Source of the DNA: an uncultured Opitutia bacterium
GTDB taxonomy: Bacteria > Verrucomicrobiota > Verrucomicrobiia > Opitutales > Opitutaceae
Assembly: GCA_903877135.1 (NCBI GenBank)
Contig: CAIRCN010000006.1
Coordinates: 1 to 64,000, forward strand
DNA length: 64,000 nt
Reading direction: 5' to 3'
The notes under the pieces are model-generated. The model had not been told where the DNA came from and did no database searches. It saw nothing but the letters and a program-made list of their open reading frames with translations. This document shows, piece after piece, positions 1 to 64,000 of the stretch; positions within the stretch are counted from its first letter, which is position 1; every line of letters starts with the position of its first letter. The translations under genes were made by a program, and so were the position numbers.

Positions 1-1
1 C

Positions 2-205
2 CGTCAACTCGCGGCGGCCGCCGACCAGTATTACCTGGAAAACGGCGTGTCGTCTGTCTCGCTCGGCAATCTGGTCGGTTCGACCAATTACGTGAAGGCG
101 TTGAACCTCGTGGCCAATGAGGCTTACCCCTCAGGCTTCTCGCAAGGAGAGACGATCACGATCTCCGCCATCGCTGGGGCGCGCACCGTCACCTACGCTC
201 CGTAA
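2..205 (+). CDS. Type IV pilin / pseudopilin-like protein, C-terminal fragment
   Basis: The window opens inside this gene and only its last 67 codons are present, read in frame 2 to the TAA at 203-205. The fragment begins RQLAAAADQYYLENG, which resembles the stretch just after the hydrophobic N-terminal helix of type IV pilins and type II secretion pseudopilins. It then shows a short threonine- and glycine-rich beta tail ending in TVTYAP. The diagnostic prepilin cleavage site lies off the window, so the class is inferred from this tail alone. A strong intrinsic terminator follows 30 bases downstream, so transcription very likely ends before the glycosyltransferase genes. If it is a surface pilin, the adjacent glycan genes could in principle decorate it, but nothing here proves that. 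Confidence 0.6.
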   Translation, partial: RQLAAAADQYYLENGVSSVSLGNLVGSTNYVKALNLVANEAYPSGFSQGETITISAIAGARTVTYAP

Positions 206-234
206 ACATCCGCTTCCTGCCTTTGGGAAGCTTC

Positions 235-263
235 AAACCGTCCGCTACGACGGGCGGTTTTTT
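235..263 (+). terminator. Intrinsic terminator after the pilin-like gene
   Basis: A 10-base stem (AAACCGTCCG at 235-244 with CGGGCGGTTT at 251-260, one G-U pair) closes a 6-base loop and is followed by a run of T to 263. It lies 30 bases past the pilin stop codon and separates that gene from the membrane glycosyltransferase that starts at 329. Confidence 0.85.
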
Positions 264-328
264 GTTGGCCGGCACTTTTGCCATCAGGCTTTCTTTTCCC
301 CGTCGGACCGGCCAAGCTCCCGCCCCGC

Positions 329-2197
329 ATGAACCCGCCGCCCCTTTCGTTCATCGTCTCGGACAGGCGCCTCTGGCTGTTCGCGCTCTCTGGCGCCCTC
401 GCTGTGGTGCTGGGCTTTTTCGCCCTCACCGGCGAGCCGGCGATCGTCTTCGTCTCCCGCACCGGCTATTGGTTTGTGCTGACCGCCTTCATCCTGTTCC
501 TGCGGGCGCTCTGGCTGACATTCCGCGACGACTTGCGGACATTGCGCCCACGCAACCTCGACTGGACCTCGGTGGCTGTTGTCGCGCTTGGCGGCATCGT
601 GCTCCTCGTGCACGAGACTTTCGGGTTTAAGATCGTCATGGATGAAATCATGCTCCTCGGCACCTCGATGAGCATGCACTTCGACAAGACCGTGCTCACG
701 CCGATGCGCGGTAACGACATTCAGGGTGTCTTCGTGATCCTCGACGGCATGATGGACAAGCGCCCGCTGTTCTTCCCGTTTCTCCTCTCGCTGCTGCACG
801 ACCTGACGGGCTACCGGCCGGAAAACGCCTTCCTGCTCAACGGCCTTCTCATCTTCGTCTTTCTCGGCATGGTGAACCACGTGGGACGGCTCCTCGCCGG
901 CCGGCGCGCGGGCTGGCTCGGCGTCCTGCTCTTCGTCGGACTACCGCTGCTCAGCCAGAACGCCACCGGCGGCGGCTTCGAACTACTCAACCTCGTGATG
1001 ATCCTTGCGACGCTGCTGCTCGGCGCACGCTTTATTGCCAGACGCGACGAGGCGTCGCTCACGGCATTCTGTTTTGCCGGCCTACTGCTCGTCCAGGTGC
1101 GCTACGAGTCCATGCTCTACCTCCTGCCCGTCGCGCTGATTGTCCTGTGGGTCTGGCTCGGAGAGCGCCGGGTCGTGCTGTCGTGGCCAGTGATTTTCGC
1201 CCCGCTCCTCCTCGTCGCCTATCCGCTCCAGCACCGGATTTTCGAGCTCCGCACCTCGGCCTGGCAGATGGAGAGCAGGCCCGACTACACGACACCTTTT
1301 GCACCGGCCTACTTCCTCGACAACCTCTCGCACGCGGCGAATTTCTTCTTTGCGGACCCCAAGAACCAGCCGAGTTCGCTCACGCTTTCGATCCTCGGCT
1401 GGCTGGCGCTTCCCTTCTTTCTTCTCTTTCTCGCCAAAAAGGTGCGCGCCCTCCGCGCCGAGACGCCTGCCTTTGCCGCCACCGCGTTTTTCACGGTCGG
1501 GTTTGCCGCTCAGTTTATCCTGATGATGTGCTATTTTTGGGGCAAGTTCGACGACCCCGTTATCCGCCGTCTGAGCCTGCCAACGTATCTCTGGCTCGTC
1601 CTCGCGGTGCTGGCCGTATTACCGCAATTCGCCAGCGCAGTCTTCCAGCGCGTGCTACTTGGCGTCGCGGCCTTTGGCGTGATCGCCAGCGGCGTTCCGT
1701 CCATGGCGGCGCATGCCTACAGCCAGGAATACCTGCCGGGCCGCGAGACGGCGTGGCGGCGGCAGTTCATCGCCGACCAGCTGCGGAAGGATTATCTGAT
1801 GATCGACAACGACTCGGTCCTCTGGATCGCGCACGAGATTTCCGCCACACCGGTCTATCAGGCGCTGAAACGGCGCAAGGACATCGTCTTTCACTTCCGC
1901 AACCGCACCTTCTCAAGCATTTTTGTGTTTCAGCGCCTCAACATCGACCCGGAGACTGGGCACATGACGCTGCGCGAAGGCGACGATCTCGGCCCGGATT
2001 ATGTGCTCGAGCCCGTGCGCGAGGAGCGCCTGCAAACGCTCACGCTCACCCGCATCAGCCGCGTGAAGGAAATCCGCGACGGTGCTGTCTCGCTCACCGC
2101 GCCCGACACAAAGGAGCCGGTCGTGCCCAAGAGCCGCGAGGAGATCGAAAAGCTCCGCAAGGCCTACCTTGAGCAGTTCGTGAAACAGCTCCCGTGA
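329..2197 (+). CDS. GT-C-type membrane glycosyltransferase-like protein (paralog 1 of a tandem pair)
   Basis: This 622-residue protein is mostly hydrophobic, with about a dozen likely membrane segments over roughly residues 1-450, followed by a polar C-terminal domain of about 170 residues. That is the layout of the GT39/ArnT-like GT-C superfamily, which moves sugars from polyprenyl-phosphate donors on the outer face of the cytoplasmic membrane. An acidic pair in the first long loop (FKIVMDEIML) matches where GT-C enzymes place the catalytic acid. The segments LLSLLHDLTGYR and QNATGGG recur in the next gene, so the two are tandem duplicates. The ATG at 329 is preferred because 17 extra residues from 278 are polar and lie close to the terminator. 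Donor and acceptor are unknown. Confidence 0.75.
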   Translation: MNPPPLSFIVSDRRLWLFALSGALAVVLGFFALTGEPAIVFVSRTGYWFVLTAFILFLRALWLTFRDDLRTLRPRNLDWTSVAVVALGGIVLLVHETFGFKIVMDEIMLLGTSMSMHFDKTVLTPMRGNDIQGVFVILDGMMDKRPLFFPFLLSLLHDLTGYRPENAFLLNGLLIFVFLGMVNHVGRLLAGRRAGWLGVLLFVGLPLLSQNATGGGFELLNLVMILATLLLGARFIARRDEASLTAFCFAGLLLVQVRYESMLYLLPVALIVLWVWLGERRVVLSWPVIFAPLLLVAYPLQHRIFELRTSAWQMESRPDYTTPFAPAYFLDNLSHAANFFFADPKNQPSSLTLSILGWLALPFFLLFLAKKVRALRAETPAFAATAFFTVGFAAQFILMMCYFWGKFDDPVIRRLSLPTYLWLVLAVLAVLPQFASAVFQRVLLGVAAFGVIASGVPSMAAHAYSQEYLPGRETAWRRQFIADQLRKDYLMIDNDSVLWIAHEISATPVYQALKRRKDIVFHFRNRTFSSIFVFQRLNIDPETGHMTLREGDDLGPDYVLEPVREERLQTLTLTRISRVKEIRDGAVSLTAPDTKEPVVPKSREEIEKLRKAYLEQFVKQLP

Positions 2198-2222
2198 TCG
2201 TGCCGGTCCCGCCGAACGAGCG

Positions 2223-4040
2223 ATGAAGCTGCCGCCGAATCTGCCCGTCCTCGATCCCGCCGCGCGGCCGCGGGCCGTGCTCTTTGCACTGTGCGGCGCG
2301 CTCGCGCTCGTCGTCGGCTTCGTCGCAGTGGCCCCGCACACTGCTGAGTGGCTCATCGCGGCCGGCGGCTATTATTACATGCTCGGGCTGTTCGGCCTGT
2401 TTGTGTTTTACGCCTGGCGCGTTTCTTGGGCGCGCCGCGCGATCTGGCAGGGCTGGCTTTGCCGCCCCGGCTGGACAGGGTCCTCCCTCGCCGCCGCGAC
2501 GGCCTACGTGCTCTGGTCAGACCCGTTCCAGCATAAGGTGCTTTTCGACGAATATGTGTTGCAGGCGACGGCGTTTCACATGCACGCCACGAAGGAGATC
2601 GGCACCGTGATCCGCGCCTACGACCTCTTCGGCACCTGGCTGCCGATCGACACGTTTTTGGACAAGCGACCGTATTTCTTCTCCTTCCTGCTCTCGCTGG
2701 TGCACGACCTCACCGGATACCGGCTGGCGAACATTTTCTTCCTCAACTCCGCGCTCGCCGCCGCCTTCCTCGGACTGGCTTTCTGGTTTGCCCGCGAACT
2801 TACCGGCCGCGCCGGCGGCATGCTCGCTGTTCTCCTCCTGGCGACGCTCCCGCTCGTGGGTCAGAACGCCACCGGTGCTGGCATGGAGATGCACAACCTC
2901 GTGATGCTCCTCCTCACGATGTGCCTCGCGCTGCTTTACCTTCGCGCGCCGGACGCTGACCGGCTCTCGCTCCTCTGCCTCTCGGCCGTCCTGCTCGCGC
3001 AGAGCCGCTACGAGTCAGTGGTCTATGTCGGGCCGGTGGCCATGGTGATTGTGCTCGGCTGGTGGCGCGCGGGTCGCGTGTTACTCCCTTGGGCCGCGGT
3101 GGCCGCGCCGCTGCTGCTCGTTCCCTACGCGTGGCACAACCGCATCGTCAGCGATACGCCGCTGCTCTGGCAGTTGCACGAGGGACAGAAAACGCGTTTC
3201 AGCACCGGCTATCTAGCCGACAACCTCCGCGGTGCCTTCGATTTCTTCTTCAATTTCGGACCTGCGCTGGCGAACTCCTGGTGGCTCTCGGTCCTCGGCA
3301 CCGCCGGGCTGGTCTGGGCGCTTTACCGGTGGATGCGCCGGCGGCAGATACCCACGCCGCTTCCGCCCGCGTTTGCTGTGACGGCTGTTTTCGGCGTCGG
3401 GGTGGCGGCGAATCTCGCCCTGCTAATGTTTTATTACTGGAGCCGGCTCGACGATGTCATCGCCTCGCGCTTCGCGCTGCCGGCGTGCCTCATGCTCGCT
3501 TTGCTGGCGGTATGGCTCGTCTGCCGGCTTGGGACACGCTGGCCCGCGATGCGCTGGGCGTTGGCCGGCACGGTTGTGTTTCTGCTGGTGTCGGCTTTCC
3601 CGGCGATGGCCCACCGGCTCTACACGAACCAGAACCTCGTGATGCAGGAGGTCAATTGGGAGCATGACGTCGTGCTGGCGCGCATGCCCACCGGCCCGAT
3701 TCTTTTCATCTCCAACAAGTCCACCATCCCGTGGGTGCTCTGGAAAATCCCATCGATCATCAATGGCGTGGCACGCCTGCGTCCCGGGCACATCCGCTGG
3801 CACATGGAGCAGCACACTTTCCGGGAAATCATCGTGGCGCAGTCCTTGCGGCCGACCACGCCCGACGGGCACTTCGGCGTTGATCCCGACGATGTGCTAC
3901 CGGACTACTTTCATCTCGCGACAATCACGGAGAAACGTTTCGGCGGCCGTATGTCCCGCCTCAGCCGGCTTGTTACGATCGATGACATGCCTGGGAAATT
4001 TCCGGACGGTCCCACGGCGCCAGCCCAAACAGCCCCATGA
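2223..4040 (+). CDS. GT-C-type membrane glycosyltransferase-like protein (paralog 2 of a tandem pair)
   Basis: This 605-residue polytopic membrane protein follows its paralog after a 25-base gap. Shared landmarks are LLSLVHDLTGYR, QNATGAG, a following HNLVM segment and SRYESVVY, in the same order and spacing, so the pair arose by duplication and has since diverged widely. The first periplasmic-loop acidic pair is FDEYVL, the likely GT-C catalytic region. A polar C-terminal domain of about 150 residues follows the last membrane segment. The stop codon overlaps the next start as ATGA at 4037-4040, so the two are translationally coupled. It probably adds a sugar from a polyprenyl-phosphate donor to a lipid-linked or exported glycan, with substrate unknown. 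Confidence 0.75.
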   Translation: MKLPPNLPVLDPAARPRAVLFALCGALALVVGFVAVAPHTAEWLIAAGGYYYMLGLFGLFVFYAWRVSWARRAIWQGWLCRPGWTGSSLAAATAYVLWSDPFQHKVLFDEYVLQATAFHMHATKEIGTVIRAYDLFGTWLPIDTFLDKRPYFFSFLLSLVHDLTGYRLANIFFLNSALAAAFLGLAFWFARELTGRAGGMLAVLLLATLPLVGQNATGAGMEMHNLVMLLLTMCLALLYLRAPDADRLSLLCLSAVLLAQSRYESVVYVGPVAMVIVLGWWRAGRVLLPWAAVAAPLLLVPYAWHNRIVSDTPLLWQLHEGQKTRFSTGYLADNLRGAFDFFFNFGPALANSWWLSVLGTAGLVWALYRWMRRRQIPTPLPPAFAVTAVFGVGVAANLALLMFYYWSRLDDVIASRFALPACLMLALLAVWLVCRLGTRWPAMRWALAGTVVFLLVSAFPAMAHRLYTNQNLVMQEVNWEHDVVLARMPTGPILFISNKSTIPWVLWKIPSIINGVARLRPGHIRWHMEQHTFREIIVAQSLRPTTPDGHFGVDPDDVLPDYFHLATITEKRFGGRMSRLSRLVTIDDMPGKFPDGPTAPAQTAP

Positions 4041-5311
4041 GCAACGATGTTCTTCCCGCTGTTGCTCTTCTGGCTCCGCTGCCGAAATCGTCCACGCGTT
4101 GGCTATGGGCGCTGCTCGTGCTCGGCACCATCTGCTATATCTCGGTCTTCGTGTTTTACCCGAACCTGTTCTGGCTCGTCGGCGTCAACCACTACGGCGT
4201 CTGGTTTCTCGACACATACGCGCTGCTCGCGTCGAACGACGCCGTCACTCGCGGCCTCAACGCCTACGCAGCCAACCCCCTCGACTACTTCGGCCGCCCG
4301 CACGTATATTCCCACTGGTGGCTGCATCTGCGCGACCTCGGACTCACCAGGGCCGACAACCTCTGGGTAGGCCTCGCATTGGCCGGTTCGTTCTTGCTCG
4401 TGACGCTGTCGCGGCTGCGGCCGGCCACGCCGCGCCAGCTGCTCTTTTATTTCGCGGTGCTATGTTCGTCGCCGGTCCTCCTCGCCGTTAACCGTGCCAA
4501 CAACGACCTCGTCGTCTTCCTGTTGCTCACGCCGCTGGTCTCATGCCTGCTTGACCGCCGCCTTGGCATGCGGCTGGTTGCGCCGTTCTTCATCGCGGCG
4601 GCAGCGGCGTTGAAATATTACCCGGCGGCGGCCGCGCTAGTGCTTCTGGCCGCCGTGCCAGCGCGCGAGCTACGCTGGCGCGTGGCGCTGATGGGCGGAC
4701 TCTTCTTGCTCGTGGGAATGGGCGCGAAATCCGACCTCGCCGGATTTGGCGCGCTCGCACCGCAACCTGAGGGGTTTCTCACTTTCGGCTCCACGGCCTT
4801 TTCCCACTCCCTAGGCTGGGACGGTTGGGTGCCGAAGCTCTTCTGCGCCGCGGCGGGCGCGGCGGTCTTTGGCTGGTTCTGGCATGCCCGATGGTTTGCC
4901 AACTGGATCGTGCCTGACGAGCGACGGGCGGACTGGCTGCATTTCGTGCTTGGCGCTGCGCTACTCGTGGGCTGTTTCTTCACCAGTCTGAACTTTGCCT
5001 ATCGTTGGGTTTTCGCCGTGTGGCTCGCGCCGTTGCTATGGTCGTTGCCGGGCGACCTTTCTGCGCCGCTGCCGGTGCGGCGGCTTGCGGCAGTCACTCG
5101 CGCGCTGCTGCTTGCCGTGCTGTGGGTCGATGCCGCGGCCAGCTTCGCGCTTAACCGCTTTATCGGCATCGTGCCGGGACCGGAGCTGCAACGCTGGGCT
5201 GACCACGGGTTTCTCCTCGAACAACCTTTGTTCTGGGCGTTTTTCTTCTGCGTGCTGGCCTTTCTCGCCCACTTCACCCGGCTGGGTCTGCGCACTCTGC
5301 TGGCGAAGTAA
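4037..5311 (+). CDS. GT87-like (DUF2029-type) membrane glycosyltransferase
   Basis: This 424-residue polytopic protein has about ten hydrophobic segments. The signature NRANNDLVVFLLL followed about 50 residues later by LKYYPAAAAL matches the GT87 (DUF2029) pattern seen in mycobacterial mannosyltransferases of the PimE type, where an N-N-D loop precedes a K-Y/F-Y-P helix. It is smaller than its two upstream neighbours and lacks their large polar tail. Its start overlaps the upstream stop (ATGA), placing it in a three-gene unit with the tandem paralogs. It ends only 7 bases before the convergent gene at 5319, with no clear terminator between. Likely activity is transfer of a hexose from a polyprenyl-phosphate donor at the outer membrane-leaflet face; the sugar is not known. 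Confidence 0.72.
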   Translation: MSNDVLPAVALLAPLPKSSTRWLWALLVLGTICYISVFVFYPNLFWLVGVNHYGVWFLDTYALLASNDAVTRGLNAYAANPLDYFGRPHVYSHWWLHLRDLGLTRADNLWVGLALAGSFLLVTLSRLRPATPRQLLFYFAVLCSSPVLLAVNRANNDLVVFLLLTPLVSCLLDRRLGMRLVAPFFIAAAAALKYYPAAAALVLLAAVPARELRWRVALMGGLFLLVGMGAKSDLAGFGALAPQPEGFLTFGSTAFSHSLGWDGWVPKLFCAAAGAAVFGWFWHARWFANWIVPDERRADWLHFVLGAALLVGCFFTSLNFAYRWVFAVWLAPLLWSLPGDLSAPLPVRRLAAVTRALLLAVLWVDAAASFALNRFIGIVPGPELQRWADHGFLLEQPLFWAFFFCVLAFLAHFTRLGLRTLLAK

Positions 5312-5318
5312 CTGCTCG

Positions 5319-7367
5319 TCACTTGGCGGCTTGCAACGCCCGTTCGAGCGCGGCACTCCACGCGGGGACGGATCCGGCGGTGGCCGCTGCGATCTCCGCG
5401 CCGGTCAGCCGGTAAACAAAAATGGAGTAGCCAATCACCGCGTCCGGCCGCCGCGCCCGCATGTAGTGGCACATCCGCGCGAAACGAAGCAGATCGTAGC
5501 GCTCCCAAGCGGCCTGCCACTGCGCCGCGCTCACCTCGCGCTGCAATTCTACACGCCGCCTAGGCTCCGATTTGTATAGGTGAAACATTTGATCGAGCTG
5601 GCGCAGACGCTGGTATTCGGCCTCGTGTTCAAGCGTCCACGGTCCGCGCACGGAGCTGTAAACCTGCTGCAGCATCGTGGCACTCACAGCGTAGATGCCG
5701 GGCTCCAGCCAATACCAAGGGCGCGGCGGTGGAATCTTTGGCAGTGTCGGCAGCCGCGTCGCGACGATGCCCTCGTAGCGTGGGTCTCCGGTGCCGAAAT
5801 ACGAGAGGTAAACCGGCGCTCGCGGCGCACGGTTATTTTCGCGCAGCCAAGCGGCCAGCCCGGGCAAATCCTGGCCCCAGTCGAGCGAGCTGTCCACGAG
5901 GTGCCGGTAGCCGTTGGCGGGACCACCGACGAGCTGATTGAAATACGCGAGGTAGTGCGGGCGGATGCGCCACGACTCCACGCCATACCAGAGGCCCAGC
6001 GCCGCGACCAACACGAGCGCGAGCGGGCGTTTCCAGTCAAGCCATGAGCCAAAGGCGCCGAGCAGAATGAACAGCACGGGATAGGTCGGCAAAATGTGAC
6101 GGTGCCCGATGTTGAGGTGGCTCGTGAGTGAGATAATCCAGTAGACGACGAACAGCACGAGCAGCGGCGCGGGTTTCCACGCGAGTTCGCGCAACCGCTT
6201 CCAGCCCGCCACGCCGGCCCGCGCGAGCCCGAGTCCCCGTGCCAACAGACCGGTGAGCAACAGTAGGAGCGGCACGGGCGTTTTCACCAGAAACGCGAAT
6301 GGGAAGAATCGGACCCAGCCGTGAATGCTGTAGTCGCTGCTGAGAAACGCGCCACGTTGCTGCGCAAACTCCAACACGAAGGCGAAGCCGTAGAGAAACG
6401 CCTCCGGCAGCAGCCGCAGCGTCCGCGCCAGGTCGATCACGCGGCCGGTTGGGCCGAGATTGGCGAGCACCCACGCCCAGGGCCGGTTGAAGTCGGTCGC
6501 CGGCGCGGGCAGGGAGGGGTTGAAGGCCGAATAACGAAAATTATAAAATGCCCAGATCACCACCCAGGCCACGGCGAGGTGCACCGCCGCCATGGCGGCG
6601 ATCCGGCCGGCGCGTCGTCCGCGATTCGCGCCCGTTGCAGTAGACGCGAGCAGGTGCACGACGGCGAGCAGCAGCATCATCGGCGGCAGGAGCACGGCGG
6701 AGAATTTCGCCACGCACGCCAGCGCAAACACGCCTGTGCTCAACCCGGTGCACCACCACGAGGGTTGTTCTAGTTGCCACCACCACGCCGTCACGCTTGC
6801 GAGGAGGAAAAATACCATCGTCACGTCCGACGTGGCGAGCGCGCCGTGGGCGAGGAAGTTGGGGCAGAAGGCGAAGAGCCCGAGTGAGAGAAACGCACCG
6901 CGCAGGCCGAAGAGCCGGCGCGACCAGAAGAAAATCAGCAGCCCAGTGGCCGCGCTGAAGAGCGAAATCATCGCGCGGCCGGCGAAGATCATCAGGTCGG
7001 TCGAGTTGCCCGACAGGTAGAAAAACCGATGGCCGAACACCCACACCTCCGCGTGCCGCCAGTAGTCGTCCTCTAGCGGGGGAAAGTTTGGCTTCAGCAA
7101 CGCCATCGGCAGCGTGGCCCAACGTTGCGGCAGGTTGCCGTTCTCCGGCTGCAGCCGGTAGTCATTGAGCGTATTGTAGGCGCGGCCGGCGGTCAGGTGC
7201 GCGATCTCGTCGTTTGTGGTTGAAGTGCCAACCGTCGCCGTGACGGCCAGCACGGCGTGCAACGCGGCGAAAAGCAGCGCGAGCGCGAGGACAAATTCCT
7301 CGGAGAACGGCACCAGCGGGCGGCGGGGAGCGGCCATGACCCATTTAGAGATTGGAGGAGCGGACAT
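5319..7367 (-). CDS. Phospholipid-carrier-dependent glycosyltransferase (GT39/ArnT-like)
   Basis: This polytopic membrane protein of about 682 residues carries the clearest GT39/ArnT-like signature of the locus. The first loop has TNDEIAHLTAG with an acidic pair, and the next segment has PENGNLPQRWATLP, a form of the P-E-N/H-P-P-L motif of lipid-carrier-dependent transferases. A further motif, FLAHGALATSDV, matches the region that follows membrane segment 4 in this family. The extended reading frame starts at 7442, but the ATGs at 7367 and 7337 fit better: a start at 7442 would overlap the divergent methyltransferase beginning at 7395. Neither has a well-placed ribosome binding site. It likely transfers a sugar from undecaprenyl phosphate on the outer face of the membrane. 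Confidence 0.78.
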   Translation of the reverse strand: MSAPPISKWVMAAPRRPLVPFSEEFVLALALLFAALHAVLAVTATVGTSTTNDEIAHLTAGRAYNTLNDYRLQPENGNLPQRWATLPMALLKPNFPPLEDDYWRHAEVWVFGHRFFYLSGNSTDLMIFAGRAMISLFSAATGLLIFFWSRRLFGLRGAFLSLGLFAFCPNFLAHGALATSDVTMVFFLLASVTAWWWQLEQPSWWCTGLSTGVFALACVAKFSAVLLPPMMLLLAVVHLLASTATGANRGRRAGRIAAMAAVHLAVAWVVIWAFYNFRYSAFNPSLPAPATDFNRPWAWVLANLGPTGRVIDLARTLRLLPEAFLYGFAFVLEFAQQRGAFLSSDYSIHGWVRFFPFAFLVKTPVPLLLLLTGLLARGLGLARAGVAGWKRLRELAWKPAPLLVLFVVYWIISLTSHLNIGHRHILPTYPVLFILLGAFGSWLDWKRPLALVLVAALGLWYGVESWRIRPHYLAYFNQLVGGPANGYRHLVDSSLDWGQDLPGLAAWLRENNRAPRAPVYLSYFGTGDPRYEGIVATRLPTLPKIPPPRPWYWLEPGIYAVSATMLQQVYSSVRGPWTLEHEAEYQRLRQLDQMFHLYKSEPRRRVELQREVSAAQWQAAWERYDLLRFARMCHYMRARRPDAVIGYSIFVYRLTGAEIAAATAGSVPAWSAALERALQAAK

Positions 7368-7394
7368 TTCGCAACACCGTCTTCGCCTCCCCGC

Positions 7395-8141
7395 ATGAAT
7401 GCCGAGGAATACGCCAACCTGGAAAACATCGAGGCCGAGCACTGGTATTACTCCGGCAAGCGCCGCTTAGTGCGCGCGTGGCTACGCCGCGCCCGTCCGC
7501 CGCAGGCTGGCGATGTGCTGCTCGACTGCGGCGCGGGCACGGGTCGGTTTGCGCTGGAGATGGCGGACCAATGCCGCGTGCTTGTGCTCGACGACCATGA
7601 AGAGGCGCTGCGGCTCCTCCGCACGCGGTTTCAGCCAGAGCAGATTCTCAGCCTCGCGGGCGACGCTGTGCCGCTGTCCGACGGCTCGCTCGGCTACGTG
7701 ACGGCGCTCGACGTGCTGGAGCACGTGCCCGACGACGCGGCGGTCGTCCGTGGTTTCCACCGGCTGCTCAAACCCGGCGGCGTCGCTGCTGTGACCGTGC
7801 CCGCCAGCATGGCGCTCTGGAGCGATTGGGACACCGCACTGCATCACTTCCGCCGCTACGACCGAGCGCAGTTGCGTGCGCTTTTTCCGGACCGCGAATG
7901 GGAGCTGGTCCAGGTGAACTACACGAACGTCCTTGTCTATCCCGCGGTCTGGTGCGCCCGCAAGTGGCGCGCCGTGCGCCGCCGGCTCGGCCTGAGAGAG
8001 TCGCCCGTGCGCGCCGAGGATCAGCTGCCGCCGCGTTGGTTCAACGCCTTGCTGCGCGCCCAGTTCGTCTGTTTAGCCAAGTGGCGCGTGCCGTTTCCTT
8101 TCGGCGTGAGCCTGCTGCTGGTGGCGCGGCGGCGCGCTTGA
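7395..8141 (+). CDS. Class I SAM-dependent methyltransferase (Methyltransf_11 type)
   Basis: This 248-residue soluble protein has motif I LLDCGAGTGRFAL near residue 45, an acidic motif II (VLVLDDHEEAL), and the ALDVLEHVPDD segment and LLKPGG loop typical of Methyltransf_11 enzymes. These are the S-adenosylmethionine-binding elements in the expected order. The C-terminal part has a short hydrophobic patch (FPFGVSLLLVA). The ATG at 7395 is chosen because it begins MNAEEYANL right at the conserved N-terminal helix; upstream codons overlap the divergent gene. It sits alone on the plus strand between two minus-strand membrane transferases, 6 bases from the convergent end of the next. By context it may methylate a sugar or lipid intermediate of the glycan, but the substrate cannot be read from sequence. 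Confidence 0.82.
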   Translation: MNAEEYANLENIEAEHWYYSGKRRLVRAWLRRARPPQAGDVLLDCGAGTGRFALEMADQCRVLVLDDHEEALRLLRTRFQPEQILSLAGDAVPLSDGSLGYVTALDVLEHVPDDAAVVRGFHRLLKPGGVAAVTVPASMALWSDWDTALHHFRRYDRAQLRALFPDREWELVQVNYTNVLVYPAVWCARKWRAVRRRLGLRESPVRAEDQLPPRWFNALLRAQFVCLAKWRVPFPFGVSLLLVARRRA

Positions 8142-8147
8142 AAGCCG

Positions 8148-10418
8148 CTATGGGCGCAGGCGCGCGAGACCGAGTTCGGTGCCGGTGTCGTCGCGCAGGA
8201 CAATTAGCGTGCGGGCGAGGGAGAATCGCTGGTTACCGCGGTTGAAATAGACGCGAAGCAGGGCCGGGCCGCCGTTGGTGGGCGGAGACGCGGCGGCGAC
8301 GGTCGGGCCGGTGGGGTCGCCTTGTAGGCTGATCGGGGTGAGGCTGAGACGGGCGTTGGTGGCGTCGAGGTGCAGCGGCGCGCAGTCCGGAAACTCCATT
8401 TCGCTGATTTCCACGGAGGCGATACGGGGGCCCGACGAGAGGAGGACGGTGATCTGGAGCAGGGTGTCGAATGGATCGGTTGCACTGACGGTGCCGGTGG
8501 GCCGCTGGCGCAGTTCGGCGGTGAGCAGCGGTGCGATGTGGCGGCCGTGGCGGACCCGAAACTCGAAGCCGTCGACCGAGAAGGCCGGTTCATACGTGCG
8601 CATAAGGTAGTCGTAGAGCGGGCCGGCGGGAGTGAGGCCGCGTTGGCGGAGGAAATCGACGTGGCCGCTCTGCACGATGATGCCGCTGCGGGGATGCGCC
8701 TCGAGGACGTGGATGATCGCCTGCTGCTGGGTATCGTCGAGAAGGGAGAACCAGTGGGTGACATTGGCGAGCGTCGGCGAGGGGAGACCGGTCCAAAGGT
8801 TGAAACTGAACATGCCGGGAAGCGAGAAGAGCAGGTCGGTGTGCGCGGCGGCGTTGAGACAGAGCAAGCGGTAGGTCGCGGTGGTGCTGTCGGGCAGGCG
8901 CAGACTTGCGGCACCCGGCAGGCCGAGAGGTCGGCTGTCGAGGTAACGTGAGCCGATTTGCAGGAGGCGACCGCCGGTGATGATGGCGATGGCAGCGAAG
9001 ATCAGTTGCGTCGTCAGACGGATTTTTGAGAACAACGGCGGGGCAAAGAGGGCGCGGTCGCGCAGCCACGCGGCGGCTTCCACCCCGCCGAGCACAGTGA
9101 GCGGCAGCGCGAGGAAGGTGCCCCACGCTATCTGGCTGCCGGGCACGGGGTAAGCGTGAAGCCATTGGCCGAGGAACAGCAGCGCGAGCCAGGTGCGTGC
9201 CGTAATGGCGAGGGTGTTTTCGCCCGGCAGCGGCCAGAGAAAAACCCAGAGAAACGGCAGCGAATAGGCGATGATGGTGTTGTCGGGGCTGGCATTAGGA
9301 AAACCGAGGATCGCGGCCGCGAGGCCCAAGCCGGCGAGAAGGCGCAGCACGGCGACTCCGCCATCAACCAGCATCATGCAGGCGGGATTTCTGTGAACAA
9401 ACACCGCTGCGACGAAGAGCGCGAGGGAGAGGATCGCGACGGTGAGTGTCCACGGCGGCCAAGGGAAGACCAAGCTGAAGTGCGCCGGATGGCGCAATGG
9501 TCCAAGGAGTGTGCCGTCGAGAATCTCTGCCGGGGATGAGCCGCGCGCCAACACCACGCCGAGCACGATCAGCGCGACGGCACAAGTGCCGGTGAGAGCG
9601 GAGAGAACCTCGCGACCGGAGAAGCGGAAGTCGGGTTCGGCTCTCGCGGCCCGGCCGGCCGACCAAGCGACGGGCACGGCGGCGAGGGCGAAGACGGCGG
9701 CGTAGATTTGCACCCACGGCGTGCCGAGCAGCGAGCGCATCAGCGCGAACGGCAGCAGTGCGAGTCCGGCGGCGACGAACCAGGGTGCGGCGCGGCGCAG
9801 GCCGGTGTGTCGGCTGTGCAGGAGCAGAAAGGTGCCGACGCTCAGCGCGGCGAAAACGCCAACGTTGATTTTTGTCAACATGAGGGCGGTGGAGAGGGCA
9901 CCGGCGAGCGCGGCCCAGCGTGCGTTTTTTTTCTCGGCAAGCAATCGGCAGCCCAGAGCGGCAAGAAGAGCAGTGAGGAAAGCAATGAGGGCGCCGGGGT
10001 GATTTGGCTCGCTCACCATGATCCACAGGTAAACGAAGACCGCCGCGAGCGTCGCAAGCGCGGCGCCGAAATTCCGCGTCGCCCGCCAAACGAGGGCGCA
10101 GGAAAGCCCGGCGGAGCCCGCCCAGGCGGCGAGCGTCAGCAGCCGACCGGCGACGTGCGTGAGCGGGAAACCGAGGAGATGTAGCCCGTAGTAGAGCACG
10201 TAGGGTAGAGGGCCGTATTGGGTGTAAACCGCGCCGTAGAGCCGGCCGTGCTCCGCAAAATTTCTAAGCGATAAGAGCACGTAGCCCTCGTCGTCGTAGA
10301 GCATGAACGTGCTGAACATCATCAGGCCTGCCGCGACAGTCAGCACAAGCGCGGCAAGAGCGAGGACGACGGCAGGCAAGCTGGACTGGCGCGGAGTCAA
10401 GGGGCCGGAGTCAGGCAA
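8148..10418 (-). CDS. Large GT-C-like membrane protein
   Basis: This 756-residue protein is the largest of the GT-C-like set. About a dozen hydrophobic segments span roughly residues 15-480, followed by a soluble C-terminal region of about 250 residues rich in beta-type sequence. The first extracytoplasmic loop contains MLYDDEGYVLL, an acidic cluster where GT-C enzymes keep their catalytic Asp/Glu, followed by YTQYGPLPYVLYY, a pattern common in uncharacterised GT39-like proteins. It is the last gene of a six-gene minus-strand run starting near 17204 and follows the GT2 gene with a 3-base gap. That spacing suggests the GT2 enzyme could supply its lipid-linked donor. Sugar specificity is unknown. 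Confidence 0.68.
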   Translation of the reverse strand: MPDSGPLTPRQSSLPAVVLALAALVLTVAAGLMMFSTFMLYDDEGYVLLSLRNFAEHGRLYGAVYTQYGPLPYVLYYGLHLLGFPLTHVAGRLLTLAAWAGSAGLSCALVWRATRNFGAALATLAAVFVYLWIMVSEPNHPGALIAFLTALLAALGCRLLAEKKNARWAALAGALSTALMLTKINVGVFAALSVGTFLLLHSRHTGLRRAAPWFVAAGLALLPFALMRSLLGTPWVQIYAAVFALAAVPVAWSAGRAARAEPDFRFSGREVLSALTGTCAVALIVLGVVLARGSSPAEILDGTLLGPLRHPAHFSLVFPWPPWTLTVAILSLALFVAAVFVHRNPACMMLVDGGVAVLRLLAGLGLAAAILGFPNASPDNTIIAYSLPFLWVFLWPLPGENTLAITARTWLALLFLGQWLHAYPVPGSQIAWGTFLALPLTVLGGVEAAAWLRDRALFAPPLFSKIRLTTQLIFAAIAIITGGRLLQIGSRYLDSRPLGLPGAASLRLPDSTTATYRLLCLNAAAHTDLLFSLPGMFSFNLWTGLPSPTLANVTHWFSLLDDTQQQAIIHVLEAHPRSGIIVQSGHVDFLRQRGLTPAGPLYDYLMRTYEPAFSVDGFEFRVRHGRHIAPLLTAELRQRPTGTVSATDPFDTLLQITVLLSSGPRIASVEISEMEFPDCAPLHLDATNARLSLTPISLQGDPTGPTVAAASPPTNGGPALLRVYFNRGNQRFSLARTLIVLRDDTGTELGLARLRP

Positions 10419-10421
10419 AGC

Positions 10422-11375
10422 TTACTTGGCCGGCCGCCGCGCCGCCGGTTTCACGAGGTAAACGGGCCGTTGTTTCACCTCGTCGTAGATGCGGCCGAGG
10501 TATTCGCCGAGCACGCCGATGCCGATGAGCTGCACGCCGCCAAGGAATAGGACAAGCGTGACGAGAGTGGTGAAACCGGTGGCGGCGGTCTCGACGCCGA
10601 GGATGCGGCGCACGGCGAAGAACACGCCGACGGCGAAGCCGCTGAGCGCGACAAAGCAGCCGGTGTAGGTCAGCAGGCGCAGTGGCAGGTAGGAAAAACT
10701 AAAAAGCCCGTCGAAGGCATAGCTGACGAGTTTGCCGAAGGTGTGCTGCGAGTGTCCGGCGGCGCGTTCGTGTCGGTCGTAGGGCACGTCGGCGGCGGGA
10801 AAGCCGATCCACGCGCGGAGACCCGGGAAAAACCGGTGGCGTTCGGGGAGCTGGTTGAACGCCTCGACCGCGGCGTGGCCGAGCAGGCCGAAGGTGCCGG
10901 TGTTGGGCTCGACAGGATAATCGATGAGCTTGCCGAAGCAGGCGTGGAACAGGTCGAAGCCGGCGCGGCGCCAGCCGGTCTCCTGACGCGAGCGGCGTTT
11001 GGCACGCACGACCTCGGCTCCATCGCGCCAGGCGGCGACGAGCGCGGGGATTAGTTCCGGCGGGTCCTGCAGGTCGGCGTCCATGGTGACGACCGCGTCG
11101 GCACCGGTGGCGGCGGCGATGCCGGCGGAGAGGGCACTTTGAAAGCCGAAGTTGCGCGAGAGCTCGACGAAGCGGAAACGCGGGTCGCGGGCGACGTGCG
11201 CCCGGATCAGTTCGGCCGAGCGGTCGCGGCTGCCGTCATCCACAAGCACGGCGCTCCAGATGCAGCCGAGTTCGCCGTCGAAGAGGGCGGTCAAGCGGGC
11301 AAACAATTCGGGCAGGACGCTTTGTTCGTTACAAACGGGGAGGACGACGGTGACGGTGGGGCGGGGATCGGTCAT
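10422..11375 (-). CDS. GT2 polyprenyl-phosphate glycosyltransferase (GtrB/ArnC-like)
   Basis: This 317-residue enzyme has a GT-A catalytic domain at about residues 7-225, with VVLPVCNE at the start, VDDGSRD near residue 45 and DADLQDPPEL near residue 100, the nucleotide-sugar and metal binding acidic motifs. Two membrane segments follow, at roughly residues 235-255 and 270-290, then GIGVLGEYLGRIYDEVKQRP, the hallmark C-terminal signature of the GtrB/ArnC/DPM-like family. These enzymes transfer a sugar from a nucleotide donor to undecaprenyl phosphate on the cytoplasmic face. The start overlaps the upstream stop by 4 bases (11372-11375). It is the best candidate in the window for making the lipid-linked donor used by the surrounding GT-C proteins. 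Confidence 0.9.
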   Translation of the reverse strand: MTDPRPTVTVVLPVCNEQSVLPELFARLTALFDGELGCIWSAVLVDDGSRDRSAELIRAHVARDPRFRFVELSRNFGFQSALSAGIAAATGADAVVTMDADLQDPPELIPALVAAWRDGAEVVRAKRRSRQETGWRRAGFDLFHACFGKLIDYPVEPNTGTFGLLGHAAVEAFNQLPERHRFFPGLRAWIGFPAADVPYDRHERAAGHSQHTFGKLVSYAFDGLFSFSYLPLRLLTYTGCFVALSGFAVGVFFAVRRILGVETAATGFTTLVTLVLFLGGVQLIGIGVLGEYLGRIYDEVKQRPVYLVKPAARRPAK

Positions 11376-13051
11376 GGTTCGGACTGGGCGGAGCGGACGC
11401 GCACGAGGGCGAGTATGAGGATTGCGGCGAGCAGGGCGAGCATAAGCGCGAAAGGCAGAGGGAGAACATCGGTAAAAAACGCGAGGTGGTGGCGGACTTT
11501 GCCGCCGAGGTTAAGGAGGGCGGTCTCGTTGTAGCTGGTTAAGGTGTCGGCCGGATCGCGCCCGGGGGCGAGCCAGCGGTCAAGCGTGTAGCTTTGCGCG
11601 GCGAATTGCAGGGCGATGCCGAGCACGAGGTCCGCCGTTGCGCCGGCGATGAGCGCAAGGCGCCAGCCGCGGGCGAGGCTCGTCCAGCGCGCGGCGAGAA
11701 AGGTCAGTCCGAGCACGACGATTGTCTGTAGGCAGATATGCACGAGGCCCCAGGTATCGCGAGCGCCGTGGACGGCCACACCGAGCAGAATCCCGCCACC
11801 GACAAAGAACGCCCAGAACCAGTGCCGAACTGGAGTGTCCTTTCTATAGCTTCGGACGATTTCAGCTGTGATCGCGAGCCAGCCGATGCTACCGAAGACG
11901 AAGAGAAGGTTGACTTGGTAGAGCTGGAAAAACCAGTCGCGCCAGTAACCCCACGGGCTGCGTTGCGTGATGAGCGCGGGGTCGACGGTGCGGAAAAAAT
12001 GCGGGACGACAGTATCGCGCAGGTTGAGCGTGATCTTCAGGAGTTGGTTGCCGTGCTGCGCGTCTTTGGAGGTGACGCTGGAGTTGGAGAGAAGCGTCGT
12101 ATGCGGGCCGTAGGTGGCGAGGGACCAGCCAAACCAGGTCGCAAGGACGAGCGCGGCGATGAGCACGAGCCGCGCCGTAGTGCGCCAGGGCGGGTGATGA
12201 AAGAATATCCAAGCGAGAGCGAGGAGCAGTGCGAAGGGTGCGGCTGAATAGTGCGTGAGGATGCCCGCGGCGAGAAAGATGGCGCAAAGCGGGCCGGCGG
12301 CGCGTGGCGCATCGGCGTCGCGGGTGCGCAGGAAGAAATACAGGCCGCCGAGGATGTAGGCGACAGCGAGGAGTTTGGTCCAGGCGAAGGTCGCGTTCTC
12401 GACGAAGGAAGGGCTGACCATCAGCAGCACGGCGAGGACCGCCATCGCCTGGCGTCCGCCGCCGAAGCGGCGCGCAAGCAGCGAGGCGGGGAGGAAGGCG
12501 AGGGAGTTGAGCAGCGCCGTGAACAGCTGGTAGTGCGCAAAGCTCACCTGCGTGACGGCGAGGAAGGCGCCGGTAACTAGGTTCGCCAGCGGCGGGCGTG
12601 CGGGCAGGGCGTAGGAGCCGAGGAATTTCGTGTCACGCGGCCAACGTTCGAGGAAGAAGCGGGTGCGCTCCCAGTGTTCAAACCAGTCGCCCGCCCAGCC
12701 GCCTCCGGAGTAGCTTGCAACGGTCGCGAGCCAGCCGAGGCACCAGCCGGCGACGAGCAATTGGCCTACGATCATCGCCTGGGCATCGGCGTCGCGCCAC
12801 GCTTGGGCGAGCGCGCGCGACCCAACGGTGAGGCCGATGGTGCCCAACGCGGGCAGCGTCCAAAAGACGGCCGTTGGCAGGGCCCATACGTAAACGCCCC
12901 ACGCGAATAAATAGACGCCAAGCAGGGACAACGCGACGCTGGCGGCGATTTTTTCCGCGGGTGCCAGCGGAAGCCGCACGGCGACAGGCCACCCGAGCCC
13001 GAACGCGACGCCGAGGAAAAGCAGCAACGAAAGGAGGAGAGAGGAAGGCAT
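11372..13051 (-). CDS. GT-C-like integral membrane protein
   Basis: This 559-residue protein is strongly hydrophobic with about a dozen predicted membrane segments from the first residues onward. The longest early loop carries GDWFEHWERTRFFLERW with several acidic residues, followed by PARPPLANLV, an arrangement like the acidic loop and P-x-x-P-L motif of GT39-like enzymes. A short polar loop and one further hydrophobic stretch close the protein. It overlaps the downstream GT2 gene by 4 bases as ATGA and is therefore coupled to it. The family assignment rests on topology and these loop motifs; it could also be a Wzy-like polymerase. Substrate is unknown. Confidence 0.62.
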   Translation of the reverse strand: MPSSLLLSLLLFLGVAFGLGWPVAVRLPLAPAEKIAASVALSLLGVYLFAWGVYVWALPTAVFWTLPALGTIGLTVGSRALAQAWRDADAQAMIVGQLLVAGWCLGWLATVASYSGGGWAGDWFEHWERTRFFLERWPRDTKFLGSYALPARPPLANLVTGAFLAVTQVSFAHYQLFTALLNSLAFLPASLLARRFGGGRQAMAVLAVLLMVSPSFVENATFAWTKLLAVAYILGGLYFFLRTRDADAPRAAGPLCAIFLAAGILTHYSAAPFALLLALAWIFFHHPPWRTTARLVLIAALVLATWFGWSLATYGPHTTLLSNSSVTSKDAQHGNQLLKITLNLRDTVVPHFFRTVDPALITQRSPWGYWRDWFFQLYQVNLLFVFGSIGWLAITAEIVRSYRKDTPVRHWFWAFFVGGGILLGVAVHGARDTWGLVHICLQTIVVLGLTFLAARWTSLARGWRLALIAGATADLVLGIALQFAAQSYTLDRWLAPGRDPADTLTSYNETALLNLGGKVRHHLAFFTDVLPLPFALMLALLAAILILALVRVRSAQSEP

Positions 13052-13096
13052 GCGCGCGAGTCGCCACTCAAGCTGATCGCGGCGCGGCGGGCGATT

Positions 13097-14902
13097 TTAT
13101 TTTCGCGGCGAATCGACGATCTGTAGCAGGATTTGATCGGTGTCCGACCAGAGGGCTCGGAGAGTGCCGGCTGGTTCGCGAAACAGCGCGCTGCGCGCCA
13201 GGTAGAGTTCGTTGACGGAACCCTTGGTCAGAAAAATATAACTGATCCCAGCGGCCTGGAGCCGGCGGGCAATCGTCGTTGCGGTCGCGGCGGGATCGAA
13301 AAGGAAACGCACTTCTGGGCTCCATAGCGGCACGGGGTGCGCGCCTTGCGCGGCGAGTTGCACATGGGGGCCGAGCACGAGTATCCGCTCGGAACCGGCG
13401 CGCTGCGCGACTTCACGATAGAGCAGTCGGGAATTGTAGTCCTGAAACGCACGCCCGGTGGCGAGCCACGCGGTGGGCGGAACCTTATAGGGGTTGGATG
13501 GCAGCACGAGGGCGCGTAGCGCGGCGTCGCAGGCGAAGAGAGCGAGCGCGATACTCGCGCCAGCAAGGTAACGTCGGCTGGGCAGCCAGCGGGCTGCGGC
13601 TGCACCACCGCATACGGCACCGAGCACGAGCGCCGGGCTCAGCACGCGCAGCGCATAAATGAAACCCGCGGCAGTATAGCCGAGGGAAGCGGCCCAGAGC
13701 GCAACCACAAAGGCGACGGCTGCCAGCAGCGCGCGCAACCGGCGAAAATAAACCATCGCGCCTGCCGCGCCGCCGAGCAGGGCCGCGGCTGCGTTGATGA
13801 TGATGAGTCGCAGCACTTCTGGTGGCAGGTGCGACCAGCCAAATTCGCGTTGGTAGCTCTCGGTGAGCCAGGTATGCGCTGAGTTCACGGGAAACCAGCC
13901 GGCGAGATCGAGATCGAAGAGCGGATTGCCGGTGCGCAGCCAGTTGCGCTCATACCACGGTAACGCGCCGAGGGCGGCGACCGTCGCGAAGGTCAGCAGC
14001 ATCCGCGGCGATAACCGGCGCGCGAGACCGAGGGCGAGGCCAAGGAGCGGCCACGAAAGGCCGTATTCGCGCGCTAGCGCGCCGAGCGCAGCGGCCAGCG
14101 CCGCGGCCACGACGGCCGGCACTGTCTCTTCGCTGCGCGAGCGCGGCAACCAGAGCAGCATCGCAACGAGCGAAAGTGTGGTCAACCCGGTCTCTTGGCC
14201 CATCGCCGTGCTCCACAACACCAGCGGCGAGCACGCAACCAGCGCCAGCGCGAACATAGCGGCGCGGTCGGAAAAATACTTGCGCGCGAGCGCAAAGGAT
14301 GCGGCTAGGAGCAGCACGAACTGAGTGAGCACGACGGGCGCCGTGAGCACAGGACGCGTGGCGCGTGCGAGCGAATAGGCGAGGAAATAGAGCGTCGAGA
14401 CCGCGGGCGCGATGCCGTCGGGCCACGCATAGATCTCGTAATCAGCGGCGGACATCGGCGGATAAAAATTCAGCGTGCCGCGCGCGAGCATCTGCCGTGC
14501 GAGCCAATCCCAGCGAAAGATCGTGTCGATGCCGGACAGGGGTTGTGCGAGGGCGCGGTAGGCTACGACGGCGAGGGCGGGCACCAGCGGCACCAACAGC
14601 GGCCAGTGTTCGCGCCACGCGTATGAAACCGCCGGCGGAACAGTGGCGGCCGGCGGTAATTTGTTATGTGCGGCGACAATCGCGAGTGCCGTGACTCCGG
14701 CCCATGCGCACCAGACAACGGCGAGTGAGAGCGGCAGGTGTAGGGCATCAAGCACGAGCACGAGATTGGTGATTGCCGTGGCGCCGCCGAGGAAACCCGC
14801 CAGCAGCGGCTGTGGCACCCGCCACGCGCGCGCAATCCACCACCCTGGCAGAGCAAGCAGAGCGACGGCCAGGGTTCCGAAAAACAGATCGGCCGGCATC
14901 AT
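13097..14902 (-). CDS. GT-C-like integral membrane protein
   Basis: This 601-residue protein has about a dozen hydrophobic segments and a C-terminal extracytoplasmic domain of about 130 residues containing RILVLGPHVQLAAQG. The first long loop reads GIDTIFRWDWLARQML and then MSAADYEIYAWPDG, offering the acidic residues expected of a GT-C enzyme acting on a polyprenyl-phosphate donor. The first ATG (14902) overlaps the TGA of the upstream gene, so the two are translationally coupled; a second ATG follows immediately. It belongs to the six-gene minus-strand run from 17204 to 8148. No closer family could be recognised, so the activity remains a topology-based inference. Confidence 0.62.
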   Translation of the reverse strand: MMPADLFFGTLAVALLALPGWWIARAWRVPQPLLAGFLGGATAITNLVLVLDALHLPLSLAVVWCAWAGVTALAIVAAHNKLPPAATVPPAVSYAWREHWPLLVPLVPALAVVAYRALAQPLSGIDTIFRWDWLARQMLARGTLNFYPPMSAADYEIYAWPDGIAPAVSTLYFLAYSLARATRPVLTAPVVLTQFVLLLAASFALARKYFSDRAAMFALALVACSPLVLWSTAMGQETGLTTLSLVAMLLWLPRSRSEETVPAVVAAALAAALGALAREYGLSWPLLGLALGLARRLSPRMLLTFATVAALGALPWYERNWLRTGNPLFDLDLAGWFPVNSAHTWLTESYQREFGWSHLPPEVLRLIIINAAAALLGGAAGAMVYFRRLRALLAAVAFVVALWAASLGYTAAGFIYALRVLSPALVLGAVCGGAAAARWLPSRRYLAGASIALALFACDAALRALVLPSNPYKVPPTAWLATGRAFQDYNSRLLYREVAQRAGSERILVLGPHVQLAAQGAHPVPLWSPEVRFLFDPAATATTIARRLQAAGISYIFLTKGSVNELYLARSALFREPAGTLRALWSDTDQILLQIVDSPRK

Positions 14903-16482
14903 GGCGGTCGCCCGTCGTGTGCACCCGTTCGCGCGAAGACAAAATATACGGCGTCGAACTCGGGATAACCCCGGCCCGGTAGCACGGCGACCGCATCTAG
15001 TGCGGCACGCACATCGAATACGCGCACGAGCCGATAGACGTCGATCAGCAACCGGGGCTGCTCCGCGCGCACGCTGTCCATCTGATCGGGTCGCAGCACG
15101 AGCCAGTTGGGCCGCAACGCGGCGATGATCGATGCGTGCGGTTGCGCTCCTGCTCGCCGGGCAGCCACGACTTCCGGCGAGGCAAGCCCGGGGTAGTCCA
15201 GCATTTTCAGGTTGGAGAAAAATCCGATGTAGCCGAGCGGCTCGAGGTAGACGTTTTCACCGGGCGCCGCGTGCGCACGGAGCCAGCGGCCGACGGCGGT
15301 GCGTTGGCCATCCTCGATGATTGCTTGTTGTGTGCGCATCTGCCACGCCACGGCGAGAATCAGCGCTAGTTGCAACCCGATCAGCGTGCTGACGAACACG
15401 CGCACCAGACCCGGCCCGCGAGGCGCGGCCCGCCAGGCTGCATCGAGCAGAAATGCCCACGCGAGAAACGCGAGCGCCTGCCACGCCGGATAATACCACG
15501 GCGAGCGCGGAAGGTATTCGACATAGAATCCGCCGAGGAAAAACGCCACCGAGGCCACGCGGCCCGCCGGCCGCACTGCGGGCCACGCCCAGGCGAGGGC
15601 CGCGCCGACCGCGAGCAGCCGTGACACCCAGGCGAGCGCACCCGGCCAGCCGCCGAAATAAAAATACGCCGGCATGAACAAATCGTGCAGCGCGGTGTGG
15701 CCAAACAGCAGCCGCCACGGGTAGAACAGAAGCGCACGGCCCAGTTCGCCCGTCACATAGTGAGAAACTTTTGCGAGCATAGTGTGCGGCACTGGCGAGC
15801 CGTAGTAGACCCACGCGAAAATCAGCCACGGAAGGTAGAGTGCGAAGCCGAGGCCAACGGCACCGATCAGCCTTCGCAGCCGCGCGCCCCGCTCCGATTC
15901 GACACTGAGCGCGAGCCATGCGACCGCCAGCGCGGTGAAAAACACGCCACCGTCGGGCCGCGTCCATTGCAGTCCGGCGCAGCCGAGCGCGATTTGCCAA
16001 GCGGGCGCTTCGGTCACCAGCGCATGCCACGTCAGCACGACGAAGAAGATCATGAGCGCGGCTTCCTGCCCGTTGATCGCGAAGTCGATGGTCTTGGGAT
16101 CAAGCGCCCAGAGTGCGGCCGCCGCACCGGCGACAAACTGCCCCGCTCCGGCGCGGAGCATAGTGCGCGTGGCGAGCCACAATGCGGCGCCGAGCGCCGC
16201 GGCGCTTAGGAGACGGAAACACCAGAGTGCCCGCGACACGACCCCGTCACCACCGCCGAGCGCGAAGACCGCTGGCAACAGAGTGCCGAGCGGCGAGGTG
16301 AATGTATGAACGCGTTCGCCGGGTTGGTAAACAAGGCCGTGACCGGTCGCGAGGTTAAGGCTGCTGCGAAATGTGATGAAGTAGTCCTCCCACACGTGCC
16401 CGGTGTAGACAGCGAACCCAAGGCATGCCGCGACGGCCACCGTTGCCGCCAGCATCGGGAGGCGTGGCGCGGAGGAAGTCAT
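14899..16482 (-). CDS. AftB-like GT-C membrane glycosyltransferase
   Basis: This 527-residue polytopic protein starts with a membrane segment followed by VWEDYFITFRSSLNLATG, then GLVYQPGERVHTFTSPLGT. The D/E-D-Y/A-x-I-x-F-R, N-x-x-x-G-x-G-L-V and G-E-R-V-x-x-x-T series is the conserved first loop of the AftB-type (GT89-like) arabinofuranosyltransferases and their many uncharacterised bacterial relatives. The acidic pair in that loop is the presumed catalytic site, and the donor in characterised members is decaprenyl-phosphoryl arabinose. About ten further membrane segments and a soluble C-terminal domain follow. The stop overlaps the start of the next gene. Whether the sugar is a pentose here cannot be told. 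Confidence 0.75.
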   Translation of the reverse strand: MTSSAPRLPMLAATVAVAACLGFAVYTGHVWEDYFITFRSSLNLATGHGLVYQPGERVHTFTSPLGTLLPAVFALGGGDGVVSRALWCFRLLSAAALGAALWLATRTMLRAGAGQFVAGAAAALWALDPKTIDFAINGQEAALMIFFVVLTWHALVTEAPAWQIALGCAGLQWTRPDGGVFFTALAVAWLALSVESERGARLRRLIGAVGLGFALYLPWLIFAWVYYGSPVPHTMLAKVSHYVTGELGRALLFYPWRLLFGHTALHDLFMPAYFYFGGWPGALAWVSRLLAVGAALAWAWPAVRPAGRVASVAFFLGGFYVEYLPRSPWYYPAWQALAFLAWAFLLDAAWRAAPRGPGLVRVFVSTLIGLQLALILAVAWQMRTQQAIIEDGQRTAVGRWLRAHAAPGENVYLEPLGYIGFFSNLKMLDYPGLASPEVVAARRAGAQPHASIIAALRPNWLVLRPDQMDSVRAEQPRLLIDVYRLVRVFDVRAALDAVAVLPGRGYPEFDAVYFVFARTGAHDGRPP

Positions 16483-16514
16483 CTCGGCATGGGCGGGCTG
16501 CGTTCGTCGGGGCG

Positions 16515-17204
16515 TCAGCGGAAGAAGTTATATTTCGCGATGGCGTAAAGCGCGCGGAAGCCGTCGCGCCAACCGATCTTTTTTCCCTCCGAGTAGGTGC
16601 GGCCGTAGTAGCTGATGCCGACCTCATAGATCACGCAGTCGAGCTTGGATACCTTGGCGATGATCTCCGGCTCGAAACCGAAACGGTTCTCCTCGATCGT
16701 GATTTTCTGGAGGATGTCGCGGCGGAACAGTTTGTAGCAGGTCTCCATGTCCGTGAGGTTCAGATTGGTGGCCATGTTCGAGAGGAGCGTGAGGAACTTA
16801 TTGCCGACCATGTGCCAGAAATAAACGACGCGGTGTGCCTCGCCGCCCGAAAAACGCGAGCCGAAGACGACGTCGGCTTTGCCGTCGAGGATGGGACGGA
16901 GAAGCTTCGGATATTCCTGGGGATCGTATTCGAGGTCGGCGTCTTGCACGATGACGGCGTCGCCCGTCGCGGCGGCGAAGCCCGTGCGGAGAGCGGCGCC
17001 CTTGCCCTGGTTGACGTCGTGAAAAATGATCCTGTCAACGAGTGGCATAATCTGGGTTCGCAACAGATCGCGGGTGCCGTCGCGGGAACAGTCGTCGACG
17101 ATGATGATCTCCTTGTCCTTGACGGGTGCGGCGCGCACACGGTCGACAATGGTGCGGATGGTCTTGGCCTCGTTGTAGCAGGGGATGACGATGGTGAGCT
17201 TCAT
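16515..17204 (-). CDS. GT2 dolichol-phosphate-mannose-synthase-like glycosyltransferase
   Basis: This 229-residue soluble GT-A enzyme has [12 protein letters not shown] at the start, [12 protein letters not shown] near residue 35 and [15 protein letters not shown] near residue 88, giving the DxD-type nucleotide-sugar site. The C-terminal part ([14 protein letters not shown], then FGFEPEI and [13 protein letters not shown]) matches the short, membrane-anchor-free branch of dolichyl/polyprenyl-phosphate sugar synthases. It heads the minus-strand run of GT-C genes and is divergent from the flippase gene at 17239, so a promoter region probably lies in the short gap. Likely role: make a polyprenyl-phosphate hexose from a nucleotide sugar in the cytoplasm for the downstream membrane transferases. 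Confidence 0.88.
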
Positions 17205-17238
17205 GCGGGCGACGCGCGGAGGCTAGGCGGCGCGGGGG

Positions 17239-18636
17239 GTGAACGGAAGCCGAATTTGCGGACGCGCGCGGACATTGACCGGCCGCGGCGGGCGCGGCAG
17301 CGTGGCGGCCTTGCTTTCCTCCCTGCAAAACCTGCTGATCCGACCGGGCGCCCGGGCCGCGGCGCAGAACCTCGGCTGGCTCGTCGCCGAGAAGGCGGCG
17401 CGGCTGGTGTTCAATGTGGGCGTCGGCTTTTGGGTTGCGCGTTATCTCGGGCCGGCGCAGTTCGGTGCGCTCAATTTCGCGCTGGCGGTGGTCGGGATCG
17501 CCTCGTTGCTGGCCGAGCTGGGGTTCGAGGCAGTCGTGCGGCGCGAGCTGGTGCAGGCGCCCGAAAACGCCGTCGCGGTGCTGGCAGCTACGCGGCGGCT
17601 GCGGCTCGTGGGCGGGACGCTGGCGGGCGCGTTGCTCGTGGCGATGGTGCTGATGAGCGGCGCGTCGCTAGCCGACCGGGCGCTGCTGCTCGTGGTGGGG
17701 CTGACGCTGTTTCAGCCTGCGCTCACGGTGGCCGACCTGTGGTTTCAGGCGCGGCTGCAGGCGCGGTTTTCCGTGCTGGCGCAGGTCGGCGCGCTGCTCG
17801 TGGGCGCGGCGGTGCGCGTGACGCTGATCGTGGCGGGCGCGCCGCTGGTGGGTTTTGCGTGGGCGGTGGTCGCCGAGATGTGCGTGGGCGGAATCCTGTT
17901 CGCCAGTCTGGCGCGCCGCGCGGGGCTTGGCCGGCTGGCGGGCGCGTTTGACCGGGCGGTGGCGGGCCGGCTGCTGCGCGAGGCGTGGCCGCTGCTGCTG
18001 TCGGGCTTCGCCGTGATGCTCTACATGCGGATCGACGCCGTGATGCTGCGCAGTCTCGCGGGCGAGGCGGCGGTGGGAATTTACGCGGCGGTGGCGCGGT
18101 TCACCGAGATATGGTATTTCGTGCCGGTGGCGCTGGCGTCGAGCCTGCTGCCGGCGCTGCTGCGGGCGCGCGAACGCGGGGCGGCGGACTACGCGGTGCG
18201 GCTCCAGGCCAGCTTCGACGTGAACGCCGGGCTCGCCTACGGGCTGGCGGTGCCACTGGCGCTGGCGGCGCCGTGGCTGATCCGCGTGGCCTACGGGCCG
18301 GCGTTTGCCGCCGCCGGGCCGGTGCTCGCGCTGCATGTGTGGTCGAGCGTGTTCGTGTTTCTCGGCGTGGCGCGCGGGCAGTTCCTCGTCAACGAGGGGC
18401 ACACGCGCTTCTACTTCGGCTCGACGGTGGCGGGGCTGACGGTGAACGTCGCGCTGAACCTCGTGCTGATCCCCCGGCACGGCGCGTGGGGGGCGGCGCT
18501 GGCTACGGTGGTCGCGCAGGCGGTGGCGGCGTGGCTCTCGACGTTTTGTTGCGCCCCGTTGCGCGCCACGGCATGGATGCAGACGCGCTCCCTCCTGATT
18601 CCCTTTACCTGGTATCGTTATGTCCGCCGAGCCTGA
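17239..18636 (+). CDS. Wzx-type oligosaccharide flippase (MOP superfamily)
   Basis: This 465-residue protein has about twelve to fourteen membrane segments and the N-terminal pattern of polysaccharide flippases: AARLVFNVGVGFWVARYLGP followed by FGALNFALAVVG. The later RIDAVMLRSLAGEAAVGIYA is the conserved central loop of the family. Such proteins flip undecaprenyl-diphosphate-linked repeat units from cytoplasm to periplasm. Both plausible starts are GTG: 17239, preceded by a G-rich stretch, and 17302, which would remove 21 Arg/Gly-rich residues and start VAALLSSLQNLL. The choice is unsettled. Its 3' end overlaps the next gene by 17 bases, so it begins a plus-strand run of six genes. Confidence 0.85.
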   Translation: MNGSRICGRARTLTGRGGRGSVAALLSSLQNLLIRPGARAAAQNLGWLVAEKAARLVFNVGVGFWVARYLGPAQFGALNFALAVVGIASLLAELGFEAVVRRELVQAPENAVAVLAATRRLRLVGGTLAGALLVAMVLMSGASLADRALLLVVGLTLFQPALTVADLWFQARLQARFSVLAQVGALLVGAAVRVTLIVAGAPLVGFAWAVVAEMCVGGILFASLARRAGLGRLAGAFDRAVAGRLLREAWPLLLSGFAVMLYMRIDAVMLRSLAGEAAVGIYAAVARFTEIWYFVPVALASSLLPALLRARERGAADYAVRLQASFDVNAGLAYGLAVPLALAAPWLIRVAYGPAFAAAGPVLALHVWSSVFVFLGVARGQFLVNEGHTRFYFGSTVAGLTVNVALNLVLIPRHGAWGAALATVVAQAVAAWLSTFCCAPLRATAWMQTRSLLIPFTWYRYVRRA

Positions 18637-19303
18637 TCTTCCTCCGCCGCTGTCGCCCGCCCGCAAGACGTGGTGGTTTCTGCGCCTGCTCGCGCGGCCG
18701 GCGCTGGCGCGCAAGCTCGGCACGCTGGTGACGGAGGGCTATCTCGCGCGGACCGGCTGGGTGCGTAGCGTGTGCGAGGGCACGGTGGCCGGGCCGGCCG
18801 GCGAGCCGCGGCCGTGGACGACGCTACCGTTTACCGATTTCATCGCGCCGCGGCTGAAGGCGGAATGGACGGTATTTGAATACGGCGCGGGGGCGTCCAC
18901 GCGCTTCTACGCCAGCCGCGTGCGCGCTGTGTTGGCGGTGGAGCACGACGAGATTTTTGCCGCGCAACTGCGCCCGCAACTGCCGGCCAACGCCCGGCTG
19001 CTCGTCCACCCGGCGGCGTCGGAAGCCTATGCGAACGCGGTGGCGGAATGCAGCCCACCGCCCGATCTGGTGAGCGTGGACGGAGTCGACCGGGTGCGCT
19101 GCGTGCAGGCTGCGCTGCTCAGACTTGCCGCCGGCGGTGTGCTGGTGCTCGACGATGCCGAGCGGCCTGAATACGCGCCGGCTCATGCCGCGCTTGCTGC
19201 CGCGGGTTTCCGCCCGGTCGAGTTTTGGGGCCTCGCGCCCTGCCGGGTGGAGCGGAAATGCACGACGGTGTTTTATCGCTCTAACAACGTGCTCGGACTC
19301 TGA
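18620..19303 (+). CDS. Class I SAM-dependent methyltransferase-like protein
   Basis: This 227-residue soluble protein contains VFEYGAGASTRFYASRV near residue 78, a glycine-rich SAM-binding motif I in the E-x-G-x-G-x-S-T form used by a group of small methyltransferase-like proteins in glycan clusters. It is followed by VLAVEHDEIFAAQL (motif II acidic end) and DLVSVDGVDRVRC and GVLVLDDAERPEY, matching later Rossmann strands. The N-terminal 60 residues are basic and without recognisable domain. The ATG lies 17 bases inside the flippase gene, so it is probably translated in coupling with it. Substrate is unknown; by context a sugar or a lipid-linked oligosaccharide. Confidence 0.68.
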   Translation: MSAEPDLPPPLSPARKTWWFLRLLARPALARKLGTLVTEGYLARTGWVRSVCEGTVAGPAGEPRPWTTLPFTDFIAPRLKAEWTVFEYGAGASTRFYASRVRAVLAVEHDEIFAAQLRPQLPANARLLVHPAASEAYANAVAECSPPPDLVSVDGVDRVRCVQAALLRLAAGGVLVLDDAERPEYAPAHAALAAAGFRPVEFWGLAPCRVERKCTTVFYRSNNVLGL

Positions 19304-19311
19304 GGCGCCCC

Positions 19312-20193
19312 ATGAACGACATCCCGGTGGTGCTTTTTGCCTACGCACGTCCGGTGCATTTACGGCAGGTGCTCGCCTGTCTGCGCGAGAATGGCGTGCC
19401 GCAGATCCATGCGTTTGCGGACGGGGCAAAAGGCCCGGTGGACCGCGCCGCCGTGATGGAGACGCGGAAGCAATTGCGCGCGGTGGACTGGTGCGAAATG
19501 CGGCTGACCGAGCGCGCAGAGAACCTCGGGCTCGGCCGCAACGTCCTCGCGGGTGTGGGTGAGGTTGCGGCAGCGCACGAGATGTTTGTCGTGTGGGAGG
19601 ACGACCTCGTTTGCGTGCCGGGCACATATGCGTGGATCTGCGCCGCGCTGCAGCATTACGCGGAGGAACCCCGCGTGATGAGCGTGACGGCGTGGACGCA
19701 CTCGCGAGTGACGCCGCCCGGTGTCGGCGACCAGCCGTATTTCGACGCCCACGCGGAGTCCTGGGTCTGGGGCGGCTGGAGCCGCTCTTGGCACGGGATG
19801 GATTCCGTCAACGCCCTCGCGAAGCAACGCGCGGCGGCGGACCGCGGCGTGCCGCCCGATGGCTATGGCGCCGATTTGCCGGCGATGGCGCGCGACGAAG
19901 AGCGGAAGAACCTCTGGGCCGTGCGCTGGCTCTACCACCATCTCGCTGCGGGCGGTCTATGCCTGCGCCCGCCGTGGAGCATGGTCGAGCACATCGGCTT
20001 CGACGCGCAGGCGACGCACGCCGCCGCCGCGCTCGGTTGGACCAATCCTCCGCTGCTGATCGCACCGCCGGTGCCGACCGTGTGGCCGGAGCCGCGCGAA
20101 CACCCCGGCTGCCGCCAGCTCTGGCGGGCGGCCAATCCCGGCGGATGGCGCCAGCTCTGGCGGCGCTTGCGAGCCCGCTTCTCCCGCCGATGA
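19312..20193 (+). CDS. GT-A-fold glycosyltransferase-like protein
   Basis: This 293-residue protein opens with IPVVLFAYARPVHLRQVLAC, the start of a GT2-like/GNT-I-like family that appears in surface polysaccharide clusters. An acidic triplet, VVWEDDLVCVPG near residue 97, sits where GT-A enzymes keep the DxD metal site, and SWVWGGWSRSWHGMD near residue 153 is the typical Trp-rich acceptor-side motif of these proteins. The C-terminal tail is Arg-rich and may associate with the membrane. It starts 8 bases after the previous gene and overlaps the next as ATGA, so it lies within a coupled operon of methyltransferases. Sugar donor is unknown. Confidence 0.72.
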   Translation: MNDIPVVLFAYARPVHLRQVLACLRENGVPQIHAFADGAKGPVDRAAVMETRKQLRAVDWCEMRLTERAENLGLGRNVLAGVGEVAAAHEMFVVWEDDLVCVPGTYAWICAALQHYAEEPRVMSVTAWTHSRVTPPGVGDQPYFDAHAESWVWGGWSRSWHGMDSVNALAKQRAAADRGVPPDGYGADLPAMARDEERKNLWAVRWLYHHLAAGGLCLRPPWSMVEHIGFDAQATHAAAALGWTNPPLLIAPPVPTVWPEPREHPGCRQLWRAANPGGWRQLWRRLRARFSRR

Positions 20194-20966
20194 ACCCGTT
20201 CCGCATCTGGTGGGAAAAACAACGGTTCGAGCCCGGCTGGACCGGCCTGCTCGTGAACCCGTTTTGGTTTGCGCGCCGCGGACTACTGCGCGAGCTGCAG
20301 GCCTTTTTTCCCCAGCTTACCTGCGACGTGCTCGATGTCGGCTGCGGGCGAAAGCCCTACCGGGCGTTCGTGCCGGCGCGGCGCTATGTCGGGCTTGACC
20401 TGGACACCCCCGAACTGCGGGCGATGGGTGCGGCCGATCTGTTTTACAGTGGGGAAAAGATGCCGGCGGCGGATTGGGAGTTCGACGCGGTGCTGTGTTC
20501 GCAGGTGCTGGAGCATGTCTTCACGCCGGCGGAATTTCTGGCGGAGCTCCGGCGTGTGCTCCGGCCGGGCGGGGTGCTGCTGCTGACGACGCCGTTCGCC
20601 TGGGACGAGCATTCACAGCCGCACGATTTCGGCCGCTATGCTTCGTTTGGCCTGCGCCACATGCTGGACGCCGCGGGTTTTGAGGTCATCGCACAGCGCA
20701 AGACGTGCGCCGACGGCCGGGCGCTGGTGCAGCTGGCCGCAGGCTATGTCTACAAGGTCACGCGCAGCCGCCACCGGCTGCTGAATTTGCTCTGCCAGTT
20801 GCTGCTGATCGCGCCCATCAACGTGATCGGCGGCCTGCTCGCCTGGGTGCTGCCAGCCAATCCGGATTTTTATCTCGATAACGTCGTGCTGGCCCGCCGG
20901 CCCGCGGCGAAAATCAGCGCGGAGGCCGCACCCGGCTGCCGCCGCGGCCCGGGAGGTGGCGCGTGA
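20190..20966 (+). CDS. Class I SAM-dependent methyltransferase
   Basis: This 258-residue protein has VLDVGCGRKPYRAFV (motif I) near residue 46, YVGLDLDTPELR (motif II), then VLCSQVLEHVFTPAEFLAEL and VLRPGGVLLLTTPF, the complete Methyltransf_11/31 series. The DVGCGRKPY variant is common in methyltransferases of O-antigen and capsule clusters. The ATG at 20190 overlaps the upstream TGA; longer upstream reading is a frame shadow over the previous gene. A hydrophobic stretch near the C-terminus (LLCQLLLIAPINVIGGLLAW) could anchor it to the membrane next to lipid-linked substrates. Its stop overlaps the next start as GTGA. Confidence 0.85.
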   Translation: MNPFRIWWEKQRFEPGWTGLLVNPFWFARRGLLRELQAFFPQLTCDVLDVGCGRKPYRAFVPARRYVGLDLDTPELRAMGAADLFYSGEKMPAADWEFDAVLCSQVLEHVFTPAEFLAELRRVLRPGGVLLLTTPFAWDEHSQPHDFGRYASFGLRHMLDAAGFEVIAQRKTCADGRALVQLAAGYVYKVTRSRHRLLNLLCQLLLIAPINVIGGLLAWVLPANPDFYLDNVVLARRPAAKISAEAAPGCRRGPGGGA

Positions 20967-21916
20967 ACCTCCTCGACCGGATTTTTGCCGAACCCGAGCT
21001 GCGTGCGGCACCGCCCGTGCTGGTGGATGTCGGCGCGGCCGGCGGCGTGCACCCGGCATGGCGGCGCATTGCGCGTTATGCGATCGGCGTGGGGTTTGAG
21101 CCGGATGTGCGCGAGGCCGCGCCGCTCGGGGCAGCGCAGCGGATGTTTGCGCGCTGGATTTTCTGCCCCGGGCTGGCGGTGCCGGCGACCACGGCGAACG
21201 GCCGGCAGGTCCTGCATCTGACGCGCTCACCGCAGTGCTCCAGCACGTTGCGTCCGCGCGCGGCGGCGCTGGGCGAGTGGGCGTTTGCGGAATTCTTCGA
21301 CGTCACCGAAACGCAGGCGCTGCCAGCGACGGCGCTGGCGGCCGCCCTGGCCGCGCAGCAGCTCGAACGCGTGGACTGGTTAAAATGCGACACGCAGGGG
21401 CTCGACCTGAAACTCTACCTCAGCCTGCCGGAGGCGTGGCGCGCGCGGATGCTCGCGGTGGAGTTTGAGCCCGGGTTGATCGATGCGTATGAGGGCGAGG
21501 ACAAGCTGGCCGACGTGCTGGCCGCCATGTCGCGCGAGCCGTTCTGGCTGGCGCAACTGGCGGTGGGCCGCACGCCGCGCGCCCGGCCGGCGTTGCTGGC
21601 GGAGCGGCTGGGCGTGGGCACGGTGCGATGGGTGCGGCGGCTGGGTCCGGGTGCGCCGGCGTGGGCGAACGCGCGGTTTTTGCGCGATGTGGCCGCGCGG
21701 CCCGAGGCGCTCGACCGGCGGGCGCATCTGCTAGGGTGGGTGTTTGCGACGATCACAGGCCAGCACGGCTATGCTCTGACCGTGGCGGCGGTGGGCGGGC
21801 AACGTTTCGGGGACGAGCTGTTTGCCGCCATGTCCGCCGCGAGCACGCGGAGCCTGCGCTGGGCGATGGTGCGCGGCGTTCCCGCGATGATCGGGCGGCG
21901 GCTGGGGTGGGCGTGA
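20963..21916 (+). CDS. FkbM-family methyltransferase
   Basis: This 317-residue protein has PPVLVDVGAAGGVHP at the N-terminus, GVGFEPDVREAA as second motif and DWLKCDTQGLDLKLYLSL near residue 140. This V-D-V-G-A-A-G plus K-x-D-x-Q-G-x-D/E pattern is that of FkbM-like O-methyltransferases, which often O-methylate sugars in surface glycans. The GTG start overlaps the upstream stop (GTGA), so it is coupled to the previous methyltransferase. The C-terminal 100 residues are Arg/Ala-rich and not assigned. Three methyltransferase-like genes in this one operon (18620, 20190, 20963) suggest a heavily methylated glycan, though acceptor sites are unknown. Confidence 0.82.
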   Translation: MNLLDRIFAEPELRAAPPVLVDVGAAGGVHPAWRRIARYAIGVGFEPDVREAAPLGAAQRMFARWIFCPGLAVPATTANGRQVLHLTRSPQCSSTLRPRAAALGEWAFAEFFDVTETQALPATALAAALAAQQLERVDWLKCDTQGLDLKLYLSLPEAWRARMLAVEFEPGLIDAYEGEDKLADVLAAMSREPFWLAQLAVGRTPRARPALLAERLGVGTVRWVRRLGPGAPAWANARFLRDVAARPEALDRRAHLLGWVFATITGQHGYALTVAAVGGQRFGDELFAAMSAASTRSLRWAMVRGVPAMIGRRLGWA

Positions 21917-21923
21917 GCACGCG

Positions 21924-23039
21924 ATGAATCACTACTGCACGTATTTCGACCGCGGGTTTCTGAGCCAGGGCCTCGCGCTGTGGCGTTCGCTGGCGGCGCA
22001 CGACGCGGACTCGGTGCTGTGGGTGCTGGCGCTGGACGACTTTACGGCGGAGGTGTTGCGCGAGGTCGGCGGCACTTGGCTGCAGGTGGTGCCGCTGGCG
22101 CAGCTCGAAGCCGGAGACCTGGAGCTGGCGGCGGCGCGGGCGAACCGCACGCGGGTCGAGTATTTTTTCACGCTGTCGCCCTGCTGGCCGCACTGGCTGC
22201 TCACGCAGCACCCGGAGATCGGGCGCGTGACCTACGTGGATGCCGACATGTTTTTCTTCGGGAATCCCGAGCTGGTGTTCGCGGCGATGGAGGCGGCGGG
22301 CGCGAGCGTGCTGGTGACGGCGCACCGGTTTCCCGCGTGGCTGCGCCACTACGAGCGGCACGGAAAATTCAACGTGGGCCTGCTGTCATTTCGCAACGAT
22401 GCCACCGGCCGCGCGTGCCTCGACGACTGGCGGGAGCGCTGCCTCGCGTGGTGCCACGACCGGCTTGAGGACGGCAAATACGCGGACCAAAAATACCTCG
22501 ACGACTGGCCGGGGCGGCTGGGCGCCGCGCTGCTTGTGCTGGAGCATCCGGGGGTGAACCTCGCGCCATGGAACTGGGCGGGGCAACGCTGCAAAATCAC
22601 ACCGGCAGGCGGCGTGAACGTCGACGGCGAGCCACTGGTGCTGGTTCACTTTGCCCGGTTCCGGCCGCTCTTCGGCGACTGGTGGTGGCAGTCGGGCCAA
22701 CTCGATTACGGGGTGATGCCGTGGCGGCTGCGCAACGCGCTTTATGGCACCTATTGGCGGGCGTTGGCCGCGGCGCGGACGGAGATTGCTGCCCGCCAAC
22801 CGGGTTTCGATTTCGCGCGGCGGCCGTTACGCGCAGGACGGGAGTTTTGGCGGACCCTGCCGTTCCGCGTGCTCTTTGGCAGCGATTGGCTGTGGGTCGG
22901 CGGCGGGTTTGTCTCGGGCCGGCTGGGCCTCGGCCGCTGGTCGGGTCATCTCCTCGGGACCATGCGGATGATTTTCTTGCGCAGGAAGCGGACGATAGAG
23001 AGCGCGTCCCAAAACCAGCAGCGCCAGGGTTTGAAATAG
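21924..23039 (+). CDS. GT8-like glycosyltransferase
   Basis: This 371-residue protein starts MNHYCTYFDRGFLSQGLAL, a form typical of GT8-like transferases where a short strand leads to an S/L-x-x-S helix. It carries VTYVDADMFFFGNPE near residue 105, with the D-x-D metal site. NVGLLSFRND and KYADQKYLDDWP follow, matching the family's acceptor loop (Y/F-x-D-Q-x-x-L-D). Such enzymes are retaining transferases using nucleotide sugars in the cytoplasm. The last 94 bases overlap the 3' end of the convergent GT2 gene at 22946, so about 30 residues of its basic tail (RMIFLRRKRTIES) are antisense to the other protein's tail. The tail may be a secondary extension. Confidence 0.78.
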   Translation: MNHYCTYFDRGFLSQGLALWRSLAAHDADSVLWVLALDDFTAEVLREVGGTWLQVVPLAQLEAGDLELAAARANRTRVEYFFTLSPCWPHWLLTQHPEIGRVTYVDADMFFFGNPELVFAAMEAAGASVLVTAHRFPAWLRHYERHGKFNVGLLSFRNDATGRACLDDWRERCLAWCHDRLEDGKYADQKYLDDWPGRLGAALLVLEHPGVNLAPWNWAGQRCKITPAGGVNVDGEPLVLVHFARFRPLFGDWWWQSGQLDYGVMPWRLRNALYGTYWRALAAARTEIAARQPGFDFARRPLRAGREFWRTLPFRVLFGSDWLWVGGGFVSGRLGLGRWSGHLLGTMRMIFLRRKRTIESASQNQQRQGLK

Positions 23040-23689
23040 CGGTGGCGCACGCGGAACTCCTCGGAGTAGACGCGCCAGTCGCCGGAGTCGCTCACCCCGC
23101 GGGTGCCGCAGGCGCTGATCCGGAGTGAAATGGGCTTGAAGCGCACGTGGTTCTTCCAGAGGCGCAGGTTGAACTCGTAGTCGCCCATGATCGCGAGCGA
23201 GACTTCGAAGTCGCCGCTCTCGACGAACAGCGCACGCCGGTAAAACGCCGCCTGGTGGTGCACAAAATTCCGCGGGAGCGGGTTCACGTGGGAGCTGAGT
23301 TTGTAGATGCGCCCGTCGTCGTAGGCGGCCTCACCCACCACCACGCCGGCCTCGGTGCGTCTCATCCAGTTGAGCACCTCGCTGAGCACCATGTCGCCGA
23401 CGAGCCGGTCGTCGGCACCGAGGAACAGCACCCACTCACCATGCGCGTGGGCGAGGCCCTTGTTCATGGCGTCGTAAACGCCGCGGTCGGGCTCGGAGAC
23501 GAACGTGGCGAGGCGCGGGCGGTGTGCCTCGAGCCATTCGCGGGTGCCGTCGGTCGAGCCGCCGTCGATCACGATGAGCTCGGGTTCGCACCATTTCTGT
23601 TCCCAGACGCTCGCCAGCGCCGCTTGGATCTTCGGACCGGGATTCAGGCAGGGGACGATGACGCTGAAGGAGGGAGTTGGCGCGGACAT
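22946..23689 (-). CDS. GT2-family glycosyltransferase (WcaA-like)
   Basis: This 247-residue GT-A enzyme has SVIVPCLNPGPKIQAAL at the start, LIVIDGGSTDGTREWL near residue 38 and GEWVLFLGADDRLV near residue 85, the nucleotide-sugar and metal motifs of GT2. VYDAMNKGLAHAHG is also a strongly conserved GT2 stretch of WcaA/colanic-type enzymes. The ATG at 23689 is chosen since it starts 8 residues before the first strand; a longer frame reaches 23761 but would run past the divergent start at 23730. Its last 94 bases overlap the plus-strand gene at 21924. The C-terminal tail is basic and aromatic (RYFKPWRCWFWDAL), possibly a membrane-associating helix. Confidence 0.85.
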   Translation of the reverse strand: MSAPTPSFSVIVPCLNPGPKIQAALASVWEQKWCEPELIVIDGGSTDGTREWLEAHRPRLATFVSEPDRGVYDAMNKGLAHAHGEWVLFLGADDRLVGDMVLSEVLNWMRRTEAGVVVGEAAYDDGRIYKLSSHVNPLPRNFVHHQAAFYRRALFVESGDFEVSLAIMGDYEFNLRLWKNHVRFKPISLRISACGTRGVSDSGDWRVYSEEFRVRHRYFKPWRCWFWDALSIVRFLRKKIIRMVPRR

Positions 23690-23729
23690 TGCTTTCGCCA
23701 ACAGTTTTGCACAGCGTGCGCGGGTGTCC

Positions 23730-24638
23730 ATGCCGAACACACCCGTGCTCTCGATCATCATCGTCGCCTACCGGTCGCGCGACGAGATTGGGCCGTGCCT
23801 GGCGTCGCTGCCGTGCACGCTCGGCGGGCGCGAGGTGGAGGTCTGCGTGGTCGACAACTCGCCCGGCGACGGCGCGGGCGACGTGGTGCGGGCGGGATTT
23901 CCGCAGGTGGCGTATCTGGCGCCCGGCGAAAACCTCGGCTTCGGCCGCGCCAATAACCTCGGCTTCGCGCACACCCGCGGCGAGTTCGTGCTATTTCTCA
24001 ACCCCGACACGGTCTGCAACGCGCCGGCGCTGGAACACTGCCTTGCGCGGCTGGAGGCGGACGTGGAGATCGGGCTGATCTCGCCGAAGCTCGTGACGGC
24101 GGAGGGGGCGATGGACTTGGCGTGCCGGCGGGGCATTCCGACGCTGTGGGATGGTTTCTGCCGGGCGGTGGGACTGGCGGGGGCGTTTCCGCGGAGCGCG
24201 TGGTTCGCCGGCTACAACCTGACGTTTCTGCCGGAGGACGGGACCTACGATGTGGGGGCGATCAACGGGGCGTTCATGCTGGGGGCGCGGTGGCTGTTTG
24301 CCGAGGAGGTGGCGGAGGGCGGTGCGGCGTTCGACGAGCGGTTTTTCATGTATGGCGACGATCTCGACCTGTGCATCCGCGTGGGACGGGCGGGATTTCG
24401 GATCGTCTATGACGGGCGCGTGCAGATCACGCACCTGAAGGGCGTGAGCGTGGCGAAGGACTACCAAGCGATGGCGCGGGCTATTTTCGACGCGAATCGC
24501 GAGGTTTTCCTGAAGCACTTCAATCCGCATGGCTCGGCGCTGGTGCGGTGGAAATACGCCGCGGCGTTTGGCGCGTGGAAATGGATCGCGCTCACGCGGG
24601 CGCGACTCCGCCGGCACCGTCGCGTGCGGCCGCTGTGA
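23730..24638 (+). CDS. GT2 rhamnosyltransferase-like glycosyltransferase
   Basis: This 302-residue enzyme has LSIIIVAYRSRDEIGPCL, VCVVDNSPGDGAG near residue 37, and the block LGFGRANNLGFAHTRGEFVL followed by LNPDT. This L-G-F-G-x-A-x-N-x-G and L-N-P-D pattern is that of WbbL-like GT2 enzymes, many of which transfer rhamnose. INGAFMLGARWLF and FFMYGDDLDLCIRVGRAGF complete it, with the E/D-D-x-D-L-C motif of this branch. The ATG at 23730 lies 40 bases from the divergent GT2 start. The tail is basic (RLRRHRRVRPL). Its stop overlaps the next start as GTGA, coupling it to a membrane protein. Confidence 0.87.
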   Translation: MPNTPVLSIIIVAYRSRDEIGPCLASLPCTLGGREVEVCVVDNSPGDGAGDVVRAGFPQVAYLAPGENLGFGRANNLGFAHTRGEFVLFLNPDTVCNAPALEHCLARLEADVEIGLISPKLVTAEGAMDLACRRGIPTLWDGFCRAVGLAGAFPRSAWFAGYNLTFLPEDGTYDVGAINGAFMLGARWLFAEEVAEGGAAFDERFFMYGDDLDLCIRVGRAGFRIVYDGRVQITHLKGVSVAKDYQAMARAIFDANREVFLKHFNPHGSALVRWKYAAAFGAWKWIALTRARLRRHRRVRPL

Positions 24639-26011
24639 AAGCGCGCGCCGCAAGATTCGGCCCGGCGGTGCTCGTCTTCGCCGCGGTGCTCGCCGCCCAG
24701 CTGGCGCTGGTCGCCGCTGCGGGCACCGACGTGCCGTTTCAGGAGCAATGGGACTTGGAGGGCGGCTGGCTGGTCCCGGCGTGGCGCAGCGGGACGTTGC
24801 ACGCGGCGGATTTTTTCCGGGCGCACAACGGCCACCGCATCGCCTGGACACACGCGCTCAACCTCGCGCTCCTGGCCGCTAACGGCCGCTGGGACCCCCT
24901 CGTGCAACTCGTGGCCGGGGCGTTCCTGCACGCGCTGGTGGCGGCCGGACTGGCGTGGCAGCTCCTGCGCGGGTGGGGCGCGCGGTGGGCGCTGGCGGCG
25001 GGTGTGATCGTGGCGGCGCTGCCGTTCATCGGCTGGCACAACGCGCTGTGGGGATTTCAGTCGCATGTGTATTTCGCCGCGGGATTTTCGCTGCTGGCGT
25101 TTATGCTGCTCGGCGGGGAACAAGTGCCGATTCGGTGCGCGTGGGCCGGAATTGCGGCGGGCGTCGCGGCGTTGCTGGCGATGGGCGTGGGCGCGCTCGT
25201 GCCTGTGGCGCTCCTGGCGCTCGCGGCGCTGCGCGCGGCGGAGACGCGCCGCGGCGACTGGGGGCGGGTGTGGCCCGCGCTGACCCTGCTGGGGCTGGCC
25301 TGGTTGCTGGCCGCCGACGTGCCAGAGCTGGCCGCTCTGCGCGCCGCGAACACGGGAGAGTTTTTTACCGCGCTCGGCCGGGCGCTGGCCTGGCCGCACA
25401 CCGGGCAGCCGCTGGCGGCGGTCGCGCTCAACGTCCCGCTCGTGCTGGTGGTGGCCGGCCGTGCGCTGCGCCTCAGCCCGCCGGCAGCGGGGGAGGATTT
25501 TGTTTTGCTGCTGGGCGGCTGGGCGGCGGCGGTGGCGGTGGCGGTGGCGTGGGCCCGCGGCGGGAGCGCGGAGTGGGCGGCGGGCGTGCCGTCCCGCTAT
25601 GCGGATTTTCTGGTGCTGCTGCCGCTGGCCAACGCCTGGTGCGCCGCCCGGCTCGTGAGCGAGGCCACGGACAAATCGCGCCACTTCGCCTACGCGCTCG
25701 GCGGTGCCTGGGGCGTATTCCTTGTCGTCGGCTGGCTCGCGCTCGCCGCGCAGATGTGGCGCGGCGTGATCGCGCCGCGGGCGCGCGACCGTGAGGCGCC
25801 GGTGCGACTGGTACGGCAGTTCCAGGCGACGGGCGATGCGGCGGTGTTTGCCGGCCAGCCGCGGTTGCTCGTGCCGCATCCGGATGCGGAGGCGGTCCGG
25901 CGCGTTCTGGCGGATCCGCGGCTGCGCGGCGTGTTGCCGCCCTCTTTGCAGCCGAACGCGCCGCAGGGGCCGCTCTCCCGCGGGGTGCGCGCGCTGCTGG
26001 GTCGTCAGTAG
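24635..26011 (+). CDS. GT-C-like integral membrane protein
   Basis: This 458-residue protein is very Ala/Leu-rich with about ten membrane segments. After the first helix comes DVPFQEQWDLEGGWL, then FFRAHNGHRIAWTHALNL; this acidic loop followed by a conserved H-N-G/E-H-R motif is known from uncharacterised membrane proteins in polysaccharide clusters. The GTG at 24635 overlaps the TGA of the upstream GT2 gene and is preferred over an ATG at 24548 inside that gene. The C-terminal 70 residues are soluble. It converges on the phosphoglycosyl transferase gene, overlapping it by 7 bases. Function as a lipid-linked sugar transferase is inferred from topology and context only. Confidence 0.62.
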   Translation: MKARAARFGPAVLVFAAVLAAQLALVAAAGTDVPFQEQWDLEGGWLVPAWRSGTLHAADFFRAHNGHRIAWTHALNLALLAANGRWDPLVQLVAGAFLHALVAAGLAWQLLRGWGARWALAAGVIVAALPFIGWHNALWGFQSHVYFAAGFSLLAFMLLGGEQVPIRCAWAGIAAGVAALLAMGVGALVPVALLALAALRAAETRRGDWGRVWPALTLLGLAWLLAADVPELAALRAANTGEFFTALGRALAWPHTGQPLAAVALNVPLVLVVAGRALRLSPPAAGEDFVLLLGGWAAAVAVAVAWARGGSAEWAAGVPSRYADFLVLLPLANAWCAARLVSEATDKSRHFAYALGGAWGVFLVVGWLALAAQMWRGVIAPRARDREAPVRLVRQFQATGDAAVFAGQPRLLVPHPDAEAVRRVLADPRLRGVLPPSLQPNAPQGPLSRGVRALLGRQ

Positions 26012-27435
26012 GCGCCGGTGTTGCGCCAGCGCACGAAGGTCAGCAGCACGATCTGCACGTCGAGCCAGATGCTCCAGTTTCCGATGTAGTAAATGTCGTG
26101 CTGCACGCGGGCGTTGAGATCGCTGCGACCGCGCAGACCGTTGACCTGCGCCCAGCCGGTCATGCCGGGTTTCACGAGGTGGCGCGGCAGGTAGTGCGGG
26201 ATGGCGTCGGCGAGCTGGTCGACGTGGTAAGGGCGCTCGGGCCGCGGGCCGACGAGGCTCATGTCGCCACGGAGGACGTTCCAGAACTGCGGCAGTTCGT
26301 CGAGATTCCAACGGCGTAGAAAAGCGCCGAGGCGCAGGAGGCGTGGGTCGGCGGACGCAGTGCTTTGCTGCGCGGCGTCGGTGACGTCGGCGTCGGGGGC
26401 CATGCTGCGCAATTTGTAGAGTGTGAATGGCCGGTGACTAGAGCCGATGCGAGTTTGCCGGAACAGGATTGGTCCGCCGGGGGATTCGCGTTTAATGAGC
26501 ACCGCGAGCACAAGCACGATGGGGCTCGAAAATACCAGGCCCACGAGAGCCCCGATGATGTCGAGCCCGCGCTTAATTCCGCGAGAGAGGAGCCGGTTGA
26601 TGGCTAGCTCTTCAACTCCGAGCACCGGGACGCGACCGATGGTTTGCAGCCGCAAGCCGCTGAGAAAGATGTCGAAGGCGCCGGGGACGATCTTCCACTC
26701 GACGTAGGCGCGTTCGCAGGTCTCGACGATGCGGCGAACCTCGTCGCGCGGCAGGTCGAGCCGCGTGGCAATAAGCAGATCGGCCGACTCGCGCTTGAGA
26801 ATGGATTCGAGGTCAGCGACTGCACCGAGTTGGCGCGGCTCGTTTTCTCCTGTTTTGTCGTCGGTCGGAAAAACGACGATTCCGACAAGGGCGAGGGGAT
26901 GGGTCGCATCGTGGGAGATCTCGGCGGCGAGTGCGCGGGATTCAGTGTTCCAACCAAGAAGCACTGCGCGACGGCGCAGGCGGGCGAGAAGAGAACTGCG
27001 CGCAACGGCCAGGTAAGCGAGCGTGCGCCAGAGATAGAGCAAGCCAACGACGCACGCGAAGGCCTCGACCGCGAAGAGGCGCGAGATCGGTGGGTCGAAT
27101 TTCAGCACGAGCGAGACGCCGAGGTAGGCGACGAGCCAGAACGCGGCGCCCTTGAGGATGGCGTTGAGGCTTTGGTAACGGCGTAGGACGAGGCGCACGT
27201 CGTAGAGGCCGAATTGCGCGAAGGCGCCGAGGAGCAGCGCGACGCCGACGAGCAGGAGCGGCAGGTAGCGGTCGAAAGTGGCGCCGGGCACGTCAATACC
27301 GATGCGCCGGAGCGGCGAGGCGTAGCGCAGCCACCAGCCGAGCGTGAGGCCGGCGAAGGTCACGAGGGTGTCGCCCGCCAGCAGTGTCAGCGGCACGGCG
27401 GTTTCGCGGAGGGAGTTGGTGGCGGTGCGAGACAC
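26005..27435 (-). CDS. Polyprenyl glycosylphosphotransferase (WbaP/WcaJ-like initiating transferase)
   Basis: This 476-residue protein has four to five N-terminal membrane segments, a central nucleotide-binding-like domain ([17 protein letters not shown] near residue 158), then a fifth hydrophobic helix after [17 protein letters not shown]. The C-terminal catalytic domain has [41 protein letters not shown] and [15 protein letters not shown], all signatures of the polyprenyl-phosphate hexose-1-phosphate transferase family. It would start glycan assembly by putting a hexose-1-phosphate (glucose or galactose in known members) on undecaprenyl phosphate. Lengths and domain order are normal, with no damage seen. 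It lies directly downstream of the O-antigen ligase gene on the same strand. Confidence 0.93.
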
Positions 27436-27447
27436 GGTCGGAGTCGG

Positions 27448-29550
27448 TTAGTCGAGCACGGGTAACCGTCCGTCGAGCAAAACGAGGAGAAGGGGCGAGG
27501 GCAACCAGCCCTTGGCGGGAAAGAGAGGCGCGAGTTCGCCGGCGGCAAGGGCGTTTTCCTGCACGTCAAAAAGATCGACCGGAACGGGCAGGTCTAGATC
27601 GCGCATGAGGACAGGATAAGCGGTGCGCTCGCGGCGGTAGCGGAGAACCGGTGCGGAGGAAAAATCGGGTGGGGCGGGCCGCTGCGCGAAGTAGGAGACG
27701 CGCGCGGTCGTGTTGGCGCGGGCCAAGATTTCGCCGGGAGCCTCGTTTCCATCGAGCCAGCGGGCGAGCGCGGCGACATAGGCGGCGTCCTTGTCCAAAC
27801 TTGGCGCCGTGAGCGCATGACTTTCGGCCAGCGTGTCGGCGAACTGGGCGATGGTGCGGAAGGTGTCAGACTGCAGGGCGCGAAGCGATGGTTCCCGCCA
27901 CCACGGCGACGTGAGGAAGAGCGGGTCGTTGAGGCCCTCGAGGGCGAGGGCGCGCATGATGGCGGTGCGGTCGCGGTGGGCGTTGAGGCGCGCGAGGGCG
28001 AGGCCGAAATAAACGCCGCCCTTGTCGGGCACGAGGCGTGCGGCGGCGAGAAAATGTTTTTCCGCGGCGGCGGGCTCGCGGGTGACGAGCAGCCAGCCGA
28101 GGTTGAAATGCGCGATCTCCTGGTCGGGATTCAGCGTAAGCGATTCGCGGAACAGGGCGATGGCGCGGTCGCTTTGGGCCGGATCACGGCCGAGGGCGAG
28201 CGCACGGACGTTGAATGCGGGAGCGGGATCGCGCTGGCCAAGCAGGCCAATGAGTCCAAGGACCCCGAGCGCCGCGGTGCCGAGGAGCAGCCGCGGCCGA
28301 CGCGGGAAAGTGTCACCCCACTTTCCCGGGGTCGCGAGCAGGGCGGCACAAGCGGCAACTGCGAAAGTAAAAACCGGCACGTCGAGCTGGAAGTCGGTCA
28401 GGGTGAACACGGCGTAACCGCCGAGCGCGATGGCGGCGGTGGGACAGCGGCGTGTGTTGCGCGCAGCGAGGAGGAGAAAGGCGACGGCGCAGGCGAGGCC
28501 GGCCACGCCGAGGTCGGCCCAGAGCTGCACGGGCGTGCTGTGGAGCTGGAGGGCGTTTTCGACACCGCCGTCGAGCGCGGCGCGGTAGCGCGGGAACGCG
28601 AGGGGCGTCGTGCCCGGTCCCCAGCCGAGGAACGGACGGTCGGCCCCCATGCGCAGGCCGGCGGAAAACATGGCGGAGCGCTGGACGGTGCTGATGCTTG
28701 GCTCGGCAGTAGCTGGGGAGTTCCCGAATATCATCTTTCGAGTGCGCGGGTGTGCAAGCGAGAGGGCGAGCGCGGCGGCAAGGGCGAGCAGCGACCAGAG
28801 GAGGAATTTTTTCCAACCCAGGCCCGCGCTTAGGAGGGTGGCGATTGCGATGGTGGCCAGTCCGAGTAGTCCGCCGCGGCTGCCACTGGTGAAGAGCATT
28901 GCGAGCCCAAGCAGCACGCCGAGGCCCCAAAGCATGCGGCGAAATCCGCGGGCGCGCCCCGCCAGCGTGCCGAGCCAGGGCAGGGCGAACAGCGCGAGGC
29001 CAGCGGTGTAGTTGGAATGGCCGAGGGGGCTGTCGTTGCGGTGTGCAAGGAGAGCGGCGAGACCCTGGCCTGGGTCGGGCGAGGAGAGCGCCAAAGCCAG
29101 CCAGTGGATCAGGCTCACCGCTGCAATGACGCCACCGGCGAGGGCGGCCCAAGCGATGAGCCGGGCCGGCCGGGCGGGGTTTTCGCGATTCAGCCAGTCA
29201 TGCAGACATAAGAAAGTGGCGAAACCGGAGAGGGGCAGCAGGGCGTTGAGGAGGCTCGGGCCGCGAAACGGGCTCGCGAGTGCTGAGGCGAGCACGGTCG
29301 CGCCAAGGGCGGCGGCGAGTGCGCACCAAGCACGCGACGGGAGCACCAAGGTAGTCTGAAAAGAGCTGCACCGCAGTAGCAACACAGCGAACGGCGCGAG
29401 CTGGGCGAACCACAAGAGGAGATTCCACGGCGTCGCGAACTGGCGCGTTGCGCCACGGTCGAGCAGCGTCAGCGCGGCGAGGCACAGCAGGCCGCCTAAC
29501 CCGAAGATTCGGGCGGGCAGCAGAGCGGGGTCGGGTCGGGTAGACGGCAT
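27448..29550 (-). CDS. O-antigen ligase / polymerase family protein with TPR-like tail
   Basis: This protein of about 700 residues has about twelve membrane segments up to roughly residue 450. A long periplasmic loop contains RPFLGWGPGTTPLAF and LHSTPVQLWADLGVAGL, and before it lies LFTSGSRGGLLGLA. These are hallmarks of the Wzy_C/O-antigen ligase superfamily (R-G and H motifs). The C-terminal region from about residue 470 contains helical repeats such as ALFRESLTLNPDQEIAHFNL and AEKHFLAAARLVPD, which look like TPRs; some bacterial ligases and PglL-type oligosaccharyltransferases carry such tails. The ATG at 29550 is preferred over 29592 and 29565 because the membrane segment follows closely. 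It would polymerise the glycan or ligate it to a lipid or protein acceptor. Confidence 0.85.
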   Translation of the reverse strand: MPSTRPDPALLPARIFGLGGLLCLAALTLLDRGATRQFATPWNLLLWFAQLAPFAVLLLRCSSFQTTLVLPSRAWCALAAALGATVLASALASPFRGPSLLNALLPLSGFATFLCLHDWLNRENPARPARLIAWAALAGGVIAAVSLIHWLALALSSPDPGQGLAALLAHRNDSPLGHSNYTAGLALFALPWLGTLAGRARGFRRMLWGLGVLLGLAMLFTSGSRGGLLGLATIAIATLLSAGLGWKKFLLWSLLALAAALALSLAHPRTRKMIFGNSPATAEPSISTVQRSAMFSAGLRMGADRPFLGWGPGTTPLAFPRYRAALDGGVENALQLHSTPVQLWADLGVAGLACAVAFLLLAARNTRRCPTAAIALGGYAVFTLTDFQLDVPVFTFAVAACAALLATPGKWGDTFPRRPRLLLGTAALGVLGLIGLLGQRDPAPAFNVRALALGRDPAQSDRAIALFRESLTLNPDQEIAHFNLGWLLVTREPAAAEKHFLAAARLVPDKGGVYFGLALARLNAHRDRTAIMRALALEGLNDPLFLTSPWWREPSLRALQSDTFRTIAQFADTLAESHALTAPSLDKDAAYVAALARWLDGNEAPGEILARANTTARVSYFAQRPAPPDFSSAPVLRYRRERTAYPVLMRDLDLPVPVDLFDVQENALAAGELAPLFPAKGWLPSPLLLVLLDGRLPVLD

Positions 29551-29585
29551 GAACGGCGCTTGCATCTCAGTCGCACGAGTGGCGG

Positions 29586-29614
29586 CGGGCAAGCTTCGCG
29601 CTTACGCTTGCCCG
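29586..29614. repeat. Perfect inverted repeat between divergent genes
   Basis: CGGGCAAGC at 586-594 of this kilobase and GCTTGCCCG at 606-614 form a perfect 9-base stem with an 11-base loop in the 91-base gap between the O-antigen ligase and VTT-protein starts. No T-run follows on either strand, so it is not a normal terminator. It may be an operator, or a palindromic extragenic repeat. Confidence 0.6.
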
Positions 29615-29641
29615 GCGGGCGGGGTTCGCCACGCTCCCCGC

Positions 29642-30322
29642 ATGTCAATCGGGACGGCTGTGGAAAAAAGAAAACTACCCTGGCTCAAGCTGGGCCTGGT
29701 AGCTTGCGTGCTCGTCGCGGGTGCCGTCCTCGTGCTCACCGGGGTGGACGTGCGCGCGCTGATAGAGCAGGGTATGAACCTGATCCGCAGCGCGGGGCTG
29801 GTGGCGTTTTTCACTGCGATGGCGCTGACACCGGCGGTCGGGATGCCGGCCACGGTGTTCACTTTGACGGCGGGGCCGGTGTTCGGCCCGAAGCTGGGGA
29901 TGCCGCTGGTTGTGGTTCTCTGCATGGGGGCGATCCTGATCAACGTGGCATTGACTCACTTTCTCGCGCGGCGCGCGCTGCGGCCGTTGCTGGAAAAACT
30001 GCTGGCGCGGCTGGGCTACAAGCTGCCGCAGGTGGCACCGGAGGACATGACCGATCTGGCGATCATCGTGCGCGTGACGCCGGGTTCGCCGTTTCCAGTG
30101 CAGAACTACCTGCTTGGCCTCGCGAACGTGCCGTTCGGACGCAACCTGCTGGTGGCATTCGTCGTGCAGGCGGTTTATACGCCAGCATTTGTGCTTTTCG
30201 GCGACGCGCTGATGCACGGCAAGGGCAAGCTGGCGGTGATTGCGGTCGGCCTGCTGGTGGTGGCGGCGGCGGGAACTAACCTGCTGCGCAAGCACTTCGC
30301 CAAGAAAAAACCGGCGGCATGA
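29642..30322 (+). CDS. TVP38/TMEM64-family (VTT domain) membrane protein
   Basis: This 226-residue protein has about five hydrophobic segments. The core contains FFTAMALTPAVGMPATVFTL and then GPVFGPKLGMPLVVV, followed by RVTPGSPFPVQNYLLGLANVP. The F/L-x-P-x-x-P-x-N-Y/x-x-x-G motif (here TPGSPFPVQNYLLG) is the signature of the VTT/SNARE-associated domain of the TVP38/DedA-like superfamily, whose members act in membrane lipid or undecaprenyl-phosphate scrambling. The ATG at 29642 follows a short non-hydrophobic leader; upstream in-frame codons have no recognisable content. It is coupled to xseA by an ATGA overlap at 30319, though no functional link is known. A role in recycling lipid carriers of the neighbouring glycan locus is only speculation. 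Confidence 0.85.
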   Translation: MSIGTAVEKRKLPWLKLGLVACVLVAGAVLVLTGVDVRALIEQGMNLIRSAGLVAFFTAMALTPAVGMPATVFTLTAGPVFGPKLGMPLVVVLCMGAILINVALTHFLARRALRPLLEKLLARLGYKLPQVAPEDMTDLAIIVRVTPGSPFPVQNYLLGLANVPFGRNLLVAFVVQAVYTPAFVLFGDALMHGKGKLAVIAVGLLVVAAAGTNLLRKHFAKKKPAA

Positions 30323-31605
30323 AAACGCGCGACGAGTCGCTGTTTGGCGCGGCGGACGACCGCGTGGAGTCGGTGAGCGATTTCACGCGGCGGGTGAAGG
30401 CGCTGCTGGAGACCGGCATCCGGCCGGGATGGGTGCGGGGCGAGGTGTCGAACCTGCGCGCGCAGGCGAGCGGACACGTTTATTTTTCGCTGAAAGACGC
30501 CGGCGCGCAACTGAGCGCGGTGATGTTTCGCGGCGACGCGGCCAAGCAAACCGTGAAGCTGCGCGAGGGCACGCAGGTCGTGGTCTACGGCGAAGTGAGC
30601 GTCTACGAGTCGCGCGGACAGTATCAGCTCATTGTGCGCGCGGTGATCGAGGACGGCGTGGGGCGGTTGCAGCGCGAGTTCGAGGCGCTGAAGGCGCGGC
30701 TCGCGGCCGAGGGATTGTTTGCGGCAGAAAAGAAACGGCCGATTCCCGAGATGCCGGCCTGCGTGGGGTTCATCACGTCGCCGACGGGCGCGGCGGTGCA
30801 GGATTTTTTGCGGATTCTCACGCGGCGCGGCTGGCGCGGGCGCGTGGTAGTGCTGCCGGCGAAGGTGCAGGGCGAGGGTGCGGCGGCGGAGATGGTGGCG
30901 ATGCTCGCGCTCGCGCAGGAGTTGAGGATTTTCGACTTGCTCGTCGTTGGTCGCGGTGGCGGAAGCATGGAGGATTTATGGGCGTTCAACGAGGAGCCGC
31001 TGGTGCGCGCCGTGGCGGCCTGCGCTGTGCCGGTGATCTCGGCGGTGGGGCACGAGATCGATTTCACACTGTGCGATTTTGCCGCGGATATGCGCGCGGA
31101 GACGCCGAGCGCGGCGGCGGAGATGATCTCGAGTCATTTTGTTTCGTGTGCGGAGCGCGCGGCGCAGGCCGGCGAGGCGATGGTCATGGCGAGTGAGGGC
31201 GCGATGCAGCGGGCGATCGAGCGGGTTGACCACGCTCGTTCGCGACTGCGGTTGCTTTCGCCGACATCGCAAATCGAGCAGGGATATCTGCGGCTGGATG
31301 ATTTCTCGAATCGGCTGAGCGCAGCGTTGCTCGCGTCGGTGCAGGGACGGCGGCAACAGTTGTCGGAGGCACGGGCAGCGCTCGCGCAGCGTTCGCCGGA
31401 GACTCGGGTGCAAATCGAGTCGCACCGCCTGCTGGCGCTGTGGAAGCGGTTGCAGGGGGCGAGCCCGAAATCGGTGCTGAACCGAGGCTTCGTCATCATG
31501 CGCGACGAGCAGGGCCGGCCGGTGCCGCGCCGGGTCGGCGTGCGGGCCGGGCAGCAGCTGAGCGCGGAGTTTGGCGACGGCGCCCTGCCGGTGCGGGCGG
31601 AGTGA
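30319..31605 (+). CDS. xseA: Exodeoxyribonuclease VII large subunit
   Basis: This 428-residue protein is the catalytic subunit of exonuclease VII, which degrades single-stranded DNA to oligonucleotides and resolves trapped topoisomerase ends. The N-terminal OB-fold region (about residues 18-115) has VRGEVSNLRAQASGHVYFSL. The catalytic domain has GFITSPTGAAVQDFL, LLVVGRGGGSMEDLWAFNEE and the block VISAVGHEIDFTLCDFAAD followed by RAETPSAAAE, all conserved in XseA. A helical region and a short C-terminal segment (SVLNRGFVIMRDEQGRP) complete the usual length. The small subunit gene xseB is not next to it in this window. It is coupled to the upstream VTT gene by a 4-base overlap. Confidence 0.96.
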   Translation: MKTRDESLFGAADDRVESVSDFTRRVKALLETGIRPGWVRGEVSNLRAQASGHVYFSLKDAGAQLSAVMFRGDAAKQTVKLREGTQVVVYGEVSVYESRGQYQLIVRAVIEDGVGRLQREFEALKARLAAEGLFAAEKKRPIPEMPACVGFITSPTGAAVQDFLRILTRRGWRGRVVVLPAKVQGEGAAAEMVAMLALAQELRIFDLLVVGRGGGSMEDLWAFNEEPLVRAVAACAVPVISAVGHEIDFTLCDFAADMRAETPSAAAEMISSHFVSCAERAAQAGEAMVMASEGAMQRAIERVDHARSRLRLLSPTSQIEQGYLRLDDFSNRLSAALLASVQGRRQQLSEARAALAQRSPETRVQIESHRLLALWKRLQGASPKSVLNRGFVIMRDEQGRPVPRRVGVRAGQQLSAEFGDGALPVRAE

Positions 31606-31652
31606 GCGATCTGTCGCGCCGAGTGGAATAAGCGGCCGGGCTGGCTACTCTT

Positions 31653-32270
31653 ATGCCCACAATGAAACCCTTTCTTGCCGCCGCCTTTCTCGCCGTCATC
31701 GCCACGGCCTGCGCCCAATCCACCATGAAATCCACCTCGCCTACCGCCAAGGACGCCCTGCAATGCAAGCCCGGCGAAAAATCCGCCTGCGGGCTGCCCT
31801 CGAACGTCGTCATCGACATGAGCAAGGCCAAGGTGCAGCGCACCGACGCCGAGTGGAAAGAACTGCTCACGCCGCGGCAGTTTCAGGTGGCACGCAAGCA
31901 GGGCACCGAGCCGCCATTCGAGAACGAGTTTTATGACAACCACGCCGACGGCGTCTATTTTTCGGTGTGCAGCGACACGCCGCTATTCGACAGCCGCGAC
32001 AAGTTCGAGAGCGGCACGGGCTGGCCGAGCTTCACCAAGCCGATCGAGCGCGCGTTCGTTGGCGAGACGACTGACGTGAGTTACGGAATGACGCGTGTCG
32101 AAGTGCACTGCAACGTTGACGGCGCCCATCTCGGGCATGTTTTCGACGACGGTCCGGCGCCGACCGGCCTGCGCTACTGCATCAACTCCGCCTCGCTACG
32201 CTTCATGCCCCGGAAGGACTATGAGACATGGGTGGCGAAGAACCAGCCAGCGGCGCAGGCAGGAAAATAA
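31653..32270 (+). CDS. msrB: Exported peptide-methionine (R)-S-oxide reductase
   Basis: This 205-residue protein reduces methionine-R-sulfoxide in damaged proteins. An N-terminal hydrophobic signal ends in IATACAQS, a possible lipobox, so it is probably a periplasmic lipoprotein. The MsrB domain (about residues 65-195) has [30 protein letters not shown] and INSASLRF; the cysteine in GLRYCIN is the catalytic one. The usual zinc-binding CxxC pairs are lost: the first reads YFSVCSD and the second VHCNVDG, so it belongs with zinc-free MsrBs, and the cysteine in SVCSD may be the resolving residue. A start at 31662 (MKPFLA) is equally possible. It stands alone after xseA. Confidence 0.93.
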
Positions 32271-32519
32271 TGCCTATCCGCGTGAAACCGAAGAGATTTT
32301 ACACCAAACCAGCAAAGCTAGCCAAGGACGCCCCATCCGGCAGCTTGGCACCCTTTGCGCACTTCATGTGAAAGCGATCTGCCCAGATGCGTCAGCACCG
32401 TTGTGAAAGGCTTCATCCCATCCCAGCACACCGGCTGGCGAATGCCATGCGACAGATGAAAACCAAGGTGCCGGAATGTCTCCGAAGCGAGCTGGCCTTC
32501 AAATGTTAGTCCCACCGGC

Positions 32520-33491
32520 CTATGCCAGCTTTGAAAAGACTCTCTCAACAGTAAAACGGTCGGGAATCTTCCGTTGATGTGCTCCGGAACCGAGCATGGT
32601 GCCCGCACCCATTCGAAGCTTTGGCGCAGCACCGGAAACCAGTTCGAATCGAATTTCGTCAGGTCGATTATCGATAAAGAAGAGGAGTTGCTTCGTATCT
32701 ATGAGCTCGAGGGTACGATCGTGCTGAATGCGTAGCCTTCCACCCTCGGCCTCGATAACAACCAACTCGATCCCATCGATGCGTTGGTAAGTTCCTACCA
32801 ACATCGGGATCAAGTTCCTTGGCATCCGGACAGGGGAGTAGGCCGGCAAGCCAAGCTTGCGACAAATCTTGTTGAATGAACCGAGCCAATCGCGTCTTAC
32901 CTGATTCAAGACCAGCACTTGCCCAGGAAACCGCTTGGCAAAATCCGACGACATTTTTTGGACTCGTGAGTAATACGCACAGATGAGCGGCAGATCATCC
33001 CTGTTGTCCCGGTTTGCGAACGGGCGCGCAATTCTTGCAAAATGAGCCAGCGCATCAGTGCGCACTGTGGACAGCCACCGAAAATGAGCCGACATCGACG
33101 TCTGTCTGAATTGAATGAGAATCGGTGACGCCTTTTTGAGTATGTCGTAGAGGGGATCGAAGAGGGCGGGAAGTTCGTCTTCCTTCCTCTCCTTAATGTA
33201 GCGGTTCAGCTGTTTTTGGAACAACGCGCTCTCAAGAATCGCTATTTCGCGATTGGCGATTGCCCGCGCGATGAATCGCTCCCAGTTCCGGAGCCGACCC
33301 GCAATGTCTTGGAAATTCCACTCGCTGGGCATCCCAACCGGAATGGCCGGATGATTCCGGTCATTCTCGTGGTGCCACCTTACCCGGTGGCCGCATTGCT
33401 GCAGATGGAAGGATAGGCGCTGGGCGAAGGTGCTCTTACCTGATCCGGGAATTCCTTCGATAAAAATTACACGGGTTTGAGGCGTCAGCAT
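32520..33491 (-). CDS. Orphan P-loop kinase-like protein in an AT-rich island
   Basis: This 323-residue protein starts with a P-loop domain: RVIFIEGIPGSGKSTFAQRL puts the Walker A motif at residues 13-21, followed by RVRWHHENDRNHPAI. These resemble small AAA/kinase-like proteins related to nucleoside or aminoglycoside kinases, but no exact family could be named. The middle part is helical and basic; the last 100 residues (from about YSPVRMPRNLIPML) look like a separate beta-rich domain. Base use differs from its neighbours: the 60 bases from 33181 contain 28 G+C, against 39 in a line of the flippase gene, which suggests recent transfer. The ATG at 33491 is preferred over 33509 because it begins just before the first strand. 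No partner gene lies beside it. Confidence 0.72.
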   Translation of the reverse strand: MLTPQTRVIFIEGIPGSGKSTFAQRLSFHLQQCGHRVRWHHENDRNHPAIPVGMPSEWNFQDIAGRLRNWERFIARAIANREIAILESALFQKQLNRYIKERKEDELPALFDPLYDILKKASPILIQFRQTSMSAHFRWLSTVRTDALAHFARIARPFANRDNRDDLPLICAYYSRVQKMSSDFAKRFPGQVLVLNQVRRDWLGSFNKICRKLGLPAYSPVRMPRNLIPMLVGTYQRIDGIELVVIEAEGGRLRIQHDRTLELIDTKQLLFFIDNRPDEIRFELVSGAAPKLRMGAGTMLGSGAHQRKIPDRFTVERVFSKLA

Positions 33492-33652
33492 GGTAGCGAT
33501 GTGAAACAATCGGGCGAGTTAGAATAAGAGATCAGACTCTGAACAAAACCTAACGCAGTCTGGCCGTTATTTGTTGATTGTGCCCTCAGCGGCCGCTGCA
33601 GGTCGAGTCATGGCGCAGTGGCATGACGGCCGCCTGCGTGGGTTCTCCAAGG

Positions 33653-33687
33653 AAAAGGCGGTGTTAGGATTAAGCGATCCCGCCCTT
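33653..33687 (-). terminator. Probable terminator downstream of the Gfo/Idh gene
   Basis: Read on the minus strand, AAGGGCGG (plus 680-687 of this kilobase) pairs with CCGCCTTT across an 18-base loop and runs into TTTT (plus 653-656). The stem has one G-U pair. It lies just past the stop of the oxidoreductase at 33698. The long loop makes this a moderate call. Confidence 0.4.
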
Positions 33688-33697
33688 GGCGTAGGCT

Positions 33698-34855
33698 TCA
33701 GGCTTTCGGGAACTTCACCCACTTTGCGCCGAGCTTGGACGATTTTACGACGGTCTCGATGAAAGCCATGCCGTGCACGCCGTCGTCGATCGTCGGAAAA
33801 TCAAGGTCGGCGGGGAGCGGTTTGCCTTCGAGTTCCGCCTCGATGGCGCGGAACGCCTCAAGGTAGATGTTGGCGAATGCTTCCAGATAACCCTCGGGGT
33901 GGCCGGCGGGAATGCGGGTGAATTTTCTGCCTTGGTCGCAGATGTAGCCGTTGCCGCGCCGCCAGACCTGGCGGGGTTGGTCGGGGAACTTCACGACGAG
34001 TTCGTTCGGGTGTTCCTGACACCATTCGAGGCCGGCCTTGGCGCCGTAAACGCGGATGTTGAGCATGTTTTCGTCGCCGACGCTGATCTGCGACGAGTGG
34101 AGCACGCCTTTCGCGCCGCCCTTGAAGCGCACGAGGACGTTGCCGTCGTCGTCGAGCTTGCGGCCTTTCACGAAGGTCGTGAGGTCGGCGCAGAGGCTGT
34201 CGATTTCGAGGCCGGTGATGTAGCGGGCAAGGTTGTCGGCGTGCGTGCCGATGTCGCCCATGCAGCCGGCGGCACCGCTGCGTTTCGGGTCGGTCCGCCA
34301 CGCGGCCTGCTTCTGGTTGGTGCTCTCGAGAAAGGTCGAGAGCCAGCCCTGGGGATATTCGACGACGACTTTGCGGATGTCGCCGACGGTGCCGTTGCGC
34401 ACGAGTTCGCGCGCCTGTTTCACCATCACGTTGCCGGTGTAATTGTGGGTGAGAACGAAGACCTTTTTCGACTTCTTGACGATGGCACGGAGTTTTTTCG
34501 CCTCGGCGAGGTTGAAGGTGGCAGGCTTGTCGAGGACGACATTGAAGCCGGCTTCGAGAAACAGTTTCGCCGGCGGGAAGTGCTTGTGGTTGGGCGTGAC
34601 GATGACGACGAAGTCGAGCCTCTGGTCAGCGGGCATCTTGGCCTCGGCCTGCACCATTTCCTGATAGGAGCCGTAGGCGCGCTCAGGCTTGACGAATAGA
34701 TCAGCTGCGGAGGCCTTGGATCGTTCCGGGTCGGACGAGAATGCGCCGGCGACGAGGCGAGCCTTGCCGTCCATGTTGGCGGCGATGCGGTGCACGGCGC
34801 CGATGAATGCGCCGCGGCCTCCACCGATCATCCCATAGCGAAGTTTGCGATTCAT
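33698..34855 (-). CDS. Gfo/Idh/MocA-family oxidoreductase
   Basis: This 385-residue NAD(P)-dependent oxidoreductase starts [19 protein letters not shown], the Rossmann dinucleotide site, and has [19 protein letters not shown] followed by [15 protein letters not shown], in which the K of the D/E-K-P motif is the catalytic lysine of the family. [19 protein letters not shown] provides the second conserved active-site block (D-x-G-x-H). Members oxidise or reduce hydroxyls on sugars, inositols and related compounds. The ATG at 34855 is chosen because it starts at the first strand; the longer reading frame runs into the upstream gene. It sits 14 bases downstream of a sugar-phosphate isomerase-like gene, a very common pair for catabolism or modification of unusual sugars. 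The specific substrate is unknown. Confidence 0.92.
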
Positions 34856-34869
34856 GCGTTGGGGCGTGA

Positions 34870-35913
34870 TTATTGGTTTTTCTTGTCGAACGCGGCGTCG
34901 AAGGCGACGGCGCTCGAGGGGAAGTCGACTTTGCGGACGAAGGCCGCGGCCTCGGTCGCGCCGTGCACGCGGTCCATGCGAATGTCCTCCCACTCGACGG
35001 AGAGCGGGCCGCGGTAGCCGACGTCGTTGAGGGCGACGATGATGTCCTCGAAGCGGATGTCGCCGTGGCCGAGTGAGCGAAAATCCCAATGGCGGCGGGC
35101 GTCGCCAAAGCTCACGTGGCCGCCGAACACGCCGACGGTGCCGTCGCCGTGGCCCCACCAGACATCCTTCATGTGTGCGTGGTAGATGCGGTTGCCAAAG
35201 GCGCGGATGAACTTCACGTAGTCGACGCCTTGGTAGCCGAGGTGCGAGGGATCGTAGTTGAAACCGAAGCGCCGGTGGCCCTTCACGGCCTCAATGGCGC
35301 GCTGCGAGGAAGCGATGTCGAAGGCGATTTCGGTCGGGTGCACCTCAAGGCCGAAGTTCACGTTTTGCTTCTCAAAGGCCTCGAGGATGGGGCCGAAGCG
35401 CCGGCCGAAGTCGGCAAAGCCCGCGTCCCAGTAGGCCTGCGAGGTCGGCGGGAAGGCATAGATCGAATGCCAGATGGAGGACCCAGTGAAGCCGTTGACG
35501 ACGACAGGAAATTCTTCCTTGGAGCCGCGGCCGGGTTTCACGTCGAAGAAGGTGCGCGCGGCTTTCGCGGTGAGCGCAAGTTTCTTGGCGGCGCGGCGGC
35601 GCACGCCTTCGGGGTTGCCATCGCCCCAAACGTCGGGCGGCAAAATCGATTGGTGGCGGGCATCAATGTTGTCGCACACGGCCTGGCCGACGAGGTGACT
35701 CGAAACGGCGCAGCAGGTGAGACCGTTGTCCTTCAAGAGCTGCCATTTTTCGGCGACGTATTTTTTGGAGGAGGCGGCCAGATCGACGTCGAAGTGGTCG
35801 CCCCAGCAGGCGAGCTCGACGCCGTCGTAGCCCATTTTTTTCGCGAGAGGAGCGAGCTGAGCAAGAGGCAGGTCGGCCCATTGGCCGGTGAAGAGGGTGA
35901 CAGGTCTCGGCAT
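34870..35913 (-). CDS. Sugar phosphate isomerase/epimerase (xylose-isomerase-like TIM barrel)
   Basis: This 347-residue protein shows the AP_endonuc_2/xylose-isomerase-like barrel: [13 protein letters not shown], then [60 protein letters not shown] and [11 protein letters not shown], with the C-terminal [12 protein letters not shown]. The E, D/H, H and E residues in these blocks are the usual divalent-metal ligands, so it appears catalytically intact. It probably isomerises or epimerises a keto-sugar linked to the oxidation done by the next gene, 14 bases downstream. The ATG at 35913 is preferred; the longer frame reaches 36300 only by running through the adjacent gene. Confidence 0.9.
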
Positions 35914-36043
35914 AAACGGAGGAATGGAGGGTTGATGAACAGGCCAGGCAAGCAGTGCCGCAGCGGGCCGATAATTTCGCCAGAGAGGGCGCGGGCGGCA
36001 AGGGAAAATCCTGCCGAAATATTGCGGTCGCCCGTGCGGCGCA

Positions 36044-37048
36044 TCAGGCGGTGCTGTCGAAACGCTCGACGGTGATGAGGCCTTCGAGATCGCGGCCTTC
36101 CGCGTAGGCGCGCAGGTTAAGAACGGCGTGCGCGCCGGCATCGGGATAACGATCCCGCGTGGGACCGGCGATGTGCGGCGTGAGGCTGGCATTGGGCAGC
36201 CCACGGAATGGGCTGCTGGCTGGCAACGGCTCCTCGGCGAACACGTCGAGTCCGACTGAAATGCGGCCTTCGGCGGCGATGCGGGCGAGGGCGGCCTCAT
36301 CGGTGACGGCGGCGCGGCCGACGTTCACAAAAACACCGCCAGGCCGAATGAGCCTGAGGTGGCGCTCGGTGACGAGGCCGACCGTCGCAGGCGTGTTTGG
36401 CACGAGTTCGATGAGGACATCGTTCTCAGCGAAGAGCGCGTCGAGCGAGGCGACGCGGCGGATGCCGTGAGTGGCCGCCACCGTATCGTCCACATCAGGC
36501 GCGAACACCGAAACGGTGCAGTCGAACGGACGGATGAGCCGCAGAAATTCGCGCGCCACGGCCCCGAAACCGTGGAGCCCCACGCGGCGTTGAAACAGCG
36601 AGCCGACGTTCGGCCAATCCTCGCGCCAGCCGCCGTCGCGGTGGAGATTGAGTGTCCACTCGGTGGTCCGCCGCAGGCACGACAGGACGTGCAGCAGCGC
36701 GCACTCGGCGACCGTGCGGCTGATCGAAGTGCCCCAATTGGTCACGCGGAGGCCGCGCTCAATCTGCACGCGGCTGACCAGATGCCGCACCGAGCCGGTG
36801 ACGTGACACAGATAGCACAGTTGCTCCGGCGGCGTGGCAGGGAGCCGTGGTGTGTGCCAGCAAGTGAGCAGCACCTCGGGAGGAGTAGCGGCGAGTTCGC
36901 GGGCCAAGTCCTCCGCGGTCAGTCCGGTCGGATCAATCAGCCGGAACTCCGAGGCTACGGCGCGCAATTCGTCGAACAACGCCCCGGGAAAAAACTCCTC
37001 TCGTTCGAAGTTGTTGAGGACAGCAAGGAGCGATCGGGGCCGGGGCAT
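36044..37048 (-). CDS. D-2-hydroxyacid dehydrogenase family protein
   Basis: This 334-residue NAD-dependent dehydrogenase contains the Rossmann site [17 protein letters not shown] near residue 155, [18 protein letters not shown] (usual form LPLTPET), [19 protein letters not shown] and [14 protein letters not shown], then SLTPHIAG with the catalytic His. The catalytic Arg and Glu sit in ELVPNT/GRA and the DVFAEEP block. The fold and length fit family members acting on glycerate, phosphoglycerate or similar 2-hydroxyacids. The upstream half is atypical and does not identify the substrate. As a glycerate kinase is encoded 2.8 kb upstream on the same strand, hydroxypyruvate/glycerate is an attractive but unproven substrate. 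Confidence 0.88.
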
Positions 37049-37060
37049 GTGTCGCAGGAA

Positions 37061-38344
37061 TTATTTGGAGGCCGAGGCTTCGTGCGCGGCTTTCCAACGC
37101 ATCGCCATGAGAATGCGGGAGTGTCCGCTCGGATGGTCGAAGAAAATGATTTCCTCCCACGGGCCTGGGGCGAGCTTTCGGTATTCAGCGAGTTTCAGCG
37201 CGGTCGTCGCGAAGCCTTCGGGCTCGCCGGCGGCATTGAGGCCGAAGATGTCAGCCTCCGACTCTGTTGACCGCACGATGCTGTTGTTCACTGGAGTCGC
37301 GAGGAAGAAGAAGATCGCGAGGCCGGCGGCGAGGATCGGCAGACCGGCGGGGTCGTCGATGCCTGTCACGCCCCAGGCTGCGCCGCGCCGGTTGTGCACG
37401 ACGCGAAAGAACCAAGCTGTGAAGGCGAAGCCGGCGGCGATCAGCAGGCTGGAGTAGATGGTGAGTTTATAGACGTGGTTGAGCACGTAATGCCCCAGTT
37501 CATGGGCCATGACGGCGCGGATCTCGGCGGGAGAGCAGCGGTTGAGCAGGTTGTCGTTGAGCGAGACGCGGATGCTGCCGAGGGCGCCGCTGACGTTGGC
37601 ACTGATGCGCTTGGTCTGCTTCGAGGCGTCGAACTGGTAGACATTTTCCGCAGGGACGCCGTTGGCGTGGGCGAGGTTGAGGATGTAGTCGCGCACCGGG
37701 CCAGCGGCGAGAGGACGGTAGGTGTTGAAGACTGGGGCGATGAAGACCGGCGCGAGCACCATAAGCACGAGAATGAGCACAGGTGTGGCGAGCGCCGCGC
37801 GGCTCCACCAGCGCTCGGGCGAGCGGCGGGTCGCCCAGTAGAGCAGCATCAGCACCGGCGTGAAAAACATGACGCTCACGATCAAACTCTTCGCCTGCTC
37901 GCCGAACCATGCGCCCGCAGTGAGGTTTGACATGTGGTATTGGTGCTCGCGGAGGAAGCCTTCGTAAAAATTCCACGGCAGCATGATCAACGTCAACACC
38001 ACGAGGTAACAAACCGAGTAGAGCGCGACCTGCAGCGGGCGTTTTTTGAAAACGCGTGTGGAGAAATCGCGCATTTTGGCGGAGATGCCCGTGCCGAGCA
38101 GCAGCCAGGCAACGCCGAGCGCGAGGAGAAAATTCCACAGGATGAGCCAGTAGCCGCCCTCGAAGTATGCGTCGGAGCGCGCGCGAGCGTCAGCGGGGAG
38201 CGTGGCGAGGAGCGCGTCGGTCGCGGCGACAGGATCGATGGCGGCCGGGGTAGTGGTTGTGGCGAAAGCGGGAGTGACGGCGAGCAGGACGGCGAGCCAG
38301 AGCAGCCAGCGTCCGCTGAGCGAGGAGTGGGATGTGTGGGGCAT
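37061..38344 (-). CDS. M48-family membrane metallopeptidase (Ste24/CAAX-protease-like)
   Basis: This 427-residue protein begins with a signal-like segment ending near AFATTTT, then has several transmembrane helices. The zinc site is VMAHELGHYVLNHVY near residue 280 (HExxH with Glu as catalyst), and the third ligand is in STESEADIFGLNAAG near residue 360. NPYQFDASKQTKRIS-type sequence (here VYQFDASKQTKRISANVSG) and PWEEIIFFDHPSGHSRI match Ste24-like members. Such proteases cleave or quality-control membrane proteins. It lies 12 bases upstream of the dehydrogenase gene and 54 bases after the DUF1343 gene, so they may be cotranscribed. No damage is seen. Confidence 0.92.
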   Translation of the reverse strand: MPHTSHSSLSGRWLLWLAVLLAVTPAFATTTTPAAIDPVAATDALLATLPADARARSDAYFEGGYWLILWNFLLALGVAWLLLGTGISAKMRDFSTRVFKKRPLQVALYSVCYLVVLTLIMLPWNFYEGFLREHQYHMSNLTAGAWFGEQAKSLIVSVMFFTPVLMLLYWATRRSPERWWSRAALATPVLILVLMVLAPVFIAPVFNTYRPLAAGPVRDYILNLAHANGVPAENVYQFDASKQTKRISANVSGALGSIRVSLNDNLLNRCSPAEIRAVMAHELGHYVLNHVYKLTIYSSLLIAAGFAFTAWFFRVVHNRRGAAWGVTGIDDPAGLPILAAGLAIFFFLATPVNNSIVRSTESEADIFGLNAAGEPEGFATTALKLAEYRKLAPGPWEEIIFFDHPSGHSRILMAMRWKAAHEASASK

Positions 38345-38398
38345 GGAGTGAGAGTGAAAATCCGCGGCCGGTTGGCAAACCGCAACCGAGGTGCGCGG

Positions 38399-39778
38399 CT
38401 ACTGGTAGAGCCAGTAACGGCGGGTTTGCTGTCGGTAGATTTCGTTGCGCGCGGTCCAATCTTTGATGAACGCGGCGACGTCGGTATTCGCCCCGTCGCG
38501 CTGGAGCGCTCGGAAAAACGCCTCTGAGCCCAGCAGCCGGAGGAAGAAACTGGAGTCCTTGCTTTTCGCGGTGGCGAACGGATTCTTCGGCTCGAGTTTG
38601 CAGGCGAGGCGCATCAATTGGAGACTCAGCTCGGTGGGGCGCCACTCGTCAAAATCGGAAATCTCGATGTAAAGCCCGAGGGCCGGTTTGCCGTTGCGGT
38701 CCAGGGCGCTGACCCGGCGGAACTGCAGGCCGGGCAGGTTGAGCGCGCGGAGTTCCTTTTCCACGACGTCGATCTTCGCCGTCTTGTGCGAGATGCCGCG
38801 GAAGACGTAGCTCGGGCCCACGCCGTGGCGGAAGCCGCCGAGTTCGCAGCCGAGGCCGGTCATCGGGTAGCCGAGCACGGCGGAATAGTCCTGCACGAGG
38901 GGCGAGGTCGGCACCCAGTTGAGGCCGGTGTCGGGCCAGCGCATCGCGCGGTGCCAGCCGCGCATCGGCACGAGGGTGAGGCGGCCGCGGGTGCGCACGT
39001 CGTCGGAAACCGCGAGCACGCCCGGCGCCTCCTTCGCCATGTGGGCGAGCTCGGCCATGGTGAGGCCGTGGACGTAGGGCACGCGGAAGGCGCCGACGTA
39101 GCTCACCCATTTCGCGTCCATCGGCGGGCCGTCAACCTTGAGGCCGCCGAGGGGATTCGGCCGGTCGACGACGATGACCTCGATGTTGTTTTCGAAGCAT
39201 GCCTCCAGCGTGAGTTTCATGGCGCTGATGAAGGTGTAGCTGCGCGAGCCGATGTCCTGCAGGTCGATGACGACGGCGTCGAGGCCCTTGAGCTGGGCCT
39301 TGGTGGGTTTGCGCGAACGGCCGTCGTAGAGCGAGGCGACGGGCAGGCCGGTGCGCTTGTCGGTGTAGCTGGCGTAGTTTTGGCCGGCGGGAAACTCGTT
39401 GTTGACGCCGTGTTCGACGCCGAAGAGCCGCACGAGCTGCACGCCGGGCGCGTGGCGGAGCACTTCGATGGTGCTCACGCCGAGGCGGTTTACGCCGGCT
39501 GGGTGGGTGAGCAGGCCGATGCGCTTGCCCTTGACCGCGACGAAGCCCTGCGACTCGAGTACGTCGATGCCGAGCATTACGGGATAGGCGGATGGCGGAT
39601 GGGCGGCCGGCGCCGCCACCACCGCGGGTGCCGGAGCGGGTGTCACCGCGGTGGCGTGGGAGGATTTCGCTGGTGGGCGGCTGGCGCTGCATCCGAACAA
39701 CGCCAGCAGCAGGAGCGAGGCGCAGAGCGGTTTCAGGAGGAGCGAACGGAAGTGGCCGGGCATGCGGCACAAGACCAT
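38399..39778 (-). CDS. DUF1343 lipoprotein, NamZ-like exo-N-acetylmuramidase
   Basis: This protein of about 459 residues starts with a lipoprotein signal ending LLALFGCSAS (Cys 30 from the ATG at 39778; 39763 is an alternative start). After a Pro/Ala-rich linker comes the DUF1343 domain: VMLGIDVLESQGF, GKRIGLLTHPAGVNRLG, LVRLFGVEHGVN, GLDAVVIDLQDIGSRSYTF and VIVVDRPNPLGG. The characterised member, NamZ (YbbC) of Bacillus subtilis, releases MurNAc from the non-reducing end of peptidoglycan fragments. Here the protein would act in the periplasm on cell-wall turnover products. The downstream part (GLNWVPTSPLVQDYSAVLGY, GVGPSYVFRGI) is also family-typical. Confidence 0.92.
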   Translation of the reverse strand: MVLCRMPGHFRSLLLKPLCASLLLLALFGCSASRPPAKSSHATAVTPAPAPAVVAAPAAHPPSAYPVMLGIDVLESQGFVAVKGKRIGLLTHPAGVNRLGVSTIEVLRHAPGVQLVRLFGVEHGVNNEFPAGQNYASYTDKRTGLPVASLYDGRSRKPTKAQLKGLDAVVIDLQDIGSRSYTFISAMKLTLEACFENNIEVIVVDRPNPLGGLKVDGPPMDAKWVSYVGAFRVPYVHGLTMAELAHMAKEAPGVLAVSDDVRTRGRLTLVPMRGWHRAMRWPDTGLNWVPTSPLVQDYSAVLGYPMTGLGCELGGFRHGVGPSYVFRGISHKTAKIDVVEKELRALNLPGLQFRRVSALDRNGKPALGLYIEISDFDEWRPTELSLQLMRLACKLEPKNPFATAKSKDSSFFLRLLGSEAFFRALQRDGANTDVAAFIKDWTARNEIYRQQTRRYWLYQ

Positions 39779-39821
39779 GGGCGGCAGCGCGGCTCCGTCG
39801 AGAAAGTTTCCTGTCGGCGGT

Positions 39822-40964
39822 TCACAGGGCGCGCGCCACGGCGGCGGCGAGGTTGGGGCCGGCGGTGCGGAGGGCTTCCTCAAGCGGCACTCCCGGGGGC
39901 GTGATGCCGTGTGCGTACAGGCCGGCGCGCGGCGGCATCGACACGACACCGGCGAAAATGTGTGTCTGCTTGCCGAAGGCGTGGGCGCGGCCGGCGACGG
40001 CGCCGGGGCCTTTGCCACTCAGCGAACTCGCGTCGAAGCGACCTTCGCCCGTGAGGACGAGGTCGGCCGCGGTGAGGCGTGCGTCGAGATCGAGCCACGC
40101 GGCGACAAGGTCGGCGCCGGGGAGCAGCGTGGCGCCGGCCGCCGTCATGAGCCCGAAGGCGATGCCGCCCGCGGCGCCGGCGCCGGGCAGGTCCATCAGC
40201 GTGTCGGGTTGGCCGCAGTGCGCGGTGAGCATGAGCGCGAGACGTGCGCTGGCGTGCTCGAGCTGGGCGAGGTCGGCGGGCGCGAGGCCTTTTTGCGGGC
40301 CGTAGATGGCGGCGCAGCCGCGCGGGCCGAGCAGGGGATTGGAGACGTCGCAGGCGATGCACACCGGCGGGAGTGTGTGCAAGACCGCGCCCTCGATCCG
40401 CGCGACTTGTTTCCATTCGGCCGGCACGGGCACGGCGATCAACTCGCCGGTGGCGGAGCGAAACTCGAGGCCCAACGCGGCGAGCGCGCCGAGCCCGAGG
40501 TCATTGGTCGCACTGCCACCGACGCCGAGGAGAATGGCGGCGGCGCCCTGTGCGTGTGCGGCGCGGATGAGTTCGCCGGTGCCGCGCGAACTGGCGAGCC
40601 ACAGGTCGCGCCGGTCCGGGGGCAGGAGCGCGAGCCCGCTAGCGGACGCCATCTCGATGACGGCGACGGGGGAATTTTCGATTTGGAGGAGGGCGCGGGC
40701 GGCGGCGGGGATGTTGCGGAGCGGCACAAGGCCGAACGCGGCGTCCACCTGCTCACCGCGTGGACCGCTGACTGGAAGCGTCTGCATCCGGCCGCCCGCT
40801 GCGTGCGTGAGGATTTCCGCGAAACCCTCGCCGCCGTCGGCGAGCGGGCAGAGGTCAAGCTGCCAGTCGGGGTGGTGCTGGCGGAGGGCGTCGGCGGCGA
40901 ACTCGCACGCCTGCCGGGCGGTGAGGGCGTCCTTGAATTTGTCGAAGGCGAGGAGGGCGCGCAT
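39822..40964 (-). CDS. Glycerate kinase (GarK/GlxK family)
   Basis: This 380-residue kinase starts MRALLAFDKFKDALTARQAC (the DSFK-G-S motif of the family), then CPLADGGEGFAEIL, SSRGTGELIRAAHAQGA, ILLGVGGSATNDLGLGAL, GPQKGL, and TGEGRFDASSLSGKGP. This is the glycerate kinase PF02595 series, which phosphorylates D-glycerate to 2- or 3-phosphoglycerate. The ATG at 40964 is clear since the first strand starts there; the longer frame to 41084 is unrelated. It heads the six-gene minus-strand run ending at 33698. Together with the D-2-hydroxyacid dehydrogenase it could complete a hydroxypyruvate-to-phosphoglycerate route. Confidence 0.94.
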   Translation of the reverse strand: MRALLAFDKFKDALTARQACEFAADALRQHHPDWQLDLCPLADGGEGFAEILTHAAGGRMQTLPVSGPRGEQVDAAFGLVPLRNIPAAARALLQIENSPVAVIEMASASGLALLPPDRRDLWLASSRGTGELIRAAHAQGAAAILLGVGGSATNDLGLGALAALGLEFRSATGELIAVPVPAEWKQVARIEGAVLHTLPPVCIACDVSNPLLGPRGCAAIYGPQKGLAPADLAQLEHASARLALMLTAHCGQPDTLMDLPGAGAAGGIAFGLMTAAGATLLPGADLVAAWLDLDARLTAADLVLTGEGRFDASSLSGKGPGAVAGRAHAFGKQTHIFAGVVSMPPRAGLYAHGITPPGVPLEEALRTAGPNLAAAVARAL

Positions 40965-41089
40965 GAACCGTGATGAGAAGCGCGGAGCGGGTATCAGGCG
41001 AATTATTTTGGCGGGGCGCGAGGGAGTTTCGGGCTTTGCACCGCGCGGAGAATTCCGCTGGATTGGGCGGATGACGGTTTTCATGAGGC

Positions 41090-42067
41090 ATGACTGAGCC
41101 GGCCGCAGACACTCCGCCGCGGCGGGTGAGCGCGGCGATCATGTGCGCGGGCGCGGCGCTGGCGTGCTGGCCGGCGGTGTCGGGCGCGCAGGCGCTGACG
41201 CTCGGCGTCGTGCTGGGACTGGCGGGAGCGAACGCGTGGAGCGGGGTGACGAAGCCGCTCGCGACACGGCTGCTGCAAGGCTCGGTCATCGGGCTGGGCG
41301 CAGGCATGAACCTCGCCGCGATCTGGGCGGTCGGCGTGAGCGGGATCGGCTACACGGTGCTGGGCATCGGATTCACGTTTGCACTCGGGCTGTGGCTTGG
41401 GCGGCGCGCCGGGCTGCCGCGCGACCTGGCGATTTTGCTGACGAGCGGCACGGCGATTTGCGGCGGCAGCGCGATCGCGGCGGTGGCGGGCGTGCTCAAG
41501 CCGCGACCGGAGGAAACGACGGTGGCACTTGCGACGGTGTTCATGCTGAACGCGGTGGCGCTGGTGGTTTTTCCGCCGCTCGGGCACGCGCTCGGACTGG
41601 GGCAGCATCTGTTCGGCCTGTGGGCGGCGCTGGCGATTCACGACACGAGCTCGGTCGTCGGCGCGGCGGCAAGCTACGGCGAGGAGGCGCTGAAGGTGGC
41701 GACGACGGTGAAGCTCGCCCGCGCGCTGTGGATCGCACCGCTGGCTTTGCTCATCGGCTGGGCGGTGAGGCGTTTTGTCCACGAGGAGGGAAAGACCGCC
41801 GGGCGCGTGGCGGTGCCGTGGTTCATCTTCGGGTTTCTCGCGGTTGCCGCGCTGGTGACCGCGATGCCGCCGCTCGTCGCGCCGGGGCGCGCGGTGTTCG
41901 TGGTGGCCCGGCAATCGCTCGTCGTGACGCTGTTTCTGATCGGCGCGAACCTTTCGCGCGGCGCATTGAAGGCGGTCGGTGTGCGCCCGCTCGTCGTCGG
42001 CGTGGCGCTGTGGCTGAGCGTCTCGGCGGCGACGGTGGGTGCGATTCTGGCGGGCTGGATTCGGTGA
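41090..42067 (+). CDS. YeiH/UPF0324-family putative sulfate exporter
   Basis: This 325-residue protein has about ten membrane segments. The signatures LTSGTAICGGSAIAAVAG and LWAALAIHDTSSVVGAAASY are those of the UPF0324/YeiH family, annotated as putative sulfate exporters. Its length is close to that of E. coli YeiH. Loops are short, so it is almost entirely membrane-embedded. It is divergent from the glycerate kinase gene (125-base gap) and ends 4 bases before the DUF1653 gene that converges on it. The true transported substrate is untested for most members. Confidence 0.9.
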   Translation: MTEPAADTPPRRVSAAIMCAGAALACWPAVSGAQALTLGVVLGLAGANAWSGVTKPLATRLLQGSVIGLGAGMNLAAIWAVGVSGIGYTVLGIGFTFALGLWLGRRAGLPRDLAILLTSGTAICGGSAIAAVAGVLKPRPEETTVALATVFMLNAVALVVFPPLGHALGLGQHLFGLWAALAIHDTSSVVGAAASYGEEALKVATTVKLARALWIAPLALLIGWAVRRFVHEEGKTAGRVAVPWFIFGFLAVAALVTAMPPLVAPGRAVFVVARQSLVVTLFLIGANLSRGALKAVGVRPLVVGVALWLSVSAATVGAILAGWIR

Positions 42068-42071
42068 ATCG

Positions 42072-42308
42072 TCAGTCGCCCACGAGGGCGAAGCGTGGCT
42101 GGCGGCGGCCGTCGTGCACGATGTTCTCGACGAACATCGCGGCGGGGCGGACCCAGAGCCCGCGTTCGCCGTAGAGCGCCTGATAGACGACGAGCGGCGC
42201 GAGTGTCTCCGAGTGGCGGGCGAGGCCGAGCACGCGGTATTCGTTGCCCTTGTAATGACGATAAAGGCCGGGCTGCGGTTCGGAGGGGAAGGGAGGAAGT
42301 TCGGGCAT
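42072..42308 (-). CDS. DUF1653 small protein
   Basis: This 78-residue protein reads PGLYRHYKGNEYRVLGLARH, followed by SETLAPLVVYQALYGERGLWVRP, and closes with MFVENIV. It matches the DUF1653 domain, a small all-beta family often found near metabolic genes, with no established biochemical role. The domain fills the whole protein, so this is a complete gene. It converges on the YeiH-family gene with 4 bases between. An intrinsic hairpin lies upstream, between it and the fucose-isomerase-like gene, suggesting separate transcription. Confidence 0.85.
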   Translation of the reverse strand: MPELPPFPSEPQPGLYRHYKGNEYRVLGLARHSETLAPLVVYQALYGERGLWVRPAAMFVENIVHDGRRQPRFALVGD

Positions 42309-42337
42309 GGCAACTGGAGTCAGGCGGCCTCGCCCTA

Positions 42338-42363
42338 GAAACGCGGTGAGGGCGCCGCGTTTC
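42338..42363 (-). terminator. Hairpin terminator candidate after the fucose-isomerase-like gene
   Basis: GAAACGCGG (338-346 of this kilobase) and CCGCGTTTC (355-363) make a perfect 9-base stem with an 8-base loop, 19 bases past the minus-strand stop at 42382. The tail is only mildly T-rich on that strand, so strength is uncertain. Confidence 0.45.
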
Positions 42364-42381
42364 CAAGGCTGAAGGCAGTGC

Positions 42382-44016
42382 TCAGAAGGCCGAGCCGTCG
42401 GCCTTGGTGCCGCAGAGGCTGACGACGAGGCCGAGTTCGGCGGCGAGCGCGGCCTTGGTGTAGAGCGCGAGGTCGGCTTCCTTGGCGGAGTTCGCGTAGG
42501 CGACGTGGATGTGGTTGGCCTTGTGTCGCGCCATCATCTGGTCGCGTGAGACGCCGTAGGTGACGGCGTGCATGATCGGCCATTGCACGGTGGTTTCCTT
42601 CCAGCGGCGCTCGGTCTCGGCGCGAGGAAGCGCGATGACCTTGGCGCGGCCAAGGTCCATCTTGAGTTTGCCGCCCTCGACGAAGACGCGGCTCCACACG
42701 ATCTCGCCAGGTTTGGCGATGCCGCGCACGGTGCCGCCGCCGAGGCGGAAATACATGAAGGGCTGGCGCAGCGAGTCGGTGCCAGCGTAGCCGTCGATGT
42801 GGTGCGCGGGCGGTGCGCTGCCGGAAATGAGGAACACCCACACGTAGTCCTTCGTCGTGCCGCTCTGGTCGTAATCGCCCCAGCGGAGATCGTGCAGTGT
42901 GTTTTCCACGGGCTGGCCGAGGGCGGTGTGCACCCGGTTGGTGAACAGGCCGTCGAGGCCGGCACACTCGTCCACTTCGTTAAAATGCGTGAGCGGCTGG
43001 CGGTCGCAGATGATTTCGCCGGAGGAATTGGCCACGGGCGGCCGGTCAGTGTTGTTGAGGATGCCCTCGACGAGGTCGCTGGCGGGGAGGAGGTCTTTGA
43101 GGCCCTGCTGGTATTGGATGCCGATGGTCTCGCAGCCGAATTCGTCGGCGATGCGCAGCGCGGCGACGTAGGTGCGGCACTGCCAGAGGACCTGCGCCTC
43201 GGTGAGGTCGGTGTCGGGGTTGGTGCCGAGGTGGAACTTCATGCCTTTGGCCTTGAGCCAGTCGAACACGGCGCGGGCCTCGGTCTCGCTGACCTGCGTT
43301 GCGCCGTAGTAGAGCGCGGACTGCGAGAGGCGCTCCTTGTAGACGCCGCAGGGGAAGAGCAGTTCGTCGGGGATGATGGCGTTATACATACCCATGCAGC
43401 CCTCGTCGAAGATACCCATGATGGATTTGCGCAGGCGGAGATCGGCGGCGATTTTCTTAGCGGTGGTGCGCGCCTTCGGCGGCACGGCGGCCTGGGCGAG
43501 CGGGCGGACGTGCGCGGTCTTGTGCCGGATGGCGCCCGTCTTGAGCCAGGTTTCAAGATGACCGAGGAAGAACGCATCCGTGAAATCGGCGCTCCAGAGC
43601 GAGCCGTATTTCACGCCGGCCTTGGTGAGCGAGCCGTTGAGGTTGAGCATGCCAACAAGACCGGGCCAGGTGCCGGACCAGTTGGCGACGGTGAGAATCG
43701 ACGCCCGGTGCGAGATGAGCCCGTGCAGGAGGTGGTGCGAATACTGCCACACCGCCTCGGCCACGATGAGGGGCGTCTGCGGGTCGATGCTGGCGAAGAC
43801 GGCCATGCCCTCTTTTTGGGAGCCGATAAAGCCGTGCTTCACTTCGGGCTTGTAAGGATGGGCGCGCACGAGCTTGTAGCCGAACTTGGCCACGGCGGCG
43901 GTGAGCTGGCGCTCCATGGCCTGCTGCGCGGGCCAGCAGGCTTCGTTGGCGGATTGGCGCAGGTCGCCGTTGGCGACGAGCAGGACGGTTTTTTTCGGGA
44001 GCTTTTTCATAAACAT
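42382..44016 (-). CDS. L-fucose/L-arabinose-isomerase-like protein
   Basis: This protein of about 544 residues resembles the fucose/arabinose isomerase superfamily. Family-like stretches are [10 protein letters not shown] near residue 315, [21 protein letters not shown] (Glu and Asp positions of the metal site) and an HHIDGYAG block; the C-terminal [20 protein letters not shown] block contains a conserved His. It is shorter than E. coli FucI (about 590 residues) and its first 150 residues are not assigned, so the substrate is open. The first methionine (44016) and MKKLPKK (44010) are both possible starts. It is divergent from an AraC regulator, with a direct repeat at its start, pointing to sugar-induced control. 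Confidence 0.68.
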
Positions 44017-44132
44017 GCCTAGATAAAATTGGCGACAGACGGAAAACAGCGGAGTGAGGGCTGGGCTCCATTATGCACTCGCGGCAGGGAACCGGAATGG
44101 ATAATTGTGGAAACATCATGGATAAAATTGGC
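44011..44132. promoter_or_regulatory. Direct repeat, candidate AraC operator
   Basis: AAACAT, 4-5 variable bases, then GATAAAATTGGC occurs at 44011-44033 and again at 44111-44132, 100 bases apart on the same strand. The 12-base core is identical. Copy 1 touches the start of the fucose-isomerase-like gene; copy 2 covers the early codons of the AraC gene. Such AT-rich half-sites in a GC-rich region suit an AraC-type operator that controls both divergent genes. Confidence 0.55.
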
Positions 44133-44999
44133 AGCCAGGCCGCGGCACAGCTCCTCTCCCAGCAGGTGTCGGGCGCCCGGTACTTTTTCCTCAATCTCGC
44201 GCCGGCGCGCGGCGAGGCGCTGACGTTGACACTGGGCGGGAGGGAGACGTGCAACCCCGACTACGCGATCGACCGGGAGGGTTATCCCTACCTCGGGATC
44301 GAATATGTGGCGGAGGGCCGCGGCTGGCTGAAGCTGGATGGGCGGCGGCACGAACTCGCGCCGGGCGCGCTGTTTTGCTACGGTCAGGCGACGCGCTGTG
44401 AAATGGGAACCGATCCGTTGCACCCGATGGTGAAGTATTTCGTTTGTGTCGCGGGCACGCAGGTCGTGCGGCGGATGCGCCGGGCGGGGTTGCCGCCGGG
44501 CCGGATGCGACGGCTGGTGGCGCATGGCGAAGTGCGCAGTGTGTGGGAGGACATCATTCGCGACGGGCAGCACGCGGGCGGACTGGCCCGGGAGATTTGC
44601 GCGGCGCTCCTGCAGGTGCTGTTGCTGAAGATGGAGCAGGGCATGGGCCAGCGTGCGCCGGGCGTCAATCCGGCGAAGGACACGTTCCTGCGTTGCAAGG
44701 CCTTGATCGATGCGCAGGCGGACAAGATGGCGTCGCTCCGCGAACTCGCGGCGCAAGCAGGCGTGGAGGCCTCGAGTATCTGCCGGCTGTTTCAGCGCTA
44801 TCAGGGCACGAGTCCCTACCAATACTTGCTGCGCCGGAAAATGAACCTCGCGGCGGAATTTCTGGTCGAGTCGGGCGAGCTGGTGAAGGAGGCGGCGCTG
44901 CGCGTGGGTTTTGCCGACCCCTATCATTTTTCGCGCTGCTTCAAGTCTGTCCATGGCGTGGCGCCGAGCGACCTGATGCGCTACCGGCGGGCGAGTTGA
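44073..44999 (+). CDS. AraC-family transcriptional regulator
   Basis: This protein of up to 308 residues has an N-terminal sensor region (about 30-170) with [20 protein letters not shown] and [16 protein letters not shown], cupin-like strands typical of AraC effector domains. The DNA-binding half (about 205-305) has [39 protein letters not shown], and [20 protein letters not shown] plus [13 protein letters not shown], the two helix-turn-helix units and closing motif of AraC. Starts at 44073, 44097 and 44118 are all possible. It is divergent from the fucose-isomerase-like gene, with a direct repeat at both starts, and probably senses a related sugar. Confidence 0.9.
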
Positions 45000-45048
45000 G
45001 CAAAACGAGCGTTGCCCGCGGGGCGCGGCTCGCTTTCGCTTGGCGGCC

Positions 45049-45831
45049 ATGACCCGGAAAACCGCCCTCATCACCGGCGCGTCGCGTGGCATCGGCCGCG
45101 GCATCGCCCTCGAACTCGCCCGCGCGGGCTGCCGCGTAGCGATCAACTATGCCGGCAACGCCGAGGCGGCCGCCGAGGCGCTCGCGCTGGTGCAGGCGGC
45201 CGGCGGCGACGGTTTCACGGTGCAGGGGGACGTTGCGGTAGCGGCGGACCGTGAACGGCTCGTGGGCGAGACCGTGGCTCGCTTCGGCCGCATCGACCTG
45301 CTGGTGAACAACGCCGGCGTCGCTCCCAGGGTGCGCGCCGACCTGCTCGACGCGGGCGAGGAGAGTTTTGACCGGCTCTTTGCGATCAACCTCAAGGGCC
45401 CGTTTTTCCTCTCGCAGCTCGTGGCGAAGCAGATGCTCAAGCAGGCGTCCGATGCCGAGGGTTTCCGCGGCCGCATCGTGAACATCACCTCGATCTCGGT
45501 TTATACAGCGTCGATCAACCGCGGCGACTATTGCATAGTGAAGGCCGGGCTTGCGATGATGACGAAGCTATTCGCCGAGCGGTTGGCGAACGACGGGATC
45601 AACGTTTATGAAATCCGTCCCGGCGTGATTGCGACGGACATGACCGGCGGGGTGAAGGAGAAATACGACAAACTCATCCTCCACGACGAGCGCGGCATCA
45701 CGCCGATCCGCCGCTGGGGCAAGCCCGAGGATATCGGCCGCGCTGTGCGGGCCATCGCCGAGGACCGTTTCCCGTTTTCGACGGGTGCCGTTTTCGACGT
45801 GGATGGAGGTTTTCATCTGCATCGGCTCTGA
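45049..45831 (+). CDS. SDR-family oxidoreductase (FabG-like)
   Basis: This 260-residue protein is a classical short-chain dehydrogenase. It has [19 protein letters not shown] (cofactor site), [23 protein letters not shown], the serine in [10 protein letters not shown], the catalytic pair [15 protein letters not shown] (Y-x-x-x-K) and [16 protein letters not shown]. The closing [13 protein letters not shown] is also typical. The ATG at 45049 starts right before the first strand. It follows the AraC gene by 49 bases, so it may be part of the same sugar regulon, for example oxidising a sugar alcohol. Many such proteins are labelled 3-ketoacyl-ACP reductase, but the substrate here is not known. 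Confidence 0.87.
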
Positions 45832-46266
45832 TGTTTTTCTTGCGGACCGCGCATGTTACGACGGCGTAAATTTAGCCTGGCATAAGCCTGATAACAAGGT
45901 TCGCACTCAGTGAGAGTTATTTTTCAGAGGTGGATCAATATAACCGGAAATAATTGTTGACCGCCACAACCCGTAGGTGATTGACGTAGCCCGCACCACA
46001 ACCAGTAGTGGCCCCCATCGCGTCTTTCCCTTGGGCAGCCTGCTCTGGTGAGGGCGCATTTTACACTTTCCTTCAGTATGTCGCCCACAATCTCCCTCGC
46101 CAGTTTTCCATGCGCTTCCACCCCGGGGCGCGCTGGTTTGCGAGCATCGGTGGCCGACCGAACTTTGCCGACCGGACTGTGGTGTCCGGCCGGCGGCTGC
46201 TAACAAGCGCCTCCCACCGGTTCCATGCCCGCCATGGGCGTAGTGTGAACCAAACACCCATCTTCC
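45832..46266. other. Intergenic region upstream of ribonucleotide reductase
   Basis: These 435 bases hold no convincing gene; open frames on both strands lack domain-like sequence. The first 130 bases are AT-richer than the surroundings and include a weak stem (ATAAC/GTTAT at 45891-45920) followed by TTTTC, which might end SDR transcription. Nearer the reductase is a strong dyad (46167-46194). I looked for cobalamin riboswitch landmarks and NrdR-type boxes and did not recognise either. The region probably carries the nrdJ promoter. Confidence 0.55.
46167..46194 (+). repeat. Hairpin in the nrdJ leader
   Basis: GCCGACCGGA (46167-46176) pairs with TCCGGCCGGC (46185-46194) with one mismatch and an 8-base loop, 72 bases before the reductase start. 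GCCGACCG also occurs directly upstream at 46153-46160. It could be an operator or a leader structure. Confidence 0.5.
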
Positions 46267-48795
46267 ATGAATTCAACCCTGCTCACCGATTCCGAAACCT
46301 CCGAAACCGACGCCGCTGGCCAAATAGAGCGCAAAGGCGCGCGCCTGCTCAGCCGCGCCATACCTGCCGCCGGCCGGCTGGTCGCCAAGCGCGACGGCTC
46401 GCGCGTGCGGTTCGATCTCAACAAGGTGACGCGCGCGATCGCGCTGGCGTTCCATGAAGTCCGCACCGACAACGCCCCAAATACCTATCGCGACGACGCG
46501 CTCGCCTGCTATGGGTTGGAGAGTGCCGACTTTGCCGAAGTGACGCGGATCGCCGCCGCCGTCTCGCAGATGCTCGAACTCCATTACCGTGACGGCCGTC
46601 ATCCGACCATCGAGCAGGTCCAGGACGCCGTGGAGAAGGCGATCGCCGGCGCCGGCCAATGGGAGGTGGCGCGGTCCTACATGCTCTATCGGGCGCGGCA
46701 TGCGGAGCGTCGGCTCACGCAGTATTCCAACAACGGGCTCTCCGATTACATCGTGATGGCGAAGTATGCCCGCTACCGGCCAGAACTGGGCCGCCGCGAG
46801 ATTTTCACCGAGGGAGTGGAGCGCGTGCGCGACATGCACCTGAATTTTTTCGCCGCCAAAATCGACCGACGGCTGCTGGCGGAACTGCCCGCGGATATCG
46901 CGGAGCTGGCGGGGGCGAAGGCCGACTTGCTGCTCCAAACCTGGGGCGGGGCGGACCTCGGCAGCATCATCCGTGACGCCTTCGCCCAGGTGGCCGCGAA
47001 GAAGGTGCTGCCCAGCATGCGCTCCATGCAGTTTGGCGGCGAGGCGATCCTCGGCAACCACAGCCGGATGTTCAACTGCAGCTTCTCGAACATCGACCGG
47101 GTGGAGTTCTTCCGGGAATATTTCTTTTTGCTCCTGAGCGGGTGCGGCGTGGGCTTCTCCGTGCAAAAGCACCACATCGCGATGCTGCCGCCCCTGCCGG
47201 CTCGCGCGGCGGAGAACGACCTGCCGATGCAGCACCACCATGTGACCGACACGATTGAGGGCTGGTCCGACGCCTTGCACACGCTGCTACTCTCGTTCCT
47301 GGAAGGCCGCAAGGTGGAGTTTGACTATTCGTCTATCCGACCGCGCGGCGCCCCACTGCGGACCTCGGGCGGCAAGGCCCCCGGGCACCTGCCCCTGAAA
47401 AAAGCGCTGGGCCGCGTGGAGCACCTCCTTGAACAGGCCGCGGGCCGTGCGCTCCGGCCGATCGAGGTTTACGACATCTGCATGTTCATCGCCAAGGCGG
47501 TCCTGGCCGGCGGTATCCGCCGCTCGGCGACCATCTGCCTGTTCTCGCCCGACGACGAGGAGATGATGAACGCGAAGACCGGCAACTGGTTCGATAAACA
47601 TCCGCAGCGGTCCGCGTCTAACAATTCGGCCGTGCTCTCGCGCAGCGACCGCAACGCCGATCATTTCCGCAAGCTCTTCCGCGCCCAGAAAGAGTTCGGC
47701 GAGCCGGGCTTCTATTTCTGCGACAACCCCGACGCTGGCTGCAACCCCTGCGCCGAGATCAGCCTGTTGCCCGTGGTGGACTGGGAGCTTTCCTCCGCGG
47801 AACTAAGCGACCTCTACCGGAACGGCTATAAGGGCGACCTGCCGGGCACCGCGCGCCTCTCGGGTTTCCAACACTGCAACCTCACCACGATCAACGGCCA
47901 CGCCGCCGCTACCGAGACGGCCTTCTACAAGGCCTGCCTCGCGGCGACCGCCATCGGCACGCTCCAGGCGGCCTACACCGACATGCCCTACCTCGGGGCG
48001 GTGACCCGGCTGCTCAACGAGCACGATGCGCTGCTCGGCGTTTCCATCTGCGGATTCATGGACAACCCCGGCGTGCTTTTCGACCAGCAGATTCTCGCCC
48101 AGGGCGCGCAATTATGCCGTGCTGCCAACCGCCTCATTGCGGACCTGCTCGGCATCCGCCCGGCCGCCAAGATCTGCACCTGCAAGCCCGAGGGCACGGC
48201 CTCGCTCATCCTCAACGCCGCCTCCGGCATCCACCCGCACCACGCCCGGCGCTATTTCCGCCGCGTGCAGGCGAACCGCAAGGAGCCGATTTACGCCTTC
48301 TTCAAGTCCGTGAACCCCCAGATGACCGAGACGTCGGTTTACAATCCCGACACCGACGACGTCATCTCCTTCCCCATCGAGGCGCCCAAGAAGGCGATTC
48401 TCCGCAAGGATATCACCGCGGTGCAGTTCCTCGAACTGGTCAAGCTGGTGCAGCAGTGCTGGGTCATTCCTGGCGGCGACCCGCAGTCCCGCTCGCCCAG
48501 CCTGCATCACAACGTCTCCAACACCTGCAACGTCCAGGCGGCCGAATGGGATCAAGTGGCCGACTTCATCTGGGCCAACCGGAGCTTTTTCACCGGCATC
48601 TCGCTGCTGCAGGATGCCGGCGACAAAGCCTACGCGCAGGCGCCCCGCGAGGAAGTTACGACCGAGTCCGACGTGCTCAAGTGGAATTCGCTGCGGCCTT
48701 ACCGCGTGGACTATACCCAGATGCGCGAAGAGTCGGACGAGACCGACCTGAAAGCCGCTCCGGCCTGCGCAGGCGGTGCTTGCGAAATTGTCTGA
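46267..48795 (+). CDS. nrdJ: Adenosylcobalamin-dependent ribonucleoside-triphosphate reductase (class II)
   Basis: This 842-residue enzyme makes deoxyribonucleotides using coenzyme B12 and needs no oxygen. An ATP-cone-like N-terminus (RLVAKRDGSRVRFDLNKVTR, about residues 37-130) precedes the catalytic barrel. The active-site loop CNPCAEISL gives N493, C495 and E497 (the NxCxE motif with the thiyl cysteine), and the redox pair is C271 in MFNCSFSNI and C537 in FQHCNLTTI. RSMQFGGEAILGNHSRMFNC and LLLSGCGVGFSVQ fit the monomeric RTPR-like branch. The tail CAGGACEIV keeps two reducing cysteines (834, 839). No second subunit or activase is nearby. The long upstream region holds a hairpin but no riboswitch I could recognise. 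Confidence 0.95.
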   Translation: MNSTLLTDSETSETDAAGQIERKGARLLSRAIPAAGRLVAKRDGSRVRFDLNKVTRAIALAFHEVRTDNAPNTYRDDALACYGLESADFAEVTRIAAAVSQMLELHYRDGRHPTIEQVQDAVEKAIAGAGQWEVARSYMLYRARHAERRLTQYSNNGLSDYIVMAKYARYRPELGRREIFTEGVERVRDMHLNFFAAKIDRRLLAELPADIAELAGAKADLLLQTWGGADLGSIIRDAFAQVAAKKVLPSMRSMQFGGEAILGNHSRMFNCSFSNIDRVEFFREYFFLLLSGCGVGFSVQKHHIAMLPPLPARAAENDLPMQHHHVTDTIEGWSDALHTLLLSFLEGRKVEFDYSSIRPRGAPLRTSGGKAPGHLPLKKALGRVEHLLEQAAGRALRPIEVYDICMFIAKAVLAGGIRRSATICLFSPDDEEMMNAKTGNWFDKHPQRSASNNSAVLSRSDRNADHFRKLFRAQKEFGEPGFYFCDNPDAGCNPCAEISLLPVVDWELSSAELSDLYRNGYKGDLPGTARLSGFQHCNLTTINGHAAATETAFYKACLAATAIGTLQAAYTDMPYLGAVTRLLNEHDALLGVSICGFMDNPGVLFDQQILAQGAQLCRAANRLIADLLGIRPAAKICTCKPEGTASLILNAASGIHPHHARRYFRRVQANRKEPIYAFFKSVNPQMTETSVYNPDTDDVISFPIEAPKKAILRKDITAVQFLELVKLVQQCWVIPGGDPQSRSPSLHHNVSNTCNVQAAEWDQVADFIWANRSFFTGISLLQDAGDKAYAQAPREEVTTESDVLKWNSLRPYRVDYTQMREESDETDLKAAPACAGGACEIV

Positions 48796-48865
48796 CATCA
48801 AGCACGGACGGAAAATTGGCGCGGCGGCTTGCGGATTTTCCTGCTGGGGTTATCCGTGTGGCGCC

Positions 48866-49255
48866 ATGAAAAAATTTCTTCTCCTCCTCGCCTCGTTCCT
48901 GTTTGCCTCTGCCGCAGTCGCCAGCTCTGTGAAATTTGCCGACATCTCGCAGGCTGACCTGACGGCGGCGATCGCGGCCAAGTCCGCTGTGATCCTCGAT
49001 GTCAACGGCACCGATTCCTATAAGGCCGGCCATATCCCCGGTGCGGTCGATTACCTCGCCCACAAGGACAAGCTCGCCTCGCTGCTGCCGGCCGACAAGG
49101 GCGCCCTTGTTGTCGCTTACTGCGGTAGCCCACAATGCCACGCCTATGCCGCTGCCGCCGAGGCCGCCGCGAAGCTTGGCTACACGAACGTGAAGCACTT
49201 TGCCCCCGGCATCTCCGGCTGGAAAACCTCCGGCGCTCCGCTAGAGAAGCAGTAA
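48866..49255 (+). CDS. Exported rhodanese-like protein
   Basis: This 129-residue protein has a signal peptide (KKFLLLLASFLFASAAVASS) and one rhodanese domain: ILDVNGTDSYKAGHIPGAVDY, then VVAYCGSPQCHAYAAAAEAA, and FAPGISGWKTSGAPLE at the end. The catalytic cysteine is C86 in YCGSPQC, with a second cysteine at 91. Single-domain exported rhodaneses handle sulfane sulfur or act in periplasmic redox. It lies 70 bases after nrdJ and ends at a strong terminator, so it may be transcribed with nrdJ. The ATG at 48866 opens the signal peptide. Confidence 0.9.
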   Translation: MKKFLLLLASFLFASAAVASSVKFADISQADLTAAIAAKSAVILDVNGTDSYKAGHIPGAVDYLAHKDKLASLLPADKGALVVAYCGSPQCHAYAAAAEAAAKLGYTNVKHFAPGISGWKTSGAPLEKQ

Positions 49256-49283
49256 CTCGCTACGCACACGACCTATCGCTTCT

Positions 49284-49309
49284 AGCCCGGGCCTGCGCCC
49301 GGGCTTTTT
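49284..49309 (+). terminator. Intrinsic terminator after the rhodanese gene
   Basis: AGCCCGGGC (284-292 of this kilobase) and GCCCGGGCT (297-305) form a perfect 9-base stem with a CTGC loop, followed by TTTTT. It closes the nrdJ-rhodanese unit 28 bases past the stop. Confidence 0.9.
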
Positions 49310-49345
49310 GTTCGACGCACGCACCTGAGCGAGCACGTTTGTGCC

Positions 49346-50356
49346 ATGCTGCTCACGTGCCAGATGGGTTACGAAAAACTGCTCGCGCGCGAGCTGGCGG
49401 CGACCGGGGTGGGCGCGGCCGAGCAAGGCTCCGGCTGGGTGCGCGCCGAGCGCGCGGAGGCCTTCGAGACGTTGGCTTTTGCGCATCTCACGCTGCGCAC
49501 TCCGATCGAGCTGCGGGGCGAGTCGGTCAACGCGCTGGCCCAACGGGTCGCCGAGTGGTTTCTCGCGAGCCTCCGCGGTGAACGCATCGAGACGCTGTGG
49601 CCCGCCGTGTGGCTCGGGCCCCATGAAACTGTCGGTCTCGGCCGGCGCATTACCAGTGTTGAGGCCGCGTTTAGCGAGTTGCTGAAAAAGAAACTCGCCC
49701 GCGTCGCCAAACTGATGACGCCGGATCTTCCGCGCGGCGTGGGTTCGGTCCGCGGGCTGTTTGTGTTTTTTGCCGACTTCGGCCGAGTGCTCGTGGCCCG
49801 CGAGGCGTATGGTCACGGCCAGCGCCGGATGGCCGACGATGAGCTCGCGCCGTCGCGCAGCTATCTAAAGATCGAGGAAGCCTATGCCGTGCTCGGGCGC
49901 GAGCCGGGCGAGGGAGAGACAGTCTGCGACCTCGGCGCGGCGCCCGGCGGCTGGAGCTACAGCGCCGCGAAACGCGGCGCCCGCGTCGTCGCGATCGACA
50001 ACGGCCCGCTGAAGGGCGGCGCGCTCAATCACCCGCGCATCGAGCACCGGCGGGAGGACGCGTTCAAGTTCGTGCCCCCTGCCGGCGCGCCGTTCGACTG
50101 GCTGTTTTGCGATATGGTGGAGGATCCGCATCTCGTCCTGCGGCAGATTGTCGAGCCGTGGCTTGCGCACGGTTGGTGCCGGCATTTTGTCGTCAACCTC
50201 AAGTTCGGCCGGGTCGATCCGGTTGGGTTGCTGGCCGAATTGTGGACGGATAGTTCGCCACTGGCGAAGCACGGCACGAACCTCCGCATCCGCCATCTCT
50301 ATCACGACCGCGAGGAATTCACGCTTGTCGGCGAGAGGGCACCGCACAGTGCCTGA
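49346..50356 (+). CDS. RlmM-like 23S rRNA 2'-O-ribose methyltransferase
   Basis: This 336-residue protein has an N-terminal THUMP/ferredoxin-like region and a C-terminal FtsJ-type domain. The SAM site is VCDLGAAPGGWSYSAAKRGA near residue 192, followed by VVAIDNGPLKGG, DWLFCDMVEDP and FVVNLKFGRVDP. SYLKIEEAYAVLG supplies the first Lys of the K-D-K-E catalytic tetrad, with D in CDMV, K in NLKFG and E near the C-terminus. This matches RlmM, which 2'-O-methylates C2498 of E. coli 23S rRNA, and relatives. The ATG (49346) begins MLLTCQMGYEKLLARELA, close to the THUMP start. It follows a terminator and probably has its own promoter. Confidence 0.87.
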   Translation: MLLTCQMGYEKLLARELAATGVGAAEQGSGWVRAERAEAFETLAFAHLTLRTPIELRGESVNALAQRVAEWFLASLRGERIETLWPAVWLGPHETVGLGRRITSVEAAFSELLKKKLARVAKLMTPDLPRGVGSVRGLFVFFADFGRVLVAREAYGHGQRRMADDELAPSRSYLKIEEAYAVLGREPGEGETVCDLGAAPGGWSYSAAKRGARVVAIDNGPLKGGALNHPRIEHRREDAFKFVPPAGAPFDWLFCDMVEDPHLVLRQIVEPWLAHGWCRHFVVNLKFGRVDPVGLLAELWTDSSPLAKHGTNLRIRHLYHDREEFTLVGERAPHSA

Positions 50357-50424
50357 ACTTTCAGCGCTTTCCCCTAGTCATTATTGCGCGGAGGTTGTTT
50401 AGTGAGAGGGTGCAATTTTTCGCC

Positions 50425-50961
50425 ATGAAACGTCTTCGCTCCCAATTGTTCTCCTTGTGTTTGTTCCTGCCCGTCGTGGCACTTGCCGCCGACTCGGGTT
50501 TTGCCGGCCGCTGGCAGCTCGACACCAAGCGCAGCACTGCCCTCGACGGCTGGTCGACTGCCGACCTCGTCATCTCGATCGATGGCAACATTGTTTTGTT
50601 TCGCTACGAGATGACTTGGCATGCGACCAAGGTTACGGCGGAGAACGAAGCCAAGACGAACACAGCTATCGAGCATCCGGATTTTTTCCGCATCGATCAG
50701 CGACACATGGCGGTTTACGCGAGGCCGAAGGAAGCGGCACACGTGCAACCGGCCGTGTGGCTTGACGGCGAACACACACTGCGGATCGAGGCGCAGGTGC
50801 CGCTCGAGACCTCGCAGGGCAATACGACGATGCGGCTGTATCAGGAATACCGACTGCTCGAAGGCGGGAATGAACTGGTGTTGATCGAACTGCACAGCAC
50901 GCGCAGCCGTCCGCTCATCTACCAGTTTACAAAGGTGCCGGCGGAGGCGGCGAAGAAATAA
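50425..50961 (+). CDS. Exported protein of unknown function
   Basis: This 178-residue protein begins with a signal peptide (MKRLRSQLFSLCLFLPVVAL) cut near AADSG. The mature part starts FAGRWQLDTKRSTALDG and continues in beta-type sequence with LVISIDGNIVLFRYEM, then MRLYQEYRLLEGGNELVL near the end, a pattern like the small lipocalin-like or DUF-type beta sandwich domains that often report a ligand balance. No catalytic residues are seen. It ends 4 bases before the GxGYxYP gene, so the two are probably one operon. The ATG at 50425 is chosen over 50395 because it starts the signal peptide. Function is unknown. Confidence 0.75.
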   Translation: MKRLRSQLFSLCLFLPVVALAADSGFAGRWQLDTKRSTALDGWSTADLVISIDGNIVLFRYEMTWHATKVTAENEAKTNTAIEHPDFFRIDQRHMAVYARPKEAAHVQPAVWLDGEHTLRIEAQVPLETSQGNTTMRLYQEYRLLEGGNELVLIELHSTRSRPLIYQFTKVPAEAAKK

Positions 50962-50965
50962 TCCC

Positions 50966-52585
50966 ATGAAACGTATTTTTGTTTTTGCCCTGCTCGCTCT
51001 CTCCCTTGGAGCCACCGCGCTGGCGCGCGAGGCCTGGGTCATGCATTTTGACGGTGATTGGAAGATCGCCGGCGGCCTGCCAGAGAAAGTCATGCTGATC
51101 GGTCTGCAAGGCCTCGCCAATCGCAGCGCGCCCCGGCTTTACATTGTCCACGCGGCGGATTTTCCGTGGGAAATCACCGGACCACTCCAGGATTTCTACC
51201 AGCGGAAACACGGCGTGCATTTCACCGAGCTGAAGACCGCCGACGCCGCGCTCGCGCAGTTTGCGCGCTACGCCAAGGGTTATGTCGTCTGGGACACCGC
51301 CGTCATGCCGACGATGAACGTTGCCTACACCATCGCCGGCCTGGAGGACGCGGTGGTGGTGACCGAGGCGCTCGTCCTGCTCGCGGAGAAGCATGGGTTG
51401 AAAAAGATCGACGACCTCCGTGGCCGCTATACGGGACAGACCGACGAGCAGATCTACACCGACGCGAAGGCGCGCTACTGGGCGCGCTGCAGCCATGACA
51501 AGCTGATGCTCATGGGCGGCCACAGCGGCGCGATCCGCATCCCGGGCATCGCCGACTGGGGCGTGCGCGAGAAGATGTTCTTCCATGACCTGTCTGCGAA
51601 TCCTCTCCACGCCGATGAACTCGCGCTCGAGAAAAAGTTTCTCGCTGGGCTCAACCCCGGCGGCACGATCTTCGGCTGGCATTCCTACGCAAAGGACACC
51701 GAGGAGCAGCATACGACACTCATCTCGACCTTCGGCCTCAAGATGGAGGGCCTGCAAAGCCTGCCGAACTTGAGTTTCAACTGCCAGTTCACGTTCACGC
51801 CTGGCTTCAAGTTCACCAACCAGCATCACGTCGCCCGCGACGCCAAGCTCGTCGCGGAACAGAAAGTTTACCTCTCGTTCGTGCAGTCCGACGGCATCGG
51901 CATTGGTGTGTGGACGAAGCCCGGCCGCGGTCGCATGCCGCTCGCTTGGGGCGCGATCATGGGCTGGGTGTATTTTTCACCCGCTGCGCTCGAATATTTC
52001 CACGAGTCGGCCACGCCGGGTGACTACTTCATCGGCGGACTCTCTGGCCCGTCCTACATGTATCCCAACCACATCCCCGCGGCCCGTTTTCTCGGGCTCA
52101 TGAAGGAGGCCGACGACCTGATGAAGGTGCTCGACGAGCGGATTTTCGAGATCATGGACAACTCCGCCGCCGACGGAAACCTCGGCAACGCGGACCTCAC
52201 CAAAGAGACGGTCGACCGCTACTACGCCGCGTTTCCCGACATGATCGGTTTCATCAACGGTTACGGCCCGGCGCGCACTCGCGATCTCCGTGACACACGC
52301 CCGCTGATCTCCTACGACTACTACATCGACCCGCGCCGCCCGCGTGAGGAAGTCACCGCCGATCTCAACGAGCTGATCGCGCTCAACGCGAAGCGCCCGT
52401 ATTTCTGCCTCGTTCATGTTCGCGAGTCGAACGACGTGAACAGCCTCGTCGAGGTGATCAAGAACCTGCACGGCCCGGTGGAGGTGGTGCCGCTCGACAC
52501 CTTCATGAAGCTCGCCGCGGGCAACAAGACCTACATGACCCGCTACCAGCTCCCGACGGACCCGAAGCACTTCAAGGGCTATTGA
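50966..52585 (+). CDS. GxGYxYP-family exported protein (putative glycoside hydrolase)
   Basis: This 539-residue protein has a signal peptide (MKRIFVFALLALSLGATALA) and a full GxGYxYP domain. The name-giving motif is FIGGLSGPSYMYPNHIP near residue 360. Other family-like parts are LIGLQGLANRSAPRLYI near the start, GVWTKPGRGRMPLAWG before the motif, and GPVEVVPLDTFMKLA near the end. This family lies in bacteria rich in polysaccharide-degrading genes and is labelled putative glycoside hydrolase, though activity is not established. Acidic residues around the motif are plentiful, but no catalytic pair can be named. The preceding small exported protein lies 4 bases upstream. Confidence 0.8.
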   Translation: MKRIFVFALLALSLGATALAREAWVMHFDGDWKIAGGLPEKVMLIGLQGLANRSAPRLYIVHAADFPWEITGPLQDFYQRKHGVHFTELKTADAALAQFARYAKGYVVWDTAVMPTMNVAYTIAGLEDAVVVTEALVLLAEKHGLKKIDDLRGRYTGQTDEQIYTDAKARYWARCSHDKLMLMGGHSGAIRIPGIADWGVREKMFFHDLSANPLHADELALEKKFLAGLNPGGTIFGWHSYAKDTEEQHTTLISTFGLKMEGLQSLPNLSFNCQFTFTPGFKFTNQHHVARDAKLVAEQKVYLSFVQSDGIGIGVWTKPGRGRMPLAWGAIMGWVYFSPAALEYFHESATPGDYFIGGLSGPSYMYPNHIPAARFLGLMKEADDLMKVLDERIFEIMDNSAADGNLGNADLTKETVDRYYAAFPDMIGFINGYGPARTRDLRDTRPLISYDYYIDPRRPREEVTADLNELIALNAKRPYFCLVHVRESNDVNSLVEVIKNLHGPVEVVPLDTFMKLAAGNKTYMTRYQLPTDPKHFKGY

Positions 52586-52651
52586 GCGGGGCGGGTAATC
52601 ACCTGCGCACTTTTGTTTGGTTTTGTGCGGACGGCTACGTCAGGCTGCGGC

Positions 52652-53584
52652 ATGCCTCATTTTTCCAAGCGCGAGCCGGATGCTCGCCCACCGTCCCGCC
52701 CTACCTTCACGCGGAGTGAATTTGTTGCGCCATCGGGCGCGATGCGGCCGCGCGGTTCGTCGGTCGGGCCGCGCGAGTCGGCTCCACCGCCGGCGCTGGT
52801 GACGAGTGGCGAACCGCTGGCGGGCTCGCGCAGCGGGCCGGTGCGGGACGAGCTGAAGCTGTGCGGGCTCGCGGCGGTGAAGGCTCGGTTCGCACGCGAC
52901 CCAAGCTCGATCCAGCGGCTGTTTTTCGACCATGCCACTGGGCAACGGGTCGGCATCATCTGCAAGGTGCTCGCCCAGGCGAAAAAGATCTACCGGCAAG
53001 TCGAGCCGGCCGAGCTGGAGAAGATCTCTGGCTCGATCCACCACGGTGGCATCGTGGCGGTCGTGACGCCGCCACCGCTGCGGACGCCGACGGCAGACGA
53101 CCTCGCCAAATGGGCGCGACGCGGCGAGGCCCTGCTGGTGCTGGATCGCATCGGCAACGCGCACAACCTCGGTGCAATCGCGCGCACGGCGGCGTTTTTT
53201 GGCGTCGCGCGGATCGTGATTCCGGACCATCCGGGCGCAGCGCGACCGAGCGATGCGGCGCACCGCGTGGCCGAGGGCGGCTTCGAGTATCTCGAGGTCT
53301 GGCAGGCGAAGGATCTCGTGGCGCTGGCGCGCGAGCTGGCGACGGCGGGTTATGATGTCGTCGGCGCGACCACGCGCGGCGGCCGGCCGGATGCGCCGCG
53401 CGAAAAGGGGCGGAAGCCGCTCGCGCTGTTCCTCGGCAACGAAGAGCAGGGGCTCGCGCCTGAGGTGGCGGCGGCCTGTGCGCGGCTCGTGACGATCTCC
53501 GGCAGCGGCAAGGTCGAGTCACTCAACGTTTCGGTTGCCGCTGCGGTGCTGCTGTGGGAGTTGCTCGCTCGGCGCGCTCAGTAG
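52652..53584 (+). CDS. TrmH-family (SpoU) RNA methyltransferase
   Basis: This protein of about 310 residues methylates the 2'-O of ribose in tRNA or rRNA. An Arg/Pro-rich leader is followed by a substrate-binding domain (ELKLCGLAAVKARFARDP, KISGSIHHGGIVAVV), then the knotted SpoU domain: LVLDRIGNAHNLGAIARTAA, LALFLGNEEQGLAPEV and SGKVESLNVSVAAAVLLWE, the three conserved motifs with the N/E, G-N-E-x-x-G and S-L-N-V-S-V core. The ATG at 52652 is the likely start; an earlier one lacks domain sequence. Position 2251 (RlmB) or tRNA targets are both possible; the enlarged basic leader is unusual. Its 3' end overlaps the convergent gene by 7 bases. Confidence 0.9.
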   Translation: MPHFSKREPDARPPSRPTFTRSEFVAPSGAMRPRGSSVGPRESAPPPALVTSGEPLAGSRSGPVRDELKLCGLAAVKARFARDPSSIQRLFFDHATGQRVGIICKVLAQAKKIYRQVEPAELEKISGSIHHGGIVAVVTPPPLRTPTADDLAKWARRGEALLVLDRIGNAHNLGAIARTAAFFGVARIVIPDHPGAARPSDAAHRVAEGGFEYLEVWQAKDLVALARELATAGYDVVGATTRGGRPDAPREKGRKPLALFLGNEEQGLAPEVAAACARLVTISGSGKVESLNVSVAAAVLLWELLARRAQ

Positions 53585-54039
53585 TTGGTGCGAAGAAAAA
53601 ACGTCTTCCATGTCAGGGTGGCGCTGAACATCGCCATCCCCGCAATCGCGAAGACAAACAGAACCGGCGTCGTGTGCCCGACCCAGAAGGCGAAGGCGCC
53701 CAGCAAGCCATTCACGACCACAAGGGCGATCCAGTAATGGCGGATGCGGCGGCGGCGTTTCGAATCGTCAAGGACGCCCAGGTCGAAGCGGCCGGCGGCG
53801 ATGTCACGCTTCAAGTTGGCGCGGAGGATGCCGTGGATTTCGTTCTCGCGATTGGCGGCGGCGTTGGTGCCGGGCAGCAAGCTTGGGTAGGCTGCGCGGA
53901 AGTGATCGCGCACGTCGATCGGGCCATTTTCCGAGGACGCGTTAGCAGGTGGGTTGTGGACTGTGAACTGGAGGTGCTTGATGCGCAATTCCCGCGGAGG
54001 CGGCGTGGGGTCGGGTGTGGCGGCCTGATCTTCGCTCAT
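53578..54039 (-). CDS. Small membrane protein of unknown function
   Basis: This 153-residue protein has a polar, proline-rich N-terminus (SEDQAATPDPTPPPRELRI), a helical middle with RENEIHGILRANLKRDIAAG and basic KRRRRIRHYW, and two C-terminal membrane segments (WIALVVVNGLLGAFAFWVGH, then VLFVFAIAGMAMFSATLTW). It looks like a cytoplasm-facing protein anchored by a hairpin. No family is recognised. The ATG at 54039 precedes the polar stretch; a longer frame goes to 54168 but overlaps the divergent gene. It converges on the TrmH gene with a 7-base overlap. Confidence 0.65.
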   Translation of the reverse strand: MSEDQAATPDPTPPPRELRIKHLQFTVHNPPANASSENGPIDVRDHFRAAYPSLLPGTNAAANRENEIHGILRANLKRDIAAGRFDLGVLDDSKRRRRIRHYWIALVVVNGLLGAFAFWVGHTTPVLFVFAIAGMAMFSATLTWKTFFLRTNY

Positions 54040-54166
54040 GCCGGGAGCGAATGTCCCTTCGGGTCGGCCGCCAAGTGCAAAACCCTGTGCCAGGCGAAAG
54101 ATTTTTTCATTTCTAACAGGCGCGGGAGCGCGCATGTTTTTCAAAACAGCACCAGCCCAACTTCTC

Positions 54167-55567
54167 ATGGTTTCCCTGACTCATCCTCCCGAAAACCCAT
54201 CACCGAAATTCGACTGGCCGCTCGCCTACGAGGCAGAACGGCTGATTGGGCGCTGCATCGAGGCCTTTCTTCAGCACAACGGCTTTGCCCGCCGGCTCGC
54301 CGACCGCATGCGCGACGAGACCGGCACCGAGTTTTGCGAGTGGACGGACCACTTAACGCTCTCTCCCGGTGACGCGTCCGGACTGCGTGCGGCTGGTTTC
54401 GTTGAGGAAAATGTGCCTGCGCGCGCAGGCGTGATGGTGCTGCATCATCCGAAGGTCATAATGCCGCGTGTCATCGTCCGAGAAAATGGCAGTCGCGATA
54501 GTGTTCCTGCGGCGCTGGCCATCAGGCCGGAAACGCTGCCGGACTTTCTTGCGCGGCACGATCTGGATGGTCCGATTGAGGGCGACTACGGTGCGCGGTT
54601 GCGGCGTGCCTCCGTGAGCGAGGAGAATGGCACACGTCTCTTCGCCGTCGAACGGCTTGGCTACCGCGGTTTTCTCGTCGAGGAACCCGCGCCGGGTTTT
54701 GGCGCGGCGGTGATCAACGCTCGCGAGCTATTCCGTATGCGGCGACGGCATTTCGCCGACGATGCCGAGGGCGTGGTGCGCGCTTTTATGGTGCTCGACC
54801 AGGTGCTGGCGCTCGTGCCGCATGATGTGGCGTGTGAGCTGTTTTTCGCCGAGGAGCGCGCTTACTGGGAGTTTCGCAACCGCGCTGGCCGCGTGCAGAA
54901 GCGCAGACAGGACGCGCTCGGCCTCGGTTGGGGCAACCACGACCACCATACGTTTCGCTGTTCGCGCCGACTGTTTGCCGACCTCGTGGAGTTTCTTACC
55001 CGCCTCGGACTGGAGAAGCGCGAGCGGTTTTATGCGGGCGAGGAGGCGGGCTGGGGTGCGCAGGTCATGGAGTCGCCGCCGGCCGGCATCGTGGTGTTTG
55101 CTGATGTCGATCTCCTGCCCGGCGAAATCGACATCGACTTTGCCGCGCAGCGCTTGGTGGAGACGCCGGAACTGCGCACGGTCGGGCTTTGGTGTGGGTT
55201 GCATGGCGACAGTTTTCTCGAGGCGGGCATGCACCATCTGGAGGCGCGGTTCGATTTTTCCCGGCTACGCGACCAACTCGCGGTCGAGGGTGTGAGCACG
55301 ATGAAACCGTTTTCCGACTTCGCGTTTCTGAAGCAGGCCTTCACCGAGGGCGAGCGGTGGCGTGTGAGTCCCGATCGAGTCGCCAGACTGCGGGAGAGAA
55401 ATCTCATCACCGCGGCGCAGGCCGACGGATTTCTTCGCGATGGCGCCATCGGCAGCCACCTCGAAAACCTCCAGCGCAAGGGCGGCTTCAAGGGCTTTAA
55501 CCAGAAGGCCGTCAGCGCGATCATCGCCGCGACAGATCCCCGCATTGTGCAAGCCCACAACGCCTGA
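54167..55567 (+). CDS. Unrecognised 466-residue protein, possibly VOC-like
   Basis: I do not recognise this family. The protein of about 466 residues has three likely domains: residues 1-90 (helical start, then EFCEWTDHLTLSPGDASGLR), a middle part with VMVLHHPKVIMPRVIV and FLVEEPAPGFGAAVI, and a C-terminal part with NHDHHTFRCSRRLFADLVEF, LTRLGLEKRERFYAGEEAG and GWGAQVMESPPAGIVVF. The H-H-T-F start, an L-G-x-E helix end, and a G-W-G-A-Q-x-M-E strand recall vicinal-oxygen-chelate (VOC) metal enzymes, though metal ligands are not certain. It ends 17 bases before the saccharopine-dehydrogenase-family gene, so both probably serve one pathway, perhaps amino-acid or ketoacid metabolism. The start at 54167 is preferred but 54134 remains open. 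Confidence 0.6.
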   Translation: MVSLTHPPENPSPKFDWPLAYEAERLIGRCIEAFLQHNGFARRLADRMRDETGTEFCEWTDHLTLSPGDASGLRAAGFVEENVPARAGVMVLHHPKVIMPRVIVRENGSRDSVPAALAIRPETLPDFLARHDLDGPIEGDYGARLRRASVSEENGTRLFAVERLGYRGFLVEEPAPGFGAAVINARELFRMRRRHFADDAEGVVRAFMVLDQVLALVPHDVACELFFAEERAYWEFRNRAGRVQKRRQDALGLGWGNHDHHTFRCSRRLFADLVEFLTRLGLEKRERFYAGEEAGWGAQVMESPPAGIVVFADVDLLPGEIDIDFAAQRLVETPELRTVGLWCGLHGDSFLEAGMHHLEARFDFSRLRDQLAVEGVSTMKPFSDFAFLKQAFTEGERWRVSPDRVARLRERNLITAAQADGFLRDGAIGSHLENLQRKGGFKGFNQKAVSAIIAATDPRIVQAHNA

Positions 55568-55584
55568 ACACCCCTCTTTTACCC

Positions 55585-56658
55585 ATGAAAATCGGAATCA
55601 TTGGCGCCGGCAAAGTCGGCTCCACCATCGCCACGCTCCTCGAAACCTGCAGTTTCTGCGACGCTGTGATCCTCGGCGACAGCCGCGTGGACCTCAAACT
55701 TGCGGGTCTGGAAAAAGCCACGGCCCGCCAAGTCGACGTTATGCGCCGCGCGCCGCTCGACGCATTCGTGAAACGGTGTGACGCCGTCGTCAGCGCTGCG
55801 CCCTACTTTCTCAATAAATCCATTGCCGAGTCGTGCGCACGCCAGGGCGTATCCTACTTCGATCTCACGGAGGATGTGGACACGACCAACTTCATCCGCG
55901 GACTCGCGCGGAAGGCGAAGGTCACGTTCATGCCGCAATGCGGCCTCGCCCCCGGTGCGATCAACATCGTGGGTGGCAGCCTGGCGAAATCGCTGCAGAG
56001 CGTCCGCAACGTCGAGATGCGCGTCGGTGCGTTGCCGCTTTTCGCGAGCAACCAGATGAAATACTACTTGAGCTGGAGCACGGCCGGGCTGATCAACGAA
56101 TACTGCCAGCTCGGCGAGGCGCTGCACCAAGGCCGGCGCATCACGACGCTCCCGCTCGACGGCGTCGAGCGCCTTACGGTGGACGGCGTCGAATACGAGG
56201 CATTCAACACTTCCGGCGGCGTGGCGACGATGTGCGAAACCTTTGTCGGCAAAGTCGGCGAACTGAACTACAAGACCATGCGCTATCCCGGGCACCGCGA
56301 CCTGATGAAGTTCCTGCTCCAGGACCTGAATCTCGCGGACAAGCAGGAGGTGCTGACGCAGATTTTCGACCAGGAGGTGCCGCTGACCGACCACGACGTC
56401 GTGGTCTTCTACGTCAGCGCCGTGGGCACGAAGGGCGGCGAACTGGTGCAGCGCAGTTTTGTGAAGAAAATGAAGGGTGGCCTCGTGCACGGCCGCCGGC
56501 TCTCGGCGATCCAGCTTACCACTGCGGCGGGCGTCGTCGGCGTGCTGGAGATTTTCGCGCGCGGCGGACTGCCGAAGGGTTTTGTGAAACAGGAGTCGAT
56601 CACGCTGGAGGATTTTCTCACCACCCAGTGGGGCGGGAAAGTTTACGGCGGCAACTGA
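55585..56658 (+). CDS. Saccharopine-dehydrogenase-family protein
   Basis: This 357-residue protein opens MKIGIIGAGKVGSTIATLLE (Rossmann site) and has VVSAAPYFLNKSIAESCARQ, YFDLTEDVDTTNFIRGLAR, FMPQCGLAPGAINIVGGSLA and MRYPGHRDLMKFLL, all conserved in the saccharopine/lysine dehydrogenase-like family. Such enzymes interconvert saccharopine, glutamate and aminoadipate semialdehyde, or act directly on lysine. VVFYVSAVGTKGG and the C-terminal block FARGGLPKGFVKQESITLED are also family-like. It probably shares a transcript with the upstream unknown gene. Which reaction it catalyses cannot be decided from sequence. Confidence 0.92.
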   Translation: MKIGIIGAGKVGSTIATLLETCSFCDAVILGDSRVDLKLAGLEKATARQVDVMRRAPLDAFVKRCDAVVSAAPYFLNKSIAESCARQGVSYFDLTEDVDTTNFIRGLARKAKVTFMPQCGLAPGAINIVGGSLAKSLQSVRNVEMRVGALPLFASNQMKYYLSWSTAGLINEYCQLGEALHQGRRITTLPLDGVERLTVDGVEYEAFNTSGGVATMCETFVGKVGELNYKTMRYPGHRDLMKFLLQDLNLADKQEVLTQIFDQEVPLTDHDVVVFYVSAVGTKGGELVQRSFVKKMKGGLVHGRRLSAIQLTTAAGVVGVLEIFARGGLPKGFVKQESITLEDFLTTQWGGKVYGGN

Positions 56659-56846
56659 CGGAGCCGGCCATGGCCGCTAGCGTGAACCACTCGATGGACC
56701 GGCCGTTCGGGCAGGACATCGCGCTCGGCGACTGAGCTGGGATAATGCAATTGCGACGATGTGCGAAGCCAGCGAAATAGAGCAACCTCCCAGTCGGGTC
56801 CGACTCGTTTCACCCACACCGTTTCCCATCAACCGAAGGTTCACGC

Positions 56847-57891
56847 ATGCAAATCGCCTACCCCGCGCCATTGCGCCTAGGCATGCGGATCGCCGTCACC
56901 GCACCTATCTCGGGCGTGGAACCGCGGTTGCACGCGCGGCTTGATGTGGTCATAGGTCATCTGCGCGCCGGGATTCACGGTCGAAGAGGGCACATGCCTG
57001 CGCCAGGAACGCCGCAGCGCCAGCGCCCCGACCGACGCGCGGGTGGCGGAATTGATGCGTTATCTGCTTCGCGAAGATATTGACGCTTTGCTGCCGCCGT
57101 GGGGCGGTGAACTCGCGATCGAGCTGCTCGACCGCCTGGACTAGACGGCGTTGCAGACAGCGTGTCCCAAGTGGGTGCTCGGCTACTCCGACACCAGTAC
57201 TTGGATGCTGCCCCTCACACTGCGCCTGGGTTGGGCCACGGCACACGGGCCCTGCCTGATGGATCTCGCCCCTGGCCAAAACGACTCGCTGACGGTCTGG
57301 AGCATGCAGGCGTGAGCCACACCCACGGGCGGTTCCTTTGAGCAGCGCCAGTCTGAACGTTGGCAATTGCACCGGTCCGACTATTCGGAGGTGCCTGGCA
57401 CAACCTACAATCTGACGGAGCCAACCCGCTGGCGCTGCCTGAACCGCGCCGACTCCGCCCCCGTCGAATATTGCGGGCGGCTGCTCGGCGGCTGTCTCGA
57501 CACGCTGCTGCACGCCGCCGGCACCACCTACGGCGACGTTCCGCGTTTCGTCGCCAAAGCACCTGCCGGCGGCGTTGCCCTATACCTAGAAAACTGCGGC
57601 TTGTCGCCGACCAAGCTGGTGCGGGCCCTGCACCGTCTGCGCTGGTCGGGCTGATTCGACCACGCTGCCGGCGTGCTCATCGGCCGCAGCGCCGCACCCG
57701 ATACCGCGGGCGCCACCGAGCTTCGTTACAACGAGGCCTTGTAGTCCATGCTCGGCCCGCTGCCATGCCCTGTGTTGGTTGATGTCGATGTGGGGCACCG
57801 CCCGCCGCAAATGGTATTGATCAACGGCGCGCTCGCGACCGTGCGCTTTGACGCGCACGGGGGAGGCCGGATCACGCAGCACCTTATTTGA
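56847..57891 (+). pseudogene. Decayed S66 LD-carboxypeptidase / MccF-like gene
   Basis: An S66 peptidase, which would trim peptidoglycan peptides or antibiotic conjugates, can be read over about 348 codons, the normal length. The first frame gives YPAPLRLGMRIAVTAPISGV; after a frameshift near 56970 the same protein continues GFTVEEGTCLRQERR, then LPPWGGELAIELLDRLD. The nucleophile-serine block KWVLGYSDTSTWMLPLTL, the Glu block LYLENCGLSPTKL and the His block VDVDVGHRPPQMVLING are all still visible. Four in-frame stops break it: TAG 57142-57144, TGA 57313-57315, TGA 57652-57654 and TAG 57742-57744. Each is a single-base change from a plausible codon, so loss is fairly recent. Confidence 0.85.
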
Positions 57892-58020
57892 ACGCCTCCT
57901 CCAGTTTGGGCGTGCCACGCTCGGCACAGAAAACCGTCCGTGTCATCCGTGGTCGAAATTTCTGTGCGTTAGTACCAAACTGCATCCGCCCGCTGCCAGC
58001 TGGAAGATCCGGTGCAGGGT

Positions 58021-58965
58021 TCAGCAAATCCGCCGCTTCGGCTGGAGATAACCGTGGTCCCACGGGCTCACTTTCAGAGGGAGTTTGCGCCAGTAGTATT
58101 TTAGGTCGTCATGCTTCCAGCCGGCGTAGATTTCTTCCCAGGTCAGCCTGCAGTGGGGATTGAGCGAACTGTTGTCGACGGGTTCATCCACGGGCTGGTA
58201 GCGCACATCGAGCGAGAGGCGGACCCGGTCCTTGAACTGGCAGCGCAGGGCCTTGTGAACGGTGTGGCTGGGAAAGGTGAGCACGTCGCCTGTTTCGTAA
58301 TCGCCCTCGACCCAGTCAGTCTCGGACGGGCAGAGCGGCACGGCGAAGCCGCCCGCACCTTTTGCGGGCTGGACGGGCAGGTAGCCGTGGACGTGCGAGC
58401 CGCGCAGCACGGTGAGTCCGCCGAGCGCTCGTGGGCAGTCGCCGACGGGAAACCAGCACGTCCATGTCTTGGTGGAGCCCTGGATATACGGGAAATCCTG
58501 GTGCGGTGGCGTGGGGACCATACAGGTGTGCGGCGTGATCAGCCGCGTGATGTGCCGCGGATGCACGAGCACCTCGCGGTCGAAGAGTGCGCGGTAGATT
58601 TCGAGCAGGCGTGGGTGGTGCGGCAGGCGGTGAAAACTCTCGAGGCGCTGCACGTCGTGGTAAGCGTCGGCCGTCACGCCGACGTCGGTGCGGTGCATTT
58701 CCTCCTCGGTGAGGCGGTTGATGGCGTCGTAATCGATCAGACCGCCGAGGGCATACTGGCCGGGCTGGCGCCAGCCGTATTTCTCGATGATGGCCAGCAG
58801 TTCGGCGCGCAGCGCGAGCACTTCGGCGGCCGGCAGGCGTTTCTTGAAAAAGAGATAGCCGTCCTTCGCCGCACGTGCCCGCAACGCGACGGGATCGCCG
58901 AGCAGCGGCGTGGAATCAACGAAGAGCGACTTGCGGGTCGGGGTGGGCGCGGTGGCGGCGAGCAT
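58021..58965 (-). CDS. Phytanoyl-CoA-dioxygenase-family (PhyH) protein
   Basis: This protein of about 314 residues is an Fe(II)/2-oxoglutarate oxygenase-like enzyme. VPTPPHQDFPYIQG holds the H-x-D iron ligands near residue 157; GDVLTFPSHTVHKALRCQFK supplies the distal His, and the following RVRLSLDVRYQP the 2-oxoglutarate-binding Arg. DGYLFFKKRLPAAEVLALR near the N-terminus is the typical opening of the PhyH family. Such enzymes hydroxylate varied small molecules, from ectoine to secondary metabolites and acyl chains. It stands alone on its strand between the S66 pseudogene and a small unknown gene. The ATG at 58965 is preferred over 58998. Confidence 0.87.
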   Translation of the reverse strand: MLAATAPTPTRKSLFVDSTPLLGDPVALRARAAKDGYLFFKKRLPAAEVLALRAELLAIIEKYGWRQPGQYALGGLIDYDAINRLTEEEMHRTDVGVTADAYHDVQRLESFHRLPHHPRLLEIYRALFDREVLVHPRHITRLITPHTCMVPTPPHQDFPYIQGSTKTWTCWFPVGDCPRALGGLTVLRGSHVHGYLPVQPAKGAGGFAVPLCPSETDWVEGDYETGDVLTFPSHTVHKALRCQFKDRVRLSLDVRYQPVDEPVDNSSLNPHCRLTWEEIYAGWKHDDLKYYWRKLPLKVSPWDHGYLQPKRRIC

Positions 58966-59095
58966 AGTGGTAAGTGGGAAAGATGGGCGAGATGTCAAAT
59001 TTGTCTACGCCGCGCGAGACTTTCCCCTGAGTGAGGTCGTGCCCAGTGATTCCTCGGTAGTAAGTCGTCGCAGAGAAGCAGGCCCGAGCCCCGCG

Positions 59096-59377
59096 CTAAG
59101 TCTGAAACCGCCGCCCTGCCGCCTTCGCCGCTGGTGCCGCGAACGATTGCGCGAAAAACTCCTGCGCCGCACCCATCAGCTTCGCATACTGGCCGTAATC
59201 GCCCGCCCACGAGTTGGGCACGCAGATGCGCTTCATCACGCCCTGCCCCATCCGGTCCTCCGCCGCGTGGTCCGGTGTCAGCTCCATCGAAAACTTTGGC
59301 TCCCGCAGGTGCACCACGTAGTGCCGCGAACCGTCGCTCTCATCGCGCTCGATCCGCAAATAATCGCCGAGGGCCAT
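59096..59377 (-). CDS. Small conserved-looking protein of unknown function
   Basis: This 93-residue protein reads MALGDYLRIERDESDGSRHY, then VVHLREPKFSMELTP and ICVPNSWAGDYGQYAKLMGA before a helical, Ala-rich tail. The mix of short strands and helix suggests a compact single domain, and coding character (few Arg/Pro runs) supports a real gene. No family is recognised and there are no membrane segments. It is divergent from the coiled-coil protein at 59555, with a 177-base gap that may hold both promoters. Confidence 0.6.
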   Translation of the reverse strand: MALGDYLRIERDESDGSRHYVVHLREPKFSMELTPDHAAEDRMGQGVMKRICVPNSWAGDYGQYAKLMGAAQEFFAQSFAAPAAKAAGRRFQT

Positions 59378-59554
59378 GGCCAAACCCTTGACCCGGCCGG
59401 GCGTCGTGGAAAGCCCAAATCTCCGCGCCGGCGTGCAATCGTGATTGAAAAATCTCCCGCCGCCCCGCACAAACTCTCCGCCGCCTGCGCGTCGCGCCGT
59501 CCCATCCGCCACCGCTTTGGGACAAAGCGCCTCTGCCGGAAGCGGCCCCGTCCT

Positions 59555-61255
59555 ATGAGCCTGCCTGCCAAAACACCTCAACTGCCCCAGTGGATCTTTT
59601 ACCTGACCGACGCCGTGCTCCTCGGCGCGGCCGGGTTTATCGCCAGCCAAAGCGCCCACCCGCTTTCGCACACCGCAACCCTCGCCATCACAATCTGCAT
59701 CATCGCCGGTGCCATCGTGGGCCTCGTGCCACTCGTCGCCCGCTACGAGCGCGAGAAAAACGAGACCCTCGACGACCGCCAGCGCGCGCTCGAAGCCCTC
59801 GCCCTGACCCTCAACACCGCGGCCGAGCAGATCAGCATCGCCGCCAGCGGCCTCCATTCCATTGCCGAACTCGCTCAGAAAAACCTGAAGCACGCCGAGC
59901 AGCTCCCGCACAAGCTCCAGGAGAAGATCGCCGAGTTCAACGCCCAGCTCGACAACGCCCGCGAGGACGACCGCGAGGAACTGGAAAAGGAACTCGCCGA
60001 CCTGCGCGCCTCCGAGAGCGAGCGCCTCCAGTCTGCCTCCGACAAAATCCACAAGGCTGTCACCGACCTCACGAAACTCGATACCGCCGCGCAGAAGCAT
60101 CTTGCTTCCACCGCCGCAGCGCTCGCCCAGGCGCAAGCCGGCACCGCTACCGCACTCAACGACGCCACCACCGCCGCCAACCACTCCCTCGCCACCGCTT
60201 CCGCCGAGGTCAGCCGGGCGCTTTCGTCGGCCGCCGTTGATGCCAGCCGCGCTGTCGCCGCCGCGCAAGCCGTCGCCTTGGCCGAGATCGAGGCAAAACT
60301 CACTGCGCAGACCACCACCGCGGTCGCCGCCATCGAGGCTGCCCTGAGCAAACCCGCGGTCATCGCCGCACCTCCGCCCATCCCCGAGCCCATCGCAGCA
60401 ACCACCGACGAAGCGCCCACAGCGCCGGTGGAACCGCCCACGCTTGCCGTCGAGCTATCGCCCGCGCCCAAGCGCCCCCGCCGGCCCCGTCGCGAAGAAC
60501 CTGTTGCCACCGAGGCACCCTCCACTCCAGCCGAGCCGGAGCAGAAATCCGAAATTGGAAGTGCGAAAACCGAAGGACCCGCCGGCGAGACACCAGCCAT
60601 TCCCGCCGAACCAGGTGCAGCGGTGACCACCGCTGAAGCTCCCTTGGCGCCCGTCGTTGAACCCAATCCAACATCCGAAATCAAAAATCCAAAATCCGAA
60701 GAGCCCGCCCCTGTGCTCTCCGAGGCAATGGTAAAGCTTGAACCCATCGTGCCGCCCACCGCAGAGCCCTTCACCGGTCAGACACCGACCGTAGTAGAAT
60801 CAAATTCAAAATCGGAAAATCAAATTCCAAAATTCGAGGAGCCCGAGACAAAACCCGCCCGCCGCCGTACCCGCAAGCCTGCCGCCGAGCCCGGCACGGA
60901 GCCCCTGCTTGGCCTCGCGGCCGACGAATTCTCCCAGGCCGCGCCCGACGAGGCATCCTCTATCTCCGAGGTTGTGGAAAAAGTCATCACCTCCGACGGT
61001 GCCACCCGCCTGCTCGTCACAGCTTACATCGGCATTGGCAACCGGCTGTTTGTCCGCGGTGAGGGTCCAGGCCTGAGCTGGGAGAAAGGCGTGCCGCTGC
61101 AGTTCGTCTCCATCGGCAAGTGGCGCTGGGAATCCGCTGAAGCCACCGCACCCGTCGCCTGCAAGCTCTACAAGAACGACGAGATCGAATGCACCGCCCT
61201 CGGAATGCTCATCCTCGACCCCGGCTACCAGCAGGAAGTCTCCGCCAAGTTTTGA
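59555..61255 (+). CDS. Membrane-anchored coiled-coil protein with C-terminal beta domain
   Basis: This 566-residue protein has two N-terminal membrane segments (WIFYLTDAVLLGAAGFIAS; LAITICIIAGAIVGLVPLVA), then a long Ala-rich coiled coil (about 70-260) rich in heptads such as LQEKIAEFNAQLDNARED. A disordered Pro/Glu-rich region (about 265-465) contains AT-rich inserted segments (60542-60840). The C-terminal domain (about 470-566) has ITSDGATRLLVTAYIGIGNR, LFVRGEGPGLSWEKGVPLQF and GKWRWESAEAT, which resembles Ig-like or carbohydrate-binding domains. No known family fits overall. It may tether the envelope or organise partners; the role is unknown. Confidence 0.75.
   Translation: MSLPAKTPQLPQWIFYLTDAVLLGAAGFIASQSAHPLSHTATLAITICIIAGAIVGLVPLVARYEREKNETLDDRQRALEALALTLNTAAEQISIAASGLHSIAELAQKNLKHAEQLPHKLQEKIAEFNAQLDNAREDDREELEKELADLRASESERLQSASDKIHKAVTDLTKLDTAAQKHLASTAAALAQAQAGTATALNDATTAANHSLATASAEVSRALSSAAVDASRAVAAAQAVALAEIEAKLTAQTTTAVAAIEAALSKPAVIAAPPPIPEPIAATTDEAPTAPVEPPTLAVELSPAPKRPRRPRREEPVATEAPSTPAEPEQKSEIGSAKTEGPAGETPAIPAEPGAAVTTAEAPLAPVVEPNPTSEIKNPKSEEPAPVLSEAMVKLEPIVPPTAEPFTGQTPTVVESNSKSENQIPKFEEPETKPARRRTRKPAAEPGTEPLLGLAADEFSQAAPDEASSISEVVEKVITSDGATRLLVTAYIGIGNRLFVRGEGPGLSWEKGVPLQFVSIGKWRWESAEATAPVACKLYKNDEIECTALGMLILDPGYQQEVSAKF
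60542..60840. repeat. Three AT-rich islands inside the coiled-coil gene
   Basis: Within otherwise GC-rich coding sequence lie three stretches (about 60542-60577, 60663-60702 and 60793-60840) built of variants of ATCCGAAATC, AAAATCC and CAAAATTC. They keep the reading frame and translate to related peptides (KSEIGSAKTEGP, TSEIKNPKSEEP, KSENQIPKFEEP). This suggests short repetitive elements that entered the gene in frame. Confidence 0.6.
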
Positions 61256-61383
61256 GCCGCCAGAACAAACTTCAAGAATATCGGCCTGACCTTTTGTGTG
61301 TCTTAAAATTGCCGAAATTGCTGCAGACGCGGTCGAGTCCCTTTTGGCGTGCGGCCAATCGTTGCCGCCCTCTCGGTCCTGGG

Positions 61384-62197
61384 ATGAGTCGTTACTTCAC
61401 CGCCGTGCTCATGACGCTAGGCCTCTTCCTCGGCGCCTGTGAGACGGCACCTCAGTCATCAACGTAGGCACGGCGGGAATCCGGCGCGATGGCCCCTAAG
61501 TTGGACGACCGCGCGGAGTTTTTCATCTTCTGTTCGGACGCGCCGTTGAGGTTAACCTCCTTCTCTAGCAATGGCGGATCGTTTCAACTGAAGTTCGACC
61601 ATGTGGCCCAGGTTTTCAGTGCACTGGCCACCGCTTTCACGAAGGACGGTTATTTGCTTACCGCCGGGCACGTGGCGCATGCCCACGTGCTCGCCATTGG
61701 CGTGATGAACGGCGAAGCTCGCGCCGTTCCTGCCCGGGTTGTGTTCAAGTATTCCTTCGGACACCTATGGAACGGATCTCGCGATCCTCCACGTGGACCA
61801 GCCGATCGACTTTCCGCTGCCGTTGGGACGCTTCAAAACAGGACAGAGCGAAGTTTACGCCATGGCCAGTGATCGTGATTCGACCTTTAAAATTGTGGTC
61901 ATCGGTGGAAAAGTCCGCAGTGCATCTCGAAGCAAAGCCGATGATCAGGTTGCACTATTGGACACGGATCTTCCTCCGTGGCATGGCGACAGCCGCGGAG
62001 GTGTTGTGTCGCGGGACGGCCGGCTGATCGGGGTGATCACCGGCTTCAAAATGAAGTGGTCGGCCTTGCACAATGCTAAACTGGTCTGCGCACCCGACAA
62101 GGACTTCGTTGAGTCCATCGTCGAGGTTGACCGAGCCCACTTCGCTTCAAAGCCCTCCGCTGCTTCCGCGACCAGCCAGACAGGGTCGGACTTCTGA
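61384..62197 (+). pseudogene. Decayed exported trypsin-like serine protease gene
   Basis: The ATG at 61384 opens a lipoprotein-type signal (VLMTLGLFLGACETAPQ), then an in-frame TAG at 61465-61467 interrupts it. The same frame continues as a protease domain with DGYLLTAGHVAHAHVL (His of the triad). A one-base frameshift near 61760 moves the rest to another frame: TYGTDLAILHVDQPIDF (Asp) and WHGDSRGGVVSRDGRLIGVI (Ser in G-D-S-x-G-G). All three catalytic blocks exist but never in one frame, so the gene is probably dead. If the stop is a read error, it would still need the frameshift fixed. Confidence 0.75.
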
Positions 62198-62324
62198 GAA
62201 TTACATTTTCACAGCAGACTATGGCTGACGAGGACCATTTAATTTTCGCGTTTTTTCAAGCAGCAGACCGGAATGTCGCCCCGCGCCAATCAACAGAGCC
62301 GTCGGGCACTATGAAATCCCCACG

Positions 62325-63083
62325 CTACCACGCCGTCCAGCCGCCGTCGACGCAGAGGGTGTGACAGTTGACCATCGCGGCTTCGTCGCTCGCGAGAAAC
62401 GCCGCGGCGGCGGCCACGTGCTCCACCTCGGCCAGCCGGCCGCAGGGAATTTTGCCGAGCACAAACGCACGGAACTCCGGTTGCTGCAGCCGGTGCCGGG
62501 TGAGGTTGGTTTCCACGAACGTCGGGGCGACCGAGTTGACCGTAAGGCCGTGCCGCGCCCACTCCACGCCGAGCGTGCGCACGAGCTGGATCACGGCGCC
62601 CTTGGTCGAGCAGTAAACGGGCTGGCCGGGAATGCCGATCAGGCCCGACTGGCTCGACACCCAGATCACGCGGCCCCAATGCGCCGCGATCATCGCCGGC
62701 GCCAGTTGCTGCGCGAGGAAGAATCCGCCGCGCACGTTGGTCTGGTAATGGTCCTCCCAGTTGGCGGCATCGACCTCGAGGCCGGGCGCGGGACGGTTGA
62801 TGCCGGCGTTGTTGACGAGGATGTCTACGCGGCCCCAGCGGGCGAGTGCCGTGGCGGCGCCTTGCCGGATCTGTGCCAGATCGCGGACGTCGATCGCGAC
62901 GGGCTCGGGTAAATCGCCGGTGGTCACGGCGCGCAACTGGCCGAGGCTTTCCTCCATCGGTTCGCCGGGCCGGTCGGAGAGAATCACCCGCGCGCCCTGC
63001 CGGGCCAGCGCGACGGCGATGCCCTGACCCAGACCAGTGGCGGAGCCGGTGACCAGTGCGGTTTTGCCGTCGAGGCGAAACAT
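62325..63083 (-). CDS. SDR-family oxidoreductase
   Basis: This 252-residue protein has KTALVTGSATGLGQGIAVAL (NAD(P) site), PVAIDVRDLAQIRQG, VDILVNNAGINRPAPGL, VIWVSSQSGLIGIPGQPVYC and the catalytic Y-x-x-x-K in YCSTKGAVIQLVRTL, ending in CHTLCVDGGWTAW. It is a complete classical SDR. It lies 2 bases downstream of a HisD-family dehydrogenase on the same strand, so the two likely oxidise consecutive positions of one polyol or sulfonate. The substrate is not known. The ATG at 63083 starts right before the first strand. Confidence 0.88.
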   Translation of the reverse strand: MFRLDGKTALVTGSATGLGQGIAVALARQGARVILSDRPGEPMEESLGQLRAVTTGDLPEPVAIDVRDLAQIRQGAATALARWGRVDILVNNAGINRPAPGLEVDAANWEDHYQTNVRGGFFLAQQLAPAMIAAHWGRVIWVSSQSGLIGIPGQPVYCSTKGAVIQLVRTLGVEWARHGLTVNSVAPTFVETNLTRHRLQQPEFRAFVLGKIPCGRLAEVEHVAAAAAFLASDEAAMVNCHTLCVDGGWTAW

Positions 63084-63085
63084 GG

Positions 63086-64000
63086 TCAGGCGCCTCCGAA
63101 CCGTGTCACGCGCACATCGGCGGTGATGGCATGTGCGAGCATGCGCTCGACCTTGCACTGACGCGAGGTGACGCGCGCCACCTCGACGGAGGCTGCTGGC
63201 GTCATGCGCTGGTAGGTGACGGTTTTGAGAAATTTTCCGACCCACACGCCGCCCGTGTAACGCGCGGCTCGGCTTGTCGGGAGGATGTGGTTCGTGCCAA
63301 TGGTTTTGTCGCCGTAGGCGACGGTCGTCTCCTCGCCGATGAAGAGTGAGCCGTAGTTGCGCAGGCGTGCGAAATAGAACTCGGGGTCGGCCACTTGAAG
63401 TTCGAGGTGCTCGGGTGCGTAGTCGTCGCTGAGCGCGACCGCCTCGTCGGGGCTGTCCGCCGCGTAGATTCGGCCATTGGTGGCCCAACTTTGTCTGGCA
63501 ATTTCGCGAGTAGGCAGCACCGCCAGTTGCCGCTCGACTTCCGCGAGGCAGCGCTGGCCGAAATCCTCGCTCAAGCAGATGAGCGCGACGCCGCTGTTGG
63601 GGTCGTGCTCCGCCTGTCCCAGTAGGTCGCAGGCGACGAGGGCGAGGTCCGCGGAGTCGTCGGCGAGCACCATGATCTCGGTGGGGCCCGCGAGCAGGTC
63701 GATGCCGCAGCGGCCGAAGAGCTGGCGCTTGGCCTCGGCGACGAATTTGTTGCCGGCGCCGCAAAGAATGTCGACTGGTTCGACGACTCCCATGCCGAAG
63801 GCCATGAGCGCGAGCGCTGGAACGCCGCCCACGACGAAGATGCGGTCGGCGCCGGCGGCGTGGATGGCGTTGATCGTGGCGGGAAAATAGCCTTCGCCCT
63901 TCACCGGCGGCGTGCAGGCCGAGACCGTCATCACGCCGGCGACTTTGGCGGGAATGATGCTCATCTGGGCCGAGCCGAACATCGGGTAGCGCCCGCCGGG
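63086..64000 (-). CDS. HisD-family dehydrogenase (histidinol or sulfopropanediol dehydrogenase-like), 5' truncated by window
   Basis: About 304 C-terminal residues are present; the start lies beyond the window, where the sequence continues PGGRYPMFGSAQMSII. Conserved parts are PVDILCGAGNKFVAEAKRQL, AGPTEIMVLADDSADLALV, GQAEHDPNSGVALI (zinc ligands Gln and His), DDYAPEHLELQVADP (catalytic Glu-His) and GTNHILPTSRAARYTGG. The GDKTIGTNHILPT and VWVGKFLKTVTYQRM form is typical of the non-biosynthetic branch that includes HpsN, the 2,3-dihydroxypropane-1-sulfonate dehydrogenase, more than of HisD in histidine synthesis. The neighbouring SDR supports a catabolic role. Confidence 0.85.
   Translation of the reverse strand, partial: PGGRYPMFGSAQMSIIPAKVAGVMTVSACTPPVKGEGYFPATINAIHAAGADRIFVVGGVPALALMAFGMGVVEPVDILCGAGNKFVAEAKRQLFGRCGIDLLAGPTEIMVLADDSADLALVACDLLGQAEHDPNSGVALICLSEDFGQRCLAEVERQLAVLPTREIARQSWATNGRIYAADSPDEAVALSDDYAPEHLELQVADPEFYFARLRNYGSLFIGEETTVAYGDKTIGTNHILPTSRAARYTGGVWVGKFLKTVTYQRMTPAASVEVARVTSRQCKVERMLAHAITADVRVTRFGGA

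Follow-up and report, generated by a model that had tools for sequence, protein, structure and literature searches.

Short tandemly repeated repetitive (STRR) sequences are heptanucleotide tandem arrays, very small, that belong to several sequence families and are located mainly between genes or in RNA genes. The cyanobacterial STRR heptanucleotides and very small dispersed repeats were reportedly treated by Elhai in 2008. The closest published case to the Opitutaceae arrays described below is that of the TAACTGA heptamer direct repeats, found in Beggiatoaceae, Cyanobacteria and Bacteroidetes with a patchy distribution over genomes (MacGregor 2015, PMC4679880). According to the portions of that paper at hand, TAACTGA repeats mostly precede a start codon in forward orientation, and their most numerous class stops 1 nt short of it. 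Some are reversed inside ORFs, including one that falls in a predicted surface loop, and in one Bacteroidetes one set directly follows a stop codon, also reversed (PMC4679880). ORFs are touched by 25 of ~169 sets, and the forward unit has stop codons in all frames. The spreading of heptamer repeats is left unexplained there, and Verrucomicrobia go unmentioned in the text of that paper. A literature search for heptamer or intergenic repeats of Verrucomicrobia returned nothing on point among the matches listed from open-licence PMC papers. The Rickettsia palindromic elements (RPEs) are dispersed as well, in frame inside conserved protein genes and also in intergenic regions; the text at hand describes them as stem-loops of 105-146 bp with terminal inverted repeats (PMC2229807).

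The window, that is, the whole stretch of 64,000 nt analysed here, has a GC content of 65% and carries three AT-rich islands within a single gene (Table 1). The encoded protein is composed of N-terminal helices, a long coiled coil, a disordered linker rich in Pro, Ala and Glu, and a conserved C-terminal beta domain. An AlphaFold model based on a 14-sequence alignment shows helices at residues 13-32 and 39-259 and strands at residues 476-563. Residues 261-473 have pLDDT values mostly below 50 and are followed by the confidently predicted beta domain; with a pTM of 0.26, the relative placement of the domains carries no meaning. Comparison with Pfam identified 0 families. The gene has a match in 51 of the 57 genomes searched. 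In more distant genomes the match is mostly confined to the C-terminal part, and paralogs may be among these matches. Gap-rich columns of the ortholog alignment reveal that the length of the linker is variable. The initial annotation was right in placing three islands, in frame and encoding similar peptides, inside the disordered segment of a coiled-coil gene.

Table 1. Host gene, linker and heptamer islands of the window
Feature	Position (nt)	Strand	Residues	Profile score (bits)	Remarks
Host gene	59555-61255	+	566 aa		ORF and start call
Linker coding sequence	60335-60976	+	~261-474		pLDDT mostly <50; gap-rich alignment columns; contains all three islands
Island 1	60545-60574	+	331-340	32.5	degenerate heptamer array; absent from ortholog L033
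Island 2	60665-60700	+	371-382	55.6	heptamer array; counterpart at aligned place in L033
Island 3	60802-60837	+	416-428	49.7	heptamer array; absent from ortholog L033

A repeat search within the window groups the islands into one family, with copies at 60547-60583, 60673-60709 and 60811-60847, the second and third being 76% and 62% identical to the first. At 60665-60697, TRF reports a period of 7 with 4.7 copies of the consensus AATCCAA. When up to 2 mismatches are allowed, AATYCRAAATYCRAAA occurs 7 times in the 64 kb, every time within 60546-60832; dinucleotide shuffles predict 0.15 occurrences in the 64 kb. Arrays were scored with a cyclic 7-state profile of the heptamer unit. The three islands have the top scores of the window, the next best place reaching 23.5 bits and the best score among 3 Markov-1 resamples being 19.4 bits. 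Several distinct units had been named for these islands at first; they are better read as a single 7-nt unit, AATCCAA/AATYCRA, with variable positions 4-6. We call this unit family 1 (cut-off 30 bits) and a second unit, TTCAACY, family 2 (cut-off 28 bits).

The family 1 unit is not restricted to the window. The own genome (G000; 4.23 Mb in 87 contigs) contains 43 matches to AATYCRAAATYCRAAATYC with up to 2 mismatches, versus 2 for the reversed-pattern control. A looser heptamer pattern gives 104 matches versus 7 for the control and, with at most 1 mismatch, places one heptamer consensus at 27 sites. At that stringency, matches are found in 31 of 61 Opitutaceae genomes, with a patchy distribution, and the 61 genomes together yield 380 repeat matches versus 17 control matches. 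In a census of the phylum, 94 of 288 genomes have a match, again patchily; the control is high in some genomes, so that single matches mean little. All these tallies (51/57, 31/61 and 94/288), like the Y1 transposase counts given below, take in the own genome. Carriage by phages was considered as well: an exact 25-nt AATCC array occurs in 15 IMG/VR stretches (14 contigs), twice in three of them. The proposal that the islands are interspersed repeats is therefore borne out, copies being present elsewhere in the genome both between genes and inside other genes. The further proposal that they spread within a tolerant linker holds with the qualification that the linker is one place among many, since loops of core enzymes and gene edges also hold arrays.

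The segment reading GETPAIPAEPG, pointed out in the initial annotation as a neighbour of the islands, is present at 60584-60616. The stretch coding for it is found, with up to 3 mismatches, at 6 places of the genome, the own place being the sole exact one, versus 1 for the control. One of the other five places, 1457-1480 of the window, matches 60584-60607 with 2 mismatches, and these two matches in the window exceed the number in each of 100 shuffles. Exact 15-nt matches to the stretch occur at 7 loci, all covering the window's own place. With one degenerate pattern, there is no clear sign that this stretch is a second dispersed repeat.

Orthologs of the window gene were scanned at 46 loci, the own locus and 45 others, some of them partial and some perhaps from the same species. 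No island of at least 30 bits is present at 42 of the 45 other loci; the ortholog of the same-genus genome G001 has none. Such an island was found at L033, L060 (G025) and L069 (G030, on the opposite strand), and weaker matches of 24 and 21 bits at L056 and L059. In the alignment with L033, its island lies opposite island 2 (PNPTSEIKNPKSEEP versus STPESEIQIPKLEEP), and opposite islands 1 and 3 there is either a gap or different sequence. Since it has this counterpart, island 2 may be older than islands 1 and 3; it may be common to the window and L033 by descent, or the same place may have been hit twice. The two observations named beforehand as fatal to a spreading repeat, a lack of other genomic copies and orthologs with the same islands at the same places, are thus at odds with what we find.

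Fourteen ORFs of the own genome with an internal array were compared with NCBIfam. Four have no match at the family cut-offs and ten match a family: an AMP-ligase (PRK09274), an MsbA-like ABC transporter, SucB, RF3, a PDH E1-like protein, MutL, UvrA (two arrays), FPP synthase, HemF and a PhoH-like protein. The arrays are in frame within UvrA, HemF, RF3, MutL and other proteins. Sites with and without arrays were compared using one genome per species, the nearest genome belonging to another species; at this distance no empty site is near-identical, and neither a target-site duplication nor a donor came to light. In HemF, the loop between NVRFFCA and WWFGGG reads ESEIEDPKSKVQNPV in the own genome and GPDTATPV in the same-genus G001. 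The empty site CAGPDTATPVWWFGGG of G001 compares with CAESEIEDPKSKVQNPVWWFGGG in the own genome, the loop counting 7 codons versus 14. G021 HemF has its own AATCC-type array in this loop, and in G005 the loop is occupied by another heptamer family (CATTCAACTTTCAACCTTCAACCTTCAACC, HSTFNLQPSTQ). No family 1 array is present at 21 of 23 HemF loci, several of which have other inserts there. As in the HemF loop, a family 1 array followed by cgtctggtggtt was seen in G070 (L158); HemF of G002, which belongs to the same genus as G070, has no family 1 array.

In UvrA, 28 loci extend to the loop preceding LLLLDEP, and 5 of these carry a family 1 array in it (own genome, G001, G021, G017 and G003). The second UvrA array is absent from G001. 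UvrA of G004 contains three arrays at places other than those of the own UvrA arrays, and at one of its sites the array lies within an insertion (FKAPGRRGRRAPARASQPSALNSQPTYALSLP versus FRANAKLPPLSLP in G000). A third heptamer family may be present in UvrA of G002, judging from a peptide. In RF3, the loop that bears the own array reads like TVPGLPQPTARE at 7 of 17 other loci and varies at the rest; G004 has a CTCAACY array there and G001 the peptide QNPKSGIED without a scoring array. The length of the RF3 loop is similar with and without an array. A syntenic block was compared over stretches that have between 3 (G016) and 9 of the 13 genes called in G000 in common. It contains 4 family 1 arrays in G000, 1 in G001 and 4 family 2 arrays in G004, and none in G018, G022 and G016. 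In sister genomes, the sites are thus either empty or, for the loops of HemF and RF3, taken by a different heptamer family. Taken together, the HemF, RF3, UvrA and syntenic comparisons indicate that different heptamer families occur in the same proteins across genera and, for HemF and RF3, in the same loops. The RF3 and HemF sites look like loop replacement rather than insertion, so that a conversion-type process may have acted instead of simple insertion.

Family 1 was surveyed as 120 arrays of at least 30 bits in six genomes (G000, G070, G024, G002, G025 and G021), at loci picked by repeat matches. These were all 27 sites with at most 1 mismatch plus three with 2 in G000; all sites among the matches listed in G070, G024 and G002, the number in G002 being an "at least" figure; all those listed in G025 except one in L060; and two stretches of G021 with 5 of its 11 listed places. 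One locus, L169, has no array of 30 bits. The family 2 survey comprises 38 arrays from 20 picked stretches and L097. For both surveys and for the syntenic block, genes were called with a codon-usage gene finder, some calls near gene starts being doubtful for family 2. Of the 120 family 1 arrays, 71 are wholly within called genes, 2 partially, and 47 are between genes. The coding arrays are in sense orientation in 68 of 71 cases (binomial p 5e-17, which, like the p value given next, is too small because arrays common by descent are counted more than once). The three antisense ones (L091, L160 and L172) lie in putative gene calls. For family 2, 14 of 16 coding arrays are sense and 2 antisense, with 3 more partial ones in antisense.

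The arrays have a preferred length and preferred ends. The median length is 33 nt for family 1 (middle half 32-37) and 30 nt for family 2. Phases were taken from the same profile that found the arrays, for all 120 arrays of family 1 and 37 of the 38 of family 2. The first base is at phase 0 (AAT...) in 67 of 120 family 1 arrays, compared with a fraction of 0.18 in a random-cut simulation that assumes random GC-rich flanks (p ~1e-23). The last base is at phases 2-4 in 90 of 120. Start and end phases agree between coding and non-coding copies. In 47 of the 67 phase-0 starts the preceding base is C, A being excluded by construction. Family 2 arrays start at CYTTCAAC in 22 of 37 cases and end at TTCAACY in 22 of 37.

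Modulo 3, the lengths of family 1 coding arrays are evenly distributed (24, 24 and 23); the reading frame is therefore not kept by array length alone. The frames are unevenly used: among 38 sense coding arrays that start with AAT, the first base occupies codon position 2 in 22. As pure arrays, AATCCAA, AATCCGA, AATCGAA, AATCGGA, AATTCGA and AATTGGA are free of stop codons in six frames; a pure AATTCAA array is open on the sense strand only, and TTCAACY likewise. A fraction of 0.504 of all heptamers is stop-free on both strands. This property therefore permits coding copies and is no proof of adaptation.

For arrays between genes, positions were analysed in 45 of 47 cases for family 1 and in 17 of 19 for family 2. 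Where a family 1 array points to a start codon, the median distance is 4 nt, with 27 of 35 arrays within 10 nt and 16 of 35 within 3 nt; where it points to a stop codon, the array is within 10 nt in 10 of 10 cases. Family 2 is less strict (5/8 within 10 nt of a start, 3/9 within 10 nt of a stop). In spacers with 20 or more free nt, it is mostly the pointing end that lies closer to a gene: 31 of 36 cases in family 1, 15 of 17 in family 2. Examples upstream of genes are the arrays before hisA and frr. The genes downstream of further arrays are, by eye, what we take to be rpsD and rbfA. RNA genes have arrays at their edges too: one ends 3 nt before a tRNA-Leu gene (L089) and the start of a family 2 pair lies 25 nt past an SRP RNA gene (L226). 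By eye, L087, L204 and L176, from three genera (G000, G025 and G024), show arrays just upstream of apparently the same gene start; in G000 the gene behind the L087 array is thioesterase-like, below family cut-offs. L152 and L173 (G070 and G024) appear to be the same spacer, with an array at each edge and different sequence between.

Most arrays are solo. Where neighbours on opposite strands lie within 450 nt of each other, outside or partly inside called genes, they face outward in 8 versus 0 cases for family 1 and 9 versus 0 for family 2, a total of 17 versus 0. One inward pair was found inside a single gene (L214). Spacers between inverted arms measure 14-393 nt. As RNA, six inverted pairs fold into hairpins, the z scores being -2.7 to -6.1. 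Two solo family 1 arrays, one of them island 2 of the window, fold to 0 kcal/mol, and the hairpin is accordingly rejected as a general feature.

Heptamers seem to be favoured beyond one family, on small numbers. A set of 630 kb, made up of the window and of loci selected by protein orthology independently of the repeat, contains 7 period-7 tandem arrays, two of them in L037, and 3 period-14 arrays that look heptameric. None of the remaining periods between 4 and 30 is represented more than twice. A Markov-2 control has no tandem arrays. The period-7 arrays, in L037, L102, L105, L116, L134 and L150, are of the CTTCCGC, TAAGCTC, GTTGGAT, GTTGAAG, ATTAGGA, GTGAGTT and GTTCAGG types. By eye, intergenic CTGACAT-like and ACTCGCT-like tandem heptamers are also visible beside family 1 at ~2640-2715 of L159 (G070) and at ~1935-2000 and 2592-2660 of L181 (G024).

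We propose, with a probability of about 0.75, that the islands are copies of a short, dispersed, discrete heptamer repeat of ~32-33 nt that is lineage-specific and survives where it does little harm. The unit usually starts with AATCC... and ends with ...AAAATC or ...AAAATCC, and we infer that it has been copied from place to place as such. Copies would arise lineage by lineage and persist at low-harm places, namely in-frame loops and linkers of proteins and the edges of intergenic spacers. Those in coding sequence would be kept on the strand whose translation is hydrophilic (NPKSKIQ/NPKSEIR repeats). As 7 is prime to the codon, a long array runs through the three frames and repeats as 7 amino acids, and the commonest heptamer variants have no stop codon on either strand. 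Selection against harm would then account for the strand and place of the arrays. Points against the proposal are the strict position next to gene edges, which exceeds what mere tolerance predicts, the replacement-like RF3 and HemF sites, the uneven use of frames and the counterpart of island 2 in L033. The three copies in the window gene add length to a disordered linker, and their functional effect is probably small.

If each array were instead a microsatellite grown in place from a chance seed by local replication slippage, without dispersal, independent seeds should yield unrelated units. One consensus is found at 27 own-genome sites with a near-empty control, array length and end phases are non-random, and outward neighbours (17 versus 0) would be unexpected. 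We consider slippage unlikely on these grounds, even though tandem heptamers of several sequences occur in these genomes, the units are degenerate and the host linker tolerates changes of length. A role as regulatory RNA or translation signal, which we judge slightly less probable still, would make the arrays unstructured, A-rich leaders before start codons and the coding copies by-products. The high proportion of start-pointing non-coding family 1 arrays ending within 10 nt of the start, as before hisA and frr, the unfolded state of the two solo arrays, and a precedent proposed for TAACTGA repeats (PMC4679880) speak for it. However, all ten stop-pointing family 1 arrays are just as close to a stop codon, the edges of the tRNA-Leu and SRP RNA genes hold arrays as well, and those inside UvrA, HemF and RF3 serve no start codon; the window copies would be left unexplained. 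As a whole explanation, the translation leader is rejected, since coding copies, stop-codon edges and RNA-gene edges do not fit. Finally, protein-level selection for linkers rich in Lys, Ser, Asn and Glu, with the repeats as a by-product, would agree with the hydrophilic sense peptide and with the similar peptides that the three islands encode in the linker. It appears very improbable to us: the islands are AT-rich in a window of 65% GC, a DNA period of 7 is read in all three frames, and the same DNA unit is present in non-coding spacers.

A Y1 transposase was considered as carrier of the dispersed repeat. Y1 transposase counts correlate weakly with family 1 (rho 0.37, p 0.004, kinship ignored) and give rho -0.15 with family 2. 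Among 8 genomes without a Y1 match, family 1 occurs in none and family 2 in 2. As carrier, the Y1 transposase is thus unsupported for family 2 and weak for family 1. A broader reading, which we advance tentatively and at somewhat less than even odds, is that Opitutaceae harbour an undescribed kind of mobile heptad element. Such elements, discrete and ~30-33 bp long, would fall into several sequence families, have fixed ends, outward inverted pairs or solo arms and a unit that, being prime to the codon, is readable in any frame, and would recolonise the same core-enzyme loops across genera via some copying machinery. If the dispersed repeat is the right explanation, core enzymes of one bacterial family have been repeatedly lengthened by copies of a tiny DNA repeat. 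Sister genera in which the loops of HemF, RF3 and UvrA either carry or lack an insert would then provide a natural insertion series for measuring protein tolerance, and the family would offer a clean system for finding what spreads heptamer repeats.

With the STRR kind, the present arrays share a 7-nt unit repeated in tandem at many dispersed sites. Terminal inverted repeats of the MITE type would be in line with the outward orientation of opposite neighbours (17 versus 0), yet most arrays are solo. Like REP/REPIN sequences, as described in the text at hand of PMC3116915, the arrays are short units that occur in inverted pairs as well as alone. Unlike them, the two solo family 1 arrays that were folded give no hairpin and have no palindromic core of their own, family 2 occurs without a Y1 transposase match, and arm spacers vary from 14 to 393 nt. 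In-frame copies within conserved protein genes recall the RPEs as the available text presents them (PMC2229807); in contrast to these palindromes of 105-146 bp, the coding copies here are ~33 nt long and heptamer-periodic, and the one coding array that was folded is unstructured. Preferred array ends and consistent outward pairs are found here, and none are described for TAACTGA repeats in the portions of PMC4679880 considered. Judged by the same portions, arrays inside called genes (71 of 120) contrast with the 25 of ~169 TAACTGA sets that touch ORFs. The two cases nevertheless have in common heptamer direct repeats, a patchy distribution and forward arrays ending near start codons. With AATCCAA or TTCAACY as the unit, the Opitutaceae arrays are placed like TAACTGA repeats without being members of that family.
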